A stretch of DNA of 64,000 nucleotides from Candidatus Sulfopaludibacter sp. SbA3. Lineage in GTDB: Bacteria; Acidobacteriota; Terriglobia; Bryobacterales; Bryobacteraceae. The DNA lies in the NCBI GenBank assembly GCA_945861625.1, contig CAMAVI010000004.1, forward strand, positions 1 to 64,000, given 5' to 3'. Below, piece by piece: positions 1 through 64,000 of this stretch (its first letter is position 1; every line of letters begins with the position of its first letter). Made by a program: the position numbers and the translations under genes. Below the pieces are notes generated by a model that worked only from the letters and a program-made list of their open reading frames with translations, searched no databases and was not told where the DNA came from.

Positions 1-120
1 GTTGGGCGCAAAATCACGGATGAAGAGTTTGCCCATGTCCATCTGAAGCCCGACACATTTCATGGCGAATGGAACTACACGATCCATCCAAGCACAACCG
101 TTAGATGTAAAGGTTATTGA
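1..120 (+). CDS. Transposase C-terminal fragment, ISAzo13-like
   Basis: Frame 1 is open from the window edge to a TGA at 118-120 and gives 39 residues. The segment HGEWNYTI (about residues 21-28) and the preceding ITDEEFA...LKPDTF pattern match what I recall of the extreme C-terminus of ISAzo13-family transposases, where this conserved stretch closes the protein. Only the 3' end is inside the window, so whether the element is complete cannot be judged. I did not identify a terminal inverted repeat in the 40 bases that follow. The neighbour is a cytochrome c gene on the opposite strand. Confidence 0.7.
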   Translation, partial: VGRKITDEEFAHVHLKPDTFHGEWNYTIHPSTTVRCKGY

Positions 121-160
121 TTTACGCTGCCTAAAGGAAAGATACGCTCCACGGTAGCAA

Positions 161-667
161 CTACTTCCCCGCCAAGACCGCCCTCGCCCCCTCCGGCAGC
201 TTTCCGCGATTCAACACGAATTGGCTGACCTGCCAGAGCTGCTCGTCGCTGAGCGTCGGCTTGTAACCGGGCATACCGGTGAGGCGGATGCCGTTGGCGA
301 TGATCCAGTAGTCCGGGCCTACCTGCTCATTACCGACCACCTTCTGGTCGAAGAACTGCGGCGGCGGCGGATACATGCCTTTGGAGGCCGCCGAGGGCGC
401 ACGTCCCGGAAGGCCGTGGCAATCGACACAATGCTCGCGATAGATCTTCGCGCCGGCGACCAGGTTCTCTTCACTCGCTGGCAGGCCGGCTTTCTTAGGA
501 GCCTCCCGCGCGATGCGCGCCTGCACGGCGGTTCCGGCCAGCAGTTCCTCGAAGGGGATTACCGGACCGTCCACCGCGACCGGCAAGTAGCCGAAGCGCA
601 GGTACAGGATCGCGATGACCGGGAGCATAATACAGCCGGCGATCATTCCGATGAAGAAGAGCTTCAC
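161..667 (-). CDS. Monohaem cytochrome c, membrane-anchored
   Basis: This 168-residue protein starts with GTG at 667, 4 nt after the stop of the radical SAM gene, so the two are probably co-transcribed. A hydrophobic segment (about residues 3-24) is an uncleaved anchor or signal peptide. The haem-binding motif CVDCH is at residues 80-84, and Met132 in the context TGMPG is the likely sixth haem ligand, giving a class I c-type fold. It should act as a periplasmic electron carrier. The proline-rich stretch YPPPPQFF (about 99-106) resembles small cytochromes that accompany dehydrogenases or oxidases. The redox partner is not visible in the window. Confidence 0.88.
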   Translation of the reverse strand: MKLFFIGMIAGCIMLPVIAILYLRFGYLPVAVDGPVIPFEELLAGTAVQARIAREAPKKAGLPASEENLVAGAKIYREHCVDCHGLPGRAPSAASKGMYPPPPQFFDQKVVGNEQVGPDYWIIANGIRLTGMPGYKPTLSDEQLWQVSQFVLNRGKLPEGARAVLAGK

Positions 668-671
668 GGCC

Positions 672-1706
672 TTATTTTGCCGACTGGATTTTCACCAGGG
701 GCTGCGTGGGCTGGTCCGGTATGCCGCTCTTGAGTGTCTGCGGCGAGCGGAAGAAGTCGAAGTAGGAAACGTAATGCACGCAGCTCACCGTGCAGTAGGG
801 GGCGCACGGCTTTTCGCTGAGGTATTCGCGGCGGATGTCGGCCCGCGTGTACTGTTCCAGAGGCGTACCCGGATAGCCGCGCTGTTGCGAGCAATAGTGC
901 ACCAGGCCGTCCTCGCAGATATACATGTAGCGGGCGCCGGCGCGGCAGCGCCAGTCGTTGGGCTTGCCCTGCGCGATGGCATCCTGGAAATAGTTGAGCT
1001 GCGCGAAATTGCGGTTTTCCAGCGCCTTCATCTCGTGGTACACGGCGCGTTCGCGATCCCCGAGTGGCCGCAACTGGCCATCGCCATCGTGAATGATGCC
1101 GACGGTTGCCGAAAAGCCCAGTTCCAGGGCGCGGCGTCCGACGACTAGGGCGTCATCAGGGTTGTGGATGCCGCCGCCGACCACGGAGTTGATGTTGACG
1201 TGGAAGTCGGCGTACTCGGCCAGCATCTGCAACTTCTTGTCGAGAACCTTAAGGCTCTTTTTCGAGACGTCGTCGGGCATGACGTTGTCGATCGAGATCT
1301 GCATGTGATCGAGCCCGGCCTGGTTCAGCTTTTCGATGCGGTCGGGCATCAGCAGATAGCCGTTGGTGATCATGCAGGCCAGCACGCCGCGGTTACGCAT
1401 CGCCGCGATGATGCCGTCAAGATCGGGATGCAGCATGGGCTCGCCACCGGAAAGCGTGATGATGCTAGTTCCCAGGTCAGCCAGCTTGTTGATCCGGCGG
1501 ATCACGACGTCGGTGGGCACGGGGGCTGAAAAATCGTCGTACTCGTTGCAGTAGGTGCAGGAAAGATTGCAACGGCGTATCGGAATGATGTGCGCCATGA
1601 TGGGGTGGCTGGTGGATAGCGCCCCATGGGCAATCAAACGCAACTCGCGCATTCTGCGAGTGAAAGCTTTCAAACTACGACGGGCTGACGAGGCTCGGGT
1701 TGCCAT
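672..1706 (-). CDS. Radical SAM protein with Cys-rich C-terminal region
   Basis: The protein has 344 residues and an ATG start. The radical SAM cluster motif is C46-x3-C50-x2-C53 and the SAM-binding GGEP is at 87-90, so the 4Fe-4S/SAM core is intact. The C-terminal part holds six further cysteines (C254, C264, C272, C301, C305, C309), the pattern expected of a SPASM/twitch-type auxiliary cluster domain. The substrate is unknown. The N-terminus is basic and partly hydrophobic (residues 1-36), so the protein may sit at the membrane. It is transcribed towards the cytochrome c gene with only 4 nt between them, which suggests a redox or cofactor-maturation role; that link is inference. Confidence 0.85.
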   Translation of the reverse strand: MATRASSARRSLKAFTRRMRELRLIAHGALSTSHPIMAHIIPIRRCNLSCTYCNEYDDFSAPVPTDVVIRRINKLADLGTSIITLSGGEPMLHPDLDGIIAAMRNRGVLACMITNGYLLMPDRIEKLNQAGLDHMQISIDNVMPDDVSKKSLKVLDKKLQMLAEYADFHVNINSVVGGGIHNPDDALVVGRRALELGFSATVGIIHDGDGQLRPLGDRERAVYHEMKALENRNFAQLNYFQDAIAQGKPNDWRCRAGARYMYICEDGLVHYCSQQRGYPGTPLEQYTRADIRREYLSEKPCAPYCTVSCVHYVSYFDFFRSPQTLKSGIPDQPTQPLVKIQSAK

Positions 1707-1782
1707 GGAAAAACGAAAGGACTTCCTTATTATTAAAACATAGGTGACGCCAGTTGGTTAGTATTGGCCCGAGAGTAATGGA

Positions 1783-2394
1783 TTGCGGAATCCACTTATT
1801 CGTGTGATCCGTACTCTCAGTTTTCTTCTGGCAACCAGCCTGGCGTGGGGGGCCGATAACCCAGGTATCCTGCAAATCCGTGTCTTGGAAGGCGGGGACG
1901 CGGAGTATGCGGTTGGTTCACGAGCGACCCGAGGCATCGCGGTACTGGTGAGTGACGAAGCGGGCCGTCCCGTGGATGACGCGACGGTGAGTTTCGCGCT
2001 TCCGGCGGAGGGGCCGGGCGGCGTGTTTGCGGCGGGCTCGCGCATGGAAATCGGCAATACTCGCGACGGGGGCCGGGCCGGTGTGTGGGGGATGCGGTGG
2101 AACCGGATTCCGGGACGCTTTGAAGTGCGAGTGACGGCGGTGAAGGGACAGGCACGCGCGGCGGCTTCGGTGGCGCAGTCATTGAGCGATGCCCCGGAGC
2201 GCAAGACCCTGAACCCGCGTGTCTCCGGCGGTCACAAGCTTTTGTGGATCGCCCTGGCCGGCGGGGCGGCGGCCGCGGTCGCGGGTGTCGCCGGGAGAGG
2301 CTCGGCAAGTTCCGGCGGTGCACAGGCAGTGGTAACGGGAGGCGTAGGCAGTCTGCAAATCGGAACGCCCACCATTACGGTAGGACGGCCATGA
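1783..2394 (+). CDS. Exported protein with Ig-like region and Gly/Ala-rich hydrophobic C-terminal segment
   Basis: The protein has 203 residues. It begins with TTG at 1783; an in-frame GTG at 1804 would also leave a good signal peptide (RTLSFLLATSLAWGA), so the start is uncertain. Residues 35-125 look like a bacterial Ig-like (Big_1-type) domain, with the phrase AVLVSDEAGRPVDDATVSF typical of such repeats. A hydrophobic segment near residues 150-170 (LLWIALAGGAAAAVAG) is followed by a Gly/Ser-rich tail. It is the first gene of a three-gene unit whose members overlap by 4 nt. No enzymatic motif is seen. Its position suggests cell-surface or periplasmic work together with the next two exported products. 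Confidence 0.7.
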   Translation: MRNPLIRVIRTLSFLLATSLAWGADNPGILQIRVLEGGDAEYAVGSRATRGIAVLVSDEAGRPVDDATVSFALPAEGPGGVFAAGSRMEIGNTRDGGRAGVWGMRWNRIPGRFEVRVTAVKGQARAAASVAQSLSDAPERKTLNPRVSGGHKLLWIALAGGAAAAVAGVAGRGSASSGGAQAVVTGGVGSLQIGTPTITVGRP

Positions 2395-3077
2395 GAGTAA
2401 TCCTCTTTCTTATCGCGAGCGCATTTGCCCTCGGTCAGATCGAGCAACCGCGGATCGGCGTCATGCTCGACGAGCGTGGGGATGCACGCGCGGTCATCGG
2501 TGTAGCCGGCAGCGCGACGACGAGCGAGCCTTTGTGGAAAGGAGTCCAGGCGCTCGCGTGTTCTTCGACTAGTTGCTTTGCAAAGACGCAATTCACGCTG
2601 TTGTCATCGGTAGGCGAAATGATTGACACACCCGAGGGCTCCGCGATATTGACATTGGAAGGCAGCTCAGTCTACGCCTATTTCGCGGATGCGCACCGGC
2701 TTGTCCATTGGCGCGATGGGCAGTGGGAGCCAATTGAGTTCACGCCTGACGGAGAGGTTCTGGACCTGCGCGTGTTTCACGGACGGGTGGAATATGCGGC
2801 GCGGCGCGCGGACGGCATTTGGGTGGGGGATCACTATGCCGGCGATGCTACGGCAGTCCTGTTGGTGGATGGCGGGATCTTGCTGGCGGCCACGGAACAG
2901 GTTAGGCTGCTGCGGCCCGACGGAACGGAAACGGACTTCCCCATCGCCGGCGTCACTTCGTTCATCCGCATGAGCGATGGCTACGTGGAGTTGATCACGC
3001 CCAGCGGGATGTGGGCGCTGCGCATGGAACCAGGCCACGAACAGGTCTTTCTGTTGCCGGGAGTTTCTCAAGAATGA
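2391..3077 (+). CDS. Exported protein of unknown function
   Basis: This 228-residue protein starts at ATG 2391, which overlaps the previous stop as ATGA; a longer open frame upstream is ignored because it would run through the preceding gene. Residues 1-16 form a signal peptide (MRVILFLIASAFALGQ). The mature part contains repeated short beta-rich units (for example VYAYFADAHRLVHWRDGQW, VRLLRPDGTETDF) that suggest a beta-propeller-like or sensor fold, but I do not recognise a named family. Two cysteines (about residues 56 and 61) could form a disulfide. It is translationally coupled at both ends, so it probably works with its neighbours. Confidence 0.7.
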   Translation: MRVILFLIASAFALGQIEQPRIGVMLDERGDARAVIGVAGSATTSEPLWKGVQALACSSTSCFAKTQFTLLSSVGEMIDTPEGSAILTLEGSSVYAYFADAHRLVHWRDGQWEPIEFTPDGEVLDLRVFHGRVEYAARRADGIWVGDHYAGDATAVLLVDGGILLAATEQVRLLRPDGTETDFPIAGVTSFIRMSDGYVELITPSGMWALRMEPGHEQVFLLPGVSQE

Positions 3078-4474
3078 CGGCGCGGGTATTGTTATTCGCA
3101 CTGCTGCTGCCCCTGGCGTTGCAAGCGCAAGTTGTCCTGATGTCGCTGAGCGGGATCAAGGAGACTCCGGTCGGGACGGGATACAACTACGGCGAGGTTG
3201 CCGCCGGGGATGCGCTGGATGTCCGCTTCCACGCGCGGAACCAGGGAACGGGGTCCGTCACCATCACGAACCTCAAAGTCACGGGCGCTGGGTTTTCTAT
3301 CGTAAACACCTCTTCGACGCCCTATGCGGTGGCCCCCGGAGCGGTGATGGCCGTCTTTGTCCGTTTCTTAAACGCCCAGACGGGCGACTATGCCGGAACA
3401 CTGCAAGTTACGTGGAATGACGCGGCGGGACGGACTACCAGCGTAACGGCGAATCTTCAGGCTTCGGCCGTGCCCGCCCCTATCGTAACCGTGGGGACGC
3501 CGTGCACGGGTCCGGACACAACCAAGACCATCAACTTCGGGCGCAATCAGCAGTTCACGAAGGTGACCTGTACGCTGACCATCCAGAATCCGGGTAGTCA
3601 GCCGCTTGCCGTAACACTGGGCGCGTCGACTCCGAATAGTGGATTTTCAGCCGCAAGTGGGAACGGCGCGTCAGTGACAGGTGGTCAGACCGGCACGTTC
3701 GCATACACCTTCAATGCCCCTGCCGCGCTGGTGTACACGGCACCGCTCACGGTGGGCGCGCGCACGTACACGCTCTATGGCGTAGGCTACTCGGCAGCGC
3801 TGCCGGAACCTGTGTGGACCTTCGACAAGCCTTCGATCTCCAGCGCGGAGCAGCACGCGCTGAGCGTGGCGCTGGCGGGGCCCGCGCCAGTGGCCGCGTT
3901 TGGCAACCTCCGCCTGACGTTCACTTCAGCGGTACCGTCGGTCTCCGATGATTTCGCGATCCAATTCGTAGCGACCAGCAAGCGCATCGCGTCGTTCACG
4001 GTAAAAGCTGGCGAAACAGCGGTGTCAATCAACGGTCAGCCGAACATCATCTTCGCAACCGGCACCACGGCGGGCCGGATCACGGTTACGCTGGAACCCG
4101 GGGCATTTGGAATTACGGGCGATCCGTCAACGTCGATCCATATCGCCCCCGTGCCGATCTCTATCGCGGCGTCGAGCGCCACTCGCGTGGCCAACAACCT
4201 GCAAGTCGTCGTCACTGGGTTTGACAACACCTACACCATCGGACCCATGTCGTTTACGTTTTATGACCGCGCGGGCGGCGTGATTGCGTCAGGCATGCAG
4301 AGCGACTTCTCATCCAACTTCCGATTGTTCTTCCAAGGCAAGACTCTGGGCAGCACATTCTTGATGCGCATCGCGTTTCCCGTGACGGGCGATGCGGCCT
4401 CGGTCGGCGCGATGGACGCGGCATTGAACAATTCGGCAGGCACCGTTCGCACGCAACGGATTACTTTTCCGTAA
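3074..4474 (+). CDS. Exported choice-of-anchor-D-like (ASH/HYDIN-type) repeat protein
   Basis: The protein has 466 residues, and its ATG at 3074 overlaps the preceding stop (ATGA). Residues 1-18 are a signal peptide ending in LALQAQ. Residues 35-135 (NYGEVAAGDALDVRFHARN and onwards) and 150-245 look like two Ig-fold units of the choice-of-anchor-D/ASH type: a fold-defining GT-S/T-V motif followed by a statement that the signal exceeds zero-mean strands. A third beta-rich region covers 255-466. It has no obvious LPXTG, PEP-CTERM or membrane anchor, so it may be secreted or retained by partners. It is the last gene of the three-gene unit, and thiD follows after 23 nt with its own -10 element. 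Confidence 0.7.
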   Translation: MTARVLLFALLLPLALQAQVVLMSLSGIKETPVGTGYNYGEVAAGDALDVRFHARNQGTGSVTITNLKVTGAGFSIVNTSSTPYAVAPGAVMAVFVRFLNAQTGDYAGTLQVTWNDAAGRTTSVTANLQASAVPAPIVTVGTPCTGPDTTKTINFGRNQQFTKVTCTLTIQNPGSQPLAVTLGASTPNSGFSAASGNGASVTGGQTGTFAYTFNAPAALVYTAPLTVGARTYTLYGVGYSAALPEPVWTFDKPSISSAEQHALSVALAGPAPVAAFGNLRLTFTSAVPSVSDDFAIQFVATSKRIASFTVKAGETAVSINGQPNIIFATGTTAGRITVTLEPGAFGITGDPSTSIHIAPVPISIAASSATRVANNLQVVVTGFDNTYTIGPMSFTFYDRAGGVIASGMQSDFSSNFRLFFQGKTLGSTFLMRIAFPVTGDAASVGAMDAALNNSAGTVRTQRITFP

Positions 4475-4484
4475 ACGCCTTCAC

Positions 4485-4490
4485 TACACT
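4485..4490 (+). promoter_or_regulatory. -10-like element of thiD (leaderless start)
   Basis: The hexamer TACACT ends 7 nt before the GTG start of thiD, and no Shine-Dalgarno sequence lies between them. This spacing would put the transcription start at or next to the start codon. No convincing -35 element was found. Inferred from sequence only. Confidence 0.4.
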
Positions 4491-4497
4491 TGATTAT

Positions 4498-5271
4498 GTG
4501 ATCCCCGTGGCCCTCACCATCGCCGGCTCGGACCCTAGCGGCGGGGCAGGCTTGCAGGCCGACCTGAAAACTTTCCACCGCTTCGGCGTGTACGGCGAAG
4601 CGATCCCGACGTTGATTACCGTCCAGAATTCACAACGCCTCACCCGCGTCGAGCACCTGGCGGCGGATCTGGTTGTGGCTCAGATACAAGCGGTGCTCGA
4701 AGATATGCCGCCGGATGCCGCCAAAGTCGGCGCTCTGGGTTCGCGGGATGTCGTGGAAGCAGTGGCGTCGCGGGCGCGTGTTTTCAGCTTTCCGTTGGTG
4801 GTCGATCCGATCCTTTCCGGAACTTTGGGCGGGCTCTTGGAGCAAGGCGCATTCGACGCCTTGATCGCGCAACTGCTCCCATTGGCGTTTCTGTTGACTC
4901 CAAATTTGCAGGAAGCTTCCGCCATCACGGGTCTTGCCGTCCAGGATCGCGACAGCATGATTGCGGCTGGAAGGAAGATCCTTGAACTTGGCGCGAAGAA
5001 CGTCCTGGTCAAGGGCGGACATCTGACGGGAAATGCGCTCGATCTGCTGGTCACGAACACGGGCGCTATCCACGAATTCAACACGGAACGCATTGAGACG
5101 CCGCACACACACGGCAGCGGGTGCACGTACTCCGCGGCGATCACGGCCGAGTTGGCCAAGGGAGTTCCGTTGGCCGATGCAATTCTCAGTGCAAAACGGT
5201 TCGTCACCGAGGCCATCGCCACGAACCCCGGTCTTGGCTCCGGGCACGGACCGCTGAATCATTTTGCGTGA
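4498..5271 (+). CDS. thiD: Hydroxymethylpyrimidine/phosphomethylpyrimidine kinase
   Basis: ThiD phosphorylates HMP and then HMP-phosphate to HMP-PP for thiamine synthesis, in the cytoplasm. The 257-residue length is normal for the single-domain enzyme. The N-terminus carries [10 protein letters not shown] (residues 9-18), the substrate-binding signature of this ribokinase-like family. GSGC at 206-209 forms the anion hole and general-base region. VKGGH at about 171-175 and the DP(I/V) motif near 103 also fit. The GTG at 4498 is the start because the overlapping ATG is followed directly by a stop in its own frame. No other thiamine gene is in the window, so it is a dispersed pathway gene. Confidence 0.93.
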
Positions 5272-5305
5272 GATTGTGGCACGCGGCGGCGCACTGAACA
5301 CATAA

Positions 5306-7051
5306 GTGCACTTCCGCGCCGTCGACGACTTCATTCTCGGACTGATTACGCCACTCGCAATTGCGTTCCTGATCGGCGGGTTGGACGATCTTGCCGTCGA
5401 TCTGGCGTGGCTATCGACCATCTTTCCGTTGCGTCCCACTCGCCCGCAGCCCAATGCCCCACCCGTGCCGATCGCGATCCTGGTTCCGCTATGGAAAGAG
5501 CACGCGGTTATTACGCGGATGCTGGAGCACAACCTGGCCGCCATCCGTTATCCGGAATATCACTTCTTCGTTGGTGTTTATGCGAACGATCCGGAGACCG
5601 AGGATGCCGTCGCGGCGGTATCGGAACGTTATCCCAACGTGCATCTTGCGATATGCCCGCATGACGGACCTACGTCCAAAGCGGACTGTCTGAATTGGAT
5701 CTACCAGCATGTGGGCCTCTACGAGGAGCATCACGAGATCGCCTTTGAAGTCATCGTGACGCATGATGCCGAAGACATCATCCATCCCGAGGAACTGCGC
5801 TGGATCAACGCCTACGCGGTCCATCACGACTTCATTCAGATCCCGGTACTGGCGCTGGCGACGCCGTTTTGGTCGTTCGTGCACGGCGTTTATTGCGATG
5901 AATTCGCCGAATATCATACGCGGGACATGGTGGTGCGCTCGCGGTTTGGCTGCTTCGTGCCGGGGTCAGGCGTGGGAACCGGCTATCGGCGTGAAGCTCT
6001 GGAAGAATTGGCGCGAGTGTCTTCCAATCGTGTCTTTGAACCGGCCGCTCTGACCGAGGACTATGAGAGTGGCCTGCGCATTCACCGATTAGGATTCCGC
6101 CAGGTATTCGTTCCGCTCACGCGCCTGGGCGGCAACGACTTCGTCGCGACGCGGGAATACTTTCCCAAAAAATGGCGGACAGCGATCCGGCAGCGTACGC
6201 GCTGGGTGACCGGTATCGCGTTGCAAGGCTGGGAACGTTTCGGATGGTCGGGATCGCTGGGCGACTGGTACTGGTTGTGGCGAGACCGCAAGGGCTTGCT
6301 GGGAAGTCCGCTGGGGATCATTGCCAACGCAATTCTATTTTATGGCCTTGCGACCGCGCTGTGGACCCGCTTTACGCCACTCCAGTGGACGCTCACATCG
6401 GCAACGCTGGGTCTCCAGGTGTGGCGGACCGCTTTCCGGATCGGTTGCGTCGCCAGGGTGTACGGATTGAAGTTCGCCTGTGGAGTTCCGGCGCGTGCCA
6501 TCTGCGCGAACGCCCTGAACGCGGGGGCAACCGTGCTCGCCGTCATTCGATATGCCGCCGCGAAGGCACAGGGGCGGCCATTGCGGTGGGTGAAGACGGA
6601 ACACTCTTATCCCAGCCGCACAACGCTGCTGGCGCACAAGCGTAAGATTGGTGAGATTCTGGTGGCAACCGGCCAGGTAAGCGCCGGCGCGCTTAAGCAG
6701 GCTCTTGCGAGCTGCCCGGCGGCGACACCTCTGGGCGCTCACTTGGTCAGGAGCGGCGCGATCACGGAAGATATTCTGTATGAGGCACTCAGCTTCCAAC
6801 AAGGCTTGCCGCTCACGCAAATCGCGGCGGAAGATGTTGTTCCACGCGTGGTGCGCATCTTGCCGCAGCCGGTAACGCGAGAATGGCGGGTTCTCCCGTT
6901 CAAGATTGAGGACGGCAACCTGTATCTTGCCGGCCCAGACCTGCCGACTACCGCCATGAATACGGTGCTGTCCGGCCACACTTCCCTTACTATCCGTTTC
7001 CATCTGGTGACTCCCACGGAATACGAAAAGCTGGCTGACGCGCTACTCTAG
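5306..7051 (+). CDS. NfrB-like membrane glycosyltransferase (GT2) with C-terminal MshEN domain
   Basis: The protein has 581 residues and a GTG start. Membrane segments lie at about 9-26 and 333-352, with a weaker one near 400-415. Between them is a GT2 catalytic domain: LVPLWKE at 59-65, the acidic HDAED at 153-157, TED at 250-252 and QRTRW at 296-300, which fits the Q/RxxRW motif of processive synthases. Residues about 440-575 form a type II secretion GspE N-terminal/MshEN domain (KIGEILVATGQVSAGALKQA), which in some proteins binds cyclic di-GMP. This order is that of NfrB, the inner-membrane glycosyltransferase used by phage N4 in E. coli. A role in c-di-GMP-controlled polysaccharide export is inference; no NfrA-like partner is seen nearby. 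Confidence 0.85.
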   Translation: MHFRAVDDFILGLITPLAIAFLIGGLDDLAVDLAWLSTIFPLRPTRPQPNAPPVPIAILVPLWKEHAVITRMLEHNLAAIRYPEYHFFVGVYANDPETEDAVAAVSERYPNVHLAICPHDGPTSKADCLNWIYQHVGLYEEHHEIAFEVIVTHDAEDIIHPEELRWINAYAVHHDFIQIPVLALATPFWSFVHGVYCDEFAEYHTRDMVVRSRFGCFVPGSGVGTGYRREALEELARVSSNRVFEPAALTEDYESGLRIHRLGFRQVFVPLTRLGGNDFVATREYFPKKWRTAIRQRTRWVTGIALQGWERFGWSGSLGDWYWLWRDRKGLLGSPLGIIANAILFYGLATALWTRFTPLQWTLTSATLGLQVWRTAFRIGCVARVYGLKFACGVPARAICANALNAGATVLAVIRYAAAKAQGRPLRWVKTEHSYPSRTTLLAHKRKIGEILVATGQVSAGALKQALASCPAATPLGAHLVRSGAITEDILYEALSFQQGLPLTQIAAEDVVPRVVRILPQPVTREWRVLPFKIEDGNLYLAGPDLPTTAMNTVLSGHTSLTIRFHLVTPTEYEKLADALL

Positions 7052-7068
7052 CTCAGGAGAGTTTGCGC

Positions 7069-7455
7069 ATGACGGACCCCTTGGCGGCAGCGGCGCTTCA
7101 GGCACGTGAGAATGCCCACGCGCCGTATTCGAACTTCCGCGTAGGAGCCGCGCTTGAGGATTCCGAAGGTCACGTCCACACCGGCTGCAATGTTGAAAAC
7201 GCAACCTACGGGCTTACCGTCTGCGCCGAGCGAGTGGCTGTCCTCAAGGCGATGTCCGAGGGCGTCCGCTCATTCCGGCGCATCGCTGTCGCGGCGGACA
7301 CCGGAACCCTCACGCCCCCCTGCGGAGCTTGCCGCCAGATCCTATGGGAATTCTGCGGCGATATCGAAGTGGTGCTGGTGAATCCTCACGGCAAGACGGA
7401 AACTCTCCAGTTGAAAGCCCTGTTCCCGAGAGCGTATGACCGTTCGTTCCTTTAA
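7069..7455 (+). CDS. cdd: Cytidine deaminase
   Basis: The enzyme deaminates cytidine and deoxycytidine to uridine and deoxyuridine in pyrimidine salvage. It has 128 residues, the usual size of the homotetrameric class. Zinc ligands are C52, C85 and C88 (contexts CAERVA and PCGACRQ) and E54 is the proton shuttle. SNFRVGAAL and NVENA are the substrate-binding motifs. I chose ATG 7069 rather than the in-frame TTG at 7063 because a clear Shine-Dalgarno (AGGAGA, 7055-7060) is 8 nt upstream. The 3' end overlaps the next gene by 20 nt. Confidence 0.93.
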   Translation: MTDPLAAAALQARENAHAPYSNFRVGAALEDSEGHVHTGCNVENATYGLTVCAERVAVLKAMSEGVRSFRRIAVAADTGTLTPPCGACRQILWEFCGDIEVVLVNPHGKTETLQLKALFPRAYDRSFL

Positions 7456-8830
7456 GCTGTGCGGTTTGCTGGTTCTGTCTGTGCTCGGCGCATCCGCGCA
7501 GACGCAAGTGGATACTATCTGGAGCGCCCGTTGGGTGGTCACGATGGACGCGCGGCGCCGGGTGATTGAGAATGGCGCGGTTGCCGTCCGTGGAGACCAC
7601 ATCGTCGACGTCGGCGCGCGCGCCGACATCGACCGGCAATATCGCGCCGCGCAGCGTCTTGACCGGCCTGAGGCGATTCTGGCTCCCGGATTGGTCAATA
7701 CCCACACGCATGCGGCCATGTCACTGTTCCGCGGCATCGCCGATGACATGAACCTGCAGGACTGGCTGCGGAAAGTCATGTTCCCGGCCGAGGCCAAGAA
7801 CGTCGACCGCGAATTCGTGCGTTGGGGCACGCGATTGGCCGCGCTGGAGATGGCGCTCTCCGGTACCACGACGTACGTCGACATGTATTACTTCGAGGAC
7901 ACCGTCGCCGAGGTCACCAAGCAGGCGGGCTTGCGCGGCATGCTGGGGCAAACTGTGATCGGCTTCCCTGCCCCCGACTTCAAGACTCCACAGGCGTCGC
8001 TGGCGGCGGCCGAGCAATTGTTCAAGCAGTATGCAAATGATCCTCTGATCGTTCCCGCGGTGGCTCCGCACGCGATTTATACGGTTCCGAATGATATTCT
8101 GCAAGCGACGCGCGCGCTTTCCAATCGCTACCAAAAACCGTTAGTGATTCATCTTTCCGAAACGAAAACAGAAAACGACGAGGCGCTGGCGGAGCGGAAG
8201 ATGACTCCCACGGCGGCGCTGGAATCCCTAGGTGTGCTGACCGGGTGGACCCTCGCCGCGCATGGTGTCTGGCTCAGCGATGCCGATATGGCTATCCTTA
8301 AGCGCCGGGACACGGGCCTGGCTCATAATCCATCCAGCAACATGAAACTGGCGAGCGGCGTCGCATCCGTGGGGAAGATCCTCGGTCTGGGGATCGCCAT
8401 GGGATTGGGAACGGACGGCGTGGCGGGTTCCAACAACGATCACAACATGTTCGAGGAAATGGATCTGGCGGCCAAACTGCAGAAAGTGACGACCGGGGAT
8501 CCGCGGGCGCTTCCCGCCACGCAGGCATTCGAAATGGCGACGATCACCGGTGCGCGGGCGCTGCGCATGGACAAGCTGATCGGATCGTTCGAAAAGGACA
8601 AACGCGCCGACATGATCGTGGTCAACATTGCGGCGCCGCACGCCGTTCCGATGTACAGCGTCTATTCGCAGTTGGTTTACGCGCTGAAGGGGAGCGATGT
8701 AACCGACGTGATGGTCAACGGACGGACGCTGGTGCGCGACCGCCGGATGCTGACGCTTGACGCGGGCGCGGTGCTGGCCAAAGCCGCCGAGTACCGGGAG
8801 CGGATCAAGAAGTCCCTGGCAATGAAGTAG
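7436..8830 (+). CDS. Exported amidohydrolase, MtaD/SAH deaminase-like
   Basis: This 464-residue metal-dependent amidohydrolase resembles 5-methylthioadenosine/S-adenosylhomocysteine deaminases and related chlorohydrolases. Metal ligands appear as H90 and H92 (NTHTHA), H239 (IHLSE), H276 (AAHGVW) and D327 (GTDG). Unlike cytosolic MtaD it starts with an apparent signal peptide (residues 1-21, LCGLLVLSVLGASAQ), so it may act in the periplasm on nucleoside-like or other amine substrates. Its start overlaps cdd by 20 nt, which argues for co-translation, and both neighbours remove amino groups from nucleobase compounds. The exact substrate is not established by sequence. Confidence 0.85.
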   Translation: MTVRSFKLCGLLVLSVLGASAQTQVDTIWSARWVVTMDARRRVIENGAVAVRGDHIVDVGARADIDRQYRAAQRLDRPEAILAPGLVNTHTHAAMSLFRGIADDMNLQDWLRKVMFPAEAKNVDREFVRWGTRLAALEMALSGTTTYVDMYYFEDTVAEVTKQAGLRGMLGQTVIGFPAPDFKTPQASLAAAEQLFKQYANDPLIVPAVAPHAIYTVPNDILQATRALSNRYQKPLVIHLSETKTENDEALAERKMTPTAALESLGVLTGWTLAAHGVWLSDADMAILKRRDTGLAHNPSSNMKLASGVASVGKILGLGIAMGLGTDGVAGSNNDHNMFEEMDLAAKLQKVTTGDPRALPATQAFEMATITGARALRMDKLIGSFEKDKRADMIVVNIAAPHAVPMYSVYSQLVYALKGSDVTDVMVNGRTLVRDRRMLTLDAGAVLAKAAEYRERIKKSLAMK

Positions 8831-10415
8831 TCGGCCTCGGGTCTCCCCAGCCTCCACCGCCCGGCGTTTCGATTCGTAAAGAGTCTCCCGCCGCGATCTC
8901 AAACCGGGTCTTTGCTGGAATTTCCCGCTGGCGTGCCGCCGGGGTTTCGCCCTGGCGGGCAGCCGTGACCAGCGTATTGCGTCCGGGCTTGCCGGACTGT
9001 CCGCCGGCCAGTCCGTAAGCTCCCAATTTTCGCCGGTCGGAAAGAATCGTAACTTCGGCGGGCACCAGGAAGCGCAACTCGCGGATGATCCCATCACCGC
9101 CACGATTACGCCCTACTCCACCGGAATTCTTTCGCACGCGATAGCTCTCGATGCGCAGCGGATACTCGTGCTCGAACGCTTCCACCGGCGTGTTCCAGCT
9201 ATTGGTCATGTGCGTATGGCGTGCGTTGTGGCCCGCGCCTTGTATCGACGCACCCATTCCACCGGCAATGGTCTCGTAATACGCAAACGGGCGGCCGCCG
9301 GGGCGCAACCCGCCGAAGCTGAGATTATTCATGGTGCCGCAACTGGCGGCCGGAATGCGGCCGGGCGCGGCTTTAGACAGCGCGCCCAGGATGACGTCGG
9401 TAATGCGCTGCGAGGTCTCCACGTTACCCGCCGCCATCGCCGCCGGTGGCCTGGCGTTGACGATGCTGCCTGCCGGGGCGATGATGCGCACCGGACGCAG
9501 AATGCCCGCGGTAAACGGAATGTCTTCCGGCACCAGACAGCGGAAGACGTACATCGCCGCCGCTGTCGTCACCGCGAGATTAGCGTTCACTGGACCGTCA
9601 ACCTGCGCGCTGGAACCCGTGAAATCCACGATTGCGGCGTTGCCGCTGATGGTCACCGCGACACGGATCGGCAGAAGCTCGCCCGGCGGTCTGTCGCTTT
9701 CGAGATAATCTTCGAAATGATAGGTCCCACGCGGCAACTGACGCAGCGTCGCGCGCATCATGCGTTCACTATAATCCTGCAAATCGCTCATATTGCGCCG
9801 CACGGATGGCTCGCCGTACTTGGCGACAAGCTCCAGTAACCGCACTTCTCCGCGATGGAGCGCCATGAACTGCGCCATGAGGTCGCCTTCGCGCTCTACC
9901 GGCGTGCGTACATTGGCCAGCAGTAACGCGAGCAAGTCGCGATCCATTTTTCCGCCGCGCCGGATCAGCACCGGCGGAATACGTAAGCCCTCCTGGTAGA
10001 TCTCGCGCGCCAGCGGCATGGACCCCGGACTCATCCCGCCCACATCCGCATGATGCGCGCGATTCGCCACATAAAACGCCGGCCGCTTGCTGCCGCGCGT
10101 GTACACAGGCGCCACCGCCGTGATATCGGGAAGATGAGTCCCGCCGCGAAACGGATCATTCACCAGAGCGACGTCGCCGGGATGAAGGTTGAACGCTTCA
10201 CGCACCGCCGCGACCGATAAAGGCATGGCACCCAGGTGCACCGGCATATGGTCGCCCATGGCCACCGTCTCCCCGCGCGAATCGTATACGGCGCAGGAAT
10301 AGTCGCGGCGCTCTTTGATATTGGCTGAGTATGAGGTCTTGCGCAGCACCACGCCCATCTCTTCCGCGATGGAGGTCAGCAGGTGCCGGAACAGTTCGAG
10401 CTCGATCGCCTGCAT
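8805..10415 (-). CDS. Hydantoinase B/oxoprolinase family protein
   Basis: This 536-residue protein matches the HyuB/HydB side of ATP-dependent 5-oxoprolinases, N-methylhydantoinases and acetone carboxylase-like complexes. Diagnostic stretches are KERRDYSCAVYD, GDHMPVHLGAMP, VNDPFRGGTHLPD and AHHADVGG in the first 140 residues and SGGVGRNRGGDG near the C-terminus. I chose ATG 10415 because it begins the conserved part and lies 5 nt beyond the upstream stop; the longer open frame would overlap the preceding gene. The partner HyuA subunit is not in the window. Its last 26 nt overlap the convergent amidohydrolase gene. Confidence 0.88.
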   Translation of the reverse strand: MQAIELELFRHLLTSIAEEMGVVLRKTSYSANIKERRDYSCAVYDSRGETVAMGDHMPVHLGAMPLSVAAVREAFNLHPGDVALVNDPFRGGTHLPDITAVAPVYTRGSKRPAFYVANRAHHADVGGMSPGSMPLAREIYQEGLRIPPVLIRRGGKMDRDLLALLLANVRTPVEREGDLMAQFMALHRGEVRLLELVAKYGEPSVRRNMSDLQDYSERMMRATLRQLPRGTYHFEDYLESDRPPGELLPIRVAVTISGNAAIVDFTGSSAQVDGPVNANLAVTTAAAMYVFRCLVPEDIPFTAGILRPVRIIAPAGSIVNARPPAAMAAGNVETSQRITDVILGALSKAAPGRIPAASCGTMNNLSFGGLRPGGRPFAYYETIAGGMGASIQGAGHNARHTHMTNSWNTPVEAFEHEYPLRIESYRVRKNSGGVGRNRGGDGIIRELRFLVPAEVTILSDRRKLGAYGLAGGQSGKPGRNTLVTAARQGETPAARQREIPAKTRFEIAAGDSLRIETPGGGGWGDPRPTTSLPGTS

Positions 10416-10420
10416 ATGGG

Positions 10421-11158
10421 CTACCGGCAATCCGCTAGGCGAATCTTGAACGTAGCCAGACCCGTCCAATTCCGGCCGCCGCCCTTTTCCAGGTGGTAAG
10501 CGCCGCCGGCGGAATCCGCGCGCAGGCGCAATCCGGAAGAATTCGGGGGGCGTGCATCCTTGATACGGAGAGGAACGTTACTCGTTTGCTTGATTTCCCA
10601 GTTATCGCCGCCGGTCATCGTCCCGTAAAGTTCTTGGCGAGTCGCCTTGCCGCGGCTCGCGTCCAAGACTAATTCGCCGACGTTGAGGGAATTGAAATGA
10701 AACTGCGCAACGGTGCCGTACTTGGTGTCGTCAAACAGCATCTTTTGATTCCATGACTTGCCACCGTCTTTTGTGACCAGCAAAAACGGGTCGCGCGCCA
10801 ACGGGTCGATCATTCCGCCGCTGATCCAGCCGGTCACTTGATCCATAAATTCGATTTGTTCGAGCGAAGCGCTCCGCAAGCGCTCCGCGGGCTCCGTCCA
10901 AGTGATTCCTCCGTCGCCGCTGGTCAGCAAGATGCTGGAGAGCGTTACGTCGCGGGTATGTAAATTGCCTGCAACGAACAGGGATTTTCCGGCGGCCTCG
11001 GCCGAGGACAATTCCAAAAACACTGGACAGGGCTCTTCGGGACTGCAATTCAAACCCAGCGCTTCCACATCCTGCGGCGTACACTGATACGCCACGCCCA
11101 CGGGAGTCTGAGCCGCCAACTGCAGCGCCAAAAATAGCAAGAGGAAGCGAGATCGCAC
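10421..11158 (-). CDS. Exported BNR/YCF48-like repeat protein
   Basis: The protein has 245 residues from GTG 11158; this start gives a clean signal peptide (RFLLLFLALQLAAQ), whereas longer versions would overlap the divergent gene at 11190. Residues 75-160 contain Asp-box-like repeats (SGDGGITWTEP, KDGGKSWNQK, GGDNWEIK), as in BNR/sialidase-type beta-propellers and YCF48-like proteins. With about three units it is shorter than a full six- or seven-blade propeller. Catalytic residues of sialidases are not visible. It is followed after 5 nt by the hydantoinase-B gene, so the two form an operon although no functional link is known. Confidence 0.7.
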   Translation of the reverse strand: MRSRFLLLFLALQLAAQTPVGVAYQCTPQDVEALGLNCSPEEPCPVFLELSSAEAAGKSLFVAGNLHTRDVTLSSILLTSGDGGITWTEPAERLRSASLEQIEFMDQVTGWISGGMIDPLARDPFLLVTKDGGKSWNQKMLFDDTKYGTVAQFHFNSLNVGELVLDASRGKATRQELYGTMTGGDNWEIKQTSNVPLRIKDARPPNSSGLRLRADSAGGAYHLEKGGGRNWTGLATFKIRLADCR

Positions 11159-11189
11159 TTGCCACTCATTGTAGCCGAGGCGGCATACA

Positions 11190-11996
11190 ATGGACATAGC
11201 CGTGCCCGCTCCGCGCATCCCGACGCCGTTTGAGCAACTGGGTCCCCGTGCGTTTTCCTTCTATCCCCCGATCCGCAACCTGGATCACAACGAATGGTTG
11301 TTCCGCCGCGCGGACTGGAATGAGATTCACGTCGTCAACACAAAATCGCGGCAGGAGCTTTGCATCCCGCTCCGGTACCTGGGCGGCGTATCGAGCGTGG
11401 AGGAACCGGTGATCATCGTGGGCCTGGTGAAGGATCTGGAATACCGGGAAGGCTTGCTGGTGCCACCCGTGCCGCGGGTTCTGGAGATGCCTGCTTCCGT
11501 TATCCGGGTCGCGAACGGCGATCCCCTGCCTTGGGCCGCGGCCCCACAACAAAGGCGCCTCGCGCCGGTAGTGGGAATCCGTACGGAGACTCCTGAGGAT
11601 GCTCGCAAGACTAAAACGGCGCTGGGCGCGATTGCCGTCAGTATTCTCATTGCGATTGTGGGCATGGTCGCGGTTCGCGAGGCATCGCGGGCCCGGTTCT
11701 TCAGTACACCTACCCGGTTGTCCCTTCCCTTTACAGCGAACGACGATTATCTTTCGATCGCCGCCAAATGGGGACATCCCTCCACGACCCGTTCCCGTCC
11801 CGCGGGCGATGGAAACGAGTTTTTTCTGTTGCGGTATCCGGAGCGCTACCTGACACTGGTCCTGCTGGGGACGGACCGGAGCCACGCATCTTATCTGGGA
11901 GCGTTAGGCCGCGGCGGCCGGGTGCTCCATTCCACGAAGTTGCGCGACGGCACCGATTCGACGCTTCTGGTCCACGCGGCCAGTTCAGCCCGCTGA
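11190..11996 (+). CDS. Membrane protein of unknown function
   Basis: The protein has 268 residues. A soluble N-terminal part (1-140) includes an RNLDHNEWLFRRADWNEI motif and proline-rich linkers. A single strong transmembrane helix lies at about 144-161 (ALGAIAVSILIAIVGMVA), followed by a soluble C-terminal part (165-268). There is no signal peptide, so the N-terminal domain is probably cytoplasmic and the C-terminal domain periplasmic. I do not recognise a family. An alternative GTG at 11202 is possible. Its stop overlaps the convergent MFS gene by 12 nt. Confidence 0.65.
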   Translation: MDIAVPAPRIPTPFEQLGPRAFSFYPPIRNLDHNEWLFRRADWNEIHVVNTKSRQELCIPLRYLGGVSSVEEPVIIVGLVKDLEYREGLLVPPVPRVLEMPASVIRVANGDPLPWAAAPQQRRLAPVVGIRTETPEDARKTKTALGAIAVSILIAIVGMVAVREASRARFFSTPTRLSLPFTANDDYLSIAAKWGHPSTTRSRPAGDGNEFFLLRYPERYLTLVLLGTDRSHASYLGALGRGGRVLHSTKLRDGTDSTLLVHAASSAR

Positions 11997-13304
11997 CGCT
12001 TCGGCCTCGCCGCGCGCCACATCCACGCGCAACAGCACCAGCAGCCCTCCGATAAAGAATACGATCAGGGACAAGATGGCGAGCCGGTAACTGCGCGTGA
12101 ACTGCAGCGCGATTCCAAACACCAGAGGACTGATCCAACTGGTTCCCTTGTCGCTGATCTCGTAAATACTGAAGTACTCGGCTTCCCTACCCGCGGGAAT
12201 CAACCGCGCAAACAAGGACCGGCTGAGCGCCTGGCTGCCTCCCATGACGATTGCCGCGGCGGCCGCGGCGATAAAGAAGTCAGCCGTGGTGCGGACAGCG
12301 GCATACAGATAGATCAGCGTCGCGGTCCACAACACCAGACTCACGATAATGGCGCGCTTGGCGGATATCGCGGCGGCGAGCCATTGAAATCCAATCGCGC
12401 CCAGGAATCCCACGAACTGCACCATCAGAATCGCGAGTGTCAACTTCGACACGGGGATCTTCAATTCGTCGCTCCCAAATTGCGCCGCCAGCGCCAAGAC
12501 TGCTTGAATCGCGTCGTTATAGAGCAGGTATGCGATCAAGAATGTCATGGTCTGTTTGTAGCGGTAGATATCCGCCACCGTGTGGCGTAGCTGGCCGATG
12601 ACGGCTCCCGCGGCGCGTTGGCCTACTTGCTTGTGCCGGCCTTGCCTTTGCCCGTTCATGGGCCGGCTCCGCAGCACAAGCAGAGCCGGTATGGTGAACA
12701 CGGCCCACCAGACACCGGCTGAACCAAGACTAATACGCACCGCCATCGTTTCGGTGATCCCTAACTTCGTGGCGTTTACGGCCAATAACAGGTTCAACCC
12801 CAGCAAGACTCCGCCGCCGATGTAACCGATCCCCCAACCTCGCGAGGAGACCGCGTCGCGCTGCTCGGGAGGCGCGATCTCCGGCAGGAATGAATTGTAG
12901 ACCACAATCGACGCGCCGAAGCTCACGTTAGCTACGATGAAGAGCGCTCCGCCCAACAGGTAATCCGTCCCTTGCAGCCAGAACATAGCGAATGCGCACG
13001 CCGCGCCGATGTATGCCGTCACGGCCAGGCATTGCTTTTTGCGGTTCCCGTAGTCGGCCACCGCGCCCACGATGGGCAGCACCAGGACTTGCAGGATTAC
13101 GGACAGGCTGACCAGGTAGCTCCAGTAACTGCGGGCGTCGACAGCGATGCCCAGAGGATGCACGAAGCCATCGGGATCCGCCGCGGCTTTGGCGAGGATC
13201 GTCAGGTACGGGCCCAGAAACAGCGCGATGGCCGTCGTCGCGAAGCCTGAGTTCGCCCAATCGTAGAGATACCAGCCCCGTTGCTCGCGAACGCTGTAGT
13301 CCAA
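11985..13304 (-). CDS. MFS transporter, UMF1/Atg22-like
   Basis: The protein has 439 residues with about 11-12 hydrophobic segments. The opening YLYDWANSGFATT (about 13-25) is the hallmark of the UMF1 family of major facilitator carriers, related to yeast vacuolar effluxer Atg22. DYGNRKKQC near residue 85 is the loop 2-3 signature. Start is TTG at 13304, 13 nt downstream of the tgpA-like stop, so the two are probably co-transcribed. The substrate is unknown; amino acids have been suggested for relatives. Confidence 0.85.
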   Translation of the reverse strand: MDYSVREQRGWYLYDWANSGFATTAIALFLGPYLTILAKAAADPDGFVHPLGIAVDARSYWSYLVSLSVILQVLVLPIVGAVADYGNRKKQCLAVTAYIGAACAFAMFWLQGTDYLLGGALFIVANVSFGASIVVYNSFLPEIAPPEQRDAVSSRGWGIGYIGGGVLLGLNLLLAVNATKLGITETMAVRISLGSAGVWWAVFTIPALLVLRSRPMNGQRQGRHKQVGQRAAGAVIGQLRHTVADIYRYKQTMTFLIAYLLYNDAIQAVLALAAQFGSDELKIPVSKLTLAILMVQFVGFLGAIGFQWLAAAISAKRAIIVSLVLWTATLIYLYAAVRTTADFFIAAAAAAIVMGGSQALSRSLFARLIPAGREAEYFSIYEISDKGTSWISPLVFGIALQFTRSYRLAILSLIVFFIGGLLVLLRVDVARGEAEASAG

Positions 13305-13317
13305 GGAATGCCTTATC

Positions 13318-15420
13318 TCAGAGCTGCCGGATTTGTTCCAGTGCCTGGGTCATGCGCGGCACGGCGTCACGGCGGCCGCCGAAACGCAATTCATTGTATG
13401 CCTCGGTTGCTTCCGTGACCAACGCCGCGATCCGCGGGGAGCGTAAGACGCGGGCAAATTCCACGGGAGTGAGCCACGAAGGTTTCTGGAATCCACGTTG
13501 CTCGAGCAACTCGAGCAATTCCTGGTACAAGACGGTCGCGTCCGATTTGCCGGCTTCGCCGCGTTCAAGCTTCCGCGTGTGTGCGCGCCGCCTCCAGCGC
13601 TTGCCGAGGGCGGGCCCAAAAATCAGTCCCAGCGCGAACAGAACCAGCACGACGATCGCGAGTGAGACAAACCGCCAGCTCTGGACCGCGGTTTGTTTCC
13701 ATGAATTCCAGATGGCTTCCGCGTCGGGCATCCGGAAATGACGGCCGGCGTTCTGCACGCGCGTGAAGAGAGCCGCCTGATGACCCATGTCGTAGCTCAT
13801 CACCCAGTCCTGCCAATATTGCGAAAGCGTGTCCGTGAACAGCCCCAGGCGGGTAAGCACTTCGGCGCCACTACGGGTTGTGTCGTACGGAGTGGGGTCG
13901 AACGTGGTCCAGCCGCGCCCGTCGATCCAGGCTTCCACCCAACTGTGGGCGTCCGACGCGCGCACCACCTGCCAGCCGGTCATCGGATTGAACACACCGC
14001 TCTGGAAGCCAGTGACTACGCGCGAGGGAATTCCCAGCGTGCGCAGCATGACGGCCATGGAGGACGCAAAATACTCGCAATGTCCCTTCTTGCGGACAAA
14101 CAAAAAGTGCGCCAGAGGATCATCCACGGGTTTCGACAGTAGTTCCAGCGTGTATCCGTAGTCGTGGCGCAGACGCGTTTCCAGCATGCGCGCCTTCTCG
14201 GCCTGTGACTCCCCGTCCCTGGTCATTTCGCGCGCCAGGTCCGGGATGCGCGGGTCGAGATTGGGCAAACTCAATAAGCCACGCATGGCGCCCGGCGGAA
14301 GCGATGCCGTGTAGCGGCCCTCGGCCCATTCGTTGGGCAAGAATCCGTAAGCGCTGTAGTGCAAGCCCCGTCCTCCGAAACGGGGCGGCACATGAAATCC
14401 ACCGCCGCGTGAATAGCGCAGAAAAGGCACACCGATGCGGATGGTTTCCACCGTGCCGGCGAAGAACAGCGTGTCCGACAAGATGGGTTCCAGGTGCACC
14501 TGATAGATGACATTCGGACCGCGGCCCGCGCCCTCAGTCGCACTGCGTACACGAAGAATCTGGTCCTCCACGCGTAGCGTCTGATCCTGGCCGGGAGCGT
14601 TAAACCACCGCTTGCCGTCGAACTCAGCCAGCGCCGAGCCTCGCCACTTCACGGGCAAGAAGCCCTCTCCCTGAAACGAACGCACGTGCATCACGGTGGC
14701 GCTACTCTGCTGAATCCTGCCGATCTCGCCCAGCGACACGACGTTGGAAAAACCCGACAGGCGGTAGCGCTGCGGCACGAAACGTTCAAAGGCCGCCTGG
14801 GCCGTGCGCGGCAACACCACGAACAATCCAGTGGTCATGACGAGAATGCCGGCGAACAGCAGCGCGGAAAGTGTGCTGAGCCGTCTCGGAAACGCGCTCA
14901 GCGAGGAACGCGATACGACCACCTGCGCTTTCGCCACGCGGCGAACTTCACCGCTCGCCAGGGCGGAAATGGCGAAGAGCACGAATACGGCCAGGTAGAG
15001 GAGGAAGCTGAAACCCGTCGACAGCAAAGCCGCGGCGATCAGCTCCAGTCCCGCGATCGCTTTCAGTGACGCATAATCCCGCGCCGATTTGGCCGTCAGC
15101 AATTTCAAGACGGATAGAAAAAATACCATGTGCACGGTTGCGGCAAGGAACGATCCGGAAATGTAATAGAAATCCAGCGGAAAGAAGCCGAGGTACAGGA
15201 TGGCGATGGCCGCGACAATGCGCGGAGGAATGGTGAACTCGATCACTCCCGCCACCAGCAGAAGCCTGGTGATCAACCCGGCCAATGCGGCAATCGCCGT
15301 GGGCCAATCCAGAAATCCGGATCCCAGCACGGCGAAATAGCCGGCCGCCAGCATTCCCAGCAAGGAATACTCGAAAAACCGGTGGACCACGCCAGGAACC
15401 GCGGCGGCGTTCGGGTTCAT
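13318..15420 (-). CDS. TgpA-like membrane transglutaminase (DUF3488-transglutaminase)
   Basis: The protein has 700 residues. The first 205 hold about six transmembrane helices (DUF3488/TgpA N-terminal region). Then comes a periplasmic transglutaminase-like domain with the complete triad C448 ([10 protein letters not shown]), H492 ([10 protein letters not shown]) and D508 (FDPTP). One more helix lies at about 590-610, and a short cytoplasmic C-terminal part (615-700) resembles DUF4129-type tails. In Pseudomonas TgpA is essential for viability, but its substrate is unsettled. TgpA genes usually sit with a DUF58 gene and a MoxR ATPase; here the DUF58 gene is 5 kb away on the other strand and no MoxR is seen. 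Confidence 0.9.
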
Positions 15421-15422
15421 AG

Positions 15423-15448
15423 CTTCATTGTGCTACATCTTCATTGTG
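15423..15448. repeat. 10-bp direct repeat in divergent intergenic region
   Basis: CTTCATTGTG occurs at 15423-15432 and again at 15439-15448, starts 16 bp apart, immediately upstream of the minus-strand tgpA-like start (15420) and ahead of the plus-strand small gene (15473). Two direct repeats in a 52-bp divergent spacer could be an operator or a small duplication. No regulator is identified. Confidence 0.45.
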
Positions 15449-15472
15449 TTAAACCTAGGAGTTACTCATCCT

Positions 15473-15616
15473 ATGGCCAAATTCAAACCGGCTGGCTCGC
15501 GGAAGGCTTCCAGCAAGCGGTCGAACGCCGCGGCGATACCCTGCTTCATCCTGATTCTGACGGGTTCGGCGATTGTCGCGTATCTCTTTTATCAAGTACT
15601 CAAGTCCGCAAACTAG
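15473..15616 (+). CDS. Small basic single-pass membrane protein
   Basis: This 47-residue protein has ATG 15473 preceded by AGGAG (15457-15461). A longer frame from 15428 exists but lacks a ribosome site. The N-terminal 20 residues are strongly basic (several Lys/Arg), and residues 23-42 ([20 protein letters not shown]) form one transmembrane helix. By the positive-inside rule the N-terminus should be cytoplasmic. It has no recognised family. It is followed after 14 nt by rph, so it may share its transcript. Confidence 0.6.
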
Positions 15617-15630
15617 TATCGAGTCCCCGC

Positions 15631-16347
15631 ATGCGCATCGACCAACGTCTCCCCAACCAGCTCAGGCCCCTGAAGATCACCACGGATTACTTGCTCACCG
15701 CGGAAGGCTCGGTTCTGATCGAACTTGGAAATACACGCGTGCTTTGCACGGCCTCGATTGAAGAATCGGTCCCCGCGTTCCTGCGCAATTCCGGCAAGGG
15801 CTGGGTCACGGCGGAATATTCCATGCTGCCGCGCGCCACCGCGACACGCACGCCTCGCGAAGTCTCCAAGGGCCGCGCGTCCGGCCGGACCATGGAGATC
15901 CAGCGCCTGATCGGCCGCTCCTTGCGTTCCATCATCGATCTGGACGCGCTCGGCGAACGCAGCGTGATCATGGACTGCGACGTTCTGCAGGCCGACGGAG
16001 GCACTCGCACGGCGGCGATCACGGGCGCCTACATAGCCCTCTCCACGGCCATTGGCAAGCTGCTGAAGTATGGGACCTTGAAGCGCACTCCCATTCGCGA
16101 CAGTATCGCCGCGACCAGCGTCGGCGTGGTCAATGGCGTGCCCATGCTCGACCTCTGCTATCAGGAAGACTCGCAGGCGGATGTGGACATGAACGTGGTC
16201 ATGACCGGTTCCGGCCAGTTTGTGGAATTGCAGGCCACCGGGGAGAAAACCGCGTTCGACGAGTCACAGTTGGGCACGCTGCTGACGCTGGCGCGCAACG
16301 GGATCACCGAGTTGATCGCGGCGCAGAAGGCCATCCAAGGTGCATGA
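15631..16347 (+). CDS. rph: Ribonuclease PH
   Basis: RNase PH is a phosphate-dependent 3'-to-5' exonuclease that trims tRNA precursors. The 238-residue length is standard. Family motifs seen are MRIDQR...LRP at the N-terminus, GNTRVLCTA (about 34-42), the [15 protein letters not shown]-type block (here [16 protein letters not shown]), [18 protein letters not shown] (about 112-130) and [18 protein letters not shown] chose ATG 15631 because the upstream open frame overlaps unrelated coding sequence. Its stop overlaps the rdgB start as ATGA, a pairing common in bacteria. Confidence 0.96.
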
Positions 16348-16922
16348 TCGTCTATTGCGCTACCAGTAACCCCGGGAAGCTCCGGGAGTTCCAGAAAGCC
16401 GCGCCCGATTTCGATGTGCGAGCTCTACCCGCAAAGGTTCCTCCGCCGGACGAGAGCGGCAGCACGTTCGAAGCCAACGCGGCCGAAAAGGCGCTGGCCT
16501 ACGGACAGCACACTGCCGAATACCTGTTCGCCGACGATTCCGGGTTGGAAGTGGACGCGCTCGGCGGCGCTCCCGGCGTGTATTCGGCGCGTTACGCCGG
16601 AGAACATGCGACGGATGCCGATAACAATGCCTTGCTCCTGGACCGCTTGAAAGGGATTGCGAATCGGACCGCGCGCTTCGTTTGCGTGATCGCGCTGGTG
16701 CGTGGGGGCCAACTTGTGAAAACGTTTCGCGGCGCCGTGGAGGGCCGCATCATCGATCAAGAGCGCGGCCCGGAAGGGTTCGGGTACGATCCGCTGTTCT
16801 ATTGCGACGCCGTGGGATGCACTTTCGGCGAAGCCGGCATCGAGCAAAAGATGCAGGTGAGCCACCGCGCCAAGGCGCTCAACCAGATGTTCACTTACCT
16901 GCGAAATACCGCTTCCACCTAA
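16344..16922 (+). CDS. rdgB: XTP/dITP diphosphatase (RdgB/HAM1)
   Basis: The enzyme removes non-canonical purine nucleotides (dITP, XTP) by releasing pyrophosphate, preventing their incorporation into DNA and RNA. The 192-residue protein shows the N-terminal SNPGKLREF motif (about 8-16), [22 protein letters not shown]-type substrate loop (about 63-84) and GFGYDPLF (about 145-152). It is translationally coupled to rph by a 4-nt overlap. The last 32 nt overlap the convergent NUDIX gene. Confidence 0.95.
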
Positions 16923-17418
16923 GGTACGCCACGTTGGTCTTGGCGTCGCGGATCTTGCCGGACCGGATCATGGCGTCGATTTCTTTCGCGGTAAACCAAC
17001 GCGTCTCGATGCGCTCGTCGTCCATCGGTTGGGCGTCTCCGGCCGTGAGTCCTGTGGCCACGTAGATCGTCATCATCTCGCTCAGGAAACCGGGACTTGG
17101 GTAGAACTCAGCCAGTTTGGTCCATTTCCTGGCGCGATAACCGGTTTCTTCCACCAGTTCACGGCGCGCCGTTTGCAGCGGCTTTTCACCGGGATCGACC
17201 GTTCCCGCCGGCAGCTCCCATAGGAATTGACGGACCGGAAGGCGATACTGGCGCACGAGTAAGATTCGCTTTTTCTCATCGACAGCCATCATGACGGCCG
17301 AGCCTCTGTGATGCACGATGGCGCGTTCAATCTCGAAACCGTCCGGATCGACAGCGTGATCCCAGGTGACGGTGAAGATACGGTTGCGGGTGATTTCCTT
17401 GGAAGAGATGAGTTTCAT
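16891..17418 (-). CDS. NUDIX hydrolase, ADP-ribose pyrophosphatase-like
   Basis: This 175-residue protein starts at ATG 17418, 19 nt after the polX stop; an in-frame start at 17445 would overlap polX. The full Nudix box is present at about residues 78-100 (G-x5-E-x7-REL-x-EE-x-GY, read as GTVDPGEK...ARRELVEETGY). The Pro-rich FYPSPGFLSE downstream is typical of ADP-ribose pyrophosphatases. It should hydrolyse ADP-ribose to AMP and ribose 5-phosphate in the cytoplasm. It is likely co-transcribed with polX. Confidence 0.9.
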   Translation of the reverse strand: MKLISSKEITRNRIFTVTWDHAVDPDGFEIERAIVHHRGSAVMMAVDEKKRILLVRQYRLPVRQFLWELPAGTVDPGEKPLQTARRELVEETGYRARKWTKLAEFYPSPGFLSEMMTIYVATGLTAGDAQPMDDERIETRWFTAKEIDAMIRSGKIRDAKTNVAYLRWKRYFAGK

Positions 17419-17437
17419 GTGGATTGAATGGCGTTTT

Positions 17438-19174
17438 TTAAGCAATGGCTTTGGCGAACTCGGCGGCGGAGCGCGTGTTCAAAATATCTCGCGGCTCCAG
17501 CCATCCCCGCCGCGCCATGCGCACGCCGTAGCTCATGTTCGCCAAGTGTTTCGGATGATGCGCGTCGGTGGAGATTACGAACTTACAGCCCTTGGCTTTG
17601 GCGGCACGGATGAGAGCCGCTGAAAGGTCGAGCCGTTCCGGGCTCGCGTTAATCTCCAGATAAATATCGCGCCGCGCGGCTTCCGCGGCGACGGCCTCAA
17701 AATCGAACGGGAACGACTCGCGATGGAGCAAGATGCGCCCGGTGGGATGACCGATCGCTTTCAGATGGGGACACTCCATGGCACGCAACAAGCGGTCGGT
17801 CATCTCGGCCGATTCCAGGTTCATGTAACTGTGAACGCTGCCCACCACCCAGTCGAGTTCCGCCAGCGCGTCGTCGGTCAGGTCCATTTTCCCGTCACGC
17901 AGAATGTCGCACTCCAGTCCGGAAAAAACACGCACTCCCAAGCCGCGCTGATCCATCTCCCGAACCTGATGCGCGAAGGCGACGGCGCGCTTTTCATCGA
18001 GGCCGTTGGCCATCGCCAGGGCTTTCGAGTGGTCCGTAATCGCAACGTATTCCAGTCCCCGCTCCCGCGCGGCTTCCGCCATCTCAGCAAGCGATGCGCG
18101 GCCATCGCTGGAGGTGGTGTGCATGTGCAAATCGCCGCGGATGTGCTTTTCCTCAACGAGTTTCGGCAGCTTATGCTCTTCCGCCACTTCAATCTCGCCC
18201 AAGTTCTCGCGCAATTCCGGTGGAATCCAATCCAGGCCAAGTTTGGTGTAGATTTCTTCTTCCGTTGCGCTGGCCACGGGCTTGTCGTTAGTTGAACCAG
18301 CGTTATTCAGACGCGCCAGAGCGTATTCGTTCAGCGTGAAACCCATCTTCTGTGCGCGTGAGCGCAGCGCGATGTTGTGCTCCTTGCTGCCGGTAAAGTA
18401 CAGCAGCGCCGCGCCGTAGCTTTCCGGCCCCAAGGCGCGCAGGTCCACTTGCAAACCCTCCAGTCCGAACTTCACGCTGGCCTTGTTGGGTCCTCTGCCT
18501 AGCACTTCGTGAACGCGCGGATGAGTCACGAACTTCTCGATTGCTGCTTCGGCGCCATTTCCGGTGGCAAGCAGATCCAGATCACCGATGGTTTCTTTGC
18601 CGCGGCGCAGACTTCCCGCCGCCGTGACATTCTCCACCCCAGGAACCGCGCTGAGATATTCGATCAATTCGTCGGCGGCTCTCTGTCCGAACGAAAGTAA
18701 AAAACGCCCCTGCGTCTGCCGGTAGGAAGCGATGGAACGCAGAACTTTCTCTTCGAGCTTCGCGCCCATGCGCGGCAGTTCCTGCAGTTTGTGCTCCTTG
18801 CAGATGCGTTCCAGATCGTCGATCGATTCCACCTTGTAGGTGTCGTAGAGCAGCCGGACACTCTTGGGGCCGAGCCCTTGAATGTTCAGCAACTCCAGGA
18901 GCCCCGCCGGATATTTGCCCAGCATTTCATCGCGTCTCTCGAAACTGCCGCGCTCCTCGATTTCCTCGATGATCGCGGCGATTCCCTTCCCGATACCGGC
19001 AATGTCCGTCAGCTTCTTCTCCGGGTCTTTCAAGATGGCGGCCATCTGTTCGGGGTGGCCTTCGATCACTCCGGCCGCTGTCCGATAACTTCGAATACGA
19101 AAGGAGTCTTCGGCGGAAATCTCCATTAGGTCGGCCGTTTCTGAAAGGAGCTTGGCGATCGCGCGGTTTTCCAT
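17438..19174 (-). CDS. polX: DNA polymerase/3'-5' exonuclease PolX
   Basis: This 578-residue family X polymerase is used in base excision and gap repair. The N-terminal 8-kDa and helix-hairpin-helix region covers 1-150 (IAGIGKGIA, IQGLGPKS). The polymerase palm has catalytic D198 and D200 (GDLDLL) and D244. The C-terminal PHP domain has metal ligands H350 and H352 (DLHMHTTSSDG) and D381/H382 (ITDHSKA), which gives the exonuclease activity of bacterial PolX. Full length and intact motifs indicate function. The ATG start at 19174 is 60 bp from the divergent UvrC-like gene, so two DNA-repair genes share a promoter region. Confidence 0.95.
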   Translation of the reverse strand: MENRAIAKLLSETADLMEISAEDSFRIRSYRTAAGVIEGHPEQMAAILKDPEKKLTDIAGIGKGIAAIIEEIEERGSFERRDEMLGKYPAGLLELLNIQGLGPKSVRLLYDTYKVESIDDLERICKEHKLQELPRMGAKLEEKVLRSIASYRQTQGRFLLSFGQRAADELIEYLSAVPGVENVTAAGSLRRGKETIGDLDLLATGNGAEAAIEKFVTHPRVHEVLGRGPNKASVKFGLEGLQVDLRALGPESYGAALLYFTGSKEHNIALRSRAQKMGFTLNEYALARLNNAGSTNDKPVASATEEEIYTKLGLDWIPPELRENLGEIEVAEEHKLPKLVEEKHIRGDLHMHTTSSDGRASLAEMAEAARERGLEYVAITDHSKALAMANGLDEKRAVAFAHQVREMDQRGLGVRVFSGLECDILRDGKMDLTDDALAELDWVVGSVHSYMNLESAEMTDRLLRAMECPHLKAIGHPTGRILLHRESFPFDFEAVAAEAARRDIYLEINASPERLDLSAALIRAAKAKGCKFVISTDAHHPKHLANMSYGVRMARRGWLEPRDILNTRSAAEFAKAIA

Positions 19175-19222
19175 CTACGCCTGATTGTAGCTTTCGCCGC
19201 GAGTCCGGCGGCAAGCAGTGGA

Positions 19223-19228
19223 TAAGAT
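19223..19228 (+). promoter_or_regulatory. -10-like element of the Cho/UvrC-like gene
   Basis: TAAGAT ends 6 nt before the ATG at 19235, and there is no ribosome-binding site between them. This predicts a leaderless or nearly leaderless transcript. No clear -35 element. Confidence 0.4.
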
Positions 19229-19234
19229 TGAAGA

Positions 19235-20311
19235 ATGCGGGAACCGCTCCTGGCGAACCCTTCCGATCTCGATTCCATGCCGGACCGGCCCGCTGTGTTC
19301 CTGCTGTGGGCAGGGGAAGGAAAACCTTACCTTGCCCGTACGGCTCTTCTGCGCCGCCGCCTGCGCCGTTTGCTCTCGGAAACAGATCGCGCCTCGCGTA
19401 TCCTCAATCTACGCGGCGTTGTCGAGCGCATCGAGTACTGGCTGACGGGATCGCAGATAGAATCCGCGCTTCTGCACCTCCAGCTTGCGCAAAAGCATTT
19501 TCCCGAAGATTGGCAGCGCATCGTGCGGCTGCGCCCGCCCGCGTTCGTCCGCCTCACGCTGGACAATGTGTTTCCGCGCACCATGATCACCACTCGACTT
19601 GGCCGTGGTCTGTTCTTCGGACCGTTCGCCACGCGCGCGGCGGCTGAACACTTCAACAACGAGGTCCTGGACCTGTTCCAGGTCCGCCGCTGCGAAGAGA
19701 ATTTGCAGCCGTCGCCGAATCACGCCGGTTGCATCTATGGTGAGATGAACCGTTGCCTGCGGCCCTGCCAGACCGCCGTCACGATTGACGAATACCGCCA
19801 CGAAGCCGATCGTCTGGAACAATTCCTGCGCACACGCGGCGCTTCCCTGTTGGAGCCCGCCGAACAGGCGCGTGACCGCGCCAGCACGGAGATGCAATTC
19901 GAAGAAGCCGAGCATTTGCACCAACGCTGTGCCCGCATCGCGGAAGTGGCAGGTGCAGCCGGACCGCTCGCGCGGGGCCTGGATCAACTGGCGGGCATCG
20001 CCGTCCTGCCTTCCGCGCATCCGGAGGCCATCCAGTTATGGTTTCTCATCGGAGGATGCTGGCAACCGCCGCAGCTCCTCTGGCTTTCGGAGATCGACGG
20101 CGCCGGAAAATCGATGGATCGCCGCCTGCGCGATATTGTCGCGAGCCTCGAACCGCGGGGATCGCCGAATCCCGAGCACCTCGCTCTGCTCACGCGTTGG
20201 CACGCCTCCACCTGGCGCGACGGGGAATGGCTGGAAATGGAGTGGCCCGCGAAGGTTCCCTATCGCAAGCTGGTGAACGCCATCGCGCGCGTCGCCTATC
20301 ATAAAATTTAG
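19235..20311 (+). CDS. Cho/UvrC-like protein lacking the C-terminal nuclease half
   Basis: The 358-residue protein follows the N-terminal half of UvrC. Residues 18-90 correspond to the GIY-YIG nuclease, but the two signatures are degenerate (AVF and YLA) while an Arg cluster at 36-43 and E76 occupy the expected catalytic Arg and Glu places. GLFFGPF at 125-131 matches the UvrC GxYFGPY motif. Four cysteines C153, C166, C174 and C178 match the spacing of the Fe-S cysteines of UvrC. Residues about 214-236 are a UVR (UvrB-binding) motif. The RNase H-like nuclease and HhH of UvrC (about 610 residues) are missing, as in E. coli Cho. Activity on damaged DNA is inference; the neighbour polX supports a repair role. 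Confidence 0.82.
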   Translation: MREPLLANPSDLDSMPDRPAVFLLWAGEGKPYLARTALLRRRLRRLLSETDRASRILNLRGVVERIEYWLTGSQIESALLHLQLAQKHFPEDWQRIVRLRPPAFVRLTLDNVFPRTMITTRLGRGLFFGPFATRAAAEHFNNEVLDLFQVRRCEENLQPSPNHAGCIYGEMNRCLRPCQTAVTIDEYRHEADRLEQFLRTRGASLLEPAEQARDRASTEMQFEEAEHLHQRCARIAEVAGAAGPLARGLDQLAGIAVLPSAHPEAIQLWFLIGGCWQPPQLLWLSEIDGAGKSMDRRLRDIVASLEPRGSPNPEHLALLTRWHASTWRDGEWLEMEWPAKVPYRKLVNAIARVAYHKI

Positions 20312-20345
20312 GCACGACAAGCTTGGGCGTGGCGCGTATCCTGTC

Positions 20346-21461
20346 ATGAACTGGTGGACCAATCTGCGGGCCCTATGGCCGGGGGCGTTGCGTCAACACG
20401 TCACGCGCACGGGCGTGGCGTATAGTGTCACGGTGGTCGCCGTGGCGGCAACCGCGGTTCTCTCCGGCAACAACCTGCTTTTTTTGATCCTGGCGGCCAT
20501 GCTCTCAATCCTGTTTGTGTCGGGCTTCGTCAGCAAACTGGTTCTGGCGGGACTCGAAGTCGACCTGCTGTTACCGCCGCATATATCGGCCCGCCGCGCG
20601 GTCCGCGCCAATGTCCGCCTCAAGAACCTAAAGCGTTGGATGCCCTCCTTCAGCATCCTTCTGGCGGGAGCCCCGGATAGCGGCTTTCAAGGCGCTCTCT
20701 ACTATCCCGTGGCCGCGGGCGGAGCGACGGTGGAAGAGGCCATAGAGCTTTCGTTTCCGAGGCGAGGCCGCCACGCGGGCCGCGCGTTTTCACTCACCAC
20801 GCGCTTCCCGTTTGGTTTCGCCGAACGCCGGGAAGTGGTGACCATGCACCACGACATTGTGGTTTACCCGTGCCTGGATTCGCGGCCTGCTTTCGCGGCA
20901 TTGTTGAACAGCGTCACCGGCGATCTGGAAGCATGGCGCCGGGGCCAGGGTCACGACTTCTACCGTATCCGGCCATATGAAGCGATGGAGAGCGCCCGGC
21001 ACGTCGACTGGAAAGCGACGGCACACACCAACTCTTTGCAAGTTCGCGAATTTGCCCAAAGCGACGATCGCCTGGTGTTGCTGTATCTGGATATCGATGT
21101 GCCCCGCGGGCAGGACGCATGGTTTGAAACGGCGGTGGAGTGCGCCGCGTTCCTCGCCTATCATCTGACCGAAGGGGGTCACAGAGTTCGCCTCCGCACG
21201 CAAGAGATCGACGTGACAACACCCAGCCAGGGCGACGTGTATACGATCTTGCGTTATCTTGCGTTGGTGAGCCCCCGCCGCGGAGCACGTCCCGGCGAGC
21301 CGGATACGGACAATCAGCTCCAAATCGTTTTCAGCGCGGACCCGGAACGGATGGCGTCGCTGGGCTGGGGCGCCTCCGGCGGTTCGGTCAGCCAGAATAC
21401 GTCGCGGATCATCGGACCCGATGCGTTCGTCCCATCGAGCCCCCTTGAACGGGTAAACTAA
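20346..21461 (+). CDS. DUF58 domain membrane protein
   Basis: This 371-residue protein has two membrane helices near residues 25-60. A beta-rich segment follows, and then the DUF58 signature region (RRGQGHDFYRIRPYEAMESARHVDWKATAHT, about residues 197-227), in which the conserved REY/RPY-x-DWKATA core is seen as IRPYE...VDWKATA. A von Willebrand A-like fold is usual for this part. DUF58 proteins normally accompany MoxR ATPases and TgpA transglutaminases. Here the only candidate partner is the transglutaminase at 13318-15420. Function in envelope assembly or complex maturation is inferred from that association. Confidence 0.85.
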   Translation: MNWWTNLRALWPGALRQHVTRTGVAYSVTVVAVAATAVLSGNNLLFLILAAMLSILFVSGFVSKLVLAGLEVDLLLPPHISARRAVRANVRLKNLKRWMPSFSILLAGAPDSGFQGALYYPVAAGGATVEEAIELSFPRRGRHAGRAFSLTTRFPFGFAERREVVTMHHDIVVYPCLDSRPAFAALLNSVTGDLEAWRRGQGHDFYRIRPYEAMESARHVDWKATAHTNSLQVREFAQSDDRLVLLYLDIDVPRGQDAWFETAVECAAFLAYHLTEGGHRVRLRTQEIDVTTPSQGDVYTILRYLALVSPRRGARPGEPDTDNQLQIVFSADPERMASLGWGASGGSVSQNTSRIIGPDAFVPSSPLERVN

Positions 21462-21483
21462 TTAGATCAGAGGGAAGGTACTT

Positions 21484-24400
21484 GTGAGACGAATACTCGC
21501 ATTTGGTTTCGGAATCATTTACTGCTACGCACTGCTTGGATTGGTTTGGGCTCAGGTCGGAGCGACGATCTCAGGCAAGGTGGAAGATCCCTCCGGCTCA
21601 GCCGTCAGCGGCGCCACCATAACAGTGAAGAGCGTTGAGACGGGTGCCACCCGTACCGCGATCACGGACGAGGCTGGAAACTTCCGTATGGTTTCTCTCC
21701 CGCTGGGACCCCAGGAAGTGCGCGCCGAGAAAACCGGCTTCAAGACAGCGGTCCGCTTGGGAATCAATCTGGTAGTAGCGCAAGAGGCCGTGGTACCGCT
21801 TCGTTTGGAAGTGGGTGAGCTTGCGCAGCAAGTGACCGTCACAGCGGAGGCGCCTTTGGTCAATATCACGACGTCTTCGGTATCCGGCTTGGTTACGGAA
21901 GGCCAGGTCAAGGATCTTCCCTTGAATGGCCGCAGTTTTGACAGTTTGATTGCCTTGAACGCCGGCGCCATTAACTATGGCCTGAAAACGCCGGGGACCA
22001 CCACAAGTTTCGGTAACCGCTTCTCCGTTTCAGGCAGGCGTCCCGACGATGTACTGTTTCTGATGAATGGAATCGAATACACCGGCACCAGCCAATTGGG
22101 CGTAACGCCAGGCGGTGTGAGCGGCCAGTTGCTGGGCATTGATGCCGTTCGCGAATTCAACGTCCTGACCGACAACTATGGCGCGGAATACGGCAAACGA
22201 GCCGGCGCCCAGGTAACCGTGGTCACGCGGTCGGGTACCAATTCCCTGCATGGCACCGCCTTTGAATTCTTGCGCAACAACCATCTGGACGCACGCAACT
22301 TCTTTGACCAGCCTTGCAGACTGGGCCAGGATTGCCAGGCGCCGCCTTTCCACCGCAACCAATTCGGAGGAGCGTTGGGCGGACCGCTCAAGAAAGACAA
22401 ACTGTTCCTGTTTGGCAACTACGAAGGATTCCGCCAGATTCTCAACGTCACCAATCGCGCCGTCGTGCCGGACGCCAATGCGCGCCAGGGACGGCTCCCC
22501 AATGCCTCCGGCGTACCCACGCCGGTGACCAATCTCGATCCGCGCATGCTGCCCTACATGCAGTTGTGGCCGGAGGCCAATGGCCCCACGCTCGGCGGCG
22601 GCGCCGCGCTGCACGACAGCACTCCGCGGCAGAATCTTCACGAAGATTTCGGCACGCTGCGCGGTGACTACATCGTGAATGACAAGGAGACATTATCGGG
22701 CTCGTACACCATTGATGACGGCACCGCACTAAGCCCGCTGACCGATCCCCTCTTCGGAGCCACCACCGTGCTCCGCAATCAGGTGACCAGCCTGCGGCAC
22801 ACGCGGACGTTTTCGCCAACCGTGCTGAACACCTTTACGGCCGGCTTTTCGCGCGCGGCCTACAACCTGGATGCCTTCACCACGGTTAATTTCCCGTCCA
22901 GCCTGTCGTTTGTCCCGGGGCGGTTGCCCGGCGCGTTCATCGTCAGCGGTGGATTATCGACGACCACGGGTGGAGCCTTCACCAATGCGGGGCCCGTGAA
23001 TGACGGCGTCGGAAACCGGCGGAATCTGTTCACCTATACCGATTCCGTACAAGTGGTTCGTGGACGACACTCACTGAACTTGGGAGCCTGGTTCCAGCGC
23101 GTGCAAGACAACCAGAATACCGCGTCACGGCAGTTAGGACAGGCGACATTCACTGATCTCACGGCGTTTCTGCGCGGTACGATTTCGAACTTTCAAGTCG
23201 TTCCCAATCCAACGGCCTTGGGCTGGCGGAGTTGGTTTGGCGCATGGTATGTGGATGACAACATCCGCCTGCGCCAGAACCTCACGGTTCGCGTGGGCCT
23301 GCGCCACGAATTCACCAGCGGCTACAACGAAGTAGCGGGCAGGGCTTCCAACTATATTCCCGGCAACGATGGCGTATTGCTCACGAACCCGCGCGTGGGA
23401 ACGAGTGTCTTCACGGCCAACCACGCCAAGCGGTTGTTTTCTCCCCGCGTCGGCCTTGCCTGGGACGTCTTCGGAACGGGTAACACCGCGGTTCGCGCCA
23501 GCTACGGCACGTATTTCTCGCTGATCGACGCGCTGGCGTTTCAGTTGAACGCAGTTCCGCCGCTCAACGCGCCCGTCACTTTTTCCAACCGCTCGCTATT
23601 TTCGTTTCTACCGGTAGCTTCCGGTGTACAGCCGCCCGCGGCGTGCGGACCCGGCATCCCGGCTTCCACCTGTTCGATTTTCGCGCCGCTCGGGGTGCAG
23701 GCAGATCCGCGAACGCCCGCCGTACAGCAATGGAGCGTTGCCATCGAGCAAAAGCTCTCCTCCAACACGGTGCTGCGCGTCAGCTATCTGGGATCGCACG
23801 GCTACCACGGACCTTTGAGCGTGGACCCGAATACCATCGCACCCCAGATCTGCGCCGCAGCCGCCGGATGCACGGCCGGCGGTAATGGAGCCGTCACCAA
23901 CCTGGTACCCAATGGGGCCGAATACATTCCCGTTGGCGCGCGGCCGAATCCGTTTTTGAATGGCGGTTTCTTTTGGCACTACCAAGGCAACTCCAGCTAC
24001 AATGCCCTCCAGTTCGATTTGACGAGGCGTTTCGCGCGCGGCTTGCAGTTCCGGGGTAATTATACTTGGTCGAAGAATCTCGACATGAATTCCGGACTCA
24101 CCGGCGCGCAGTCCAACAATCAAGCCCAGATGGTCATGAACCCGCGCGATCCGCGGCGCGACTGGGGTCCTTCGGCCCTGAATCCCCGGCATCAGACGAC
24201 GATTTCTTCCATCTATGATCTTCCCTTTGGAAAAGGCAAAACGTTTATGAGCGGCGCATCGGGAATCACGGAACGACTGATCGGCGGCTGGCAACTGAAT
24301 GGGATTGCAACCTTCCTGAGCGGCTTTCCCTTCACTCCTCTGGTTGGCGCCAACCGTTCCGGCAACGGCGATACGCGCAATCCGGACCGGCCGTCTTTGA

Positions 24401-24747
24401 ATCCAGCCTTCACGGGTCCAGTGATCGTCGGGACGCCTGAGCGCTGGTACGATCCCAATGCGTTTGTTCGTCCTCTGGCCGGCACGTGGGGAACCCTGGG
24501 ACGAGGCGTTTACAACGGCCCCGGGATGGCTAATGTCGATGTCTCGCTGTTCAAATCGTTCGCCGTGACGGAGCGCGTGAATTTGCAAATCCGCGCCGAA
24601 GCCTTTAACCTGCTCAACCATACGAACTTCGCCAATCCGAACGGCACGGTCTTCAGCGGCCAGACCATCAGCCCTTCCGCGGGCCTCATTACTCGGACGG
24701 TGAACTTTTCGCGGCAATTGCAGTTTGGCTTGAAGCTGGTGTTTTAA
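21484..24747 (+). CDS. Oar-like TonB-dependent receptor with carboxypeptidase-regulatory domain
   Basis: The protein has 1087 residues and a GTG start preceded by a purine-rich site (AGGGAAGG, about 21471-21478). A signal peptide (1-24) is followed by a carboxypeptidase-regulatory-like beta-sandwich (about 27-105, GATISGKVEDPSGSAVSGA). The plug domain covers about 115-245 (DLPLNGRSFDSLIALNAG), and a long outer-membrane beta-barrel ends in a terminal aromatic residue (QFGLKLVF), as required by the BAM machinery. This Oar-type architecture is heavily expanded in Acidobacteria, where such receptors are thought to import oligosaccharides or other large substrates. The substrate is not predictable here. 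It lies 22 nt after the DUF58 gene. Confidence 0.93.
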   Translation: MRRILAFGFGIIYCYALLGLVWAQVGATISGKVEDPSGSAVSGATITVKSVETGATRTAITDEAGNFRMVSLPLGPQEVRAEKTGFKTAVRLGINLVVAQEAVVPLRLEVGELAQQVTVTAEAPLVNITTSSVSGLVTEGQVKDLPLNGRSFDSLIALNAGAINYGLKTPGTTTSFGNRFSVSGRRPDDVLFLMNGIEYTGTSQLGVTPGGVSGQLLGIDAVREFNVLTDNYGAEYGKRAGAQVTVVTRSGTNSLHGTAFEFLRNNHLDARNFFDQPCRLGQDCQAPPFHRNQFGGALGGPLKKDKLFLFGNYEGFRQILNVTNRAVVPDANARQGRLPNASGVPTPVTNLDPRMLPYMQLWPEANGPTLGGGAALHDSTPRQNLHEDFGTLRGDYIVNDKETLSGSYTIDDGTALSPLTDPLFGATTVLRNQVTSLRHTRTFSPTVLNTFTAGFSRAAYNLDAFTTVNFPSSLSFVPGRLPGAFIVSGGLSTTTGGAFTNAGPVNDGVGNRRNLFTYTDSVQVVRGRHSLNLGAWFQRVQDNQNTASRQLGQATFTDLTAFLRGTISNFQVVPNPTALGWRSWFGAWYVDDNIRLRQNLTVRVGLRHEFTSGYNEVAGRASNYIPGNDGVLLTNPRVGTSVFTANHAKRLFSPRVGLAWDVFGTGNTAVRASYGTYFSLIDALAFQLNAVPPLNAPVTFSNRSLFSFLPVASGVQPPAACGPGIPASTCSIFAPLGVQADPRTPAVQQWSVAIEQKLSSNTVLRVSYLGSHGYHGPLSVDPNTIAPQICAAAAGCTAGGNGAVTNLVPNGAEYIPVGARPNPFLNGGFFWHYQGNSSYNALQFDLTRRFARGLQFRGNYTWSKNLDMNSGLTGAQSNNQAQMVMNPRDPRRDWGPSALNPRHQTTISSIYDLPFGKGKTFMSGASGITERLIGGWQLNGIATFLSGFPFTPLVGANRSGNGDTRNPDRPSLNPAFTGPVIVGTPERWYDPNAFVRPLAGTWGTLGRGVYNGPGMANVDVSLFKSFAVTERVNLQIRAEAFNLLNHTNFANPNGTVFSGQTISPSAGLITRTVNFSRQLQFGLKLVF

Positions 24748-24766
24748 CCGGGGTTATTGGGCAGAG

Positions 24767-25780
24767 TTACCGGGCGGGAAAATCGCGCTGCAGTCTTTCA
24801 AGCACGGCAAGAGCGCGCCCCGAATCGATCGATTCCACGGCGCCGGCCACCGCTGATCGTAGATCGTCGGCGCGGCCCGCCGCGAATAAACCAGCCGCCG
24901 CGTTGATGAGCACGACGTCACGCCGGGGACCCTTGACGCCCCGCACGATGTCGAGCGTAATGCGGGCGTTCTCCGCGGCATCGCCTCCCGCAAGCGCTTC
25001 CCGAGGAGCCGGTGTCATACCGAAATCCTCGGGCGTCCATCCGCACTTTTCCACCCGTCCCGGCCAGACTTCGAAAACGTGCGTCGGGCCGGTGATGCTC
25101 ACTTCATCCAGGCCGTCCTGCCCGTGCACCACGAACGAATGGCCCGTGCCGAGTTGACTGAGGGCATCGGCCATGACTTCCGCGAATTCCACGGACGGCG
25201 CACCGATGACCTGCGTCCGCGCTTTCGCCGGATTGGTTAGAGGGCCGAGTAAGTTGAACACCGTCCGCATCTTCAATTCGCGGCGGACTCCCTGCACGTT
25301 CTTCATGGCCGGGTGTAGAGTCGGAGCGAACAGAAAGCCCAGTCCGATCTCCCGCACCGCTTGCGCGGCTTCCGTGGGAGTCATGGCGATCCGAACTCCA
25401 AGCGCTTCCAGAACGTCCGCGCTGCCGGAGCGGCTGGAAATGGCACGGTTCCCGTGCTTGGCGACAGGAACTCCAGCTCCGGCCAACACGAGAGAGGCGA
25501 CTGTCGATATGTTGAAGGTTCCCGCGGCGTCGCCACCCGTGCCGACAATCTCGGCGACGTTGGGTCCCGCATCCACCACCACCATGTGTCCACGCATGGC
25601 CCGCGCGAAGCCGGCCAACTCCGGCGCCGTTTCGCCCTTCATGCGCAGAGCCACCAGGAACGCGGCCATGAGTGCATCGGGAACGCCACCTTCGAGCAGC
25701 AACGTCATCGCATCGTGCGCCTGCTGTGCGGACAGACTCTCGCGCGCCGACACTTGGTGCAGGTAAGGAACCAGGGACAT
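24767..25780 (-). CDS. trpD: Anthranilate phosphoribosyltransferase
   Basis: TrpD transfers the phosphoribosyl group of PRPP to anthranilate, the second committed step of tryptophan synthesis. The protein is 337 residues from ATG 25780 (MSLVPYLHQ); an in-frame start 21 nt upstream is less likely. Motifs are GTGGDAAGTFNIST (about 80-93) binding PRPP, KHGNRAISSRSGSADVLEALG (about 107-127) and the conserved MKNVQGVRRELKMRTVFNLLGPLTNPA. No other trp gene is near, so the pathway is dispersed. Confidence 0.95.
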   Translation of the reverse strand: MSLVPYLHQVSARESLSAQQAHDAMTLLLEGGVPDALMAAFLVALRMKGETAPELAGFARAMRGHMVVVDAGPNVAEIVGTGGDAAGTFNISTVASLVLAGAGVPVAKHGNRAISSRSGSADVLEALGVRIAMTPTEAAQAVREIGLGFLFAPTLHPAMKNVQGVRRELKMRTVFNLLGPLTNPAKARTQVIGAPSVEFAEVMADALSQLGTGHSFVVHGQDGLDEVSITGPTHVFEVWPGRVEKCGWTPEDFGMTPAPREALAGGDAAENARITLDIVRGVKGPRRDVVLINAAAGLFAAGRADDLRSAVAGAVESIDSGRALAVLERLQRDFPAR

Positions 25781-25828
25781 GGATCTTTCATGATCGCGCA
25801 TTTCCCCCGCGGCGAATTGCGCGCGCCA

Positions 25829-26052
25829 CTAGCTCCGGGCCTTTTTCACGGCAAACGCCATCCCACTCCAGACGGCATCCACGGAACATATTTTGTAGTC
25901 CACCAGGCCCAGCGCCAGCGCCGCTTCGCGGATGAGATTTCCATTCACGCCATCCCGTCCGATCCAGCCTTGCGAAGCCTCGATTTAAGCGGCCCGGCTT
26001 CCTCTGGTTTCCAATGGAATAGCCAGACCTTGGAGAATGTCCGCCGTGCCAT
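25829..26052 (-). pseudogene. Relict of a DUF3052-like gene with internal deletion and frameshift
   Basis: On the minus strand an ATG at 26052 opens a frame reading MARRTFSKVWLFHWKPEEAG (first 20 residues) up to about 25967, then it is out of frame. From about 25980 a second frame reads RDGVNGNLIREAALALGLVD and ends SVDAVWSGMAFAVKK at a TAG (25829-25831). The second part matches, from memory, the C-terminal end of DUF3052-type proteins (REAALAAGLVD-K-C-VDE-WSG). The first part resembles the N-terminus of longer acidobacterial proteins of that group. Roughly a hundred or more central codons appear to be missing, so this is a decayed gene. It is divergent from sucC. Confidence 0.55.
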
Positions 26053-26063
26053 CTCACTCTATT

Positions 26064-26094
26064 TTGACGCCAGGCAACCCGGGTGCGCTATATT
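26064..26094 (+). promoter_or_regulatory. Promoter of sucC-sucD
   Basis: TTGACG (26064-26069) and TATATT (26089-26094) are each five-of-six matches to the -35 and -10 consensus, with a 19-bp spacer. The -10 lies 21 bp before the sucC ATG, leaving a short leader with a TCTCCTCCC tract. It lies between sucC and the relict gene. Confidence 0.55.
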
Positions 26095-26115
26095 GAAATT
26101 TCTCCTCCCATCATC

Positions 26116-27282
26116 ATGAAGATCCACGAGTATCAAGCGAAAGCCCTGCTTACGCGATACCATCTGCCCGTGCCACGCGGCGAGATGGTGGCGACGGCCG
26201 CCGACGCGGAAGCTGCGGCACAGAAGTTGGGCGGCAGCGTTGTCGTCAAAGCTCAGATCCATGCCGGTGGGCGCGGCAAAGGCGGCGGAGTCAAGGTGGT
26301 GAAGGACGCCGCGGAGGCCCGCGCCGTTGCTGAAAGGATACTCGGTATGACGCTGATCACGCATCAGACCGGACCCGAAGGCCGCGTCGTGCAGCGTCTG
26401 CTGATCGAGGAAGCACTTCCCATCGCGCACGAATTCTATCTCGGCATCGTATTGGATCGCAGCACCGGGAAGAACGTGTTCATGGCGTCAGCCGATGGTG
26501 GTGTCGAGATTGAAAAGGTCGCAGCCGAGACGCCCGAACGGATTCTCAAGGAAACGCTGGAGCCCGGCGTGGGCCTGCTCCCGTTTCAGGCCCGCAAGCT
26601 GGCTTTCGGCATCGGTATTCCGAGCAAAGCCGTGAATGCGTCGGCCGCCGCCATGATGGCGCTGGCCAAGGCGAACGACGCCCTGGACGCGTCGCTCATG
26701 GAGATCAATCCCTTCATCCTCACGAAGGACAATCGCGTATACGCGTTGGATGCCAAGATCAACCTGGACGACAACGCCCTGTTCCGCCACAAGGATCTTC
26801 TGGAACTGCGCGACCTGAATGAAGAAGATCCCCTGGAAGTGGAAGCCTCCAAGTTCGGCCTGAATTACATCAAGCTGGACGGTTCCGTCGCCTGCATGGT
26901 GAACGGTGCCGGGCTCGCCATGGCTACCATGGACATTATCAAGTACGCCGGCGGCAGCCCCGCCAACTTCCTGGACGTCGGTGGTGGCGCCAACACGGAG
27001 CAGATTAGGAATGCGTTCCGGATACTGCTGTCTGACTCCAGCGTGAAAGCCGTGTTTATCAACATCTTTGGCGGGATATTGCGATGTGACACTTTAGCCA
27101 CTGGTGTGGTCGCGGCCGCCCGTGAACTGAATGTGAAGCATCCGATTGTGGTTCGCATGGAAGGCACCAACGTTGAACTGGGACGCCAGATTTTGAAAGA
27201 CTCCGGATTGAACTTTACGGTCGCCACCGGCATGCTGGACGGCGCCAGAGCAGTGGTTGGACTGGCGGGGAGGACGGCATAA
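26116..27282 (+). CDS. sucC: Succinyl-CoA ligase [ADP-forming], beta subunit
   Basis: SucC with SucD makes succinate and ATP from succinyl-CoA in the TCA cycle. The protein is 388 residues, the usual size. ATG 26116 ([12 protein letters not shown]) is the canonical N-terminus. The ATP-grasp nucleotide site includes [16 protein letters not shown] (about 45-60), and the C-terminal ligase/CoA-type domain shows LDVGGGA (about 287-293) and NIFGGI...CD (about 315-324). The TAATG junction overlaps sucD by 1 nt. Confidence 0.97.
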
Positions 27283-28154
27283 TGAGCGTCCTCGTCAACC
27301 GCGATACGCGTCTGCTGGTCCAGGGATTCACCGGCAAGGAAGGCACCTTCCATTCTTCACAAGCCATCGCCTATGGGACGAACGTCGTCGGAGGCGTTAC
27401 GCCCGGCCGGGGCGGCGAGAAACATCTGGACCGCCCCGTATTTAACACGGTAGCTGACGGCGTAAAGGCCACCGACGCGAATGTGAGCGTTATCTTTGTC
27501 CCGCCGCCGTTTGCCGCCGACGCCATTATGGAGGCTGCCGACGCGGGCATCGAATTGATTGTCTGCATTACCGAGGGGATTCCGGTCCGCGACATGATCA
27601 ACGTTTGGGAATACCTCAAGGCGCATCCCAAGACGCGTTTGATCGGCCCCAACTGTCCCGGCATCATCACTCCGGGCGAGTGCAAGATCGGCATTATGCC
27701 GGGGCACATTCACCTGGCCGGCCATGTTGGAGTCGTCTCCCGTTCAGGAACGCTGACCTATGAAGCGGTCGGACAGTTAACAGGCTTGGGTATTGGCCAG
27801 TCGACCTGTATCGGAATCGGCGGCGACCCGATCATCGGGACGACACATATCGACGCGATTCAGTTGTTCAACGAAGACCCGGACACGCACGCGATTGTGA
27901 TGATCGGCGAGATCGGCGGAGACAATGAAGAGAAGGCCGCTGCCTACATCAAACAACACGTGAAAAAGCCTGTCGTCGGCTTCATCGCGGGCCAGACCGC
28001 GCCCCCGGGCCGCCGCATGGGCCACGCCGGCGCGATCATCTCCGGTGGCTCCGGCCGAGCGGAAGACAAGATGGCAGCGATGGCCGACGCCGGCATCGTC
28101 GTGTGCCCCACACCCGCCGATATTGGCGCGAAAGTGAAATCAGTACTCAAGTAG
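27282..28154 (+). CDS. sucD: Succinyl-CoA ligase [ADP-forming], alpha subunit
   Basis: This 290-residue partner of SucC carries the phosphohistidine. H247 lies in [10 protein letters not shown], the conserved active-site loop. The N-terminal CoA-binding Rossmann domain shows [13 protein letters not shown] (about 12-24), and IGPNCPGII (121-129) is the second family signature. The start codon overlaps the sucC stop (TAATG), which supports equimolar synthesis of the two subunits. ndk follows 23 nt downstream. Confidence 0.97.
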
Positions 28155-28177
28155 ACGGATCTCAAATCATCAAAACT

Positions 28178-28591
28178 ATGGAACGTACATTCGCAATCAT
28201 CAAACCAGACGCCGTGGCCGCCGGACAATCCGGCGCGATCCTGGCCGTCATCCAGAAGGCCGGTTTCCATATCGTCGGCATGAAGCAGAAGCGGCTAAGC
28301 CAGATCGAAGCCGAAACTTTTTACGGTGTGCACCGCGAACGGCCCTTCTTCGGTTCCTTGGTCAAGTTCATGACCGAAGGCCCTGTGGTTGTTCTCGCGC
28401 TCGAAGCCGAGGACGCCATCAAGAAATGGCGCGACACGATGGGCGCCACCAACCCCGCGAACGCCGCTGAGGGCACCATCCGCAAGATCTTTGCGACGTC
28501 CATCGAACGCAATTGCGTTCATGGTTCCGACGCGCCGGAGACAGCGGCGGTGGAGATTCCGTTCTTCTTCGCGGCGTCCGAACTTCTCTAG
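28178..28591 (+). CDS. ndk: Nucleoside diphosphate kinase
   Basis: Ndk equilibrates nucleoside di- and triphosphates through a phosphohistidine intermediate. The protein has 137 residues. [12 protein letters not shown] (2-13) is the N-terminal signature and the active-site histidine is H115 in [11 protein letters not shown] chose ATG 28178 because the longer frame runs into sucD. Placement after sucCD is common and makes metabolic sense, since the ligase product can be converted to other triphosphates. It ends 1 nt before the convergent larB stop. Confidence 0.96.
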
Positions 28592-28592
28592 T

Positions 28593-29339
28593 TCACGGAC
28601 GGTTCATCAGGCTCGCCGCGTAGCCCGCGCCGAAACCGTTATCGATATTCACCACGGTAACGTTGCTCGCGCAGCTATTGAGCATCCCCAGCAGCGCGGC
28701 GAGTCCCTGGAAACTCGCGCCATAGCCCACGCTGGTCGGCACGGCGATCACGGGAGCCATCACCAAGCCACCGACCACACTGGGCAATGCGCCTTCCATC
28801 CCGGCGCAGACGATCACCACACGCGCTTCCGTCAGCCGTTCGCGACTTTGCATCAGCCGGTGGATGCCTGCTACGCCCACGTCGTGAATGGCGTCGACCT
28901 CATTGCCCATGACTTCCGCGGTGACCCGCGCTTCTTCGGCGGCATAGAGATCGCTGGTGCCCGCGCACACCACGGCAATCTTCCCCTTGCCCAGTCGCGT
29001 CCGGTCGCGCCACACCCGCAGGCATCTGGAGGTTGGGAAATATTCCGTGTCGGAGTGTTCCGCCGCCACCTGTGTAGCGGCATCGGAATCGATCCGCGTG
29101 ACCAATACATTCGGTGACCTGGCCAGCAGCGCCCCCATGATCAAGGAGATTTGTTCGACCGTCTTTCCCTGCCCGAACACAACTTCCGGCATGCCGTGGC
29201 GCAGCGCGCGATGATGGTCCACTTTCGCGAAACCCAGGTCCTCGAAAGGCATGTGCCGCAAGCGATCCAGAGCTGCGTCGATGTCCACGGCTCCGCCGCG
29301 CACCTCTTCAAGCAGCGCGCGCAATTGGTTTTGATCCAT
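28593..29339 (-). CDS. larB: LarB, nickel-pincer cofactor biosynthesis (NaAD carboxylase/hydrolase)
   Basis: LarB carboxylates the pyridinium ring of nicotinic acid adenine dinucleotide and cleaves the phosphoanhydride, making the mononucleotide precursor of the nickel-pincer nucleotide cofactor of lactate racemase and related enzymes. The 248-residue protein has a helical N-terminal region (LRALLEEVRGG-DIDAALDRL) and a PurE-like (AIR carboxylase) C-terminal domain with VVCAGTSDL (about 122-130) and CAGMEGALPSVVGGL (about 183-197). ATG 29339 is chosen; the open frame continues upstream for 104 codons without family similarity. larC and larE are not in the window. Confidence 0.9.
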   Translation of the reverse strand: MDQNQLRALLEEVRGGAVDIDAALDRLRHMPFEDLGFAKVDHHRALRHGMPEVVFGQGKTVEQISLIMGALLARSPNVLVTRIDSDAATQVAAEHSDTEYFPTSRCLRVWRDRTRLGKGKIAVVCAGTSDLYAAEEARVTAEVMGNEVDAIHDVGVAGIHRLMQSRERLTEARVVIVCAGMEGALPSVVGGLVMAPVIAVPTSVGYGASFQGLAALLGMLNSCASNVTVVNIDNGFGAGYAASLMNRP

Positions 29340-29603
29340 AGGAAACTTCAGGATAGCAGCCGCTATTTGAGCAGAAGTTCCCGCATGACGGGCCCCGGGA
29401 GATCGAGGATCAGGCTTGCCCATCAGAGTCAGTATGGACTGCGCTTGAGACCGGAGCTGTGCACCTCGGGTTCGGCCCATGCCACAACCGCCACAGTCAG
29501 CAAGCACCAGCGCAACATCTCTGTGTGCTTTCAGGATTTTAGCAATCTGGAGCGGCTGGTGAATACCCCCAAAAGAGGTGACCAACACCCCCCTCAAATC
29601 CCT
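29340..29603. other. Intergenic stretch without a supported gene
   Basis: About 264 nt between the divergent larB and the small gene at 29640. The larB frame stays open through it on the minus strand, but the translation (rich in Arg, Gly and Ser) shows no family motif. I see no RNA gene, repeat or terminator here. Confidence 0.4.
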
Positions 29604-29631
29604 TTGAACTTTATAGGACGGAAGGCATAAT
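29604..29631 (+). promoter_or_regulatory. Putative promoter of the Cys-rich small gene
   Basis: TTGAAC (29604-29609) and CATAAT (29626-29631) are separated by 16 bp. The -10 ends 8 nt before the ATG at 29640, so the transcript would be nearly leaderless. This promoter is the main support for the reality of the downstream gene. Confidence 0.4.
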
Positions 29632-29639
29632 AGGCCTAC

Positions 29640-29972
29640 ATGGATCTGCAAGCGAACAACGACAACTACCCTCGGATCTGTTCCGAGGTCGGACTAACCT
29701 GCGAAACTTGCACGGCGGCGACGGCGCGCAACCTGGCAGCGGTCTGTAAAGGATTGCGGGGGAAAGCCGTGACTCAGCTCTTCGTTCAGATCTATCCCAA
29801 TTCCGCCTGCTCGCCCATGCATTCGTATTTTGCGGCAGAATACCGGGACGCTTCAACGGAACTCCGCACAGAACTCATGACCGAACTCGCGACAGATCGA
29901 CCCGCCGCGCCGGTATCTTCGCGCCGCGAAGTCATGTTTGCGCGCCCACGCGCAATGGCAGCAGTCGCTTAA
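29640..29972 (+). CDS. Small Cys-containing protein of unknown function
   Basis: This 110-residue open frame starts at ATG 29640 behind a promoter-like pair. It has five cysteines: C14, C21 and C24 (C-x6-C-x2-C), C36 and C57, a spacing that could bind a metal or form disulfides. There is no signal peptide and no transmembrane helix. The C-terminal third (from about residue 78) is Ala/Arg/Thr-rich and low in complexity. No family is recognised, and the overlapping minus-strand frame is shorter and less convincing. It lies 33 nt before the MHS-family carrier; the two may be separate transcripts because the carrier has its own -10. Confidence 0.45.
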   Translation: MDLQANNDNYPRICSEVGLTCETCTAATARNLAAVCKGLRGKAVTQLFVQIYPNSACSPMHSYFAAEYRDASTELRTELMTELATDRPAAPVSSRREVMFARPRAMAAVA

Positions 29973-29998
29973 CCACAATTACTTGCACATGCTACGTT
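29969..29998 (+). promoter_or_regulatory. Promoter of the MHS-family carrier (leaderless start)
   Basis: TTAACC (29969-29974) and TACGTT (29993-29998) have an 18-bp spacer. The -10 ends 7 nt before the GTG at 30006, and no Shine-Dalgarno sequence lies between them. Confidence 0.4.
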
Positions 29999-30005
29999 AA
30001 GAGCT

Positions 30006-31316
30006 GTGCCCCGGGACCCTGACGTTGCCATCCACCAGAGCGCACCTGGCTCCCGCGCGGCCGTGAACAGTCCCGGCCAAGTGCTTTTTGCAAGCCTGAT
30101 CGGCACCACCATCGAGTTCTTCGACTTCTACATCTACGCCACCGCCGCCGTACTCGTATTCCCCAAGCTGTTCTTCCCTACCTCGGACCCTGCCTCGGCA
30201 AGGCTGGCTTCGCTGGCTACTTTTGCGATCGCGTTTCTGGCGCGGCCGTTCGGCTCGGCGCTCTTCGGCCACTTCGGCGATCGCGTAGGGCGCAAGACGA
30301 CGTTGGTTGCCGCGCTGCTGACCATGGGACTCTCGACGGTGGCCATCGGGGCGTTGCCCACCTACGAAACCATCGGCGTTGCCGCGCCATTGCTCCTCGC
30401 GCTGTGCCGCTTCGGCCAGGGTTTGGGACTCGGCGGCGAGTGGGGCGGCGCGGTGCTGCTGGCCATTGAAAACGCCCCGCCAGGGAAGCGCGCCTGGTAC
30501 GGCATGTTTCCACAACTTGGCGCGCCCATCGGATTTCTCTTTTCAGGCGGTGTGTTCCTGTTGCTGTCAAACGTTCTCACCGATGAACAGTTCTTTGCCT
30601 TCGGCTGGCGCATTCCGTTTCTGGCGAGCGCGGTGCTGGTGTTGGTGGGCCTTTACGTCCGGCTGACCATCACGGAGACTCCCGTGTTCCAGAACGCCCT
30701 CCGCCACCGGGAACCGGTTAAAGTGCCGATCTTTTCGGTATTCCGGCATCATGCATGGACCTTATTGATCGGTACGCTGGCGTCGCTCGCGACATTTGTG
30801 CTCTTTTACCTGATGACCGTATTTGCGCTTTCCTGGGGAACGACGGCTCTGGGTTATGGCCGGGAGAAATTCCTGATCATCGAGCTGATCGGAATTCTGT
30901 TCTTTGCGCTAGGAATTCCGATCGGCGGAGCTTTAGCGCAACATGGACGCCGCCGTACTCTGTTGTGGGTGACTTCGGCAATCGGCTTGTTCGGCTTGAT
31001 CATGGCGCCTATCTTCCTGGCGGGCACGGCAGGCGTCGTGATCATGATGGTGCTGGGTTTGTTCCTGATGGGGTTAACGTACGGCCCCTTGGGGACGGTA
31101 CTATCCGAGCTTTTCCCGACAGCGGTCCGTTATACAGGCAGCTCGCTCACCTTCAATTTCGCGGGCATATTCGGCGCGTCGCTGGCTCCCTACATAGCCA
31201 CCTGGTTGGCCACCAACTACGGGTTGCAGTTCGTCGGCTACTATCTTTCGGCTTCGGCACTGCTGACGCTGATCGGACTATCCGCGATGCGCGAAACCAA
31301 AGACGACGAACTCTAA
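30006..31316 (+). CDS. MFS transporter, metabolite:H+ symporter (MHS) family
   Basis: This 436-residue carrier has about 12 transmembrane helices. TTIEFFDFYIYATAAVLVFP (about residues 34-53) is the first-helix signature of MHS carriers such as ShiA, KgtP and ProP. GHFGDRVGRKT (about 87-97) is the loop 2-3 motif and GQGLGLGGEWGG (about 138-149) is the MHS fifth-helix motif. These proteins import osmolytes, dicarboxylates or shikimate with protons; the closest subgroup cannot be told from sequence alone. The start is GTG 30006, and the gene is convergent with the OFA-type carrier. Confidence 0.9.
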   Translation: MPRDPDVAIHQSAPGSRAAVNSPGQVLFASLIGTTIEFFDFYIYATAAVLVFPKLFFPTSDPASARLASLATFAIAFLARPFGSALFGHFGDRVGRKTTLVAALLTMGLSTVAIGALPTYETIGVAAPLLLALCRFGQGLGLGGEWGGAVLLAIENAPPGKRAWYGMFPQLGAPIGFLFSGGVFLLLSNVLTDEQFFAFGWRIPFLASAVLVLVGLYVRLTITETPVFQNALRHREPVKVPIFSVFRHHAWTLLIGTLASLATFVLFYLMTVFALSWGTTALGYGREKFLIIELIGILFFALGIPIGGALAQHGRRRTLLWVTSAIGLFGLIMAPIFLAGTAGVVIMMVLGLFLMGLTYGPLGTVLSELFPTAVRYTGSSLTFNFAGIFGASLAPYIATWLATNYGLQFVGYYLSASALLTLIGLSAMRETKDDEL

Positions 31317-31328
31317 TCCGCGGGCCCC

Positions 31329-32600
31329 TTACCGGTCAGTGCTCACAGGTACTGCGGCGCCAGCCGCCGAGTCCCGGGCGATCTTACTGCTCTTCGGCGG
31401 TGTGATCACAAGCGGGAGAATCATGGCCGCGGTCAGCATACCCGCGAGCAAGTAAAGCGGCTGATTGTAGCCGCCAGTGGCCTGCCGGAGGTAGGCAAAC
31501 AGCAGCGGGCCGAAAGCGGCGGGAAACGCCCACGGCACCATGATCAATCCAAAAATCGAGCCTACATGGCGCGTGCCGAAATAATCCGCCGCGAAGGCCG
31601 GCGTAATTCCGTACCCGCCGCCGTAACAGATCATGATGATGAACGTGGCGATGAGAAGCAACGTCGGAGACGAGATGCTGTGGTAGTTCCAAAACAAGAC
31701 GGCCTGGATCAAATACATCATGAAAAAGGCGGTCTTGCGCGACGTGAGGTCGGAAATCCACGCCCATATGATACGGCCGATACCGTTGCCCAGGCTGATG
31801 ATACCCACGAAATTCGCTGCCGTTATCGCGTCCACATGCCCGAGTTCCTGAAATATGGGCGCCGCCTGTGACACTACCGAAATGCCGGCGATGGTATTGA
31901 TCGAGAGCAGCGCGCACAGGGCCCACCATTGCCAGGTTCGCAACGCCTCTTGCAGGGTGAAATCGCGTTCCGAACGCTGGGCGGCTTGGGTCGCGGTGGG
32001 GGTCCAGCCGGCAGGCTTCCAGCCTTCGGGTGGATTTTGCATGAACCACGCCGAGGATATGGCGATGACTGCGTATGCGATGCCCAGATACCCTAGCGTC
32101 GTCAGGGGACTCATGCCGCTTTGCAACATCCGGCCAGCCACCGGCGCGGCGATCAACGCTCCCACCCCGAAACCGCCGACGGCGATGCCCGTGATCAGTC
32201 CGCGGCGGTCCGGAAACCACTTCACCAGCACGGCAACGGGCACGATGAAGCCCGATCCCAGTCCGCACCCTCCAATGAAGCCATGCGCGAAATACAACCA
32301 CCACAAGTTGTGCCCGGCGAAACTCGACAGGAACACGCCACCGCCCCACAAAAGGCCTCCAACCATGCCGACGACTCGCGGACCGACGCGATTTAGCCAC
32401 AGCCCACCTAGGAACGCGGAAAGGCCCAGGAAGAGCCAATTGATCGTGAAGGTAAACGAAACTTCAGAGATACTCCAGCCGAATTCCTTGACCAGCGGAA
32501 TGCGGAACACACTCCAGGCGTATCCGGCACCCAAAGCCATCTGCATGAAGACGCCCGCGACGGCGATCCACCAACGATTCACGGAAGACGTTTGGCTCAT
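31329..32600 (-). CDS. MFS transporter, oxalate/formate antiporter (OFA)-like
   Basis: The protein has 423 residues and 12 hydrophobic segments. The N-terminus (NRWWIAVAGVFMQMALGAGYAWSVF, about 8-32) and helix 4-5 region (HGFIGGCGLGSGFIVPVA, about 106-123) follow the OFA family, whose members carry oxalate/formate or lactate and other monocarboxylates. WFPDRRGL...GFGVGA is the central loop motif. It is a single gene with a TACAAT -10 7 nt before its ATG. The substrate is not determinable. Confidence 0.9.
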   Translation of the reverse strand: MSQTSSVNRWWIAVAGVFMQMALGAGYAWSVFRIPLVKEFGWSISEVSFTFTINWLFLGLSAFLGGLWLNRVGPRVVGMVGGLLWGGGVFLSSFAGHNLWWLYFAHGFIGGCGLGSGFIVPVAVLVKWFPDRRGLITGIAVGGFGVGALIAAPVAGRMLQSGMSPLTTLGYLGIAYAVIAISSAWFMQNPPEGWKPAGWTPTATQAAQRSERDFTLQEALRTWQWWALCALLSINTIAGISVVSQAAPIFQELGHVDAITAANFVGIISLGNGIGRIIWAWISDLTSRKTAFFMMYLIQAVLFWNYHSISSPTLLLIATFIIMICYGGGYGITPAFAADYFGTRHVGSIFGLIMVPWAFPAAFGPLLFAYLRQATGGYNQPLYLLAGMLTAAMILPLVITPPKSSKIARDSAAGAAVPVSTDR

Positions 32601-32607
32601 CGGATTG

Positions 32608-32613
32608 ATTGTA
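32608..32613 (-). promoter_or_regulatory. -10-like element of the OFA-type carrier
   Basis: On the minus strand TACAAT ends 7 nt before the ATG at 32600, without a ribosome-binding site between. It predicts a leaderless mRNA. Confidence 0.4.
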
Positions 32614-32842
32614 CTGCATGTGAGTGCCAGGCACAGGGCTGCCTATATACTCCGTAATCCACACGGATAAGCCACCCAGTGCGTACCGCTCCGTTACCGT
32701 CGCGGTTCTGAACCGCGTGCACGGAACAGCGTGCGTGAGCGAGCGCCGGAACCCCACAGATGCTCACAGTTTTCCTACTCCGCTCTCTCCAAACCTGGCG
32801 CGGTTAGGTACCACTTCTGGACCCAATGTTACTCATAACCCC

Positions 32843-32871
32843 TGGAAATTTGTCAATAAACCGTGTAGACT
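32843..32871 (+). promoter_or_regulatory. Promoter of the first DUF3857 gene (leaderless start)
   Basis: TGGAAA (32843-32848) and TAGACT (32866-32871) have a 17-bp spacer. The -10 ends 6 nt before ATG 32878. The rest of the 32614-32842 spacer shows no gene or RNA that I recognise. Confidence 0.45.
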
Positions 32872-32877
32872 CACTCC

Positions 32878-33513
32878 ATGCTTACGGCAAGGGTGTCTCC
32901 TCTTTGTAACGCATTTGTTATCTTTGCGTCCGCGATTTCCTTAGGTCTGCCTGGGTGGGCGCAACAACGAACTGTGGCGCCTCCGGAATTTATCCAATGG
33001 CTCCCAGTTTCCGACGCGGAACGCCAAATGAAGTCGCCGGCAATTGAAAAAGACGCCGGCGCCGAGGTCCTGTTCTGGCGCGTCCATATCGTCGACGAAG
33101 TATTGGGCAGCCGCGTGGATCTACAGCGTGTCCAGTATCATTATGTCCGCCTAAAGATTTTCGACGATAAAGGGAAAGAGGGCGCCACCACCATCGATCT
33201 GCCTTTCGGAGAGCGCGAAGCGGTTCTCAACGTCGCGGGACGCACGATGAAATCCGACGGGAGCATCGTCGAACTCGACCCCAAGTCGGTATATACACGC
33301 GATCTGGTGCGTGCCGGCAGGAGGACCCGGAAGGCCGTATCTTTCGCCATGCCGGGCGTGGAACCCGGGGCCATCGTGGAATACCGCTGGGTCCAGCGGG
33401 CCGATAACATTAACATCGTATACGTCCGGCTAAATTTTCAACGTGAATTCCCTGTCGCCAAAGTCACCTATTTCGTGAAGCCGCTGCCATATCCTTTACG
33501 CCGCCGGCTATGA
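32878..33513 (+). CDS. DUF3857 transglutaminase-like protein, N-terminal part (frameshifted)
   Basis: This 211-residue frame starts at ATG 32878. A signal peptide (about 1-28, ending GLPGWAQ) is followed by the beginning of a DUF3857 domain: AILNVAGRT-like block (VLNVAGRTMKSDGSIVELD), VSFAMPGVEPGAIVEYRW and NFQREFPVAKVTYFVKPLP. Translation ends in RRRL at a stop while the next frame continues the family without loss. The shift maps to the TTT at 33495-33497: skipping one T gives an uninterrupted reading (PLPYPYAAGYDM). Either the gene is inactive, or this is an assembly or sequencing error, or frameshifting occurs; the first two are likelier. Confidence 0.7.
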   Translation: MLTARVSPLCNAFVIFASAISLGLPGWAQQRTVAPPEFIQWLPVSDAERQMKSPAIEKDAGAEVLFWRVHIVDEVLGSRVDLQRVQYHYVRLKIFDDKGKEGATTIDLPFGEREAVLNVAGRTMKSDGSIVELDPKSVYTRDLVRAGRRTRKAVSFAMPGVEPGAIVEYRWVQRADNINIVYVRLNFQREFPVAKVTYFVKPLPYPLRRRL

Positions 33514-33514
33514 C

Positions 33515-34918
33515 ATGTACGTGATCCCATTCAACTGCAAGCCGACGCCGCTCAAGCTTGAACTGGACGGATATAACTCGACCAGCGTGGAGAACCTGCC
33601 CGCGATCCACGACGAGCCCTACGCGCCGAGCGAGCCTAATCTCACCGCCTGGGCGCTGCTGCACTACCAGATGGGCGATCGCAAGAATGCCGAAAAGTAT
33701 TGGAGTGACGTGGGACGCAAGTCCTACCAGGAACTCAAAGAGTCGGCGAAGGCCAATGACGAAATGAAAACTGCCGCCGTATCCGCCACCACGGGCGGGA
33801 AGGACAATGAAGCCAAGGCCGCCGCGTTGACCACCCTGATCCGTAAACGCCTCCGCAACGTGTTCGACGACGAAGTATCGGAAGCCGAGCGCCAGAAATA
33901 CATCAAGGATCTGCCCAAGGACCGCCGCCGCACCGCCGTCGAAGTGTTCCGGAGCGGCCTGGGCACCGCTGACGAAATGAACGTCGTTTTCGCCGCGATG
34001 GCCCAACAGGCCGGCATCGAGGCGCGGCCCGTGGCCGTTCCCAGCCGCAGCGATTACAATTTCCATCCGAACGTCATTTCCGACGATTACTTCCTCCGCA
34101 ATATCGACATGGCGGTGAAAGTCGGCGATACCTGGAAACTGTTTGACGTCAGCACCAAGCTGCTGCCTCCCGGCATGATTTCCTGGCGCGAAGAGGGCAT
34201 GTTCTCGCTCCTGACCGATCCAAAGGCGCCTTCGTTTATCCGCACACCGCTCTCCCCGCCGGAGGCGTCCGCCGAAGTCCGCAAGGCGCAACTGGCGCTG
34301 AACGCCGATGGAGCGCTGGAAGGCGACGTACAGGAAGCCTACAGCGGCCACCGCGCTGAAGACAGCCGCGGGGAATTGCTCAAGGCCTCCGCCGCGCAAC
34401 GCGAAGACTGGCTGCGCAACCGCGTGACGCGCATGTTCCCCGACGCGGAAGTGACGAACATCAAGATCGAAAATGTCGACGATAGCGCGCAGGATCTCAA
34501 GGCCAGCTATCACCTGGTCGCTCCGCGGTACGCCCAGGTGACCGGGAAACGGATTTTGCTGCAATCGAATCCTTTCCGGCGGTCACAGGGGTCTCCCTTT
34601 TCCGCGGCCACGCGCCGTCACCCCATTGAATTTCCTTACGGCTGGAAGGAAGTGGACCAGTTCAACATCAAGCTGCCCGCCGGTTGGGTGGTGGATAGCC
34701 CAGACAGTCCCGGCAGTTTGAAATTCGGCGAGCCTGGGTCCTATGACATTAAGATGGCCCTGCAAAAGGAAAACGGACTGGTGATGACCCGGGAATTCAC
34801 CTTCGGGAGCAAGGGAATGCTCTATTTCGATGCCAAAGGTTACCCGACTTTGAAGAAAGTCTTCGACGAAGTCCAGTCGCGCGACCGGCACTCCTTGTCG
34901 CTGAAGGCCACCGAATGA
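33515..34918 (+). CDS. DUF3857 transglutaminase-like protein, C-terminal part (frameshifted, Cys-less)
   Basis: The frame from ATG 33515 has 467 residues and continues the product of 32878-33513; the open frame extends back to about 33497. It contains the rest of DUF3857 and a transglutaminase-like core (about residues 115-210). Compared with the next gene, the catalytic motif GDCKDKATLM is replaced by GTADEMNVVF, so Cys is Ala, and the active-site His is replaced too (FNHAI versus LRNID), while the Asp-containing LFDVST remains. It is thus a pseudo-transglutaminase. The C-terminal 200 residues are beta-rich. It overlaps the following homologue by 4 nt (ATGA). Probably periplasmic. Confidence 0.72.
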   Translation: MYVIPFNCKPTPLKLELDGYNSTSVENLPAIHDEPYAPSEPNLTAWALLHYQMGDRKNAEKYWSDVGRKSYQELKESAKANDEMKTAAVSATTGGKDNEAKAAALTTLIRKRLRNVFDDEVSEAERQKYIKDLPKDRRRTAVEVFRSGLGTADEMNVVFAAMAQQAGIEARPVAVPSRSDYNFHPNVISDDYFLRNIDMAVKVGDTWKLFDVSTKLLPPGMISWREEGMFSLLTDPKAPSFIRTPLSPPEASAEVRKAQLALNADGALEGDVQEAYSGHRAEDSRGELLKASAAQREDWLRNRVTRMFPDAEVTNIKIENVDDSAQDLKASYHLVAPRYAQVTGKRILLQSNPFRRSQGSPFSAATRRHPIEFPYGWKEVDQFNIKLPAGWVVDSPDSPGSLKFGEPGSYDIKMALQKENGLVMTREFTFGSKGMLYFDAKGYPTLKKVFDEVQSRDRHSLSLKATE

Positions 34919-36873
34919 AGCGTCAAGTGTTTCGTCACGGGGCCGGCCTCTTGCTGATTGCCGGCCTGCTCCACGCCGCCGATGACGTACCCGCCTGGGT
35001 GCGGGAGGCCACCGCGCTGACCATTCCCTCATATCCAACCAAGGTGTCGTCCGTAGTCTTGTTGCAGGAAGAGACCGTTACCGTGGACGCCGACGGCCAC
35101 CGCGTCATGCGCGAACGCGGAGTGGTGAAGATACTGCAGACCGGCGGGGAGACGGTGACCGCCTACCGCACCTACAACGTGAAAAGCGGGCGCATCCGCG
35201 ATTTCCAGGGCTGGCAATTTCCTCCGTCGGGCAAACCCATTCCGGTAGCCAAAAACCGCGTCTTGGATATCGCTCTTTCCCGCGAGTATGTCTACGATGA
35301 AGCCCGCGCCAAGTTCCTTGAGTTCGGCAGCGCTCCTCCCGGCACCCTATTCGCCTGGGAGGTAACCGAGGAAGACAAAACGGTCTTTACACAGGGTTCG
35401 TTTGCCTTTCAACAGCAGTCTCCCGTGCTGCTTTCACGTTTCAGCCTGACTCTTCCGCAGGGATGGGAGTCGCGCGGCATCGTGTTCAACCACGGCAAAA
35501 TGGAGCCGCGTGCCGCCGGAAACACCTACTCGTGGGAGTTGCTGAACCTCCCTTGGATTGAGAGCGAGGATTACAGTCCTTCGCTGTCTTCGCTGTCGCC
35601 GCGCCTGGTTTGGAGCTTTTACCCGCCCGAAGGCAACCGGGCCGGCTTGCAAGGCTTAAAGGATTGGACGGCGGTCTCCACGTGGTTATCCACTCTGGTT
35701 GACCCGCCCGCCGACGTCACGGCCGCCATCAGCGCCAAGGCCGCGCAATTGACCGCGAATGCCGCTAGTGACATCGATAAGATCCGCGCCATTGCCGCTT
35801 TCGTCCAGCAGACCAACTACGTGGAAGTCGCGTTGAACATCACCCGCGGAGGCGGCTACACGCCGCATCGCGCCGAAGACTCGCTGACCAAGAACTACGG
35901 AGATTGCAAGGACAAGGCCACGCTCATGCGATCTCTGCTCAAAGCCGCGGGCATCGAATCCTATCTGACCACGATCACGTCCGGCGACCGCGGCTACGTG
36001 CGCGAGGAATGGGCGTCGCCTTCCCAGTTCAACCACGCCATCATTGCTGTCCACGTTTCGGACTCTGTTACGCTGCCCACGGTGATCGGCGATTCACCCC
36101 TCGGCCGGCTTTTGATCTTCGACCCCACGGATTCCATCACACCGGTAGGCGATCTGCCCGAAAGCGAACAGGGTAGCTACGCGCTGGTGATCGCGGGCGC
36201 CAAAGGCGTGCTGCTGAAGATGCCGCTTCTCCCCGCTGCGGCGAGCCGCGTGGAGTCAACCGTGGCGGCGACGCTGGATGCCGAAGGACGGTTAAAGGCG
36301 CGTTTGGAACGCCAGTATTATGGGCAGTCCGGAAAATATGTCCGCGCCGTACAGAAGCTGCGCGGCGGCGAGGAACTGAAACGGCGCTTCGAGCGCACGT
36401 ATAGCAACAGGCTGGGCGGCACGACTTTGGGTCCCATCGCGACAGAGCCTCACCCCGAGGATAACCGGCTCGCGCTCAACCTGGAACTCACCGCCGAGCG
36501 TTTCGGGCAACTGGCGCAGGGCAAGCTACTCATTGTGCGCCCCGGCCAGTTGGCTTCGGGCGGCGAATACGCTTTTCCTTCTAAACCGCGCACCACGCCC
36601 GTGAAACTTGATTCGGCCATGCGGCGCGATTCCATCCGCGTGAAGCTGCCGGCGGGTTTCAAACTTGACGAGCTGCCGCCCTCGGGGAAGCTTGAAAGCC
36701 CCTATGGAACTCTACAAGCAAGCTGGGCCGTCCGTGACGGGGAAATCGTGATGGAGCAGACGCTGGAAGTCCGCGACGTGCTGGCTCCGGCGGCGGAATA
36801 CGCCAAGGTGCGCGAGTTCTTCGAACGCGTCATGGGCGCTCAATCGGCTCCCGTCGTTTTTGATAAACAATAG
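34915..36873 (+). CDS. DUF3857-transglutaminase-like protein with intact triad
   Basis: This 652-residue protein has a signal peptide (1-21, LLLIAGLLHAA). DUF3857 covers about 40-215. A transglutaminase-like domain follows at about 270-410, with candidate triad C331 (NYGDCKDK), H374 (FNHAI) and D403 (IFDPTD). The last 240 residues are a beta-sandwich region. Such proteins are common in Acidobacteria and Bacteroidetes and are exported; their substrates are unknown. The start overlaps the stop of the catalytically altered homologue upstream, so the two would be made together. A strong hairpin follows 16 nt after the stop. Confidence 0.87.
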   Translation: MKRQVFRHGAGLLLIAGLLHAADDVPAWVREATALTIPSYPTKVSSVVLLQEETVTVDADGHRVMRERGVVKILQTGGETVTAYRTYNVKSGRIRDFQGWQFPPSGKPIPVAKNRVLDIALSREYVYDEARAKFLEFGSAPPGTLFAWEVTEEDKTVFTQGSFAFQQQSPVLLSRFSLTLPQGWESRGIVFNHGKMEPRAAGNTYSWELLNLPWIESEDYSPSLSSLSPRLVWSFYPPEGNRAGLQGLKDWTAVSTWLSTLVDPPADVTAAISAKAAQLTANAASDIDKIRAIAAFVQQTNYVEVALNITRGGGYTPHRAEDSLTKNYGDCKDKATLMRSLLKAAGIESYLTTITSGDRGYVREEWASPSQFNHAIIAVHVSDSVTLPTVIGDSPLGRLLIFDPTDSITPVGDLPESEQGSYALVIAGAKGVLLKMPLLPAAASRVESTVAATLDAEGRLKARLERQYYGQSGKYVRAVQKLRGGEELKRRFERTYSNRLGGTTLGPIATEPHPEDNRLALNLELTAERFGQLAQGKLLIVRPGQLASGGEYAFPSKPRTTPVKLDSAMRRDSIRVKLPAGFKLDELPPSGKLESPYGTLQASWAVRDGEIVMEQTLEVRDVLAPAAEYAKVREFFERVMGAQSAPVVFDKQ

Positions 36874-36889
36874 GCATTGTCAAACAGTA

Positions 36890-36915
36890 AGGCCCGGGAC
36901 AACCGTCCCGGGCCT
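36890..36915. terminator. Bidirectional hairpin terminator
   Basis: An exact 11-bp inverted repeat (AGGCCCGGGAC and its complement) with a 4-nt AACC loop lies between the convergent DUF3857 gene and the ankyrin gene. There is no long T-tract on either side. A few T follow on the minus strand (TTACTGTTTG), so it may terminate either unit or protect 3' ends. Confidence 0.6.
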
Positions 36916-36938
36916 GGTAAGCAACGGATTCGCTGGGA

Positions 36939-38408
36939 TCAATGGCCCGAGCGTTCGATGTCGGCTTCCACGACCGTCGAAACACCCGCCTTCGTCATGA
37001 TTTCCTTGAGGATGGTGGACATCTCCGGTGACTTGCGGAAGTTGCCGCCCACCACCACGCCTTCGGCCATGCGCAAGGGGGTCCAGCCGGTCTTATTTTT
37101 CTGGTTCCAGATTTCGATCTTGGCGCCCTTCTCGACAAGATACTCAACCACGCCCGGAACCTGCTTATAGCAGGCGGCGTGAATCGCGGTCTCGCCGTTC
37201 TTGTCCAGGCCGTTCACGTCATTGCCGAGTTCCACGGCGACCTGCACGGCCTCCAGCGTTTCCTTGTCGTTGCCGGGATCTTCACCCGGCGAATAGGTGC
37301 CGATTCCAGCGGCGGCGTGCAGCGGCGTAGTGCCGTCCGCGTTGGGCATCTTCGGATCCGCGCCCAACTCCGCCAGCAGCCGCATCAGGGGAGCATCGGC
37401 GCCGCGAGCCGCCATCATGAAGGGCGTCGCGCCAACCATGTTCATGTACGTACGGCCAGGATTGCCGGCCTTGGTCATTCTCGCGTTGATGTTGGCGCCT
37501 TTGGCGACCAATTTACGCACCAGTTCCAGGCTCGATACATTGCCCGATCCATCGGGAGCCGGGTCATTGTCGCCTTTGCCGGGACGCCGCACCCAGGTGA
37601 TCTGGTGCAGCGCTGTCCAGCCCTGCGCGGTGGCATTGGGGTCCGCGCCCGCATCGAGCAGCATCGACGCCAGTTCGTAGTGGGCATTGGCGACGGCCAG
37701 AACCATCGCGCTGATCCGGTTGACGCCCGTCGCACGGCCGCTTTGCCACGTTTCGTTCACGCTCGCGCCCGCCTTGAGCATCGCCTGCGCCGCGCCCATG
37801 CGTCCCTCGCGTACCGCGAACAAGAACGGCGTGAAGCCGCCCTTGGTCTTGGCATGCATGTCCGCTCCGCGCTCAATCAGTTCGGCGACCACTTCCGCGT
37901 TCCCTTCCGCCGCCGCCCACATCAGCGCCGTCTGGCCGCGCCGGGTCTCCTTGAACTGAATGTCCGCGCCGTGGGCAAGCAATGACTTCACGGCATCGAG
38001 CTTGCCGGTACGCGCCGCCGTCATCAAAACCGTCTCGCCCTCCGGCAGCGTGGTATTGGCATCCGCTCCGGACTTCAGCAGGAGTTCAATCATGGCCGCG
38101 TTGCCGTTGATGCAGGCGAGCGACAGCGGCGTGACTCCGTAACGGTTGGAAGCCTTAACGTTGGCTCCACCCTTGATCAGCGCGCCGGCGGTTTCCAGGT
38201 CATCCTTGCGCGCGGCCCAATGCAGCGCCGTGGAACCATCCACGTCCTGGGCGTTCAGATCCAGCCGCTGCGGCAACAGAGCTTTGATGGCGGCCTTGTC
38301 GGAATGCTTCACCGCATCCACTAAGCGAATATCGGGACTGGCCGCGGAGAGATTGGCCGCCAGCAACGCCGCGGCGATCACAGTTCCACTCAAATGCAAG
38401 CTCTTCAT
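36939..38408 (-). CDS. Exported ankyrin-repeat protein
   Basis: The protein has 489 residues from ATG 38408, which has an AAGAAGG ribosome site upstream; a start 30 nt earlier is unlikely. The signal peptide is at 1-23 (VIAAALLAANLSAAS). The rest is built of about ten to eleven ankyrin repeats recognisable by the G-TALHWAA/ G-TPLH-A pattern (for example GSTALHWAARKDDLETAGAL, GQTALMWAAAEGNAEVVAEL). Repeats 6-8 are irregular with longer inserts (for example a Pro/Asp/Gly-rich loop around residues 285-295). It is the last gene of the DUF1592/DUF1552 cluster on the same strand. A protein-binding role in the periplasm is likely. Confidence 0.87.
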   Translation of the reverse strand: MKSLHLSGTVIAAALLAANLSAASPDIRLVDAVKHSDKAAIKALLPQRLDLNAQDVDGSTALHWAARKDDLETAGALIKGGANVKASNRYGVTPLSLACINGNAAMIELLLKSGADANTTLPEGETVLMTAARTGKLDAVKSLLAHGADIQFKETRRGQTALMWAAAEGNAEVVAELIERGADMHAKTKGGFTPFLFAVREGRMGAAQAMLKAGASVNETWQSGRATGVNRISAMVLAVANAHYELASMLLDAGADPNATAQGWTALHQITWVRRPGKGDNDPAPDGSGNVSSLELVRKLVAKGANINARMTKAGNPGRTYMNMVGATPFMMAARGADAPLMRLLAELGADPKMPNADGTTPLHAAAGIGTYSPGEDPGNDKETLEAVQVAVELGNDVNGLDKNGETAIHAACYKQVPGVVEYLVEKGAKIEIWNQKNKTGWTPLRMAEGVVVGGNFRKSPEMSTILKEIMTKAGVSTVVEADIERSGH

Positions 38409-38452
38409 GATTAACCTTCTTATTCCTGGTCTTCTCACAACAACAAGACATG

Positions 38453-38488
38453 GGGCCGGTGACCCCTCGGAAAAGGCTCAACCGGCCC
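38453..38488 (-). terminator. Hairpin between the DUF1552 and ankyrin genes
   Basis: GGGCCGGT (38453-38460) pairs perfectly with ACCGGCCC (38481-38488) across a 20-nt loop in the 108-nt spacer between the DUF1552 stop and the ankyrin start. It may attenuate or separate the two transcripts. No T-tract follows. Confidence 0.35.
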
Positions 38489-38516
38489 GCTTGGCTCCTG
38501 ATGTCCCGCCGGCTCC

Positions 38517-39854
38517 TTAGAGAGCCAGGAGTTCGTCGATCTTGCCCTTGCTGTCGGCAAATTGATCGATCTTGATGCCGACTTTGTCGAGCAGGGTCAG
38601 GTGCAGATTCGCCATGGGGGTCGGTTCGGCGTACTTGATGTGGCGTCCGCCCTTCATCTTGCCGCCCGCGCCGCCGCCGACCACGATCGGCAGGTTGACG
38701 TGATCGTGAACATCGGGGTTGCCCATGCCGCTGCCCAGCACCATCATGGAATGATCCAACAACGTGCCGTTGCCTTCCTTGGTCGCCTGCAGTTTCTCCA
38801 GGAAATAACCAAACAGCGACGCATGGTGAGAATTGATCTTGGCGAGTTGCCCGAGCTTTTGGGGATCGTTGCCGTGGTGCGACGTCGGGTGGTGCGCTTC
38901 GGTCACGCCCACTTCGGGGTAGGTCCGCGTGCTGGCTTCGCGCGACAACTGGAACGACATGATGCGGGTCACGTCGGTCTGGAAGGAGAGCACCAACAGG
39001 TCAAAAATCAGCTTGGCGTGTTCCACGTACGACGAAGGCACGCCGATCGGGCGATCCAGATCCGGCATAACGGTCTTGGACATCTGGCTCTCGGCCCGCT
39101 GAATCCGGCGTTCGATTTCGCGCACCGTATCCAGGTATTCGGCGAGCTTGGTCTTGTCGCTCGCGCCCAACTGCCGTTGGACCTTGTTGATGTCTTCGTT
39201 CACCCAGTCGATCAGGCTGCCGTCTTCCTTCAGCGCGGCGAGCTGATCGGCGGAGGTGCCGCCATCGCCAAACAGGCGCTCAAAAATCACGCGCGGGTTG
39301 CCTTCGGTAGGCAGCGGAGTCCTGGGAGAGGACCACGACAGGCTCGAGAAGTAGGCGCAGGACATGCCGCCATCGCAGGCGCCCATCGGCGTGGTCAGAT
39401 CCATGGAGAGTTCGAGCGAGGGCAGCTTGGTCTCTTTGCCCATCTGCTTCGCCGCGATCTGGTCCACCGTGGTTGCCAGTTCATAGTCGGCGCCTTCGGT
39501 CTGCTTGGCGCGCGCGGCGCTCAAGAAGCCCGAGTTCGACGTCGAGTGGTTCCCCGGCGAATAGGAGTTCTTCAATTCGAGGTTCGACAACACGGTGACC
39601 TGGTTGATGACCGGCGTCAGCGACCGGAGCGAAGGCGACAATTCCGTCAACGCTCCCACCTGTTGTGGCATCCACTGCTTAATGTTCGATCCCATCGGGA
39701 TGTAGACGAAGCCCAGGCGGCGCACCGAATTGGCGGCCTCCGCGGCGTTCGCCGTGAAAGAGGGAATCATAGCGTCCAGCAGGGGCAACGCCATGGCAAC
39801 TCCCGCACCCCGCAGGAACGTGCGCCGGGGTAATGCCTTCTTGGTGATGATCAT
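38517..39854 (-). CDS. DUF1552 family protein, Tat-exported
   Basis: The protein has 445 residues. The N-terminus is a twin-arginine signal (RRTFLRGAGVAMALPLLD, arginines at 10-11). The family core contains FVYIPMGSNIKQWMP (about 49-63), GNHSTSNSGFLSA (about 101-113) and the C-terminal VLGSGMGNPDVHDHVNLPIVVGG (about 377-399). DUF1552 proteins nearly always follow a DUF1592-type cytochrome gene, as here (ATGA overlap at 39851-39854), in Planctomycetes, Verrucomicrobia and Acidobacteria. Their biochemical role is unknown; some annotations place them with sulfatase-like folds. Confidence 0.92.
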   Translation of the reverse strand: MIITKKALPRRTFLRGAGVAMALPLLDAMIPSFTANAAEAANSVRRLGFVYIPMGSNIKQWMPQQVGALTELSPSLRSLTPVINQVTVLSNLELKNSYSPGNHSTSNSGFLSAARAKQTEGADYELATTVDQIAAKQMGKETKLPSLELSMDLTTPMGACDGGMSCAYFSSLSWSSPRTPLPTEGNPRVIFERLFGDGGTSADQLAALKEDGSLIDWVNEDINKVQRQLGASDKTKLAEYLDTVREIERRIQRAESQMSKTVMPDLDRPIGVPSSYVEHAKLIFDLLVLSFQTDVTRIMSFQLSREASTRTYPEVGVTEAHHPTSHHGNDPQKLGQLAKINSHHASLFGYFLEKLQATKEGNGTLLDHSMMVLGSGMGNPDVHDHVNLPIVVGGGAGGKMKGGRHIKYAEPTPMANLHLTLLDKVGIKIDQFADSKGKIDELLAL

Positions 39855-42247
39855 GATTGTGATCTCCTCATTTGAAATGGTGTACTGTTGACGATACCTA
39901 CGATGATCGAAGAGAAGCGGTAGTTGTTACTCCTGGCATCCCGCAAAATCTTGCGAACTACGGTGCCATCCGGGGATTCCAAGCCGCGCCCCAAAGCATA
40001 AACCAGCAATTTTTCCGTGACGGTCCCGACAAATAGCTCCGGATGGCCCAATACCGCCTTCTTGAGTCCATCCACTCCCACAAACTGCCCACCGTCCGGA
40101 AGGTTCCCGGAGGCGTCAATCTTCACTTCCGCGTCCGCGGCGCGCCAGCGGCCGATCGCGTCGAAGTTTTCGAGCGAGAAACCCACCGGATCCATCAATC
40201 TGTGGCAACCCGCGCAAGGTTGATTCACACGGTGTTGCGCCATGCGCTCGCGGATAGTCATAATCTTTCCGGTTACGCCATTCTCCTTCAAGGGCGGCAC
40301 GTTCGGCGGAGGCGGCGGAGGCGGCGAGCCGACAATATTGCTCAACAACCACTTGCCGCGAATCACCGGCGACTTGCGGTCCGGATACGACGTCACGGTG
40401 AGGATGGCAGCTTGCCCCAGCAATCCGCCACGGCCGCTCGCAGGATCAAAAGTCACGCGCCGGAAGTAGCTGTCATAGATGTTCGGAATCCCATAGTGCT
40501 TGGCGAGGCGTTCATTCACAAAGGAGTAATTCGCGCTCAGCAAGTCCACCATGCTGCGGTCCTCCGACATAATGCTGCCAAAGAACAGTTCGGTTTCCCG
40601 TTTCATGGACTGCCGCAGGTTGTCGTCATAGTCCGGGAAGGCGCGGGCATCGGGAACGATCGCGTCCAGGTTGCGCAAATACAGCCATTGATCGGCGAAG
40701 CTGGTGACCATCGCCTGTGAACGGCTGTCGGCCAGCATGCGTTTCACTTGCTTTTCCAAAACACCGGGGTCCCGCAGCTTACCGCGAATCGCCACATCCA
40801 GCAGTTCGTCATCCGGGATGCTACTCCACAGGAAGAAAGACAACCGGGAAGCCAGATCCACATCCGTCAGCTTGTAGGCCGTATTCGGTTGCACGCCCGC
40901 CGGATCTTTCTCCACCCGGAACAGGAATTCCGGACTCACCAACAGCGCCCGCAATCCTCTCTCGATTCCCGCGTCGAATCCAGCCGCCGTGCGCCCATCG
41001 TGATACAGCTTCAGAGGCACTTGCAGGTCCGCGTCGGTCACCGGACGCCGGTAGGCCCTGCGCGCCATGGTGGACAGAACTTTCTTCGCGCAGCTTTCTT
41101 CCTCACCCTGATTCGCCGGACGGCAGACGAAAACTTTGCGGCGGCTGACCGTTTCGCCCGCGCCGGTTGGATCATACGGACCAATAACGGTGATCGAATA
41201 CAGCGCTGGCTGTTGCCGCGGATGGCGGTACATATTAAAACGCGCCTGGCCCGGCTGCCGTTCGGTTTCGAGCAGCAGGTTCGGCACGTTCTTGGGGAAC
41301 GCGACACCCAGTTGGTGCGCGCCCGCTTTCACCGGAACCCGGATGTGTAGATCTTTATCCAGCAGATCGTCGGCCGGAACGCTGTTGGCATTGCGGATAC
41401 CGATGATCACATTGGCCGGCTTGATGGTGAACTGCTGCACCACCACGCCATCGATCAGAAGATCGATCGGAGTCGGTCCGGACAATCCTTCGACGTGCTG
41501 ATTGCGGTCGCGGGTGAGCCTCAACTCAATTTCATACTCGGCATCCTGCGGGAAGATGTAGGGCATCGCGGCGCCGCCGTGCGTACCGAACGGCAGTTCT
41601 TCGAAGTGGCCTTCCTGCGTGAGGTCGCCGGGGATGATGATGGTATCGCCGGAGGGGCCGCGCAGCTTGCTGCCCAACGCCAACCGGGCAATCTTGCGCG
41701 CGGCGGACAGATACCGTTCCAACAACGTTGGCGACAGTGCCTCCACCATCGTGTTATCGAAACCGAAACTCGATTCATCGGCCGGCAGCAACTGTGTCGC
41801 ATCGATATCGAGACCCAACAAATCGCGGATCGCGTTGTGATATTCCGTGCGCGTCAATCGCCGCATCGATGCGGTTCGTCCCGGCATCGGCTTGGCTAAC
41901 GCCCATTTGTCGAGTGACGTCTCTAAATAAGATGTGACCGACTGATACGTCTTTTCATCAGGACGCGGCACGCCCGGCGGCGGCATATAGCGCGCGTTCA
42001 GCTTATGCAGCACCTTCTCCCACACATCGGGGTTTTGCGTGACGTTATCCACGTCAATGTTATCGAGCGTCAGCCCGCCGGTCTTCAATTTCGCGTTGTG
42101 GCAACTGACGCAATATTGATTAATGACGGCGCGCTGGGGGGAGGCCGCGCGAATGGGTTGTTGTTGCGCACCAAGGGTGAGGAACCCACCCGCGATGAGC
42201 AGGACCGTCAGCCGGCTAGGGATCGACCCAGCCCAACTCCTCAACAT
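39851..42247 (-). CDS. Multi-domain DUF1592/DUF1588 planctomycete-type cytochrome c
   Basis: This 798-residue protein has ATG 42247 behind TTGGAGG. A signal peptide (1-27) precedes an N-terminal haem site CVSCH (46-50). The domain order follows the recalled DUF1587-DUF1595-DUF1592-DUF1588-DUF1585 series, with RRLTRTEYHNAIRDLLGLD, RRAYRRPV, SRLSFFLWSS, KSPVIRGKWLL and a second haem site CAGCH (678-682). Two separate haem motifs at opposite ends make it a di-haem candidate. It is translationally coupled to the DUF1552 gene. The pair is widespread but uncharacterised; a role in periplasmic oxidation of a sugar or peptide substrate has been supposed. Confidence 0.93.
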   Translation of the reverse strand: MLRSWAGSIPSRLTVLLIAGGFLTLGAQQQPIRAASPQRAVINQYCVSCHNAKLKTGGLTLDNIDVDNVTQNPDVWEKVLHKLNARYMPPPGVPRPDEKTYQSVTSYLETSLDKWALAKPMPGRTASMRRLTRTEYHNAIRDLLGLDIDATQLLPADESSFGFDNTMVEALSPTLLERYLSAARKIARLALGSKLRGPSGDTIIIPGDLTQEGHFEELPFGTHGGAAMPYIFPQDAEYEIELRLTRDRNQHVEGLSGPTPIDLLIDGVVVQQFTIKPANVIIGIRNANSVPADDLLDKDLHIRVPVKAGAHQLGVAFPKNVPNLLLETERQPGQARFNMYRHPRQQPALYSITVIGPYDPTGAGETVSRRKVFVCRPANQGEEESCAKKVLSTMARRAYRRPVTDADLQVPLKLYHDGRTAAGFDAGIERGLRALLVSPEFLFRVEKDPAGVQPNTAYKLTDVDLASRLSFFLWSSIPDDELLDVAIRGKLRDPGVLEKQVKRMLADSRSQAMVTSFADQWLYLRNLDAIVPDARAFPDYDDNLRQSMKRETELFFGSIMSEDRSMVDLLSANYSFVNERLAKHYGIPNIYDSYFRRVTFDPASGRGGLLGQAAILTVTSYPDRKSPVIRGKWLLSNIVGSPPPPPPPNVPPLKENGVTGKIMTIRERMAQHRVNQPCAGCHRLMDPVGFSLENFDAIGRWRAADAEVKIDASGNLPDGGQFVGVDGLKKAVLGHPELFVGTVTEKLLVYALGRGLESPDGTVVRKILRDARSNNYRFSSIIVGIVNSTPFQMRRSQS

Positions 42248-42400
42248 AAGCAGAACCTCCAAGTAATTGAAACGAGGTACAGCAGCGTCTGCAGAATACC
42301 TTAATGAAAAATGAATGTCAATGCTCCCCCCCTTCCCCTTCGACAAGAGCTTTTGGGGTACTTGCCAAACCGCTTATTTATGATATGGTTTCTGCTGAGT

Positions 42401-43402
42401 ATGAATATACGTCTGGCCTTCCCGCTTCTCCTCGCCGTTTCCGCCGCAAGTGCCGCGCAGCACGAACTCAAACTCACGCCCGCCAACGTGCATTGGGGGT
42501 ACTACGATGCACGGGTAAAGCCGGTGTTGAGGATCGCCTCCGGCGACACCGTCCGCGTGGAAACCATGCTGGCGGGCGGCGTGGACCGTCTGAAAATGGT
42601 CGGCATCCCCGACGCCGAGATCCCGGAATCGCTCAAGCAAGTGGAAGCCGCGGTTAAGGACCGCGGCCCGGGCGCCCATCCGCTGACCGGTCCTATATAT
42701 GTGGAAGGCGCCGAACCCGGCGACGTTTTGGAAGTCCATATCGGACCCTTCGAATTCCTTCATCCGTACGGCACCTCCGGATTCCGCCCCTTCGCCGGTA
42801 CACTTCCCGACGAGTTCCCTTACGCGTATTTCAAGAAAATCCCCATCGACGCCAAGGCCGGCACCGCGACGCTTGCGCCGAACGTCACGCTCAAGCTCGC
42901 TCCGTTTTGGGGTTCCATCGGCGTGGCTCCTCCGGATACCGTGCGCCGGCAATCCAGTGCGCCCCCCGGACCCCACACCGGCAACATCGACAACAAAGAA
43001 CTGGTGGCGGGTGCCATCTTATATATGCCCGTTCATACGCGAGGAGCCCTGCTCTCCATGGGCGATGGCCACGGCTTGCAAGGGGACGGTGAAGTGACGG
43101 TGACGGCACTGGAGACTTCGTTGCGTGGCAGCGTGCAGGTTTTCGTGCGCAAGGGAAAGCGGCTGCTGTGGCCGCGCGCCGAAACGCCGACCCACTTCAT
43201 CACCATGGGTTTGCACCCGGACCTCAACGAAGCCGCCCGCATGGCCACGCGCGAGATGATCGACTATTTGGTTACTGAAAAAGGAATGAAGCGCGAGGAC
43301 GCCTACATCCTGACCTCGCTCGGCGTCGATCTGCACGTCACGCAAATTGTGGACGAGACCAAGGGCGTCCACGCCATGCTGCCCAAGTCAATTCTGCATT
43401 AA
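42401..43402 (+). CDS. Exported acetamidase/formamidase family protein
   Basis: The protein has 333 residues from ATG 42401; upstream in-frame starts at 42380 and 42311 would lengthen the leader. A signal peptide (about 1-18) is followed by the FmdA/AmdA fold. Characteristic pieces are GPIYVEGAEPGDVLEVHI (about 94-111), HTGNIDNKELVAGA (about 191-204) and ALLSMGDGHGLQGDGE (about 215-230). Family members hydrolyse formamide or acetamide and are normally cytosolic; an exported version suggests a periplasmic or surface substrate. It is followed by two cupins on the same strand. Confidence 0.88.
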   Translation: MNIRLAFPLLLAVSAASAAQHELKLTPANVHWGYYDARVKPVLRIASGDTVRVETMLAGGVDRLKMVGIPDAEIPESLKQVEAAVKDRGPGAHPLTGPIYVEGAEPGDVLEVHIGPFEFLHPYGTSGFRPFAGTLPDEFPYAYFKKIPIDAKAGTATLAPNVTLKLAPFWGSIGVAPPDTVRRQSSAPPGPHTGNIDNKELVAGAILYMPVHTRGALLSMGDGHGLQGDGEVTVTALETSLRGSVQVFVRKGKRLLWPRAETPTHFITMGLHPDLNEAARMATREMIDYLVTEKGMKREDAYILTSLGVDLHVTQIVDETKGVHAMLPKSILH

Positions 43403-43409
43403 GGAGCCC

Positions 43410-44093
43410 ATGAAACCTCTTACCTTCATGATCGCCGCGGCCATTCTCCTGCACGCGCAGAGCGAGACGCCCGTGCCTATCATCAAAACCTCGTACCACA
43501 CGCCCGTATTCAAGAACGAATACATCACGTTCCTGAACGTCTACGTGCCGCCGGGGCGCAACACCGGCTACCACACGCACAGCGGCGACGGTGTGTCCAT
43601 GAACATTGAGGAAGCCGACATGACCAATCAGGACTTCGGCACTCCCAAGCCCGGCCCTGCGCGTCACTCCGCGCGCGGAGTGGTCAACTATGCCGACTTC
43701 CGCAAGCAGTCGCGCAGTCACCGCGCATCCAACGTCGGCTCCACCCCGTTCCACAACGTGTCGTTTATTTTCACTTCTTCCGAGACCGGCCGCTTCACGC
43801 CGTCCTCACGGACTGGCGCAGCGGGTTACACACAAGTCTTGGACAACGACCGCGTACGCGGCTGGCGTCTGGTGCTGGAGCCCGGGCAATCGGCGGGATC
43901 GATAACGCAGATGGCGCCGGGAATCCGCATCGCCGTCGAGGGAGGCGAGTTGATCGAGAGCGTCCCCGGCGTGGCCGACCGCGCCATGAACCCCCACCTC
44001 GGCGACTTCCTCTGGCAGGACCCCGGCACCACGCGCGTGGTGAAGAACATCGGCAAAACGAGGCTGGAGCTGTTGGAGTTTGAGTTGAAGTAG
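43410..44093 (+). CDS. Exported cupin-like protein
   Basis: This 227-residue protein has an ATG 43410 with an AAGGAG site 9 nt upstream; the longer frame runs into the preceding gene. A short signal peptide (1-16) precedes two cupin-like barrels. The first (about 30-125) has a metal-type GYHTHSGDGV motif, and the second (about 140-225) is more degenerate (LVLEPGQSAGSI). The presumed ligands of the first barrel are the two His of HTH. No enzymatic class can be named. Confidence 0.75.
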   Translation: MKPLTFMIAAAILLHAQSETPVPIIKTSYHTPVFKNEYITFLNVYVPPGRNTGYHTHSGDGVSMNIEEADMTNQDFGTPKPGPARHSARGVVNYADFRKQSRSHRASNVGSTPFHNVSFIFTSSETGRFTPSSRTGAAGYTQVLDNDRVRGWRLVLEPGQSAGSITQMAPGIRIAVEGGELIESVPGVADRAMNPHLGDFLWQDPGTTRVVKNIGKTRLELLEFELK

Positions 44094-44291
44094 AAGATAT
44101 GGTGACGACGTTACCGTCGGCGCTTATCCATACCTACGGAAACCCGAAACCCCGAAACCCGGGACAGTACACTCAAACACCATTTCCCTATGCCGTCACA
44201 AATGTCCTGGAAGCCAGAGGGCGGGGCAAGCCGGGCGACCGCGTCCACGTGTTCGACAAGAAGGTTCAAGCTGATAAATTAGGAGACGATT

Positions 44292-44834
44292 ATGCGCAAT
44301 ATGATTTCCGTTTTCGTGCTGGTTTCTGGTGCGCTCTTGGCCCAGTCCGGAACTAACAACAGTAAGACAGACAACACCAAGCCCGGGACTACCGTTCTCG
44401 GCAGCGACATTCAGGCGAGCCTAAAGAGGGCGCCCGCCGATGGCGTCCAGGACGAGTCGATCAAGATGATCGCGATCGATAAGACGCATGTCGGTGTCGG
44501 AGCGGTGCACCGCGCGGCGAAGGGCGTGAATTACGCCATCATCCACGATGCGCTCACTGAGGTGTATCACGTGCTCTCCGGATCGGGGACGCTGGTGACG
44601 GGCGGCACGGTCACTAAGCCCGAGCGCTTCCCCGCCGACAGCAAGACCGTGAAGGAACTCGCCGGGCCAAGTTGGCGCGGGACGACGATTCAGGGTGGCA
44701 CCAGCCGCAAGATCAAGGCCGGCGACCTGGTGATCATTCCCGCCGGGACCGCGCACTGGTGGAGCCAGATCGACGGTGTGATCGACTACGAAGTGATCCG
44801 CGTCGACCCCGGCGGTCTCCTCGCTTTGAAATAG
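44292..44834 (+). CDS. Exported single-domain cupin
   Basis: The protein has 180 residues from ATG 44292 behind AGGAG (44281-44285). Signal peptide about 1-18 (MISVFVLVSGALLAQSG). The cupin core has DALTEVYHVLSGSGTLVTGG (about 78-97) and a second strand pair with IPAGTAHWWSQI (about 152-163), which give a likely metal site of His and Glu. It is the last of the acetamidase-cupin-cupin run. The 198-nt gap before it contains only an unsupported open frame. Confidence 0.75.
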   Translation: MRNMISVFVLVSGALLAQSGTNNSKTDNTKPGTTVLGSDIQASLKRAPADGVQDESIKMIAIDKTHVGVGAVHRAAKGVNYAIIHDALTEVYHVLSGSGTLVTGGTVTKPERFPADSKTVKELAGPSWRGTTIQGGTSRKIKAGDLVIIPAGTAHWWSQIDGVIDYEVIRVDPGGLLALK

Positions 44835-44870
44835 CCAAATAGCCTAAGTAGCGCTCCGCGACCTAATCCG

Positions 44871-45686
44871 TTAGTGCGTCAGATCGTAGACGAAGTAGTT
44901 CATCCCGATGCGATACGCCAGCGACGACCATTTTTCCGGATACTCGGGGTCATCGGAGTGCTCGATGGCGTCGCCCATATCCATGTTGTGGCAGATGGCG
45001 ATCATGATGCGGCCCTTGTCGTCATAGATTGCGCGCCAATGCGCCTGGTAGCCGTCGCGCTCAAAGGTCCGGCCGGATTCGAGATATTGGGCTCCCGGAA
45101 TCTGCTCCCGGCCGGCAACTTCGTAGAGCACCTTAAACACCGGATCGTTCGGAGGAATATCCGCCCAATCACGATCCGGAAACACCCGCCGCAGGCTCTC
45201 CTCGAAGATGCTCCACTCCTGCGTGCCGTGGAAGTCATCCACCATCAGGAAGCCGCCGCGCAAAAGGTAATCGCGCAACTGCTTCGCCTGGTCCATCGGG
45301 AGCACCCAATGGCCCACCTCCACGCCGTAGATCGTGGGCCAGTTGTAGATGTCATCGGTGCCGTCGAGGTCCACCACTTGTTCCACGGACCGCGTGTCGA
45401 TCCGCGTCAGCCGCCGCACGCCGGTGAGCACGTGCCGGTCCGAGCGCGGGTAATCCATCGTCCAGTAACCGGGAAACGCGCCATACATCGAGCTGCGAGG
45501 GTACCCAGTGTTATCGGGATAACGCAAACGGGCACGCGTCCATTCGGCCGGACGCCTAGCATCGGCCGGGAGCGGAAACTTGGTGTATTCCAAGGCCGGC
45601 CATTCGCGGAACGGTTTCTGAGCCCACAGGACGCCCAGAGCCGTGAATCCTAGTAATGCGAAGAACAGTGGGGTGCGCCGGCGCAT
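44871..45686 (-). CDS. DUF4159 domain-containing exported protein
   Basis: This 271-residue protein starts with a signal peptide (1-22, FFALLGFTALGVLWAQ) and is otherwise a single DUF4159 domain: FTRARLRYPDN-like opening (WTRARLRYPDNTGYPR), then DDIYNWPTIYGVEVGHW (about 109-125), GGFLMVDDFHGTQEW (about 143-157) and IYDDKGRIMIAICHNMD (about 219-235). The family has a glutamine-amidotransferase-like fold and is often near MoxR/DUF58 systems; here no such genes adjoin. Its function is unknown. Confidence 0.88.
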   Translation of the reverse strand: MRRRTPLFFALLGFTALGVLWAQKPFREWPALEYTKFPLPADARRPAEWTRARLRYPDNTGYPRSSMYGAFPGYWTMDYPRSDRHVLTGVRRLTRIDTRSVEQVVDLDGTDDIYNWPTIYGVEVGHWVLPMDQAKQLRDYLLRGGFLMVDDFHGTQEWSIFEESLRRVFPDRDWADIPPNDPVFKVLYEVAGREQIPGAQYLESGRTFERDGYQAHWRAIYDDKGRIMIAICHNMDMGDAIEHSDDPEYPEKWSSLAYRIGMNYFVYDLTH

Positions 45687-45752
45687 AGGCGGGTAAGAAT
45701 CGGTCTCAGAATAACACAGGCGTCACCCGTGTCCGCACGCTGCGCCACCCTG

Positions 45753-46766
45753 TTACTTAGCCGGTGGGTGCCGGTGAGTGCCGATGAGTGCCGATGAGTG
45801 ATAGATATCGTGCAGGCGGATCAGACCGGCGCAGACGCCGGCGCCTGGATCGACCACCGGCAGAACGTAGATCTGTGACGGACGGTTTTCCATCAACGCC
45901 AGAGCGTCGTGCACCAGAGCCTCAGGCGAGACGGTAACCGGAGTCGCCGTCATCACATCCGAGGCCCGCAACAGACGTATGTCGTCATGGTTGCGCAAGG
46001 CCCGCCGCACGTCACCGTCGGTGACGAGCCCCAGGAGCCGGTGGTCGCCGGAGACGACGCACGCCGCGCCTAACGGCCGGGCCGACATCTCAATCACCAC
46101 GTGCTTCAGCGAGTCTTCCGGCTTCACCCAGGCCACTTCATCGGCGCCGTGCATAACGTCGGCTACCCGCATCCGCAGATTGTGCCCGAGTTGTCCGGAT
46201 GGATGGTAGCGCTGAAAATGTTCCGCCCTAAAGCCGCGCGCCTGCATCAGCGCCACCGCGAGCGCATGCCCCAAAGCCAGCGCCACTACGCTGCTGGCGG
46301 TGGGCGCAAAACCTTCCGGATCCGCCTCGCGCTGCACGGAAGCATCCAAAACGATATCCATCTCCGCGGCGAGCGGCGAACGCAGGTTGCCAAGAATGCC
46401 GATCAGGCGGGCGTCGATTACACGCAGAGGCCCGACCAGATTCAACAATTCGCCGGTGGAACCAGATTTGGAAATCATCAACACAGGGTCGCCGGACTGG
46501 CACACGCCAAAGTCGCCGTGGCCGGCCTCGGAGGGATGCAAGAACACGGCAGGGGTGCCCGTACTCTGCAGGGTCGCCGTGATTTTCCGCGCAACGTGTC
46601 CGGATTTGCCCAGTCCTGTAACAACAACTTTGCCGGAGTGCCCTCGGATCAGCTCCACCGCGCGCAGAAGATTATCGCCGATGCGCTCCGCAGCCCCCAG
46701 CACTGCTTCCGCCTCGATTTGCATGGCGCGCCGCGCGGCAGCCAGCCAGTCTGCCTGTTCGCTCAT
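45753..46766 (-). CDS. kdsD: Arabinose 5-phosphate isomerase (KdsD-type, SIS plus two CBS)
   Basis: KdsD converts ribulose 5-phosphate to arabinose 5-phosphate, the first step to Kdo of LPS. The 337-residue protein has an N-terminal SIS domain (VVVTGLGKSGHVARK about 46-60; HPSEAGHGDFG about 76-86) and a tandem CBS pair (about 205-325; VMHGADEVAWV and VMTATPVTVSP). I chose ATG 46766 because TATCAT lies exactly 7 nt upstream; ATG 46775 is possible, and the open frame extends further without homology. The last 13 residues are encoded by four 10-bp repeats and lie beyond the CBS domain. Confidence 0.92.
   Translation of the reverse strand: MSEQADWLAAARRAMQIEAEAVLGAAERIGDNLLRAVELIRGHSGKVVVTGLGKSGHVARKITATLQSTGTPAVFLHPSEAGHGDFGVCQSGDPVLMISKSGSTGELLNLVGPLRVIDARLIGILGNLRSPLAAEMDIVLDASVQREADPEGFAPTASSVVALALGHALAVALMQARGFRAEHFQRYHPSGQLGHNLRMRVADVMHGADEVAWVKPEDSLKHVVIEMSARPLGAACVVSGDHRLLGLVTDGDVRRALRNHDDIRLLRASDVMTATPVTVSPEALVHDALALMENRPSQIYVLPVVDPGAGVCAGLIRLHDIYHSSALIGTHRHPPAK
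45761..45800. repeat. Four tandem 10-bp repeats in the 3' end of kdsD
   Basis: Units CCGGTGGGTG, CCGGTGAGTG, CCGATGAGTG and CCGATGAGTG follow each other directly at 45761-45800. They encode the C-terminal tail of KdsD on the minus strand. As 10 is not a multiple of 3, loss or gain of a unit would change the frame of the tail only. Confidence 0.8.
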
Positions 46767-46773
46767 TGAATCC

Positions 46774-46779
46774 ATGATA
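46774..46779 (-). promoter_or_regulatory. -10-like element of kdsD
   Basis: TATCAT on the minus strand ends 7 nt before ATG 46766, the same spacing as in the other leaderless candidates of this window. It overlaps the alternative ATG at 46775, so this start choice depends on it. Confidence 0.4.
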
Positions 46780-46870
46780 AAGGGTTCCGGCGAGAAACTT
46801 GCAGCGCAGACGTTCCCTTCGCTCTCCAAACTACAGGAGCGCCCGAGGGAGTTGGGAAAGTTAGGAACGG

Positions 46871-47170
46871 CTAGTAGCGTTCCCGGCGCGGGGGGCGTCC
46901 GCCACCGCCGCCTTCGCGGGGAGCCATCGGACGCGCTTCGTTCACAACCAAAGTACGTCCCAACAGATCCTGGCCGTGGCAAGTTTCAACAGCCTTGGCG
47001 GCCAATGCATCGTCGTTGATCTCGACGAAACCGAATCCCCGCGCTTGGCCTGTGAAGCGGTCCCGCATCACGGTCACCGAGTCGATCGCAACGCCATGGT
47101 CAACAAAGAAATTCTGCACTTCTGTCTCATTGGCCGAGTACGGCAGATTCCCCACGAAAAGTTTCTTCAC
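46871..47170 (-). CDS. RRM-type RNA-binding protein
   Basis: The protein has 99 residues and a GTG start at 47170 with a GGAGGAG site 6 nt upstream. A single RNA recognition motif fills residues 3-78: RNP2 LFVGNL (4-9) and RNP1 RGFGFVEI (44-51). A Gly/Arg-rich tail (EGGGGGRPPRRERY) follows. Such small bacterial RRM proteins bind single-stranded RNA and are often cold-induced, like Rbp proteins of cyanobacteria. The promoter candidate at 47281-47309 gives a leader of about 100 nt. Single-gene unit. Confidence 0.92.
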   Translation of the reverse strand: MKKLFVGNLPYSANETEVQNFFVDHGVAIDSVTVMRDRFTGQARGFGFVEINDDALAAKAVETCHGQDLLGRTLVVNEARPMAPREGGGGGRPPRRERY

Positions 47171-47280
47171 TTTACGCTCCTCCCGTTACTGGAGACTGCA
47201 GCAGAGAGGCACCCCCGGGACTGTGACAAGAGGACAGACGAGCAGACGGAGACTCCAACCTGACACTCCAATACGCGAGT

Positions 47281-47309
47281 AGTATGCCACCAATTGTCGA
47301 GCGAGTCAA
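47281..47309 (-). promoter_or_regulatory. Promoter of the RRM gene with long 5' leader
   Basis: On the minus strand TTGACT (forward 47304-47309) and CATACT (forward 47281-47286) are separated by 17 bp. The implied start of transcription is about 100 nt before the GTG, leaving a long leader that could be regulatory. Confidence 0.5.
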
Positions 47310-47336
47310 AGGGTAAAAGAGGGCTTTTTGCTGAGG

Positions 47337-47819
47337 TTATCTCTTATAACCGATCTTGCGGAGGAACCCCTGGCGAATCTCGCGGTCGTTGGCGGATTCG
47401 ATTCCCTTGGGTGAACTCCCATCGATGACGCCGAGAATTCCCCGCCCCTGCGCGGATTCGGCGACGATCACTTCCACGGGATTTGCCGTCGCGCAATAGA
47501 TATTGCAGACTTCAGCAACTTCGCGGATCCGGCCTAGAACGTTAATCGGATATCCGTCGCGCATGGCGATCACAAAGATATGGCCGGCGGCGATGGCCTG
47601 GGCGTTTTCCGTGGCGATGCCTTCGAGTTCCGTATCGTTGCCGTCAACTCGAATCAGGCACGGACCGGACGCTTCATTGAACGCCACGCCAAACTTCATC
47701 TGCGGGACGGTATTCACGACCGCCTCGTAAATATCCTCGACGGTCTTTATGAAGTGGCTTTGCCCGACAATGATATTGCCGTTGTCGGGGACGATCAGGC
47801 GGACAGTTTTCAGTTCCAT
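47337..47819 (-). CDS. Adenosine-specific kinase
   Basis: The 160-residue protein is a member of the small adenosine-specific kinase family (formerly DUF355), whose archaeal member was reported to bind adenosine. Matching stretches are VDGNDTELEGIATENAQAIA (about 59-78), GHIFVIAMRDGYPINVL (about 79-95) and AEVCNIYCATANPVEVIVAE (about 102-121). I chose ATG 47819 (MELKTVRLIVPD), with an AGAAGG site 4 nt upstream; a 12-nt longer frame exists. It is divergent from rnr with only 25 bp between the start codons. Confidence 0.87.
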   Translation of the reverse strand: MELKTVRLIVPDNGNIIVGQSHFIKTVEDIYEAVVNTVPQMKFGVAFNEASGPCLIRVDGNDTELEGIATENAQAIAAGHIFVIAMRDGYPINVLGRIREVAEVCNIYCATANPVEVIVAESAQGRGILGVIDGSSPKGIESANDREIRQGFLRKIGYKR

Positions 47820-47829
47820 ACGCCTTCTC

Positions 47830-47837
47830 ACTATAAA
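47830..47837. promoter_or_regulatory. Overlapping divergent -10 elements of rnr and the adenosine kinase
   Basis: TATAAA (47832-47837, plus strand) ends 7 nt before the rnr GTG. TATAGT (47835-47830, minus strand) ends 10 nt before the kinase ATG. The two share four base pairs, so polymerase cannot easily occupy both at once. Weak -35-like TTTTCA lies at 47807-47812. Confidence 0.4.
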
Positions 47838-47844
47838 ATGAATC

Positions 47845-49926
47845 GTGCCCTCGCATCCGAAAGGCCACCTGCAGAGGGGCCACTCCCAGAAGAAGAAATC
47901 GCCGCGCCTGATTCACGGGCGCTTGAACGTCCATCGCGACGGCTACGGCTTCGTGATTCCAGACGAGGCGGTGCCTGGAGTCAAAGGCGATATCTACTTG
48001 GGCAAAGAAGAAGCCGAACGCGCCATGCACGGCGACCGCGTGGCTATCCGTATCAAGCGCCTGGAGCGCGATGGCCGCGCCCACGGCGAAATCATGGAAG
48101 TGCTCAAGCGCGCCCATGCCACCATCGTGGGCGAATTCCGCAGCCGGAAACGCGGAGATTTCGTGGTGCCTCACGACGAACGCATCCGCCAGTGGATCGA
48201 AATCCCGGAAGGCATGGCTTTGCCAGCGAGCGGGGCCTCCGTGCATCGCGTCGGAACACGGGCACGGGAAGTACATTCCGTGGAAGACTTGGAGGGTTTG
48301 ATCGTCACCGCCGAGATTATCGACTTCGGCGAAGATGGCGACCGGCCCCTCGGACGCGTGATCGAGATTCTGGGCCATCCCGATGACTTCGGCATCGACG
48401 TCGAGATTCTGATTCGGTCGCATCACATTCCGCACCAGTTTCCCGATGACGTATTGGAGCAGGCGCGGGGCATTCCCGGGCCCATTCCGGAAGCCGAATT
48501 CTCCCAACGCCGGGATTTCCGCTCCTACGACATCGTCACGATTGACGGAGAGACCGCGCGCGACTTCGATGACGCCGTGTGGGTCGCCCGTCTCGACAAC
48601 GGCCATTGGGCGCTGCACGTGCATATTGCCGACGTCGGCTATTACGTCCGGCCAGGCAGCCCGATTGACCGCGAAGCGCTCTTGCGCGGCACCAGCGTGT
48701 ACTTCCCGGATCGCGCCGTACCCATGCTCCCGGTCGAATTGTCCACCGATCAGTGCTCCCTGCGGCCCCATGAAGACCGCCTGGTGATGAGCGCGCTGCT
48801 GGAGATCGACAACCACGGCGACGTGGTGGCGCAGGATTTTACGCGCGGAGTCATTCGCAGCGTCGAGCGTATGACCTATACGGCGGTCCACAAAGTTCTG
48901 GAAGGCGATCTGGAGCTATGTCAACGCTACGCGGCACTGGTACCGCGTTTCCAGGCGATGCGGGAGTTGGCGCTGCTGCTCAATCGCAAGCGTCAACGGC
49001 GCGGGTCCATTGACTTCGATCTCCCGGAGCCACTTCTCGAATTTGACGAGTTCGGTGAGATGACCGGAGTCATCCGCGCCCCGCGCAACATCGCGCACCG
49101 GTTGATTGAAGAGTTTATGCTGGCGGCCAACGAAGCTGTGGCTGCGCATCTGGAAGCCACGGGCGAGCACATGATTTTCCGCATCCATGACCGGCCGAAT
49201 CCCCAGCGAGTGCTGGAGTTCGAAGAAGTCGCCACTCAGTTCGGCTATTCACTCACAGCGGGGGCCGCGCCCGTCAAGAAGTTCAAGACGGAAGTACTGG
49301 CGCTCGATAATCCGCTGCTGACTTCCCGTAGCTACCAGAAGCTGGTGGCAAAGATCGAGGGCAAGCCCGAAGAACGCATCTTGAGCTACCTGATGCTGCG
49401 TTCCCTCAAGCAGGCGCGCTACAGCGAAATGAACGTGGGGCACTTCGCCTTGGCGGCAACCAGTTACACCCACTTCACTTCCCCCATCCGCCGCTACCCG
49501 GACTTGATCGTACATCGTTTGCTGGGAGCCCATCTGGACGGCAAGCCTTACGAGGCGGATCTGCACTCCATCGCGGACCAATCCTCGGATTCTGAACGCC
49601 GGGCCGCGGAGGCCGAGCGTGAACTGGTGGAGTGGAAAAAAGTAAAGTTCATGATGGACCGGGTGGGCGACGAATTCGAGGCGCTCGTCATCTCGACAAC
49701 GCGCTTCGGGTTCTTTGTGGAGCTGCGGGACTTGTTCATCGAAGGCCTGGTGCCCATCGACACGCTGCCCGGCGACCGCTTCGAGTACCGCGAGAATATC
49801 CGCAAGATCATCGGCATGCGCCATCGCCGCCAGTTTTCCATCGGTGACAGTATCATCGTCCGCCTGGATCGCGTGGACGGCGTGGAAAAGAAGCTAACGT
49901 TCGGCTTCGTTCGCTACGCACGCTGA
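47845..49926 (+). CDS. rnr: Ribonuclease R (RNB family exoribonuclease)
   Basis: RNase R is a processive 3'-to-5' hydrolytic exoribonuclease that degrades structured RNA. The 693-residue protein has N-terminal cold-shock domains (about 20-90 and 140-190). The RNB catalytic domain has D234, D240, D242 and D243 (DGETARDFDDAV), and HFTSPIRRYPDLIVHRLL is near residue 540. An S1 domain (about 605-690) ends the protein. It lacks the long basic tail of E. coli RNase R and is somewhat shorter. GTG 47845 is the start; TATAAA 7 nt upstream suggests a leaderless mRNA. Confidence 0.94.
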   Translation: MPSHPKGHLQRGHSQKKKSPRLIHGRLNVHRDGYGFVIPDEAVPGVKGDIYLGKEEAERAMHGDRVAIRIKRLERDGRAHGEIMEVLKRAHATIVGEFRSRKRGDFVVPHDERIRQWIEIPEGMALPASGASVHRVGTRAREVHSVEDLEGLIVTAEIIDFGEDGDRPLGRVIEILGHPDDFGIDVEILIRSHHIPHQFPDDVLEQARGIPGPIPEAEFSQRRDFRSYDIVTIDGETARDFDDAVWVARLDNGHWALHVHIADVGYYVRPGSPIDREALLRGTSVYFPDRAVPMLPVELSTDQCSLRPHEDRLVMSALLEIDNHGDVVAQDFTRGVIRSVERMTYTAVHKVLEGDLELCQRYAALVPRFQAMRELALLLNRKRQRRGSIDFDLPEPLLEFDEFGEMTGVIRAPRNIAHRLIEEFMLAANEAVAAHLEATGEHMIFRIHDRPNPQRVLEFEEVATQFGYSLTAGAAPVKKFKTEVLALDNPLLTSRSYQKLVAKIEGKPEERILSYLMLRSLKQARYSEMNVGHFALAATSYTHFTSPIRRYPDLIVHRLLGAHLDGKPYEADLHSIADQSSDSERRAAEAERELVEWKKVKFMMDRVGDEFEALVISTTRFGFFVELRDLFIEGLVPIDTLPGDRFEYRENIRKIIGMRHRRQFSIGDSIIVRLDRVDGVEKKLTFGFVRYAR

Positions 49927-49943
49927 AATCACGTTTCTTCGCT

Positions 49944-50528
49944 TTACGTTTCTGCGCGGCCCAGCCGTTTATCGACGAAAGGCACTTCGTGGGTGAGGAG
50001 CCGGTCCACCAAAGTTTCCGGCGACGTATCCGCAATCAGCATCTGCCGGTGGATGGGTTTAATGAACTCTTCGGCCACTGCGTGATCGAACATTTGGAGC
50101 AACGGATCGTAGTACCCGGCCACGTTCAACAGACCACACGGCTTTCGCTGCAATCCCAACTGCGTCCAGGTCAGTATCTCGCAGAATTCCTCAAAGGTTC
50201 CGTAGCCGCCGGGCATGGCGATGAACGCGTCGGATAGCTCCGCCATCAGAGCCTTGCGTTCGTGCATGGAATCCACGATACGCAGGTCTTTCACCTGCAT
50301 ATCCGCGACTTCCTTGGCCACCAGACCATGCGGAATCACACCGATCACTTCCCCGCCCGCCGTCCTGGCTGCGTCGGAAAGAATCCCCATCAAACCGACA
50401 TGTCCGCCGCCATAAACAATCGCGATGTTTTTCGAGACCAGGCACTTCGCGAGCGCTTTCGCCGCGTCCGCATATTCCGGGCGGGCGCCGGGGCTTGATC
50501 CACAAAAAACGCAAACCCGTTTGATCAT
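49944..50528 (-). CDS. LOG family protein (TIGR00730-type)
   Basis: The 194-residue protein begins MIKRVCVFCGSSPG and carries the family motif PGGYGTFEE (about 105-113). Related LOG proteins act as cytokinin riboside 5'-monophosphate phosphoribohydrolases, and bacterial members hydrolyse nucleoside 5'-monophosphates; many were labelled lysine decarboxylase in error. I chose ATG 50528; a longer frame overlaps lpxL. It starts 1 nt after the lpxL stop, so it is probably the last gene of the iscS-like/mnmA/lpxL run. Confidence 0.9.
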   Translation of the reverse strand: MIKRVCVFCGSSPGARPEYADAAKALAKCLVSKNIAIVYGGGHVGLMGILSDAARTAGGEVIGVIPHGLVAKEVADMQVKDLRIVDSMHERKALMAELSDAFIAMPGGYGTFEEFCEILTWTQLGLQRKPCGLLNVAGYYDPLLQMFDHAVAEEFIKPIHRQMLIADTSPETLVDRLLTHEVPFVDKRLGRAET

Positions 50529-50529
50529 T

Positions 50530-51396
50530 TCAGTAGATCGCCTTCTCTCCCGGCGGGCGCGTCTTCCAACGCCGGTGGATCCACAGCCATTGATCCGGAT
50601 ACTTGCGAATCGCCGCCTCCAGCCGCGAATGGACGCTCTGCGTGTCGGTAGCAACATCCCCCGTCATTTCCACCTCGGGCTCGAAGTGCAGCACGTAGCG
50701 TCCGGCTTTGTCCGACCATACGGCATACCCAGGAACGACGGCAGCACCGCTGTGGTGCGCCAACTTCACAAAAGCGCTTCCGGCGCATGCTTTGATGCCG
50801 AAGAAATCCACGAATACGCCTTCCGCGGGCGTGGTGTTTTGATCAATGAGGATGCCCACGGCTTCCCCTGCTCTCAAGGCCCGCAAAATGCCCCGCGCCG
50901 CGTCTTTCTTGGCAATTACGGGATTGCCGGAGAGCGCCCGGTACCGCTCCACCAACGCATCAATATGAGCGTTATCGATCGGACGCACCACGATGTGCAT
51001 CGGCGCGGCAAGATAGGCGTGCGCGAAGGCGCTGAGCTCCCAATTTCCCAGGTGGGCGGTGGCGACCAGAACCCCCTTACCCCGCGCGCGGGCGCGTTCG
51101 AAATTCTCCAAACCTTCATAGTCGATCCACTCACGGACGTTGTTTCGATTGATTTGCGGAAACCGCGCAAACGCCACCACCAGCCTGGCGACGGAATCAA
51201 ACACGCCGGTGGTGATGCGCTCCCGTCCCGCGAAACCGGCCATCTCCAAGTTCTTGAGAGCCGTGCGGCGAAGCCGCGGAAGCGCCATGTCGAGCACACG
51301 CACGTAAGAACGGGCCAGCCGGTTGGCCGTGGGAAGCGGGGTCCCCGAGAGAGTCGCCAACACCAGGCGCGCCAGCCAATATTCGACGGTCTTCAC
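50530..51396 (-). CDS. Lipid A acyltransferase-like protein (LpxL/HtrB family)
   Basis: The 288-residue protein belongs to the LpxL/LpxM family, which adds secondary acyl chains to lipid A at the inner membrane. The catalytic HX4E motif is H115-x4-E120 (HLGNWE), and PIDNAHIDALVERYR (about 138-152) is the second conserved block. GTG start at 51396 overlaps the mnmA stop (GTGA). The enzyme could use another lipid acceptor, because the acyl and lipid specificity are not readable. Coupling with mnmA is unusual. Confidence 0.87.
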   Translation of the reverse strand: MKTVEYWLARLVLATLSGTPLPTANRLARSYVRVLDMALPRLRRTALKNLEMAGFAGRERITTGVFDSVARLVVAFARFPQINRNNVREWIDYEGLENFERARARGKGVLVATAHLGNWELSAFAHAYLAAPMHIVVRPIDNAHIDALVERYRALSGNPVIAKKDAARGILRALRAGEAVGILIDQNTTPAEGVFVDFFGIKACAGSAFVKLAHHSGAAVVPGYAVWSDKAGRYVLHFEPEVEMTGDVATDTQSVHSRLEAAIRKYPDQWLWIHRRWKTRPPGEKAIY

Positions 51397-52514
51397 TCGA
51401 TCCAGCCGCCCCCGAGCACCAACTCGCCTTGATAAAACACCGCAGCCTGGCCCGGAGTCACCGCCCTTTGCGGTTCGTCGAAACGGACTTCGACGCGGGA
51501 TGCATCCGGCGCAGGAATGAGCGTTGCGGGTGCGGCCAGGTGCTTGTTGCGGATCTTCACTTCGGCGCGAATAGACGTAGCAGGAGCTGCGATCGAGATC
51601 CAGTTGACGTTCTTCACGCCCATCGATGCACGCAGCAAATCGTCACTGCGCCCGATCACCACGCGCCGGGTCGCGGGCTCGGTTGAGATGACGTAGAGCG
51701 GCTCTGCGGCGGCCACGCCCAGCCCACGCCGTTGGCCCACGGTGAAATGATGAACACCGGAATGTTCGCCCACGACCTTTCCTTCCGCCGTCACAATTTC
51801 GCCGGACGTCGCGGACTGCGCGATCCCCTGCTCTCTAAAATACCCTTCGATGAATGCCGCGTAATCGCCGTTAGGGACGAAGCAGATCTCCTGGCTATCG
51901 GGCTTGGCCGCCGTGGGAATGCCCAGTTCTCGCGCCAACTCGCGCACTTGCGTTTTCTCCATCCCACCCAGGGGAAAGCGGGTGCGCGCAAGCTGCTCCT
52001 GCTTCAGGCCAAATAAAAAGTAGGTCTGGTCCTTGCCGCGATCGACGCTCCGCCGCATCTCCCACCGGCCGCTCTCCGCATTCCACGACAGTTGTGCGTA
52101 GTGCCCGGTCGCGATTTCGCGTGCGCCAACGCCTTCAGCCATCTCCAGGAACTGGTCAAACTTGATGAAGTTGTTGCACAGCGTGCAGGGAATCGGCGTC
52201 CTCCCCGCCAGATATTCGTCAACGAACGGCTTGACAACCTGTTGTTCGAAGCGGTCCTCGAAATTCACGACGTAATACGGAATGCCAAGAAGCTGCGCGA
52301 CATGGCGGGCGTCATAGACATCATCGAGCGAGCAACAACGGCCCGTTGCGCCTTCCGCCGCCGTCTCCGGAATCCGCTTCTGATTCCACAACTGCATGGT
52401 CATGCCGATGACACTTTCGCCATCGCGGCGCAAGAGCCCGGCCACTACGGAGCTGTCTACTCCACCGGACATGGCGACGACGATCGGCGTAGTTGACTGA
52501 ACAGAGCTAGACAT
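51393..52514 (-). CDS. mnmA: tRNA-specific 2-thiouridylase
   Basis: MnmA makes the 2-thio group of the wobble uridine (s2U34) of tRNA Lys, Glu and Gln, taking sulfur from a cysteine desulfurase. The 373-residue protein has the PP-loop SGGVDSS (16-22) and the two catalytic cysteines C113 (CTLCN) and C211 (DSQEICF). I chose ATG 52514; the open frame runs 16 codons further into the neighbour. Its start overlaps the desulfurase gene by 8 nt, which matches a functional pair. Confidence 0.95.
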   Translation of the reverse strand: MSSSVQSTTPIVVAMSGGVDSSVVAGLLRRDGESVIGMTMQLWNQKRIPETAAEGATGRCCSLDDVYDARHVAQLLGIPYYVVNFEDRFEQQVVKPFVDEYLAGRTPIPCTLCNNFIKFDQFLEMAEGVGAREIATGHYAQLSWNAESGRWEMRRSVDRGKDQTYFLFGLKQEQLARTRFPLGGMEKTQVRELARELGIPTAAKPDSQEICFVPNGDYAAFIEGYFREQGIAQSATSGEIVTAEGKVVGEHSGVHHFTVGQRRGLGVAAAEPLYVISTEPATRRVVIGRSDDLLRASMGVKNVNWISIAAPATSIRAEVKIRNKHLAAPATLIPAPDASRVEVRFDEPQRAVTPGQAAVFYQGELVLGGGWIE

Positions 52515-53631
52515 ACGCCGGCGCCAGCTTTCTGAGCCGGGCAACCACCTCAACCACGGCATCGATCAGTGCGTCGACTTGTGCCACGGTATTCGAACGT
52601 CCCAGCGAGAACCGTACACTTGAGCGGGCTTGCTCCTTGGTGAGTCCGATGGCGGCGAGAACGTGCGACGGTGCTGTCGCTCCGCTGGAGCACGCCGATC
52701 CGCTGGACACGGCAAAACCTTTGAGATCGAGTGCGATCAGCAACGGTTCGCTATCGATGCCGTCAAAGCGAAGATTCGAAGTGTTACCTACGCGCGCGGC
52801 GCCTCCCCCATTTACGTGCACGCCTTCCACGCGGGCTCGAATTCCCTGCTCCAGGCGGTCACGTAATATCTGCTGGCGCTGGACCTCCGCCGCGGCCTCT
52901 TCCCTCACCCACTTCGCCGCGCGGCCAAAACCGGCGGCACCCGCCACATTCTCGGTACCGGCGCGCAGCTTGCGCTCATGCGGCCCGCCGTACAGAAGAG
53001 GCCGCAACTCGGTTCCTTTACGCACGTACAGCGCGCCTACACCCTTCGGACCATTAATCTTGTGCGCGCTGACTGAGTACAGATCCACGCCAAGTTCACC
53101 AACGTCTACCAGAATCTTGCCGAGCGCCTGCACGCCATCCGCATGCATCAGCACGCCGGCTTCCTGAGCAATCCGCGCGATCTCCGCCAACGGTTGAATC
53201 ACGCCGAGCTCGTTATTGACGTGCATAACACTGATGAGCCGTGTATCCGGCCGGATCGCCGCGCGCACTGCTTCCGGGTCAACCACACCACACTGATTCA
53301 CGGGAACAAACGTCGCTGATGGGATCTGCGCGGCAGCCTGCAATACGGCGGGATGCTCCACGGTCGTCGTAATCACGTGCCCGGCCGCGCCGAAGATCGC
53401 AAGATTATCGGCCTCCGTCCCGCCACTGGTGAACACAATTTCTTCGGCCTTTGCTCCCAGCGCGCCAGCAACCGAACGGCGCGCTTCATCCAGTACACCG
53501 CGCGCTTCCTGGCCGAACTGATGAATACTCGAAGGATTGCCATACACTTCCGTCATCAAGGGAGCCATGGCCTGAAAGACTTCCGGGGAAACGGGCGTGG
53601 TCGCGTTATGGTCGAAGTAATAGCGTGCCAC
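52507..53631 (-). CDS. Cysteine desulfurase (NifS/IscS family)
   Basis: The 374-residue PLP enzyme releases sulfur from cysteine for MnmA and for Fe-S clusters. The internal aldimine lysine is K191 (SAHKINGPKG) and the persulfide cysteine is C314 (SSGSACSSG). EHPAVLQA (about 92-99) and TSGGTEADNLAI (about 68-79) are also family signatures. GTG 53631 starts the gene. It leads the overlapping run with mnmA, lpxL and the LOG gene. The context with MnmA suggests a tRNA-thiolation role; no iscU or suf gene is seen. Confidence 0.94.
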   Translation of the reverse strand: MARYYFDHNATTPVSPEVFQAMAPLMTEVYGNPSSIHQFGQEARGVLDEARRSVAGALGAKAEEIVFTSGGTEADNLAIFGAAGHVITTTVEHPAVLQAAAQIPSATFVPVNQCGVVDPEAVRAAIRPDTRLISVMHVNNELGVIQPLAEIARIAQEAGVLMHADGVQALGKILVDVGELGVDLYSVSAHKINGPKGVGALYVRKGTELRPLLYGGPHERKLRAGTENVAGAAGFGRAAKWVREEAAAEVQRQQILRDRLEQGIRARVEGVHVNGGGAARVGNTSNLRFDGIDSEPLLIALDLKGFAVSSGSACSSGATAPSHVLAAIGLTKEQARSSVRFSLGRSNTVAQVDALIDAVVEVVARLRKLAPAYV

Positions 53632-53652
53632 GGCATTACAATTTTATCAGGC

Positions 53653-54441
53653 ATGCCTAATCCACTGATCACGCTCACCACGGACTTCGGCCTTTCTGAC
53701 CAATTTGCCGGTGTCATGAAGGGAGTCATCGCCGGAATCGCACCCCGTGCGCGGATCATTGACATCAGCCATGACATCCCGGTCTATAGCGTCACCGAAG
53801 CGGCGTTCGTCATCGCCGAAGCCTGGCCCTACTTCCCGAAAGGCGCCATTCACGTCGTCGTGGTCGACCCCGGCGTTGGCAGCTCCCGCCGGCCGATCCT
53901 CGCGCAAGCGGGCGGCCATTTCTTCATTGGACCCGACAATGGCGTGTTGTCCATGGTTTTCGATACGGCGCCGCACAAAGTCCGTATCATATCCAATCCC
54001 AAACTGATGCGCCGCGAGATTAGCCGGACCTTCCATGGCCGTGACGTCTTTGCTCCGGCCGCCGCGCACCTGGCCAAGGGCGCAAAGCCCGCGAGTTTCG
54101 GCAAACTGATTACCGACTATGTTCGTGTCTGGACCAGCAAACCCACGCCGGCAGGGCGAAACAAATGGCGGGGAACGATTCTCAAAGTGGATCGCTTCGG
54201 CAATCTGATCACGAACTTTGCCGCGAAAGAATTCGATGGCATCAAGACTCGTCCGTTTGAACTACGCGCGGGAACCAAGAAGATTCACCGCCTTGCTCTG
54301 AATTACGCCGAAACAGAAGCCGGAGAGATCTTCGCCATTATCGGCAGCTCCGGGTACGTGGAAATCGCGGCGAACCAATCCTCCGCCGCGGGCCTGATCG
54401 GCTGCAGCGCCGGGGCCCCTGTCGAACTCGATCTGTACTAG
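53653..54441 (+). CDS. S-adenosyl-L-methionine hydroxide adenosyltransferase
   Basis: The 262-residue protein belongs to the family once called DUF62, related to fluorinase and chlorinase, which hydrolyses SAM to adenosine and methionine. The N-terminus [20 protein letters not shown] (about 5-24) contains the conserved Asp, and [13 protein letters not shown] ([14 protein letters not shown], about 72-85) forms the active-site loop; [11 protein letters not shown] follows. A fluorinase-specific 23-residue insertion is not evident. ATG 53653 starts 21 bp from the divergent desulfurase start. The 3' end overlaps hemL by 4 nt. Confidence 0.92.
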
Positions 54442-55700
54442 GCCGCGAAAAACTCACGCGCGGCCGCCGCAGTATAACGGATGTCCTCTTCGCTGTGAGC
54501 TGTTGACAGAAACGCCGCCTCGAACTGTGAGGGAGCCAGATAGATCCCGCGTTCCAGCATGAAGTGAAAGAACCGGCCGAAGCGGGCCGTATCGCACTTC
54601 TTTGCCGAGTCCCAATCAGTCACCGCCTCCGGCGAGAAGAAATACGTGAACATGGCTCCGACCCGGTTGATCGTCACTCCCGGCGGCACCCACGCGGTCA
54701 ATTGCGCGGCGCGCTGCTCCAGTTGATCATAGAGTTCCGGGTGCGCCATCAGGTGCCGCAGCATTGCCAGCCCGGCGGCAACCGAAAGAGGGTTCCCGGA
54801 AAGCGTACCCGCCTGATACACGGGACCGAGCGGCGCAATCTTCTGCATGATGTCGCGACGGCCGCCATAGGCCGCAATCGGAAGCCCGCCGCCGATGACC
54901 TTGCCCAGTGTTGTCAGATCCGGTTTGATTCCGAAACGCTGTTGAGCGCCGCCCAGAGCCACGCGGAACCCGGTCATAACTTCATCCAAAATCAGTAGCG
55001 CACCGTGCCGCGTGGTTAAGTCGCGCAAAGCTTCCAGGAATCCCGGCGCGGGCGGAACGCAGCCCATGTTGCCGGCCACTGGCTCGACGATCACCGCGGC
55101 GATCTGATCCCCCCGTTCCGCGAATGTCTTCTCCACCGCTGCGACGGAATTGAAGGGGAGCGCGATGGTCGTTTCCGCGAACGCTTTGGGGACACCCGCT
55201 GTATCCGCAATACCAAGCGTCGCCATCCCCGAGCCGGCCTTCACCAGCAGCGAATCCACGTGACCGTGATAGCACCCCTCGAACTTAATCGTCAGGTCCC
55301 GCCCCGTGAAGCCGCGCGCCAGGCGCAATGCGCTCATGGTGGCCTCAGTGCCGGAATTCACCAGTCGGACCATCTCCATCGAGGGAACTGTTTGTGAGAT
55401 CAGTTCGGCCAATTCGATTTCGCGTTCTGTCGGCGCGCCGAAACTCGTGCCATTCTCCAACGCTTCCCGCAACGCCTCAATCACGCACGGCGGGCGGTGC
55501 CCGAGCAGCAGCGGTCCCCACGATCCGACGTAGTCGATATAAGAATTGTCGTCCGCGTCAAAGATGCGTGAGCCTTCGCCGCGAGCAATAAAACGTGGCG
55601 TTCCACCTACGCTCCGGAACGCGCGCACAGGCGAGTTCACACCACCTGGGATGCGGGCCTGCGCCCGCGCAAATAGTTCTTCCGAACGGGATGTTTTCAT
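54438..55700 (-). CDS. hemL: Glutamate-1-semialdehyde 2,1-aminomutase
   Basis: HemL makes 5-aminolevulinate from glutamate 1-semialdehyde in the C5 pathway of haem synthesis. The 420-residue protein has PLP lysine K267 ([11 protein letters not shown]), the cofactor motif [16 protein letters not shown] (about 115-130) and the DEVMTGFRV (about 239-247) region that holds the PLP pyridine ring. It overlaps the flavoprotein gene upstream by 4 nt. Other heme genes are absent from the window. Start ATG 55700. Confidence 0.96.
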
Positions 55701-56884
55701 AAACCAGCGCGCGAGCTCTCCGGGATGACGCGATTCAAGAACACGCTCATCAGAACTTCCTGCAATGTTCCATTCAAGTTGCTCAGCAGCCGCGAGCGCA
55801 GCTCTAAATACGGTTGCGTGCCGGCAAACAGATCCTGCATCAGCTCCCGGAAGCGCGGACTCCGCCGGATAAACTGCACCATCCGCGCTGGCACCGAATT
55901 GAAAAGAAACGTCCCCAGAAACACACGCCGCGCGAGCGTCGATGCGAATTCCAAATCCAATCCAAAGTCGCGCGAAATCAACGAGCGGTATGCTTCGGCC
56001 TTTGCCGCCACCCCGTGCGCGTTATCCAGCACAACGCGGCTCGCCAGATCGCCGGAGCGCATCGCATAGTACAAGCCTTCGCCGGTGATGGGATCCACCA
56101 ATCCGCCGGCGTCTCCCACGGCGAGCCAGCCATCTCCGGCGAGGCGATTCTTCTTCCATCCCGCTGGAGCGAGCGACGGCAGCACATGACCGTAGAAAGG
56201 CGAACCCCTCCAGGAGATGCCCCGCTCATCCATGTAGCGCTCCAGCCGCGCGCGCATATCTTGTGCCGAGACACCTTTGCCGCAAATGCCTACGGAAAGA
56301 TGTCCACAGCGCGGGAACACCCAGATATAGCCTTCGAGCTTGGGCAGGAACTGAATGTCGATCTCATCGCGGCTCGCCGGGACGTAGTAACCCAGCGCGC
56401 TCATTGTGTCCTGGGCGCCCCATTCGGTGCCGACCTGGCGCAACGGATTGCGCGCGCCCGTGGCGACCACGCAAAAATCGGCCTCGGCCACGCCCGCCTG
56501 CGTGCGCAGACGCCATCCCTGTTCCCGCCTCTCGATTCCCAGTACACGCGTCTTCTCGACGGCCGCGCCGGCCTTGGCCGCGCGCTCCAGCAGCATCCCG
56601 TTTAAATCAAGACGGGAGTAGATGACCAGTGGGCGCGCCAGCGGCATCTTCACCTCACCCGCGTTAGGCGCTGACAACGACGTGGAGTGGATCAACTTCT
56701 TAGGCGTGTCGTTGTCGAGTAGATAAGGGTACTCTTGATAAGCCTTGAACGTCAGTCCGCCGCCGCATGGCTTTTCCCACGCGAGTTTCTCGTCGTATAC
56801 AGTAGTTTTCAGGCCCGCGCGCGCCAAGCGCTCCGCCGCGAAGGAACCGGCTGGTCCGCCTCCCAAGACGGCGACGGTCTTCAT
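55697..56884 (-). CDS. Geranylgeranyl reductase-like FAD-dependent oxidoreductase
   Basis: The 395-residue protein has an N-terminal Rossmann FAD site [13 protein letters not shown] (about 6-18), a [15 protein letters not shown] substrate loop (about 31-45, the Cys-Gly-Gly segment typical of geranylgeranyl reductases) and the second FAD motif [19 protein letters not shown] (about 262-280). Family members reduce isoprenoid chains of archaeal lipids, menaquinone or chlorophyll. Here, without phototrophy genes, a quinone or membrane-lipid tail is the likely target. It is coupled to hemL (4-nt overlap) and to the upstream lipoprotein gene (1-nt overlap). Confidence 0.88.
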
Positions 56885-57297
56885 TATTTTTTGTCCGTAG
56901 GCGGATGACCGGGAGGCAAGGCTCCCGCCGGTGGCTCACCCCCGGGGCCGCCCCCAGCCCCATTCGACGGGCTCATTTGTTTGCTGCGAACCACCCACTT
57001 GTCGCCCTTGCGGTCCAGCACATATTCCATCGACATACCGCCGCCGGGCGTTCCTTTCACTGAGAACATCACCGCGGCTCGCGCTACATCTTTTTCAAAG
57101 GAAACCGAATTCACGGTGGCATCCATCGCATCCATGTTGAGACCCATGGTCGATGCGCGCTCCTTCAGGTAGTCCATAACGCCCTGCTTGACCGCGTCGG
57201 GATTTTGGATGTTCTTAGAACAGCCGGCCGTAATTAACGTGATGCCAATCAGCGCGGCGAGCGCGAGTATAGGGACGAACCACTGGAATCTTTGCAC
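56884..57297 (-). CDS. Putative lipoprotein with DUF4878-like small domain
   Basis: The 137-residue protein has a GTG start. A signal sequence ends in the lipobox LITAGC (Cys26), so it should be a lipoprotein. The mature part (about 30-115) is a small alpha/beta unit reminiscent of NTF2/DUF4878-like domains, with a YVLDRKGDKWVVRSK strand pair. The C-terminal 25 residues are a Gly/Pro-rich linker. It is first in the unit with the flavoprotein and hemL. No function is known. Confidence 0.72.
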   Translation of the reverse strand: MQRFQWFVPILALAALIGITLITAGCSKNIQNPDAVKQGVMDYLKERASTMGLNMDAMDATVNSVSFEKDVARAAVMFSVKGTPGGGMSMEYVLDRKGDKWVVRSKQMSPSNGAGGGPGGEPPAGALPPGHPPTDKK

Positions 57298-57319
57298 ATC
57301 AAAGATTATACCGATAGCC

Positions 57320-58630
57320 CTACGTCAATAGCGCCGCGATGCGGTCGGGATCGTTCGGGACCACGATCGACTTGTTCCCGAACGTGGATTGCAGTTTCAC
57401 GCCGCCGGGGGCTTCCAGTTTTCCCGTGTGGTACTTGTAAATGTAATCTGGATCCTTGAGCACGTTGCCGGTGAGCGCGGCCACCACGTCCGCGTTTTTC
57501 GCGATGATTCCGGCGGCCGTCAATTTCCGGATTCCAGCCAGCGTCGCGGCTGAAGCGGGCTCGCAACCGATCCCCGCGCGGCCGATCATGGCCTTGGCGT
57601 CCGCGATTTCCTGCTCGGTTACTTTTTCCACGGTCCCCTGCGACGCACGCACTTCGTGCAGAGCCTTGGGCCAAGATACCGGATCGCCGATGCGGATGGC
57701 CGTCGCCAGTGTTTCCGGATTCGTGACCGCTTTGAACTCTCCGCCGTGAGCGAACATTTCGTAGAATGGCGCGGCGCCAGCGGCTTGAATCACGGCGATC
57801 CGTGGCATCTTGCTGATGAGGCCAAGTTCGTATGCTTCCCGCAGGGCCTTGCCGAACGCCGAAGTGTTGCCCAGATTTCCGCCGGGCAGCACGATCCAAT
57901 CCGGGGCCTGCCAGTCGCGCTGATCCAGCATCTCGAAGACAATGGTCTTCTGCCCTTCCACGCGGAAGGGATTCATCGAATTCAGCAGGTAGATGCCGAG
58001 GCGGCCGGCCAACCCACGCACCAATGCCAGAATCTGATCGAAGTTGGCTTCCACTTCCAGCGTCCGCGCGCCGTATTCCAGTGCCTGCGCGAGTTTCCCG
58101 AAGGAGATGTTCCCGTGCGGCAGAAAAATTAACGCTTCTAATCCCGCCGCAGCCGCGTATGCAGCCATCGATGCCGAGGTGTTCCCTGTTGACACGCAAG
58201 CCACGCGTTTCATGCCCAATCGCCGCGCCTGCGAGGCACCCGCCGTCATTCCGTTGTCCTTGAACGAGCCGGTTGGATTGAAACCCTGATGTTTGAAGGC
58301 GAGCCGGTCCAGACCACCATACTGCGCGGCGATTGGGGAATCGAGGAGCGGCGTGCATCCTTCGCGCAAAGTAACAACATGCGCGTAGTCATCCAGGAAC
58401 GGAAACAGTTCGCGGTAGCGCCAGACGCCGCTGGCGTCCAGCGGTGTATTGTTCAGGCGGCGCTGGCGGAACAATTCGCGCAATTCGGTACCGCTGGGCC
58501 TTGGCCCGCTATAAGTAGCTTCGATCAGGCCGCCACACTTCGGGCAGTTGTAAAGAACATCGGTGATGGGAAATCGCGCGCGGCAGGAAGACTCAAAGCA
58601 GACCAGTTCGGCCTGCACCTGGGAAGACAT
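57320..58630 (-). CDS. thrC: Threonine synthase
   Basis: ThrC makes threonine from O-phosphohomoserine. The 436-residue protein carries an N-terminal zinc-ribbon-like pair C11/C16 and C29/C32 (YNCPKCGG), as in some long threonine synthases, and PLP lysine K124 (FNPTGSFKDNGM). The glycine-rich PLP-phosphate loop is seen as STGNTSASMAAY (about 144-155). I chose ATG 58630 because upstream the frame passes into hairpin repeats. It is divergent from the alcohol dehydrogenase gene. Confidence 0.94.
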   Translation of the reverse strand: MSSQVQAELVCFESSCRARFPITDVLYNCPKCGGLIEATYSGPRPSGTELRELFRQRRLNNTPLDASGVWRYRELFPFLDDYAHVVTLREGCTPLLDSPIAAQYGGLDRLAFKHQGFNPTGSFKDNGMTAGASQARRLGMKRVACVSTGNTSASMAAYAAAAGLEALIFLPHGNISFGKLAQALEYGARTLEVEANFDQILALVRGLAGRLGIYLLNSMNPFRVEGQKTIVFEMLDQRDWQAPDWIVLPGGNLGNTSAFGKALREAYELGLISKMPRIAVIQAAGAAPFYEMFAHGGEFKAVTNPETLATAIRIGDPVSWPKALHEVRASQGTVEKVTEQEIADAKAMIGRAGIGCEPASAATLAGIRKLTAAGIIAKNADVVAALTGNVLKDPDYIYKYHTGKLEAPGGVKLQSTFGNKSIVVPNDPDRIAALLT

Positions 58631-58645
58631 ATGATTTAAGTTTAA

Positions 58646-58770
58646 GCGCACAGGGCGCAGTTGCGCTCCGTTGTGCGCGAGGATAAACAAGCGCACAGGG
58701 CGCAGTTGCGCTCCGTTGTGCGCGAGGATAAACAAAGCGCACAGGGCGCAGTTGCGCTCCGTTGTGCGCG
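58646..58770. repeat. Three tandem 45-bp hairpin repeats
   Basis: A 45-bp unit occurs at 58646-58690 and 58691-58735, then after one extra A a shortened third copy at 58737-58770. Each unit begins GCGCACAGGGCGCA and contains an imperfect palindrome: GCGCACA pairs with TGTGCGC, and GGGCGCA with TGCGCTC, around a tiny loop. The units fill the spacer between the divergent thrC and alcohol dehydrogenase genes. Confidence 0.85.
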
Positions 58771-58786
58771 TTAAGAATCGACCAGC

Positions 58787-59755
58787 ATGCTCTCCGTTCA
58801 CCTCGAATCCGGCCGCGTCGAAGTGCGCCGCCAACCGCTCCCGCGCCTTCCGTCGGGCTATGCCCGAATCCGCCTGCTTGCAGCGGGCATTTGTTCCACC
58901 GATCTGGAGTTACAGCGAGGCTACTACGGATTCTCCGGCACGCCGGGACACGAGTTCGTGGGTGAAGTGGTCGCCGTTCACGATGACGAATCCAAGGAAT
59001 GGCTAGGCCGCCGCGTGGCGGGCGAAATCAATCTTGCCTGCGGAAAGTGCGAATGGTGCAAGCGCGGGCTTGGCCGCCACTGCCCCACGCGCGCTGTGCT
59101 CGGCATCGTCGGACATCCGGGAGCGTTTCGGGAGTTTCTGACGCTGCCGGTGCACAACCTCCATCGCGTCCCGGCGTCCATTTCCACCGAGCAGGCCGTC
59201 TTTATCGAGCCGGTTGCCGCTGCCTGCGAGATTCTCGATCAGGTGACGATCCCGCGCGGCGATGCCGTTGCGGTTCTGGGTGACGGGAAGCTCGGCCTTT
59301 TGATCGCCCAGGTCCTGCGGGCGCATGGCGCGCGCGTGCATCTGCTCGGACGTCACCGCGACAAGATGCGCATCGTGGAGCGGCGGGGTGTCACGACCGA
59401 ACTTGTCCCCAAGAAACTTCCGCGGCACGCCTACCGCTGGGTGGTGGATGCCACGGGCTCCGCCGAGGGCCTGCGGGCCGCGGTCACGATGTGCGAACCG
59501 CGCGGCACGGTCATCATGAAATCGACCGTACACGGTCTGGTCAGCATCGACACGGCCCCGCTGATCGTCAACGAAGTGACGCTCGTGGGTTCCCGCTGCG
59601 GCCGTTTCGAACCCGCCTTACGGCTGCTGGCTGGAAAGAAGATTGACGTCGCCAGTCTGATCGACGAGGACTTTCCGCTGGATCGCGCTCCGGCCGCCTT
59701 CCAACGAGCGGCAACCAAGGGCGTTTTGAAGGTCTTGCTACGGCCACCAGTCTAA
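58787..59755 (+). CDS. Zinc-containing alcohol dehydrogenase (MDR superfamily)
   Basis: The 322-residue medium-chain dehydrogenase/reductase has catalytic-zinc residues C36 (GICSTD), H55 and E56 (GHE), and structural-zinc cysteines C85, C88, C91 and C99. The Rossmann NAD(P) motif VLGDGKLG is at about 162-169. The sequence is closest to the sorbitol/threonine/glucose dehydrogenase group but is about 20-30 residues shorter than most. Substrate unknown. It overlaps the convergent prepilin peptidase by 4 nt. Confidence 0.88.
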   Translation: MLSVHLESGRVEVRRQPLPRLPSGYARIRLLAAGICSTDLELQRGYYGFSGTPGHEFVGEVVAVHDDESKEWLGRRVAGEINLACGKCEWCKRGLGRHCPTRAVLGIVGHPGAFREFLTLPVHNLHRVPASISTEQAVFIEPVAAACEILDQVTIPRGDAVAVLGDGKLGLLIAQVLRAHGARVHLLGRHRDKMRIVERRGVTTELVPKKLPRHAYRWVVDATGSAEGLRAAVTMCEPRGTVIMKSTVHGLVSIDTAPLIVNEVTLVGSRCGRFEPALRLLAGKKIDVASLIDEDFPLDRAPAAFQRAATKGVLKVLLRPPV

Positions 59756-60552
59756 AGTCCGGACGGCAGATTGGTAGCCGCGACAAATAACGCCGCGAGC
59801 CCGAGGAAGGAACCGAACGGAAGTTCATACGTTGCCGCGTCTTTCTTGGTGATGCGGATATACGAGAGCCCGATGATCGAGCCCACAAGCGAAGCCAGAA
59901 TCAACGTCAGCAGCGCGAGTCGCAGGCCCATGAACGCGCCAATCATGGCGATCATTTTGACATCTCCGAAACCCAGCCCCTCGCGATGCCGGAACTTCTG
60001 GTAGAGGTATCCGACCAACCAGATGGAGCCGCTCCCCACTGCCGCCCCGAAGGCCGCTTCGGCGAGCGACGGCCAGCGCGGGTCCAGCGACCGCGGCATG
60101 AACATCGAAACGAAATAATGCTCCATCGGAACGAAGAGCGCCAGCACCAAGCCTACCAGCGTACCGCCCAGGGTGAATTCGTCGGGCAGGATGCGCTCTT
60201 CCATGTCACTGGTGATCAAGGTAATGAGGATCGCCGAGTACAATGCGAACTTCAGCGCCGCAACCGTCAAGCCAAGCGCGCCCACACACAAGGCGAACGC
60301 CACTCCGGTCAGAATCTCCACAAACAGATAGCGCCAGGGGATGCGCTCGTGACAGTGGCGGCAGCGCCCGCCCAGGCGCAAATAACTCACCACCGGAATA
60401 TTGTCGTACCAGGCGATCGTTGTCTCACAGGCCGGACAGAAAGACCGTGCCGGCGAGGCAACTGACAAATCCAACGGCAACCGGTAAATACACACGTTCA
60501 GAAAGCTGCCGATCAACAGACCGGCCAGGAACGCCAGAAACACAATCAGCAT
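59752..60552 (-). CDS. pilD: Prepilin peptidase (type IV leader peptidase/N-methyltransferase)
   Basis: PilD cleaves and N-methylates type IV pilins and pseudopilins at the inner membrane. The 266-residue protein has about seven to eight transmembrane helices. The zinc-type tetracysteine motif is C39/C42 and C64/C67, and the aspartyl protease residues are D116 (TSDMEE) and D197 (GFGDVKM). It ends the glycosyltransferase run on the same strand (7-nt overlap with the gene before). No pilus gene is in the window. Confidence 0.93.
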   Translation of the reverse strand: MLIVFLAFLAGLLIGSFLNVCIYRLPLDLSVASPARSFCPACETTIAWYDNIPVVSYLRLGGRCRHCHERIPWRYLFVEILTGVAFALCVGALGLTVAALKFALYSAILITLITSDMEERILPDEFTLGGTLVGLVLALFVPMEHYFVSMFMPRSLDPRWPSLAEAAFGAAVGSGSIWLVGYLYQKFRHREGLGFGDVKMIAMIGAFMGLRLALLTLILASLVGSIIGLSYIRITKKDAATYELPFGSFLGLAALFVAATNLPSGL

Positions 60553-61391
60553 CCCAGGACCTCGCGATACGCTTGCTGTGTTCTTTCCACCATCACGTTC
60601 ACGGAAAACTCCTTCTCAGCGCGCTCCCGGCCGGCGCGTGACATCTCCCGTGCAAGCGCCGAGTCATCCAACAGACGCCGCACGGGCGTGGCGAAATCAC
60701 CGTCGTCCACGAGAAAGCCGGTCTTGCCATGCTCCACCGCCTCCGGCAATCCCCCAACGTGACTGGCAACAACGGGCACTCCGGCGGCCATGGCCGCCAA
60801 GGCGGCTGAACCTAAACCTTCCGCATCACTCTTATACACAAACACACTCGCGGTCGCTAGATCTCCCCACAGGTTAGACGTTAGATCGACAGAAATGCCA
60901 GGAATCTCCACGGGCTTGGAAGCCAGCGCGATCACCCGCCCGGAATGGGAACTGACCATCTCCGGAAGCGGCACGCCGTCGTAGACAACGCGAATCTTGC
61001 TCTCCGGAACACCCGCTTCGATCAGTTGCGCGGCGACAAACTTAGACACGGCCAGGAACAGGCTGGCACGTGCGTACTTCTGCCGCGACAAGAACCCGCG
61101 CTTGACTGGAAACGCCACCCGGCGCGAAACCACCAATGGCGCGCCAACAACGGCCGCCATGGTGTGGGCTCTCGCATCGTGCGCATGCACCAGATCGGCC
61201 TGTTTGGCTGCCGCAACGAACGCCCGCAACGACAGCTCACGAACATCCACTTTCCGCCGCGCCGCTTCTTCGAACAGAGGCGATCCCGCTCTTGCCAGTA
61301 AGGTCGCGTCCGTCAAGCGTTCCACCAGATAGAGCGCCTGCCACTGCCCTCCCCGCATCTCCCGACCGGTGTCCACGTGCAGCGTCCGCAC
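60546..61391 (-). CDS. Compact GT4-type glycosyltransferase
   Basis: The 281-residue protein is GT-B/GT4-like: donor-site block SDAEGLGSAALAAMAAGVPV (about 189-208) and GGLPEAVEHGKTGFLV (about 213-228). It is about 80-100 residues shorter than usual; the part between VYDGVP and LATASVFV (about 140-180) has only some 40 residues, so the second Rossmann fold looks trimmed. The second Glu of the E-x7-E motif is Ala. It might be a scaffold or a family with other catalytic residues. GTG start; 1 nt after the GT2 stop. Confidence 0.75.
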   Translation of the reverse strand: MRTLHVDTGREMRGGQWQALYLVERLTDATLLARAGSPLFEEAARRKVDVRELSLRAFVAAAKQADLVHAHDARAHTMAAVVGAPLVVSRRVAFPVKRGFLSRQKYARASLFLAVSKFVAAQLIEAGVPESKIRVVYDGVPLPEMVSSHSGRVIALASKPVEIPGISVDLTSNLWGDLATASVFVYKSDAEGLGSAALAAMAAGVPVVASHVGGLPEAVEHGKTGFLVDDGDFATPVRRLLDDSALAREMSRAGRERAEKEFSVNVMVERTQQAYREVLGC

Positions 61392-61392
61392 G

Positions 61393-62139
61393 CTATCTCC
61401 CGGGCCTCATAAAGCGCACCTTCGCGTACTTCAGGAAGTTGTAAAGCGCCGCCATGTTGGCGATCGCCAGGCCTTCCACACCGTCCAGGAACCCCAGCTT
61501 CACAAAGTACGCGTGGAAGAACGTCCAGGGCGGCTGGAAAATCAGTTTGCCCCAGGTCACCGTATATTTCGCCTCAATGAGTTGCTCCGCCGCCAGCGTG
61601 GTGTAGCGGTCCATGGTCCGCAGATGCTCAGACAGCGAATCGCAGGTGAAGTGCAGCAGATTCGATTCCAAGTGCCCCACCGTGCCCGTCGCGACGACGG
61701 ATTCGTGAACGTACTCGCCTTCCCAACGGGCCTTGCCGCGATGATACAGGCGCACCTTGCGATCCGGATACCAACCCGAGTGCCGGATCCAACGGCCCAG
61801 GTAGCGCGCGAGCCGCGGCATCGTGTAGGCGTCGAAATACGGCCCGGATTTCTTGACCTTCCAGATTTCGGCCTCCAGCGCCTCGCTCAAGGATTCGTCC
61901 GCGTCGATGGAGAGAATCCAATCGTGCACAGCCTGGTCGGCGGCAAAGTTTTTCTGGTTCGCGTAGCCGGGCCAGGCGCTCTCCACCACTCGCACGCCGA
62001 GTTTCCGGGCCAATTCCACGGTACGGTCCGTCGACCCGCTGTCGACCACGATGATCTCGTCGGCGCAGCGCAGGCTCTCGATGGCGCGGGCGATGTTGCG
62101 CTCCTCGTTGCAGGTGATGATGGTCGCCGATATCTTCAC
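61393..62139 (-). CDS. GT2 family glycosyltransferase, WaaE/KdtX-like
   Basis: The 248-residue GT-A protein opens ISATIITCNEERNIARA (2-18), VVDSGSTDRT (about 30-39) and SIDADES (about 77-83) for nucleotide-sugar and metal binding; the later WIRHSGWYPDRKVRLYHR segment is typical of LPS-core glucosyltransferases of the WaaE/KdtX group. I chose GTG 62139, which overlaps the M50 gene stop by 4 nt (GTGA); the longer frame lies inside that gene. It likely works in envelope glycan assembly with the neighbouring GT4. Confidence 0.88.
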   Translation of the reverse strand: MKISATIITCNEERNIARAIESLRCADEIIVVDSGSTDRTVELARKLGVRVVESAWPGYANQKNFAADQAVHDWILSIDADESLSEALEAEIWKVKKSGPYFDAYTMPRLARYLGRWIRHSGWYPDRKVRLYHRGKARWEGEYVHESVVATGTVGHLESNLLHFTCDSLSEHLRTMDRYTTLAAEQLIEAKYTVTWGKLIFQPPWTFFHAYFVKLGFLDGVEGLAIANMAALYNFLKYAKVRFMRPGR

Positions 62140-63134
62140 AAGCCGTTGCTCCGAACCGGAGAAACCGTAAACGAAAGGACAAAGATCACCAGCGCGCCAA
62201 TCGCCAGCCACGTCCGCGCGCGGCCCAGCGGCGTTGGATCATAAATCGCCGGATGGCGCATCCCGAACAGAAGCAACATCGCGGACCACACCAGCCAAGT
62301 GTAGCCGTCCGTGTAATGAGTCGCGATCAGTTGATAGACCGCTAGCGACGCCAACGCCCCCACAAAGACGCGCGAAAGAACGCGCGTGCGCTCACCGGCG
62401 AACGCGTAGAGAATATGGCCTCCATCCAGTTGTCCCACTGGCAACAGGTTTAGCGCCGTGGCTAGCAACCCCGCCCAAGCCGCCCAAGCCATCGGGTGCA
62501 GGGAGATGTCGCGGGCCGGAATTCCGGGAAAGATAAGCCATTCCAACAGACGCATGATCGCTGGACTCCCCAGGATGACGTCGCCTCTCGCGCCGAGTCC
62601 GGGCACCGCCCTGGAGAGTAATAATCCCACGATCAACGGCGCCATCAGCGTCACGAATCCCGCCAGCGGTCCGCCAATGCCGATATCAAACAGCGCCCGC
62701 TTGGAATAGATTCCGGAACGGATCCGGATGAAAGCGCCAAACGTTCCGATCAATGTCGGCGCAGGCAGGAAATAGGGCAACGAAACGTCCACGCCATAGT
62801 ATCGCGCCGTCAGATAATGGCCCATTTCATGCGCCATCAGAATCGTGAGCAGTGTCAGCGAAAACGGCAGACCCGCCAGCAGATAGGACGGCCGATGGAA
62901 CGCCCTCCCATATCCGGCAAAAGCAGCATCGAGGGAAAATGGACGGTTGGCGGCAAAGCTCTCCGCGAGGCTTGCACCCACCACCGTCGTGCTGAAAAGG
63001 GTCAACAGAAGAAGCAGCGCGTGCAACCAATAACGGTGGCGAATCCTGGCTTCCTGCTCAAAGGATTGATCTTCGAAGCCGCCAAAGCGCTCTTCGGGAA
63101 ACCGTTGGTCAGGTTGCGGATAGCCGTTGGGCAC
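62136..63134 (-). CDS. Site-2 protease-like M50 membrane metalloprotease
   Basis: The 332-residue polytopic protein has the zinc motif HEMGH (102-106) and the distal LDGGH (D237) within GQLDGGH, so it is a complete intramembrane metalloprotease of the M50 type. It lacks PDZ and CBS domains, as in the minimal EGY1/cyanobacterial-like group. Six or more helices cover residues 35-325. The N-terminal 35 residues are polar and Gln/Glu-rich. GTG start at 63134; HU lies 15 nt upstream on the same strand. Its substrate is unknown. Confidence 0.9.
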   Translation of the reverse strand: MPNGYPQPDQRFPEERFGGFEDQSFEQEARIRHRYWLHALLLLLTLFSTTVVGASLAESFAANRPFSLDAAFAGYGRAFHRPSYLLAGLPFSLTLLTILMAHEMGHYLTARYYGVDVSLPYFLPAPTLIGTFGAFIRIRSGIYSKRALFDIGIGGPLAGFVTLMAPLIVGLLLSRAVPGLGARGDVILGSPAIMRLLEWLIFPGIPARDISLHPMAWAAWAGLLATALNLLPVGQLDGGHILYAFAGERTRVLSRVFVGALASLAVYQLIATHYTDGYTWLVWSAMLLLFGMRHPAIYDPTPLGRARTWLAIGALVIFVLSFTVSPVRSNGL

Positions 63135-63149
63135 GGGCGGCGGACTGCA

Positions 63150-63419
63150 CTATTCGAGAGTCTGCAATTCCTTGCCGGGCTTGAAGCGAACGGCCTTGCC
63201 CGGTGGGATGGCTACTTCAGCGCCCGTGCGCGGGTTGCGTCCGATACCGGTCTTACGCGGGCGGACGTTGAAAATGCCGAAGCCTCTCAACTCGATACGC
63301 TCGCCACGGCCAAGGGAGCGCTTCATGCTTTCGAAAACGGTTTCCACGGCCATCTCGGCTTTGGTCTTCGTGATACCCGTCCGGTTAACGACTTCATTGA
63401 TGATGTCGAGTTTGATCAA
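63150..63419 (-). CDS. HU/IHF-family DNA-binding protein
   Basis: The 89-residue protein has the HU fold: KLDIINEVV at the N-terminus, ELRGFGIF (about 43-50) and the DNA-wrapping arm RNPRTGAEVAIP (about 61-72). It bends or compacts DNA. The start is TTG 63419, supported by a perfect AGGAGG (forward 63425-63430) 5 nt upstream and by the promoter at 63444-63473. IHF alpha-like similarity (ELRGFG, GRNPRTG) is present, but class HU versus IHF cannot be settled by sequence alone. Confidence 0.93.
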   Translation of the reverse strand: MIKLDIINEVVNRTGITKTKAEMAVETVFESMKRSLGRGERIELRGFGIFNVRPRKTGIGRNPRTGAEVAIPPGKAVRFKPGKELQTLE

Positions 63420-63443
63420 GTCGGCCTCCTGGCTCCAAACTCC

Positions 63444-63473
63444 ATGCTAGGATTGGGTTTATCTGTTTGTCAA
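63444..63473 (-). promoter_or_regulatory. Promoter of the HU-like gene
   Basis: On the minus strand a perfect TTGACA (forward 63468-63473) and TAGCAT (forward 63444-63449) are separated by 18 bp. Transcription should begin about 18 nt before the TTG start, leaving just the AGGAGG ribosome site. One of the best canonical promoters in the window. Confidence 0.65.
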
Positions 63474-63503
63474 GCGCGCCGGTTCCGGCCCGTTCCGCGG
63501 ATT

Positions 63504-64000
63504 CTACTTTTTCACGAACTTCTGGATCGCGCTACGAATGGTATCCGCCACCCAAATCTCACCCTTGGGGCCGACCGCAACCGAGTGAGCCTCTTCAAAT
63601 TCGCCGGTTCCGGTGCCGACCTTGCCTGCCGCCGCCAGCACTTTACCGTTCAAATCCAACTGTAGAAGCTGGCCCGTAAAGCCGTTGGCCATATACACGT
63701 ACTGCTTGCCGATCACCATGTTGCAAGGTAACCCAACATACTTCATCTGGCGGACGAACTTGCCGTCCTGATTGAATACCTGAATGCGCTGGTTTTCCCG
63801 GTCGGCAATCCACAATCGACCGTGTGCGTCAATATCGATCCCATGCGCCACCACGAACTTGCCCGGCTCGGTTCCGATGCCGCCCCAGGTCTTGATGAAC
63901 TTGCCGTTCTTGTCGAACTTGAGGACCCTGGAATCGCCCTTGCCAAAGCTGTGCCCCTGGACGATGAAAATGTCTCCGTTGCGGCCGATGGCGTAGTCAT
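63504..64000 (-). CDS. NHL-repeat beta-propeller protein, C-terminal part
   Basis: The frame is open from the window end to a TAG at 63504-63506, so only the last 165 or so codons are seen. Repeats of the NHL type recur: DYAIGRNGDIFIVQGHSF, HGIDIDAHGRLWIADREN, NGFTGQLLQLDLNGK and EEAHSVAVGPKGEIWVADT. These give about four blades. The 5' part, including any signal peptide, is outside the window. It could be a six-bladed propeller of the kind found in secreted acidobacterial proteins; no catalytic residues are visible. Confidence 0.85.
   Translation of the reverse strand, partial: DYAIGRNGDIFIVQGHSFGKGDSRVLKFDKNGKFIKTWGGIGTEPGKFVVAHGIDIDAHGRLWIADRENQRIQVFNQDGKFVRQMKYVGLPCNMVIGKQYVYMANGFTGQLLQLDLNGKVLAAAGKVGTGTGEFEEAHSVAVGPKGEIWVADTIRSAIQKFVKK

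Follow-up and report, generated by a model that had tools for sequence, protein, structure and literature searches.

The DNA analysed here (the window, 64,000 nucleotides) contains a gene encoding a protein equivalent to the N-terminal half of UvrC (half-UvrC), and its GIY-YIG domain, read at the level of sequence, has a dead active site. We consider half-UvrC to be a non-incising UvrC paralogue that is ancient and vertically kept, and that would bind UvrB and DNA and modulate or scaffold repair; we give this reading a probability of about 0.6. Judging from its residues, the protein almost certainly performs no GIY-YIG incision. From the conserved parts of the protein we infer UvrB binding and a role in repair. 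Half-UvrC is predicted to bind an Fe-S cluster, which is likely, and to contact UvrB, which is reasonably probable. The features of the gene and its surroundings are listed below.

19235..20311, + strand: half-UvrC gene, 358 aa, co-linear with UvrC residues 3-360
19268..19522, + strand: GIY-YIG pseudo-nuclease domain, residues 12-96, with fold matches to UvrC GIY-YIG structures
19292..19300, + strand: AVF, residues 20-22, replacing GVY; F22 aligns with Y19 of Thermotoga (Tm) UvrC
19328..19336, + strand: YLA, residues 32-34, replacing YVG; Y32 aligns with Tm Y29
19355..19360, + strand: R41-R42; R42 is the superfamily Arg (Tm R39), R41 a gain of the family
19475..19477, + strand: H81, in the column of the metal-binding Glu (Tm E76) by three kinds of alignment
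19691..19768, + strand: Fe-S type block from alignments, Cys 153, 166, 174 and 178 (C-x12-C-x7-C-x3-C)
19841..19954, + strand: UVR helical hairpin from alignments and model, residues 203-240, loop F222-E223-E-A225
19955..20308, + strand: C-terminal domain, residues 241-358, counterpart by co-linear profile alignment of UvrC 253-360, the uncharacterised stretch that links UVR to RNase H
17438..19174, - strand: divergent neighbour, read as polX from its sequence, in 9 of 80 loci
20346..21461, + strand: co-directional downstream neighbour, DUF58-like by sequence reading, starting 34 bp past the stop

Domain layout and predicted structure

The first-pass annotation had described a reading frame with AVF and YLA in place of the GIY and YIG tripeptides, four UvrC-type cysteines and a UVR motif, and all of these were found in the sequence (residues 20-22 and 32-34; C153, C166, C174 and C178; loop FEEA at residues 222-225). 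Half-UvrC thus has the four Fe-S cysteines of UvrC. The C-terminal nuclease was also correctly described as missing, since no Pfam RNase H or HhH match was obtained and homology to UvrC extends no further than its residue 360. The divergent ORF at 17438-19174 is separated from the gene by a 60-bp spacer (19175-19234), as stated there.

Among the NCBIfam models, the exo-Cho and UvrC models cover residues 11-269 (E 1e-28 and 3e-25), and all NCBIfam matches are under their curated cut-offs. The best score is 99.7 bits with the exo-Cho model PRK07883 (residues 12-261; cut-off 495), and the UvrC model TIGR00194 gives 89.1 bits against a cut-off of 285.45. A Pfam search of the protein returned nothing significant, with neither an RNase H nor an HhH domain, and the N-terminal DEDD exonuclease part is absent. 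With the Pfam UVR model, the window protein is below threshold and only 12 of 36 members reach E 0.01. A profile-profile comparison with hhalign, between a profile of 36 half-UvrC relatives and a profile of 12 UvrCs, aligned half-UvrC 7-356 co-linearly with UvrC 3-360 (E 2.7e-33, probability 99.9). The RNase H domain of UvrC presumably starts just after residue 360. Because profile co-linearity ends at this residue, half-UvrC represents the N-terminal half of UvrC up to the start of RNase H, and it carries no further sequence beyond this half.

The AlphaFold2 model of half-UvrC, built from a 36-row alignment, has a pLDDT of 89.9 (72-80 near the cysteines) and a pTM of 0.86. The model finds UvrC GIY-YIG crystal structures. 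These were top-ranked by Foldseek (probability 1.00, TM by target approximately 0.7, E 0.01-0.1), and VIA-align gave Z 9.6 against 1yd6 (rmsd 2.7 over 81 residues) and Z 9.1 against 1ycz; the N domain of a plant glutaredoxin scored equally (Z 9.9). The matches in both programs therefore indicate that the predicted model keeps the GIY-YIG superfamily fold intact despite the lost motif. VIA-align also superposed residues 100-252 (19535-19990) on the At-HIGLE and Slx1 GIY-YIG domains at a Z of approximately 4, a weak hint that the region of the cysteine domain may hold another GIY-YIG-like fold.

The C-terminal domain (residues 241-358) folded alone has a pLDDT of 88.3, and taken alone it matches its UvrC segment weakly (hhalign probability 7.8). 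No clear known fold was recognized for this domain, with a ribosomal protein chain as the best VIA-align match (Z 4.5) and no Foldseek match below 0.15. Several Foldseek matches of low rank resemble RNase H or actin. A likeness of this domain to RNase H was considered and rejected as too weak, with UvrC RNase H itself appearing only at rank 40 (E 0.98).

Active site across the family

A scan of species genomes retrieved at least 80 related loci. Nine of the 80 were left out at first (seven with a late match start or a cut contig, two with frameshifts), and the window protein, the remaining 71 loci and 32 deeper members of the class form an alignment of 104 rows. Adding three members of the deepest branch and the nine initially dropped loci gives 116 rows, which represent 115 distinct genes, L065 and L123 being the same gene. 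L149, a duplicate of L120, was removed, and L178 was counted as L119. Two loci with 65% identity, L012 and L054, are filed as a Bordetella parapertussis MAG and a Bacillota MAG, and L012 shares the DUF58-like and TonB-like neighbours; this suggests that both are mislabelled Acidobacteriota bins.

Thermotoga numbering was set by PDB entries whose titles name Y19F, Y29F and N88A mutants. When the family was aligned with 1ycz by HMM, F22, Y32 and R42 took the positions of Tm Y19, Y29 and R39. The Tm E76 column is occupied by H81, so that the window protein reads F, Y, R and H at its active-site residues. Tm N88 adjoins a one-residue gap; W93 and Q94 are the closest columns to it, and a conserved Asn is absent there. 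In the first-pass annotation, E76 of half-UvrC had been taken as the catalytic Glu. That assignment does not stand: HMM, MAFFT and hhalign alignments agree that this residue corresponds to Tm E71. Of the catalytic Arg and Glu expected to align, only the Arg (R42) does so, the Glu being replaced by H81.

The metal-binding Glu occurs in none of the 104 aligned rows, nor does an Asp in the members read. R42 and each of the four Cys are kept in 104/104 rows. Both active-site Tyr are never present together (0/104), and one of the two is kept in most rows. The GIY Tyr is changed to F in most branches; elsewhere the YIG Tyr is changed to H or V/L. A sub-branch of six loci (L067, L068, L070, L072, L075 and L078), several of them labelled Acidobacteriaceae, keeps the GIY Tyr and has His for the YIG Tyr. 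The deepest-branch members L179-L181 lack the Glu and have lost the YIG Tyr, with the GIY Tyr kept in two of the three, and the Glu is missing in all nine loci first left out where the column is present. Overall, the Glu is found in 0/116 rows (115 distinct genes) where the column is readable. The controls, comprising 20 UvrCs, E. coli Cho and one actinobacterial exo-Cho-like protein, carry the Glu in 22/22 cases, and six additional UvrCs of the class read Y, Y, R, E. From this pattern, loss of the Glu probably dates to the origin of the family or earlier, and the Tyr would have been lost later, differing by branch.

According to a passage of PMC8287910, Tyr, Arg and Glu are invariant in the GIY-YIG superfamily, the Glu binds the metal, and each is required for cutting by SLX1; of this set half-UvrC has the Arg only. 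Replacing the second Tyr inactivates the Tm UvrC GIY-YIG domain, according to PMC9426483. The absence of the Glu throughout the family, together with the lack of a Tyr pair, therefore points to a pseudo-nuclease rather than a 3'-incising Cho. The earlier proposal of a 3' incision alone likewise disagrees with a family in which the metal-binding Glu is found in 0/116 rows and no member has both active-site Tyr. Binding of UvrB without cutting, proposed along with it, would fit the sequence of half-UvrC.

A working Cho could still make the 3' incision through a rearranged active site in which another acidic residue binds the metal. The Arg kept in all rows and the single Tyr of most would be in line with this, and a section of PMC2630997 describes R.Hpy188I with K in place of Y and one branch with a moved Arg. 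Within the GIY-YIG domain, however, E76 alone among the acidic residues is kept in more than 90% of members, and it is no replacement because all 20 UvrCs carry its equivalent in addition to the catalytic Glu. Position 83 is variable (E/D in 40 of 72) and is Gln in the window protein. The lost Tyr, moreover, differs by branch, as if freed from catalysis. We regard a working Cho as quite improbable.

Other positions are strongly kept or newly acquired. The F, E and A of the UVR loop F-E-x-A are invariant in both the 72-row and the 32-row sets. R41 (102/104) and R45 (101/104) have been gained in the family, UvrC having N, D, S or K at R41. SLX1 Arg38 and Arg39 contact the DNA backbone from a helix that corresponds to the R41/R45 helix (PMC8287910, in the portion seen), and R41/R42 would by analogy correspond to these two residues.

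Distribution, phylogeny and selection

Among 61 close genomes, the half gene is present in 53, most of which also have a separate UvrC match, and the other eight (G005, G027, G043, G048-G050, G054 and G055) have full UvrC only. In a search of 395 genomes of the phylum, the 54 genomes of its own class among the matches listed all reach E 4e-49 or better, and the listed genomes of other classes reach only E 1e-36 or weaker, with frames mostly of UvrC length; another 50 genomes gave no match. Of 199 sampled class genomes, almost all with a completeness of 95% or more, 178 gave matches at E 1e-38, in 73 of 84 genera. Of the 21 class genomes without a match, at least three owe this to contig ends; 20 were re-examined, and G466, G542 and G564 hold fragments at contig ends and the rest UvrC only. 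Half-UvrC is therefore dispensable in some lineages. As seen inside Acidobacteriota, it is restricted to the class Terriglobia. The plasmid collection yielded only distant matches below 60% identity, and the three inspected among the 20 listed are all full UvrC or exo-Cho-like.

In a tree based on 229 columns, 32 half-UvrCs lie on one side of a branch with support 100/99, and 20 UvrCs, E. coli Cho and the exo-Cho-like protein lie outside. The Terriglobia UvrCs form a clade of their own (support 100/95). Cho, the exo-Cho-like protein and L119 are long branches, so that the tree places the nearest outside relative of half-UvrC only tentatively. Homology to UvrC is clear, and half-UvrC is a clade separate from UvrC, Cho and the exo-Cho-like protein.

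The genome of the window also encodes UvrB, two UvrA and one full UvrC; both uvrA genes (G000:C74:5361-8030 and G000:C10:4990-7713) score over the family cut-off. In the deep-branch member L180 (G454:C22), the half gene and a full uvrC are located approximately 5 kb apart on one contig. Nine of the 80 related loci have the polX-like divergent neighbour, only two of them at a spacing of about 60 bp, and the DUF58-like downstream gene is found in 15 of 80. The commonest other neighbour is YvcK-like by sequence reading (17/80 loci, mostly non-adjacent). Divergence from polX is local to the genus and, occurring in only 9/80 loci, has little functional meaning. Linkage to polX or to the DUF58-like gene was rejected as a functional clue, all of these loci being near relatives. 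The neighbourhood is not conserved beyond subclades, deeper relatives being located elsewhere, and no NER gene is present in the conserved surroundings of the related loci. LexA-type boxes, sought as a sign of the SOS induction of E. coli-type Cho, were found upstream in 2 of 80 regions (0.2 expected), using general consensus patterns that may not fit the phylum. PADLOC returned no defence-system match. A promoter and terminator scan predicted one promoter-like and one terminator-like site, both within the half-UvrC gene.

Whole-gene dN/dS ranges from 0.04 to 0.15 in 12 chosen pairs, and that of the GIY-YIG part from 0.03 to 0.20 over the same pairs, one of which is saturated. These values point to purifying selection on half-UvrC, the GIY-YIG fold included. 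Among pairs of comparable divergence (3972 from the family and 125 of UvrC, each 38-55% identical over residues 12-240), C4 block identity is 66.5% in the half-UvrC family versus 43.9% in UvrC, and GIY-YIG domain identity is 40.4% versus 48.1%. The Fe-S block is the most conserved part of the family. On these sequence comparisons, constraint has left the nuclease site and moved onto the Fe-S block and a basic helix.

These data bear on whether half-UvrC is a decaying uvrC duplicate on its way to loss. Such a duplicate would show an eroded core motif and absence from some genera, as seen here, and frameshifts occur in 2 of 80 loci (L077 and L079), in which the broken half-UvrC frame reflects either decay or assembly error. 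The low dN/dS and the presence in 178/199 class genomes contradict this reading, as do 104 intact frames with invariant residues, and we find it barely plausible.

Proposed role and comparison with known systems

The favoured site of action of half-UvrC would be at UvrB-DNA complexes, where it would act without incising. The UVR hairpin may dock on UvrB, or on the UvrB that stays behind at a lesion, with the Fe-S block and the Arg-rich helix holding DNA. Half-UvrC would then serve as a brake on UvrC, or as a scaffold or hand-over factor for UvrC, not as a second incision enzyme. The cluster of UvrC is said to aid formation of the complex between UvrC and dsDNA (passage of PMC9426483, citing others). 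The same source reports that H. pylori UvrC still serves in recombination and transformation when its nuclease sites and HhH motif are lost.

The H. pylori case would also agree with an Fe-S protein that binds DNA but works in a process other than excision repair, perhaps in recombination or at stalled forks, with the UVR hairpin serving another partner. The strong extra constraint on the C4 block could be explained in this way. Invariance of the F-E-x-A loop in 104 rows is, however, expected if UvrB is still the partner, and no tie to any other pathway was seen. We consider a function outside excision repair unlikely, and give even odds to the specific statement that half-UvrC acts on NER and not on another DNA process.

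Tentatively, the favoured non-incising paralogue could be specified further: in Terriglobia, an Fe-S, UvrB-docking, non-cutting UvrC twin may occupy or test the UvrB-lesion complex ahead of UvrC. If true, recognition and licensing by the Fe-S/UVR module would be split from incision in nature, and the protein would be a regulator or proof-reading subunit that we did not find described for bacterial NER in the literature searched. In UvrC itself, what the Fe-S cluster and UVR do can hardly be told apart from cutting. Half-UvrC offers a natural separation, as a conserved UvrC half without the nuclease and with its Fe-S block under stronger constraint. If UvrB is bound, bacterial excision repair can include a non-catalytic partner from a nuclease family. 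SLX4 and ERCC1, as partners of their nucleases, are a loose parallel. Caution is needed in annotating half-UvrC genes as excinuclease or Cho.

Compared with known systems, half-UvrC is closest in layout to the N-terminal 360 residues of UvrC (TIGR00194), with the same order of GIY-YIG, C4, UVR and middle domain and the same spacing of Fe-S Cys. Unlike UvrC, it is without the Glu, the Tyr pair, RNase H and HhH and forms a separate clade, and its C4 block is more conserved and its GIY-YIG domain less so. E. coli Cho is, like half-UvrC, a homologue of the UvrC N-terminal half without RNase H, but it has the Glu, the Tyr pair and the Asn, whereas its aligned sequence shows no first Cys and a UVR loop is missing. 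The Cho-specific C-terminal domain is absent from half-UvrC, which has the UVR hairpin and the UvrC middle domain instead. The absent catalytic Glu argues against 3' incision of the E. coli Cho type by half-UvrC. The name Cho-like, given by the first-pass annotation, therefore suits the architecture (GIY-YIG, C4, UvrB-binding, no RNase H) but not a working Cho, in view of the separate clade and the lost Glu. The Cho-like+Exo proteins of Actinobacteria (PRK07883, NF005906) have a DEDD exonuclease that half-UvrC lacks, and the Nonomuraea member L163 has an intact Y, Y, R, E, unlike half-UvrC.

The Cho-like architecture (GIY-YIG, C4, UvrB-binding, no EndoV/HhH) is recorded once, in Gloeobacter violaceus, in the part of PMC1564403 seen, where truncated Cho-like forms are held to derive from a UvrC duplicate. 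Half-UvrC fits the Cho-like class of that passage (no EndoV/HhH, no Exo), with the UVR hairpin taken from the model. Compared by architecture alone, the Gloeobacter violaceus protein has the same domains as half-UvrC, which differs in being class-wide and, from its sequence, dead at the active site. Text searches of the literature returned no paper on an inactive or Acidobacterial half-UvrC form. The architecture is known, and its nuclease-dead, class-wide variant is new.
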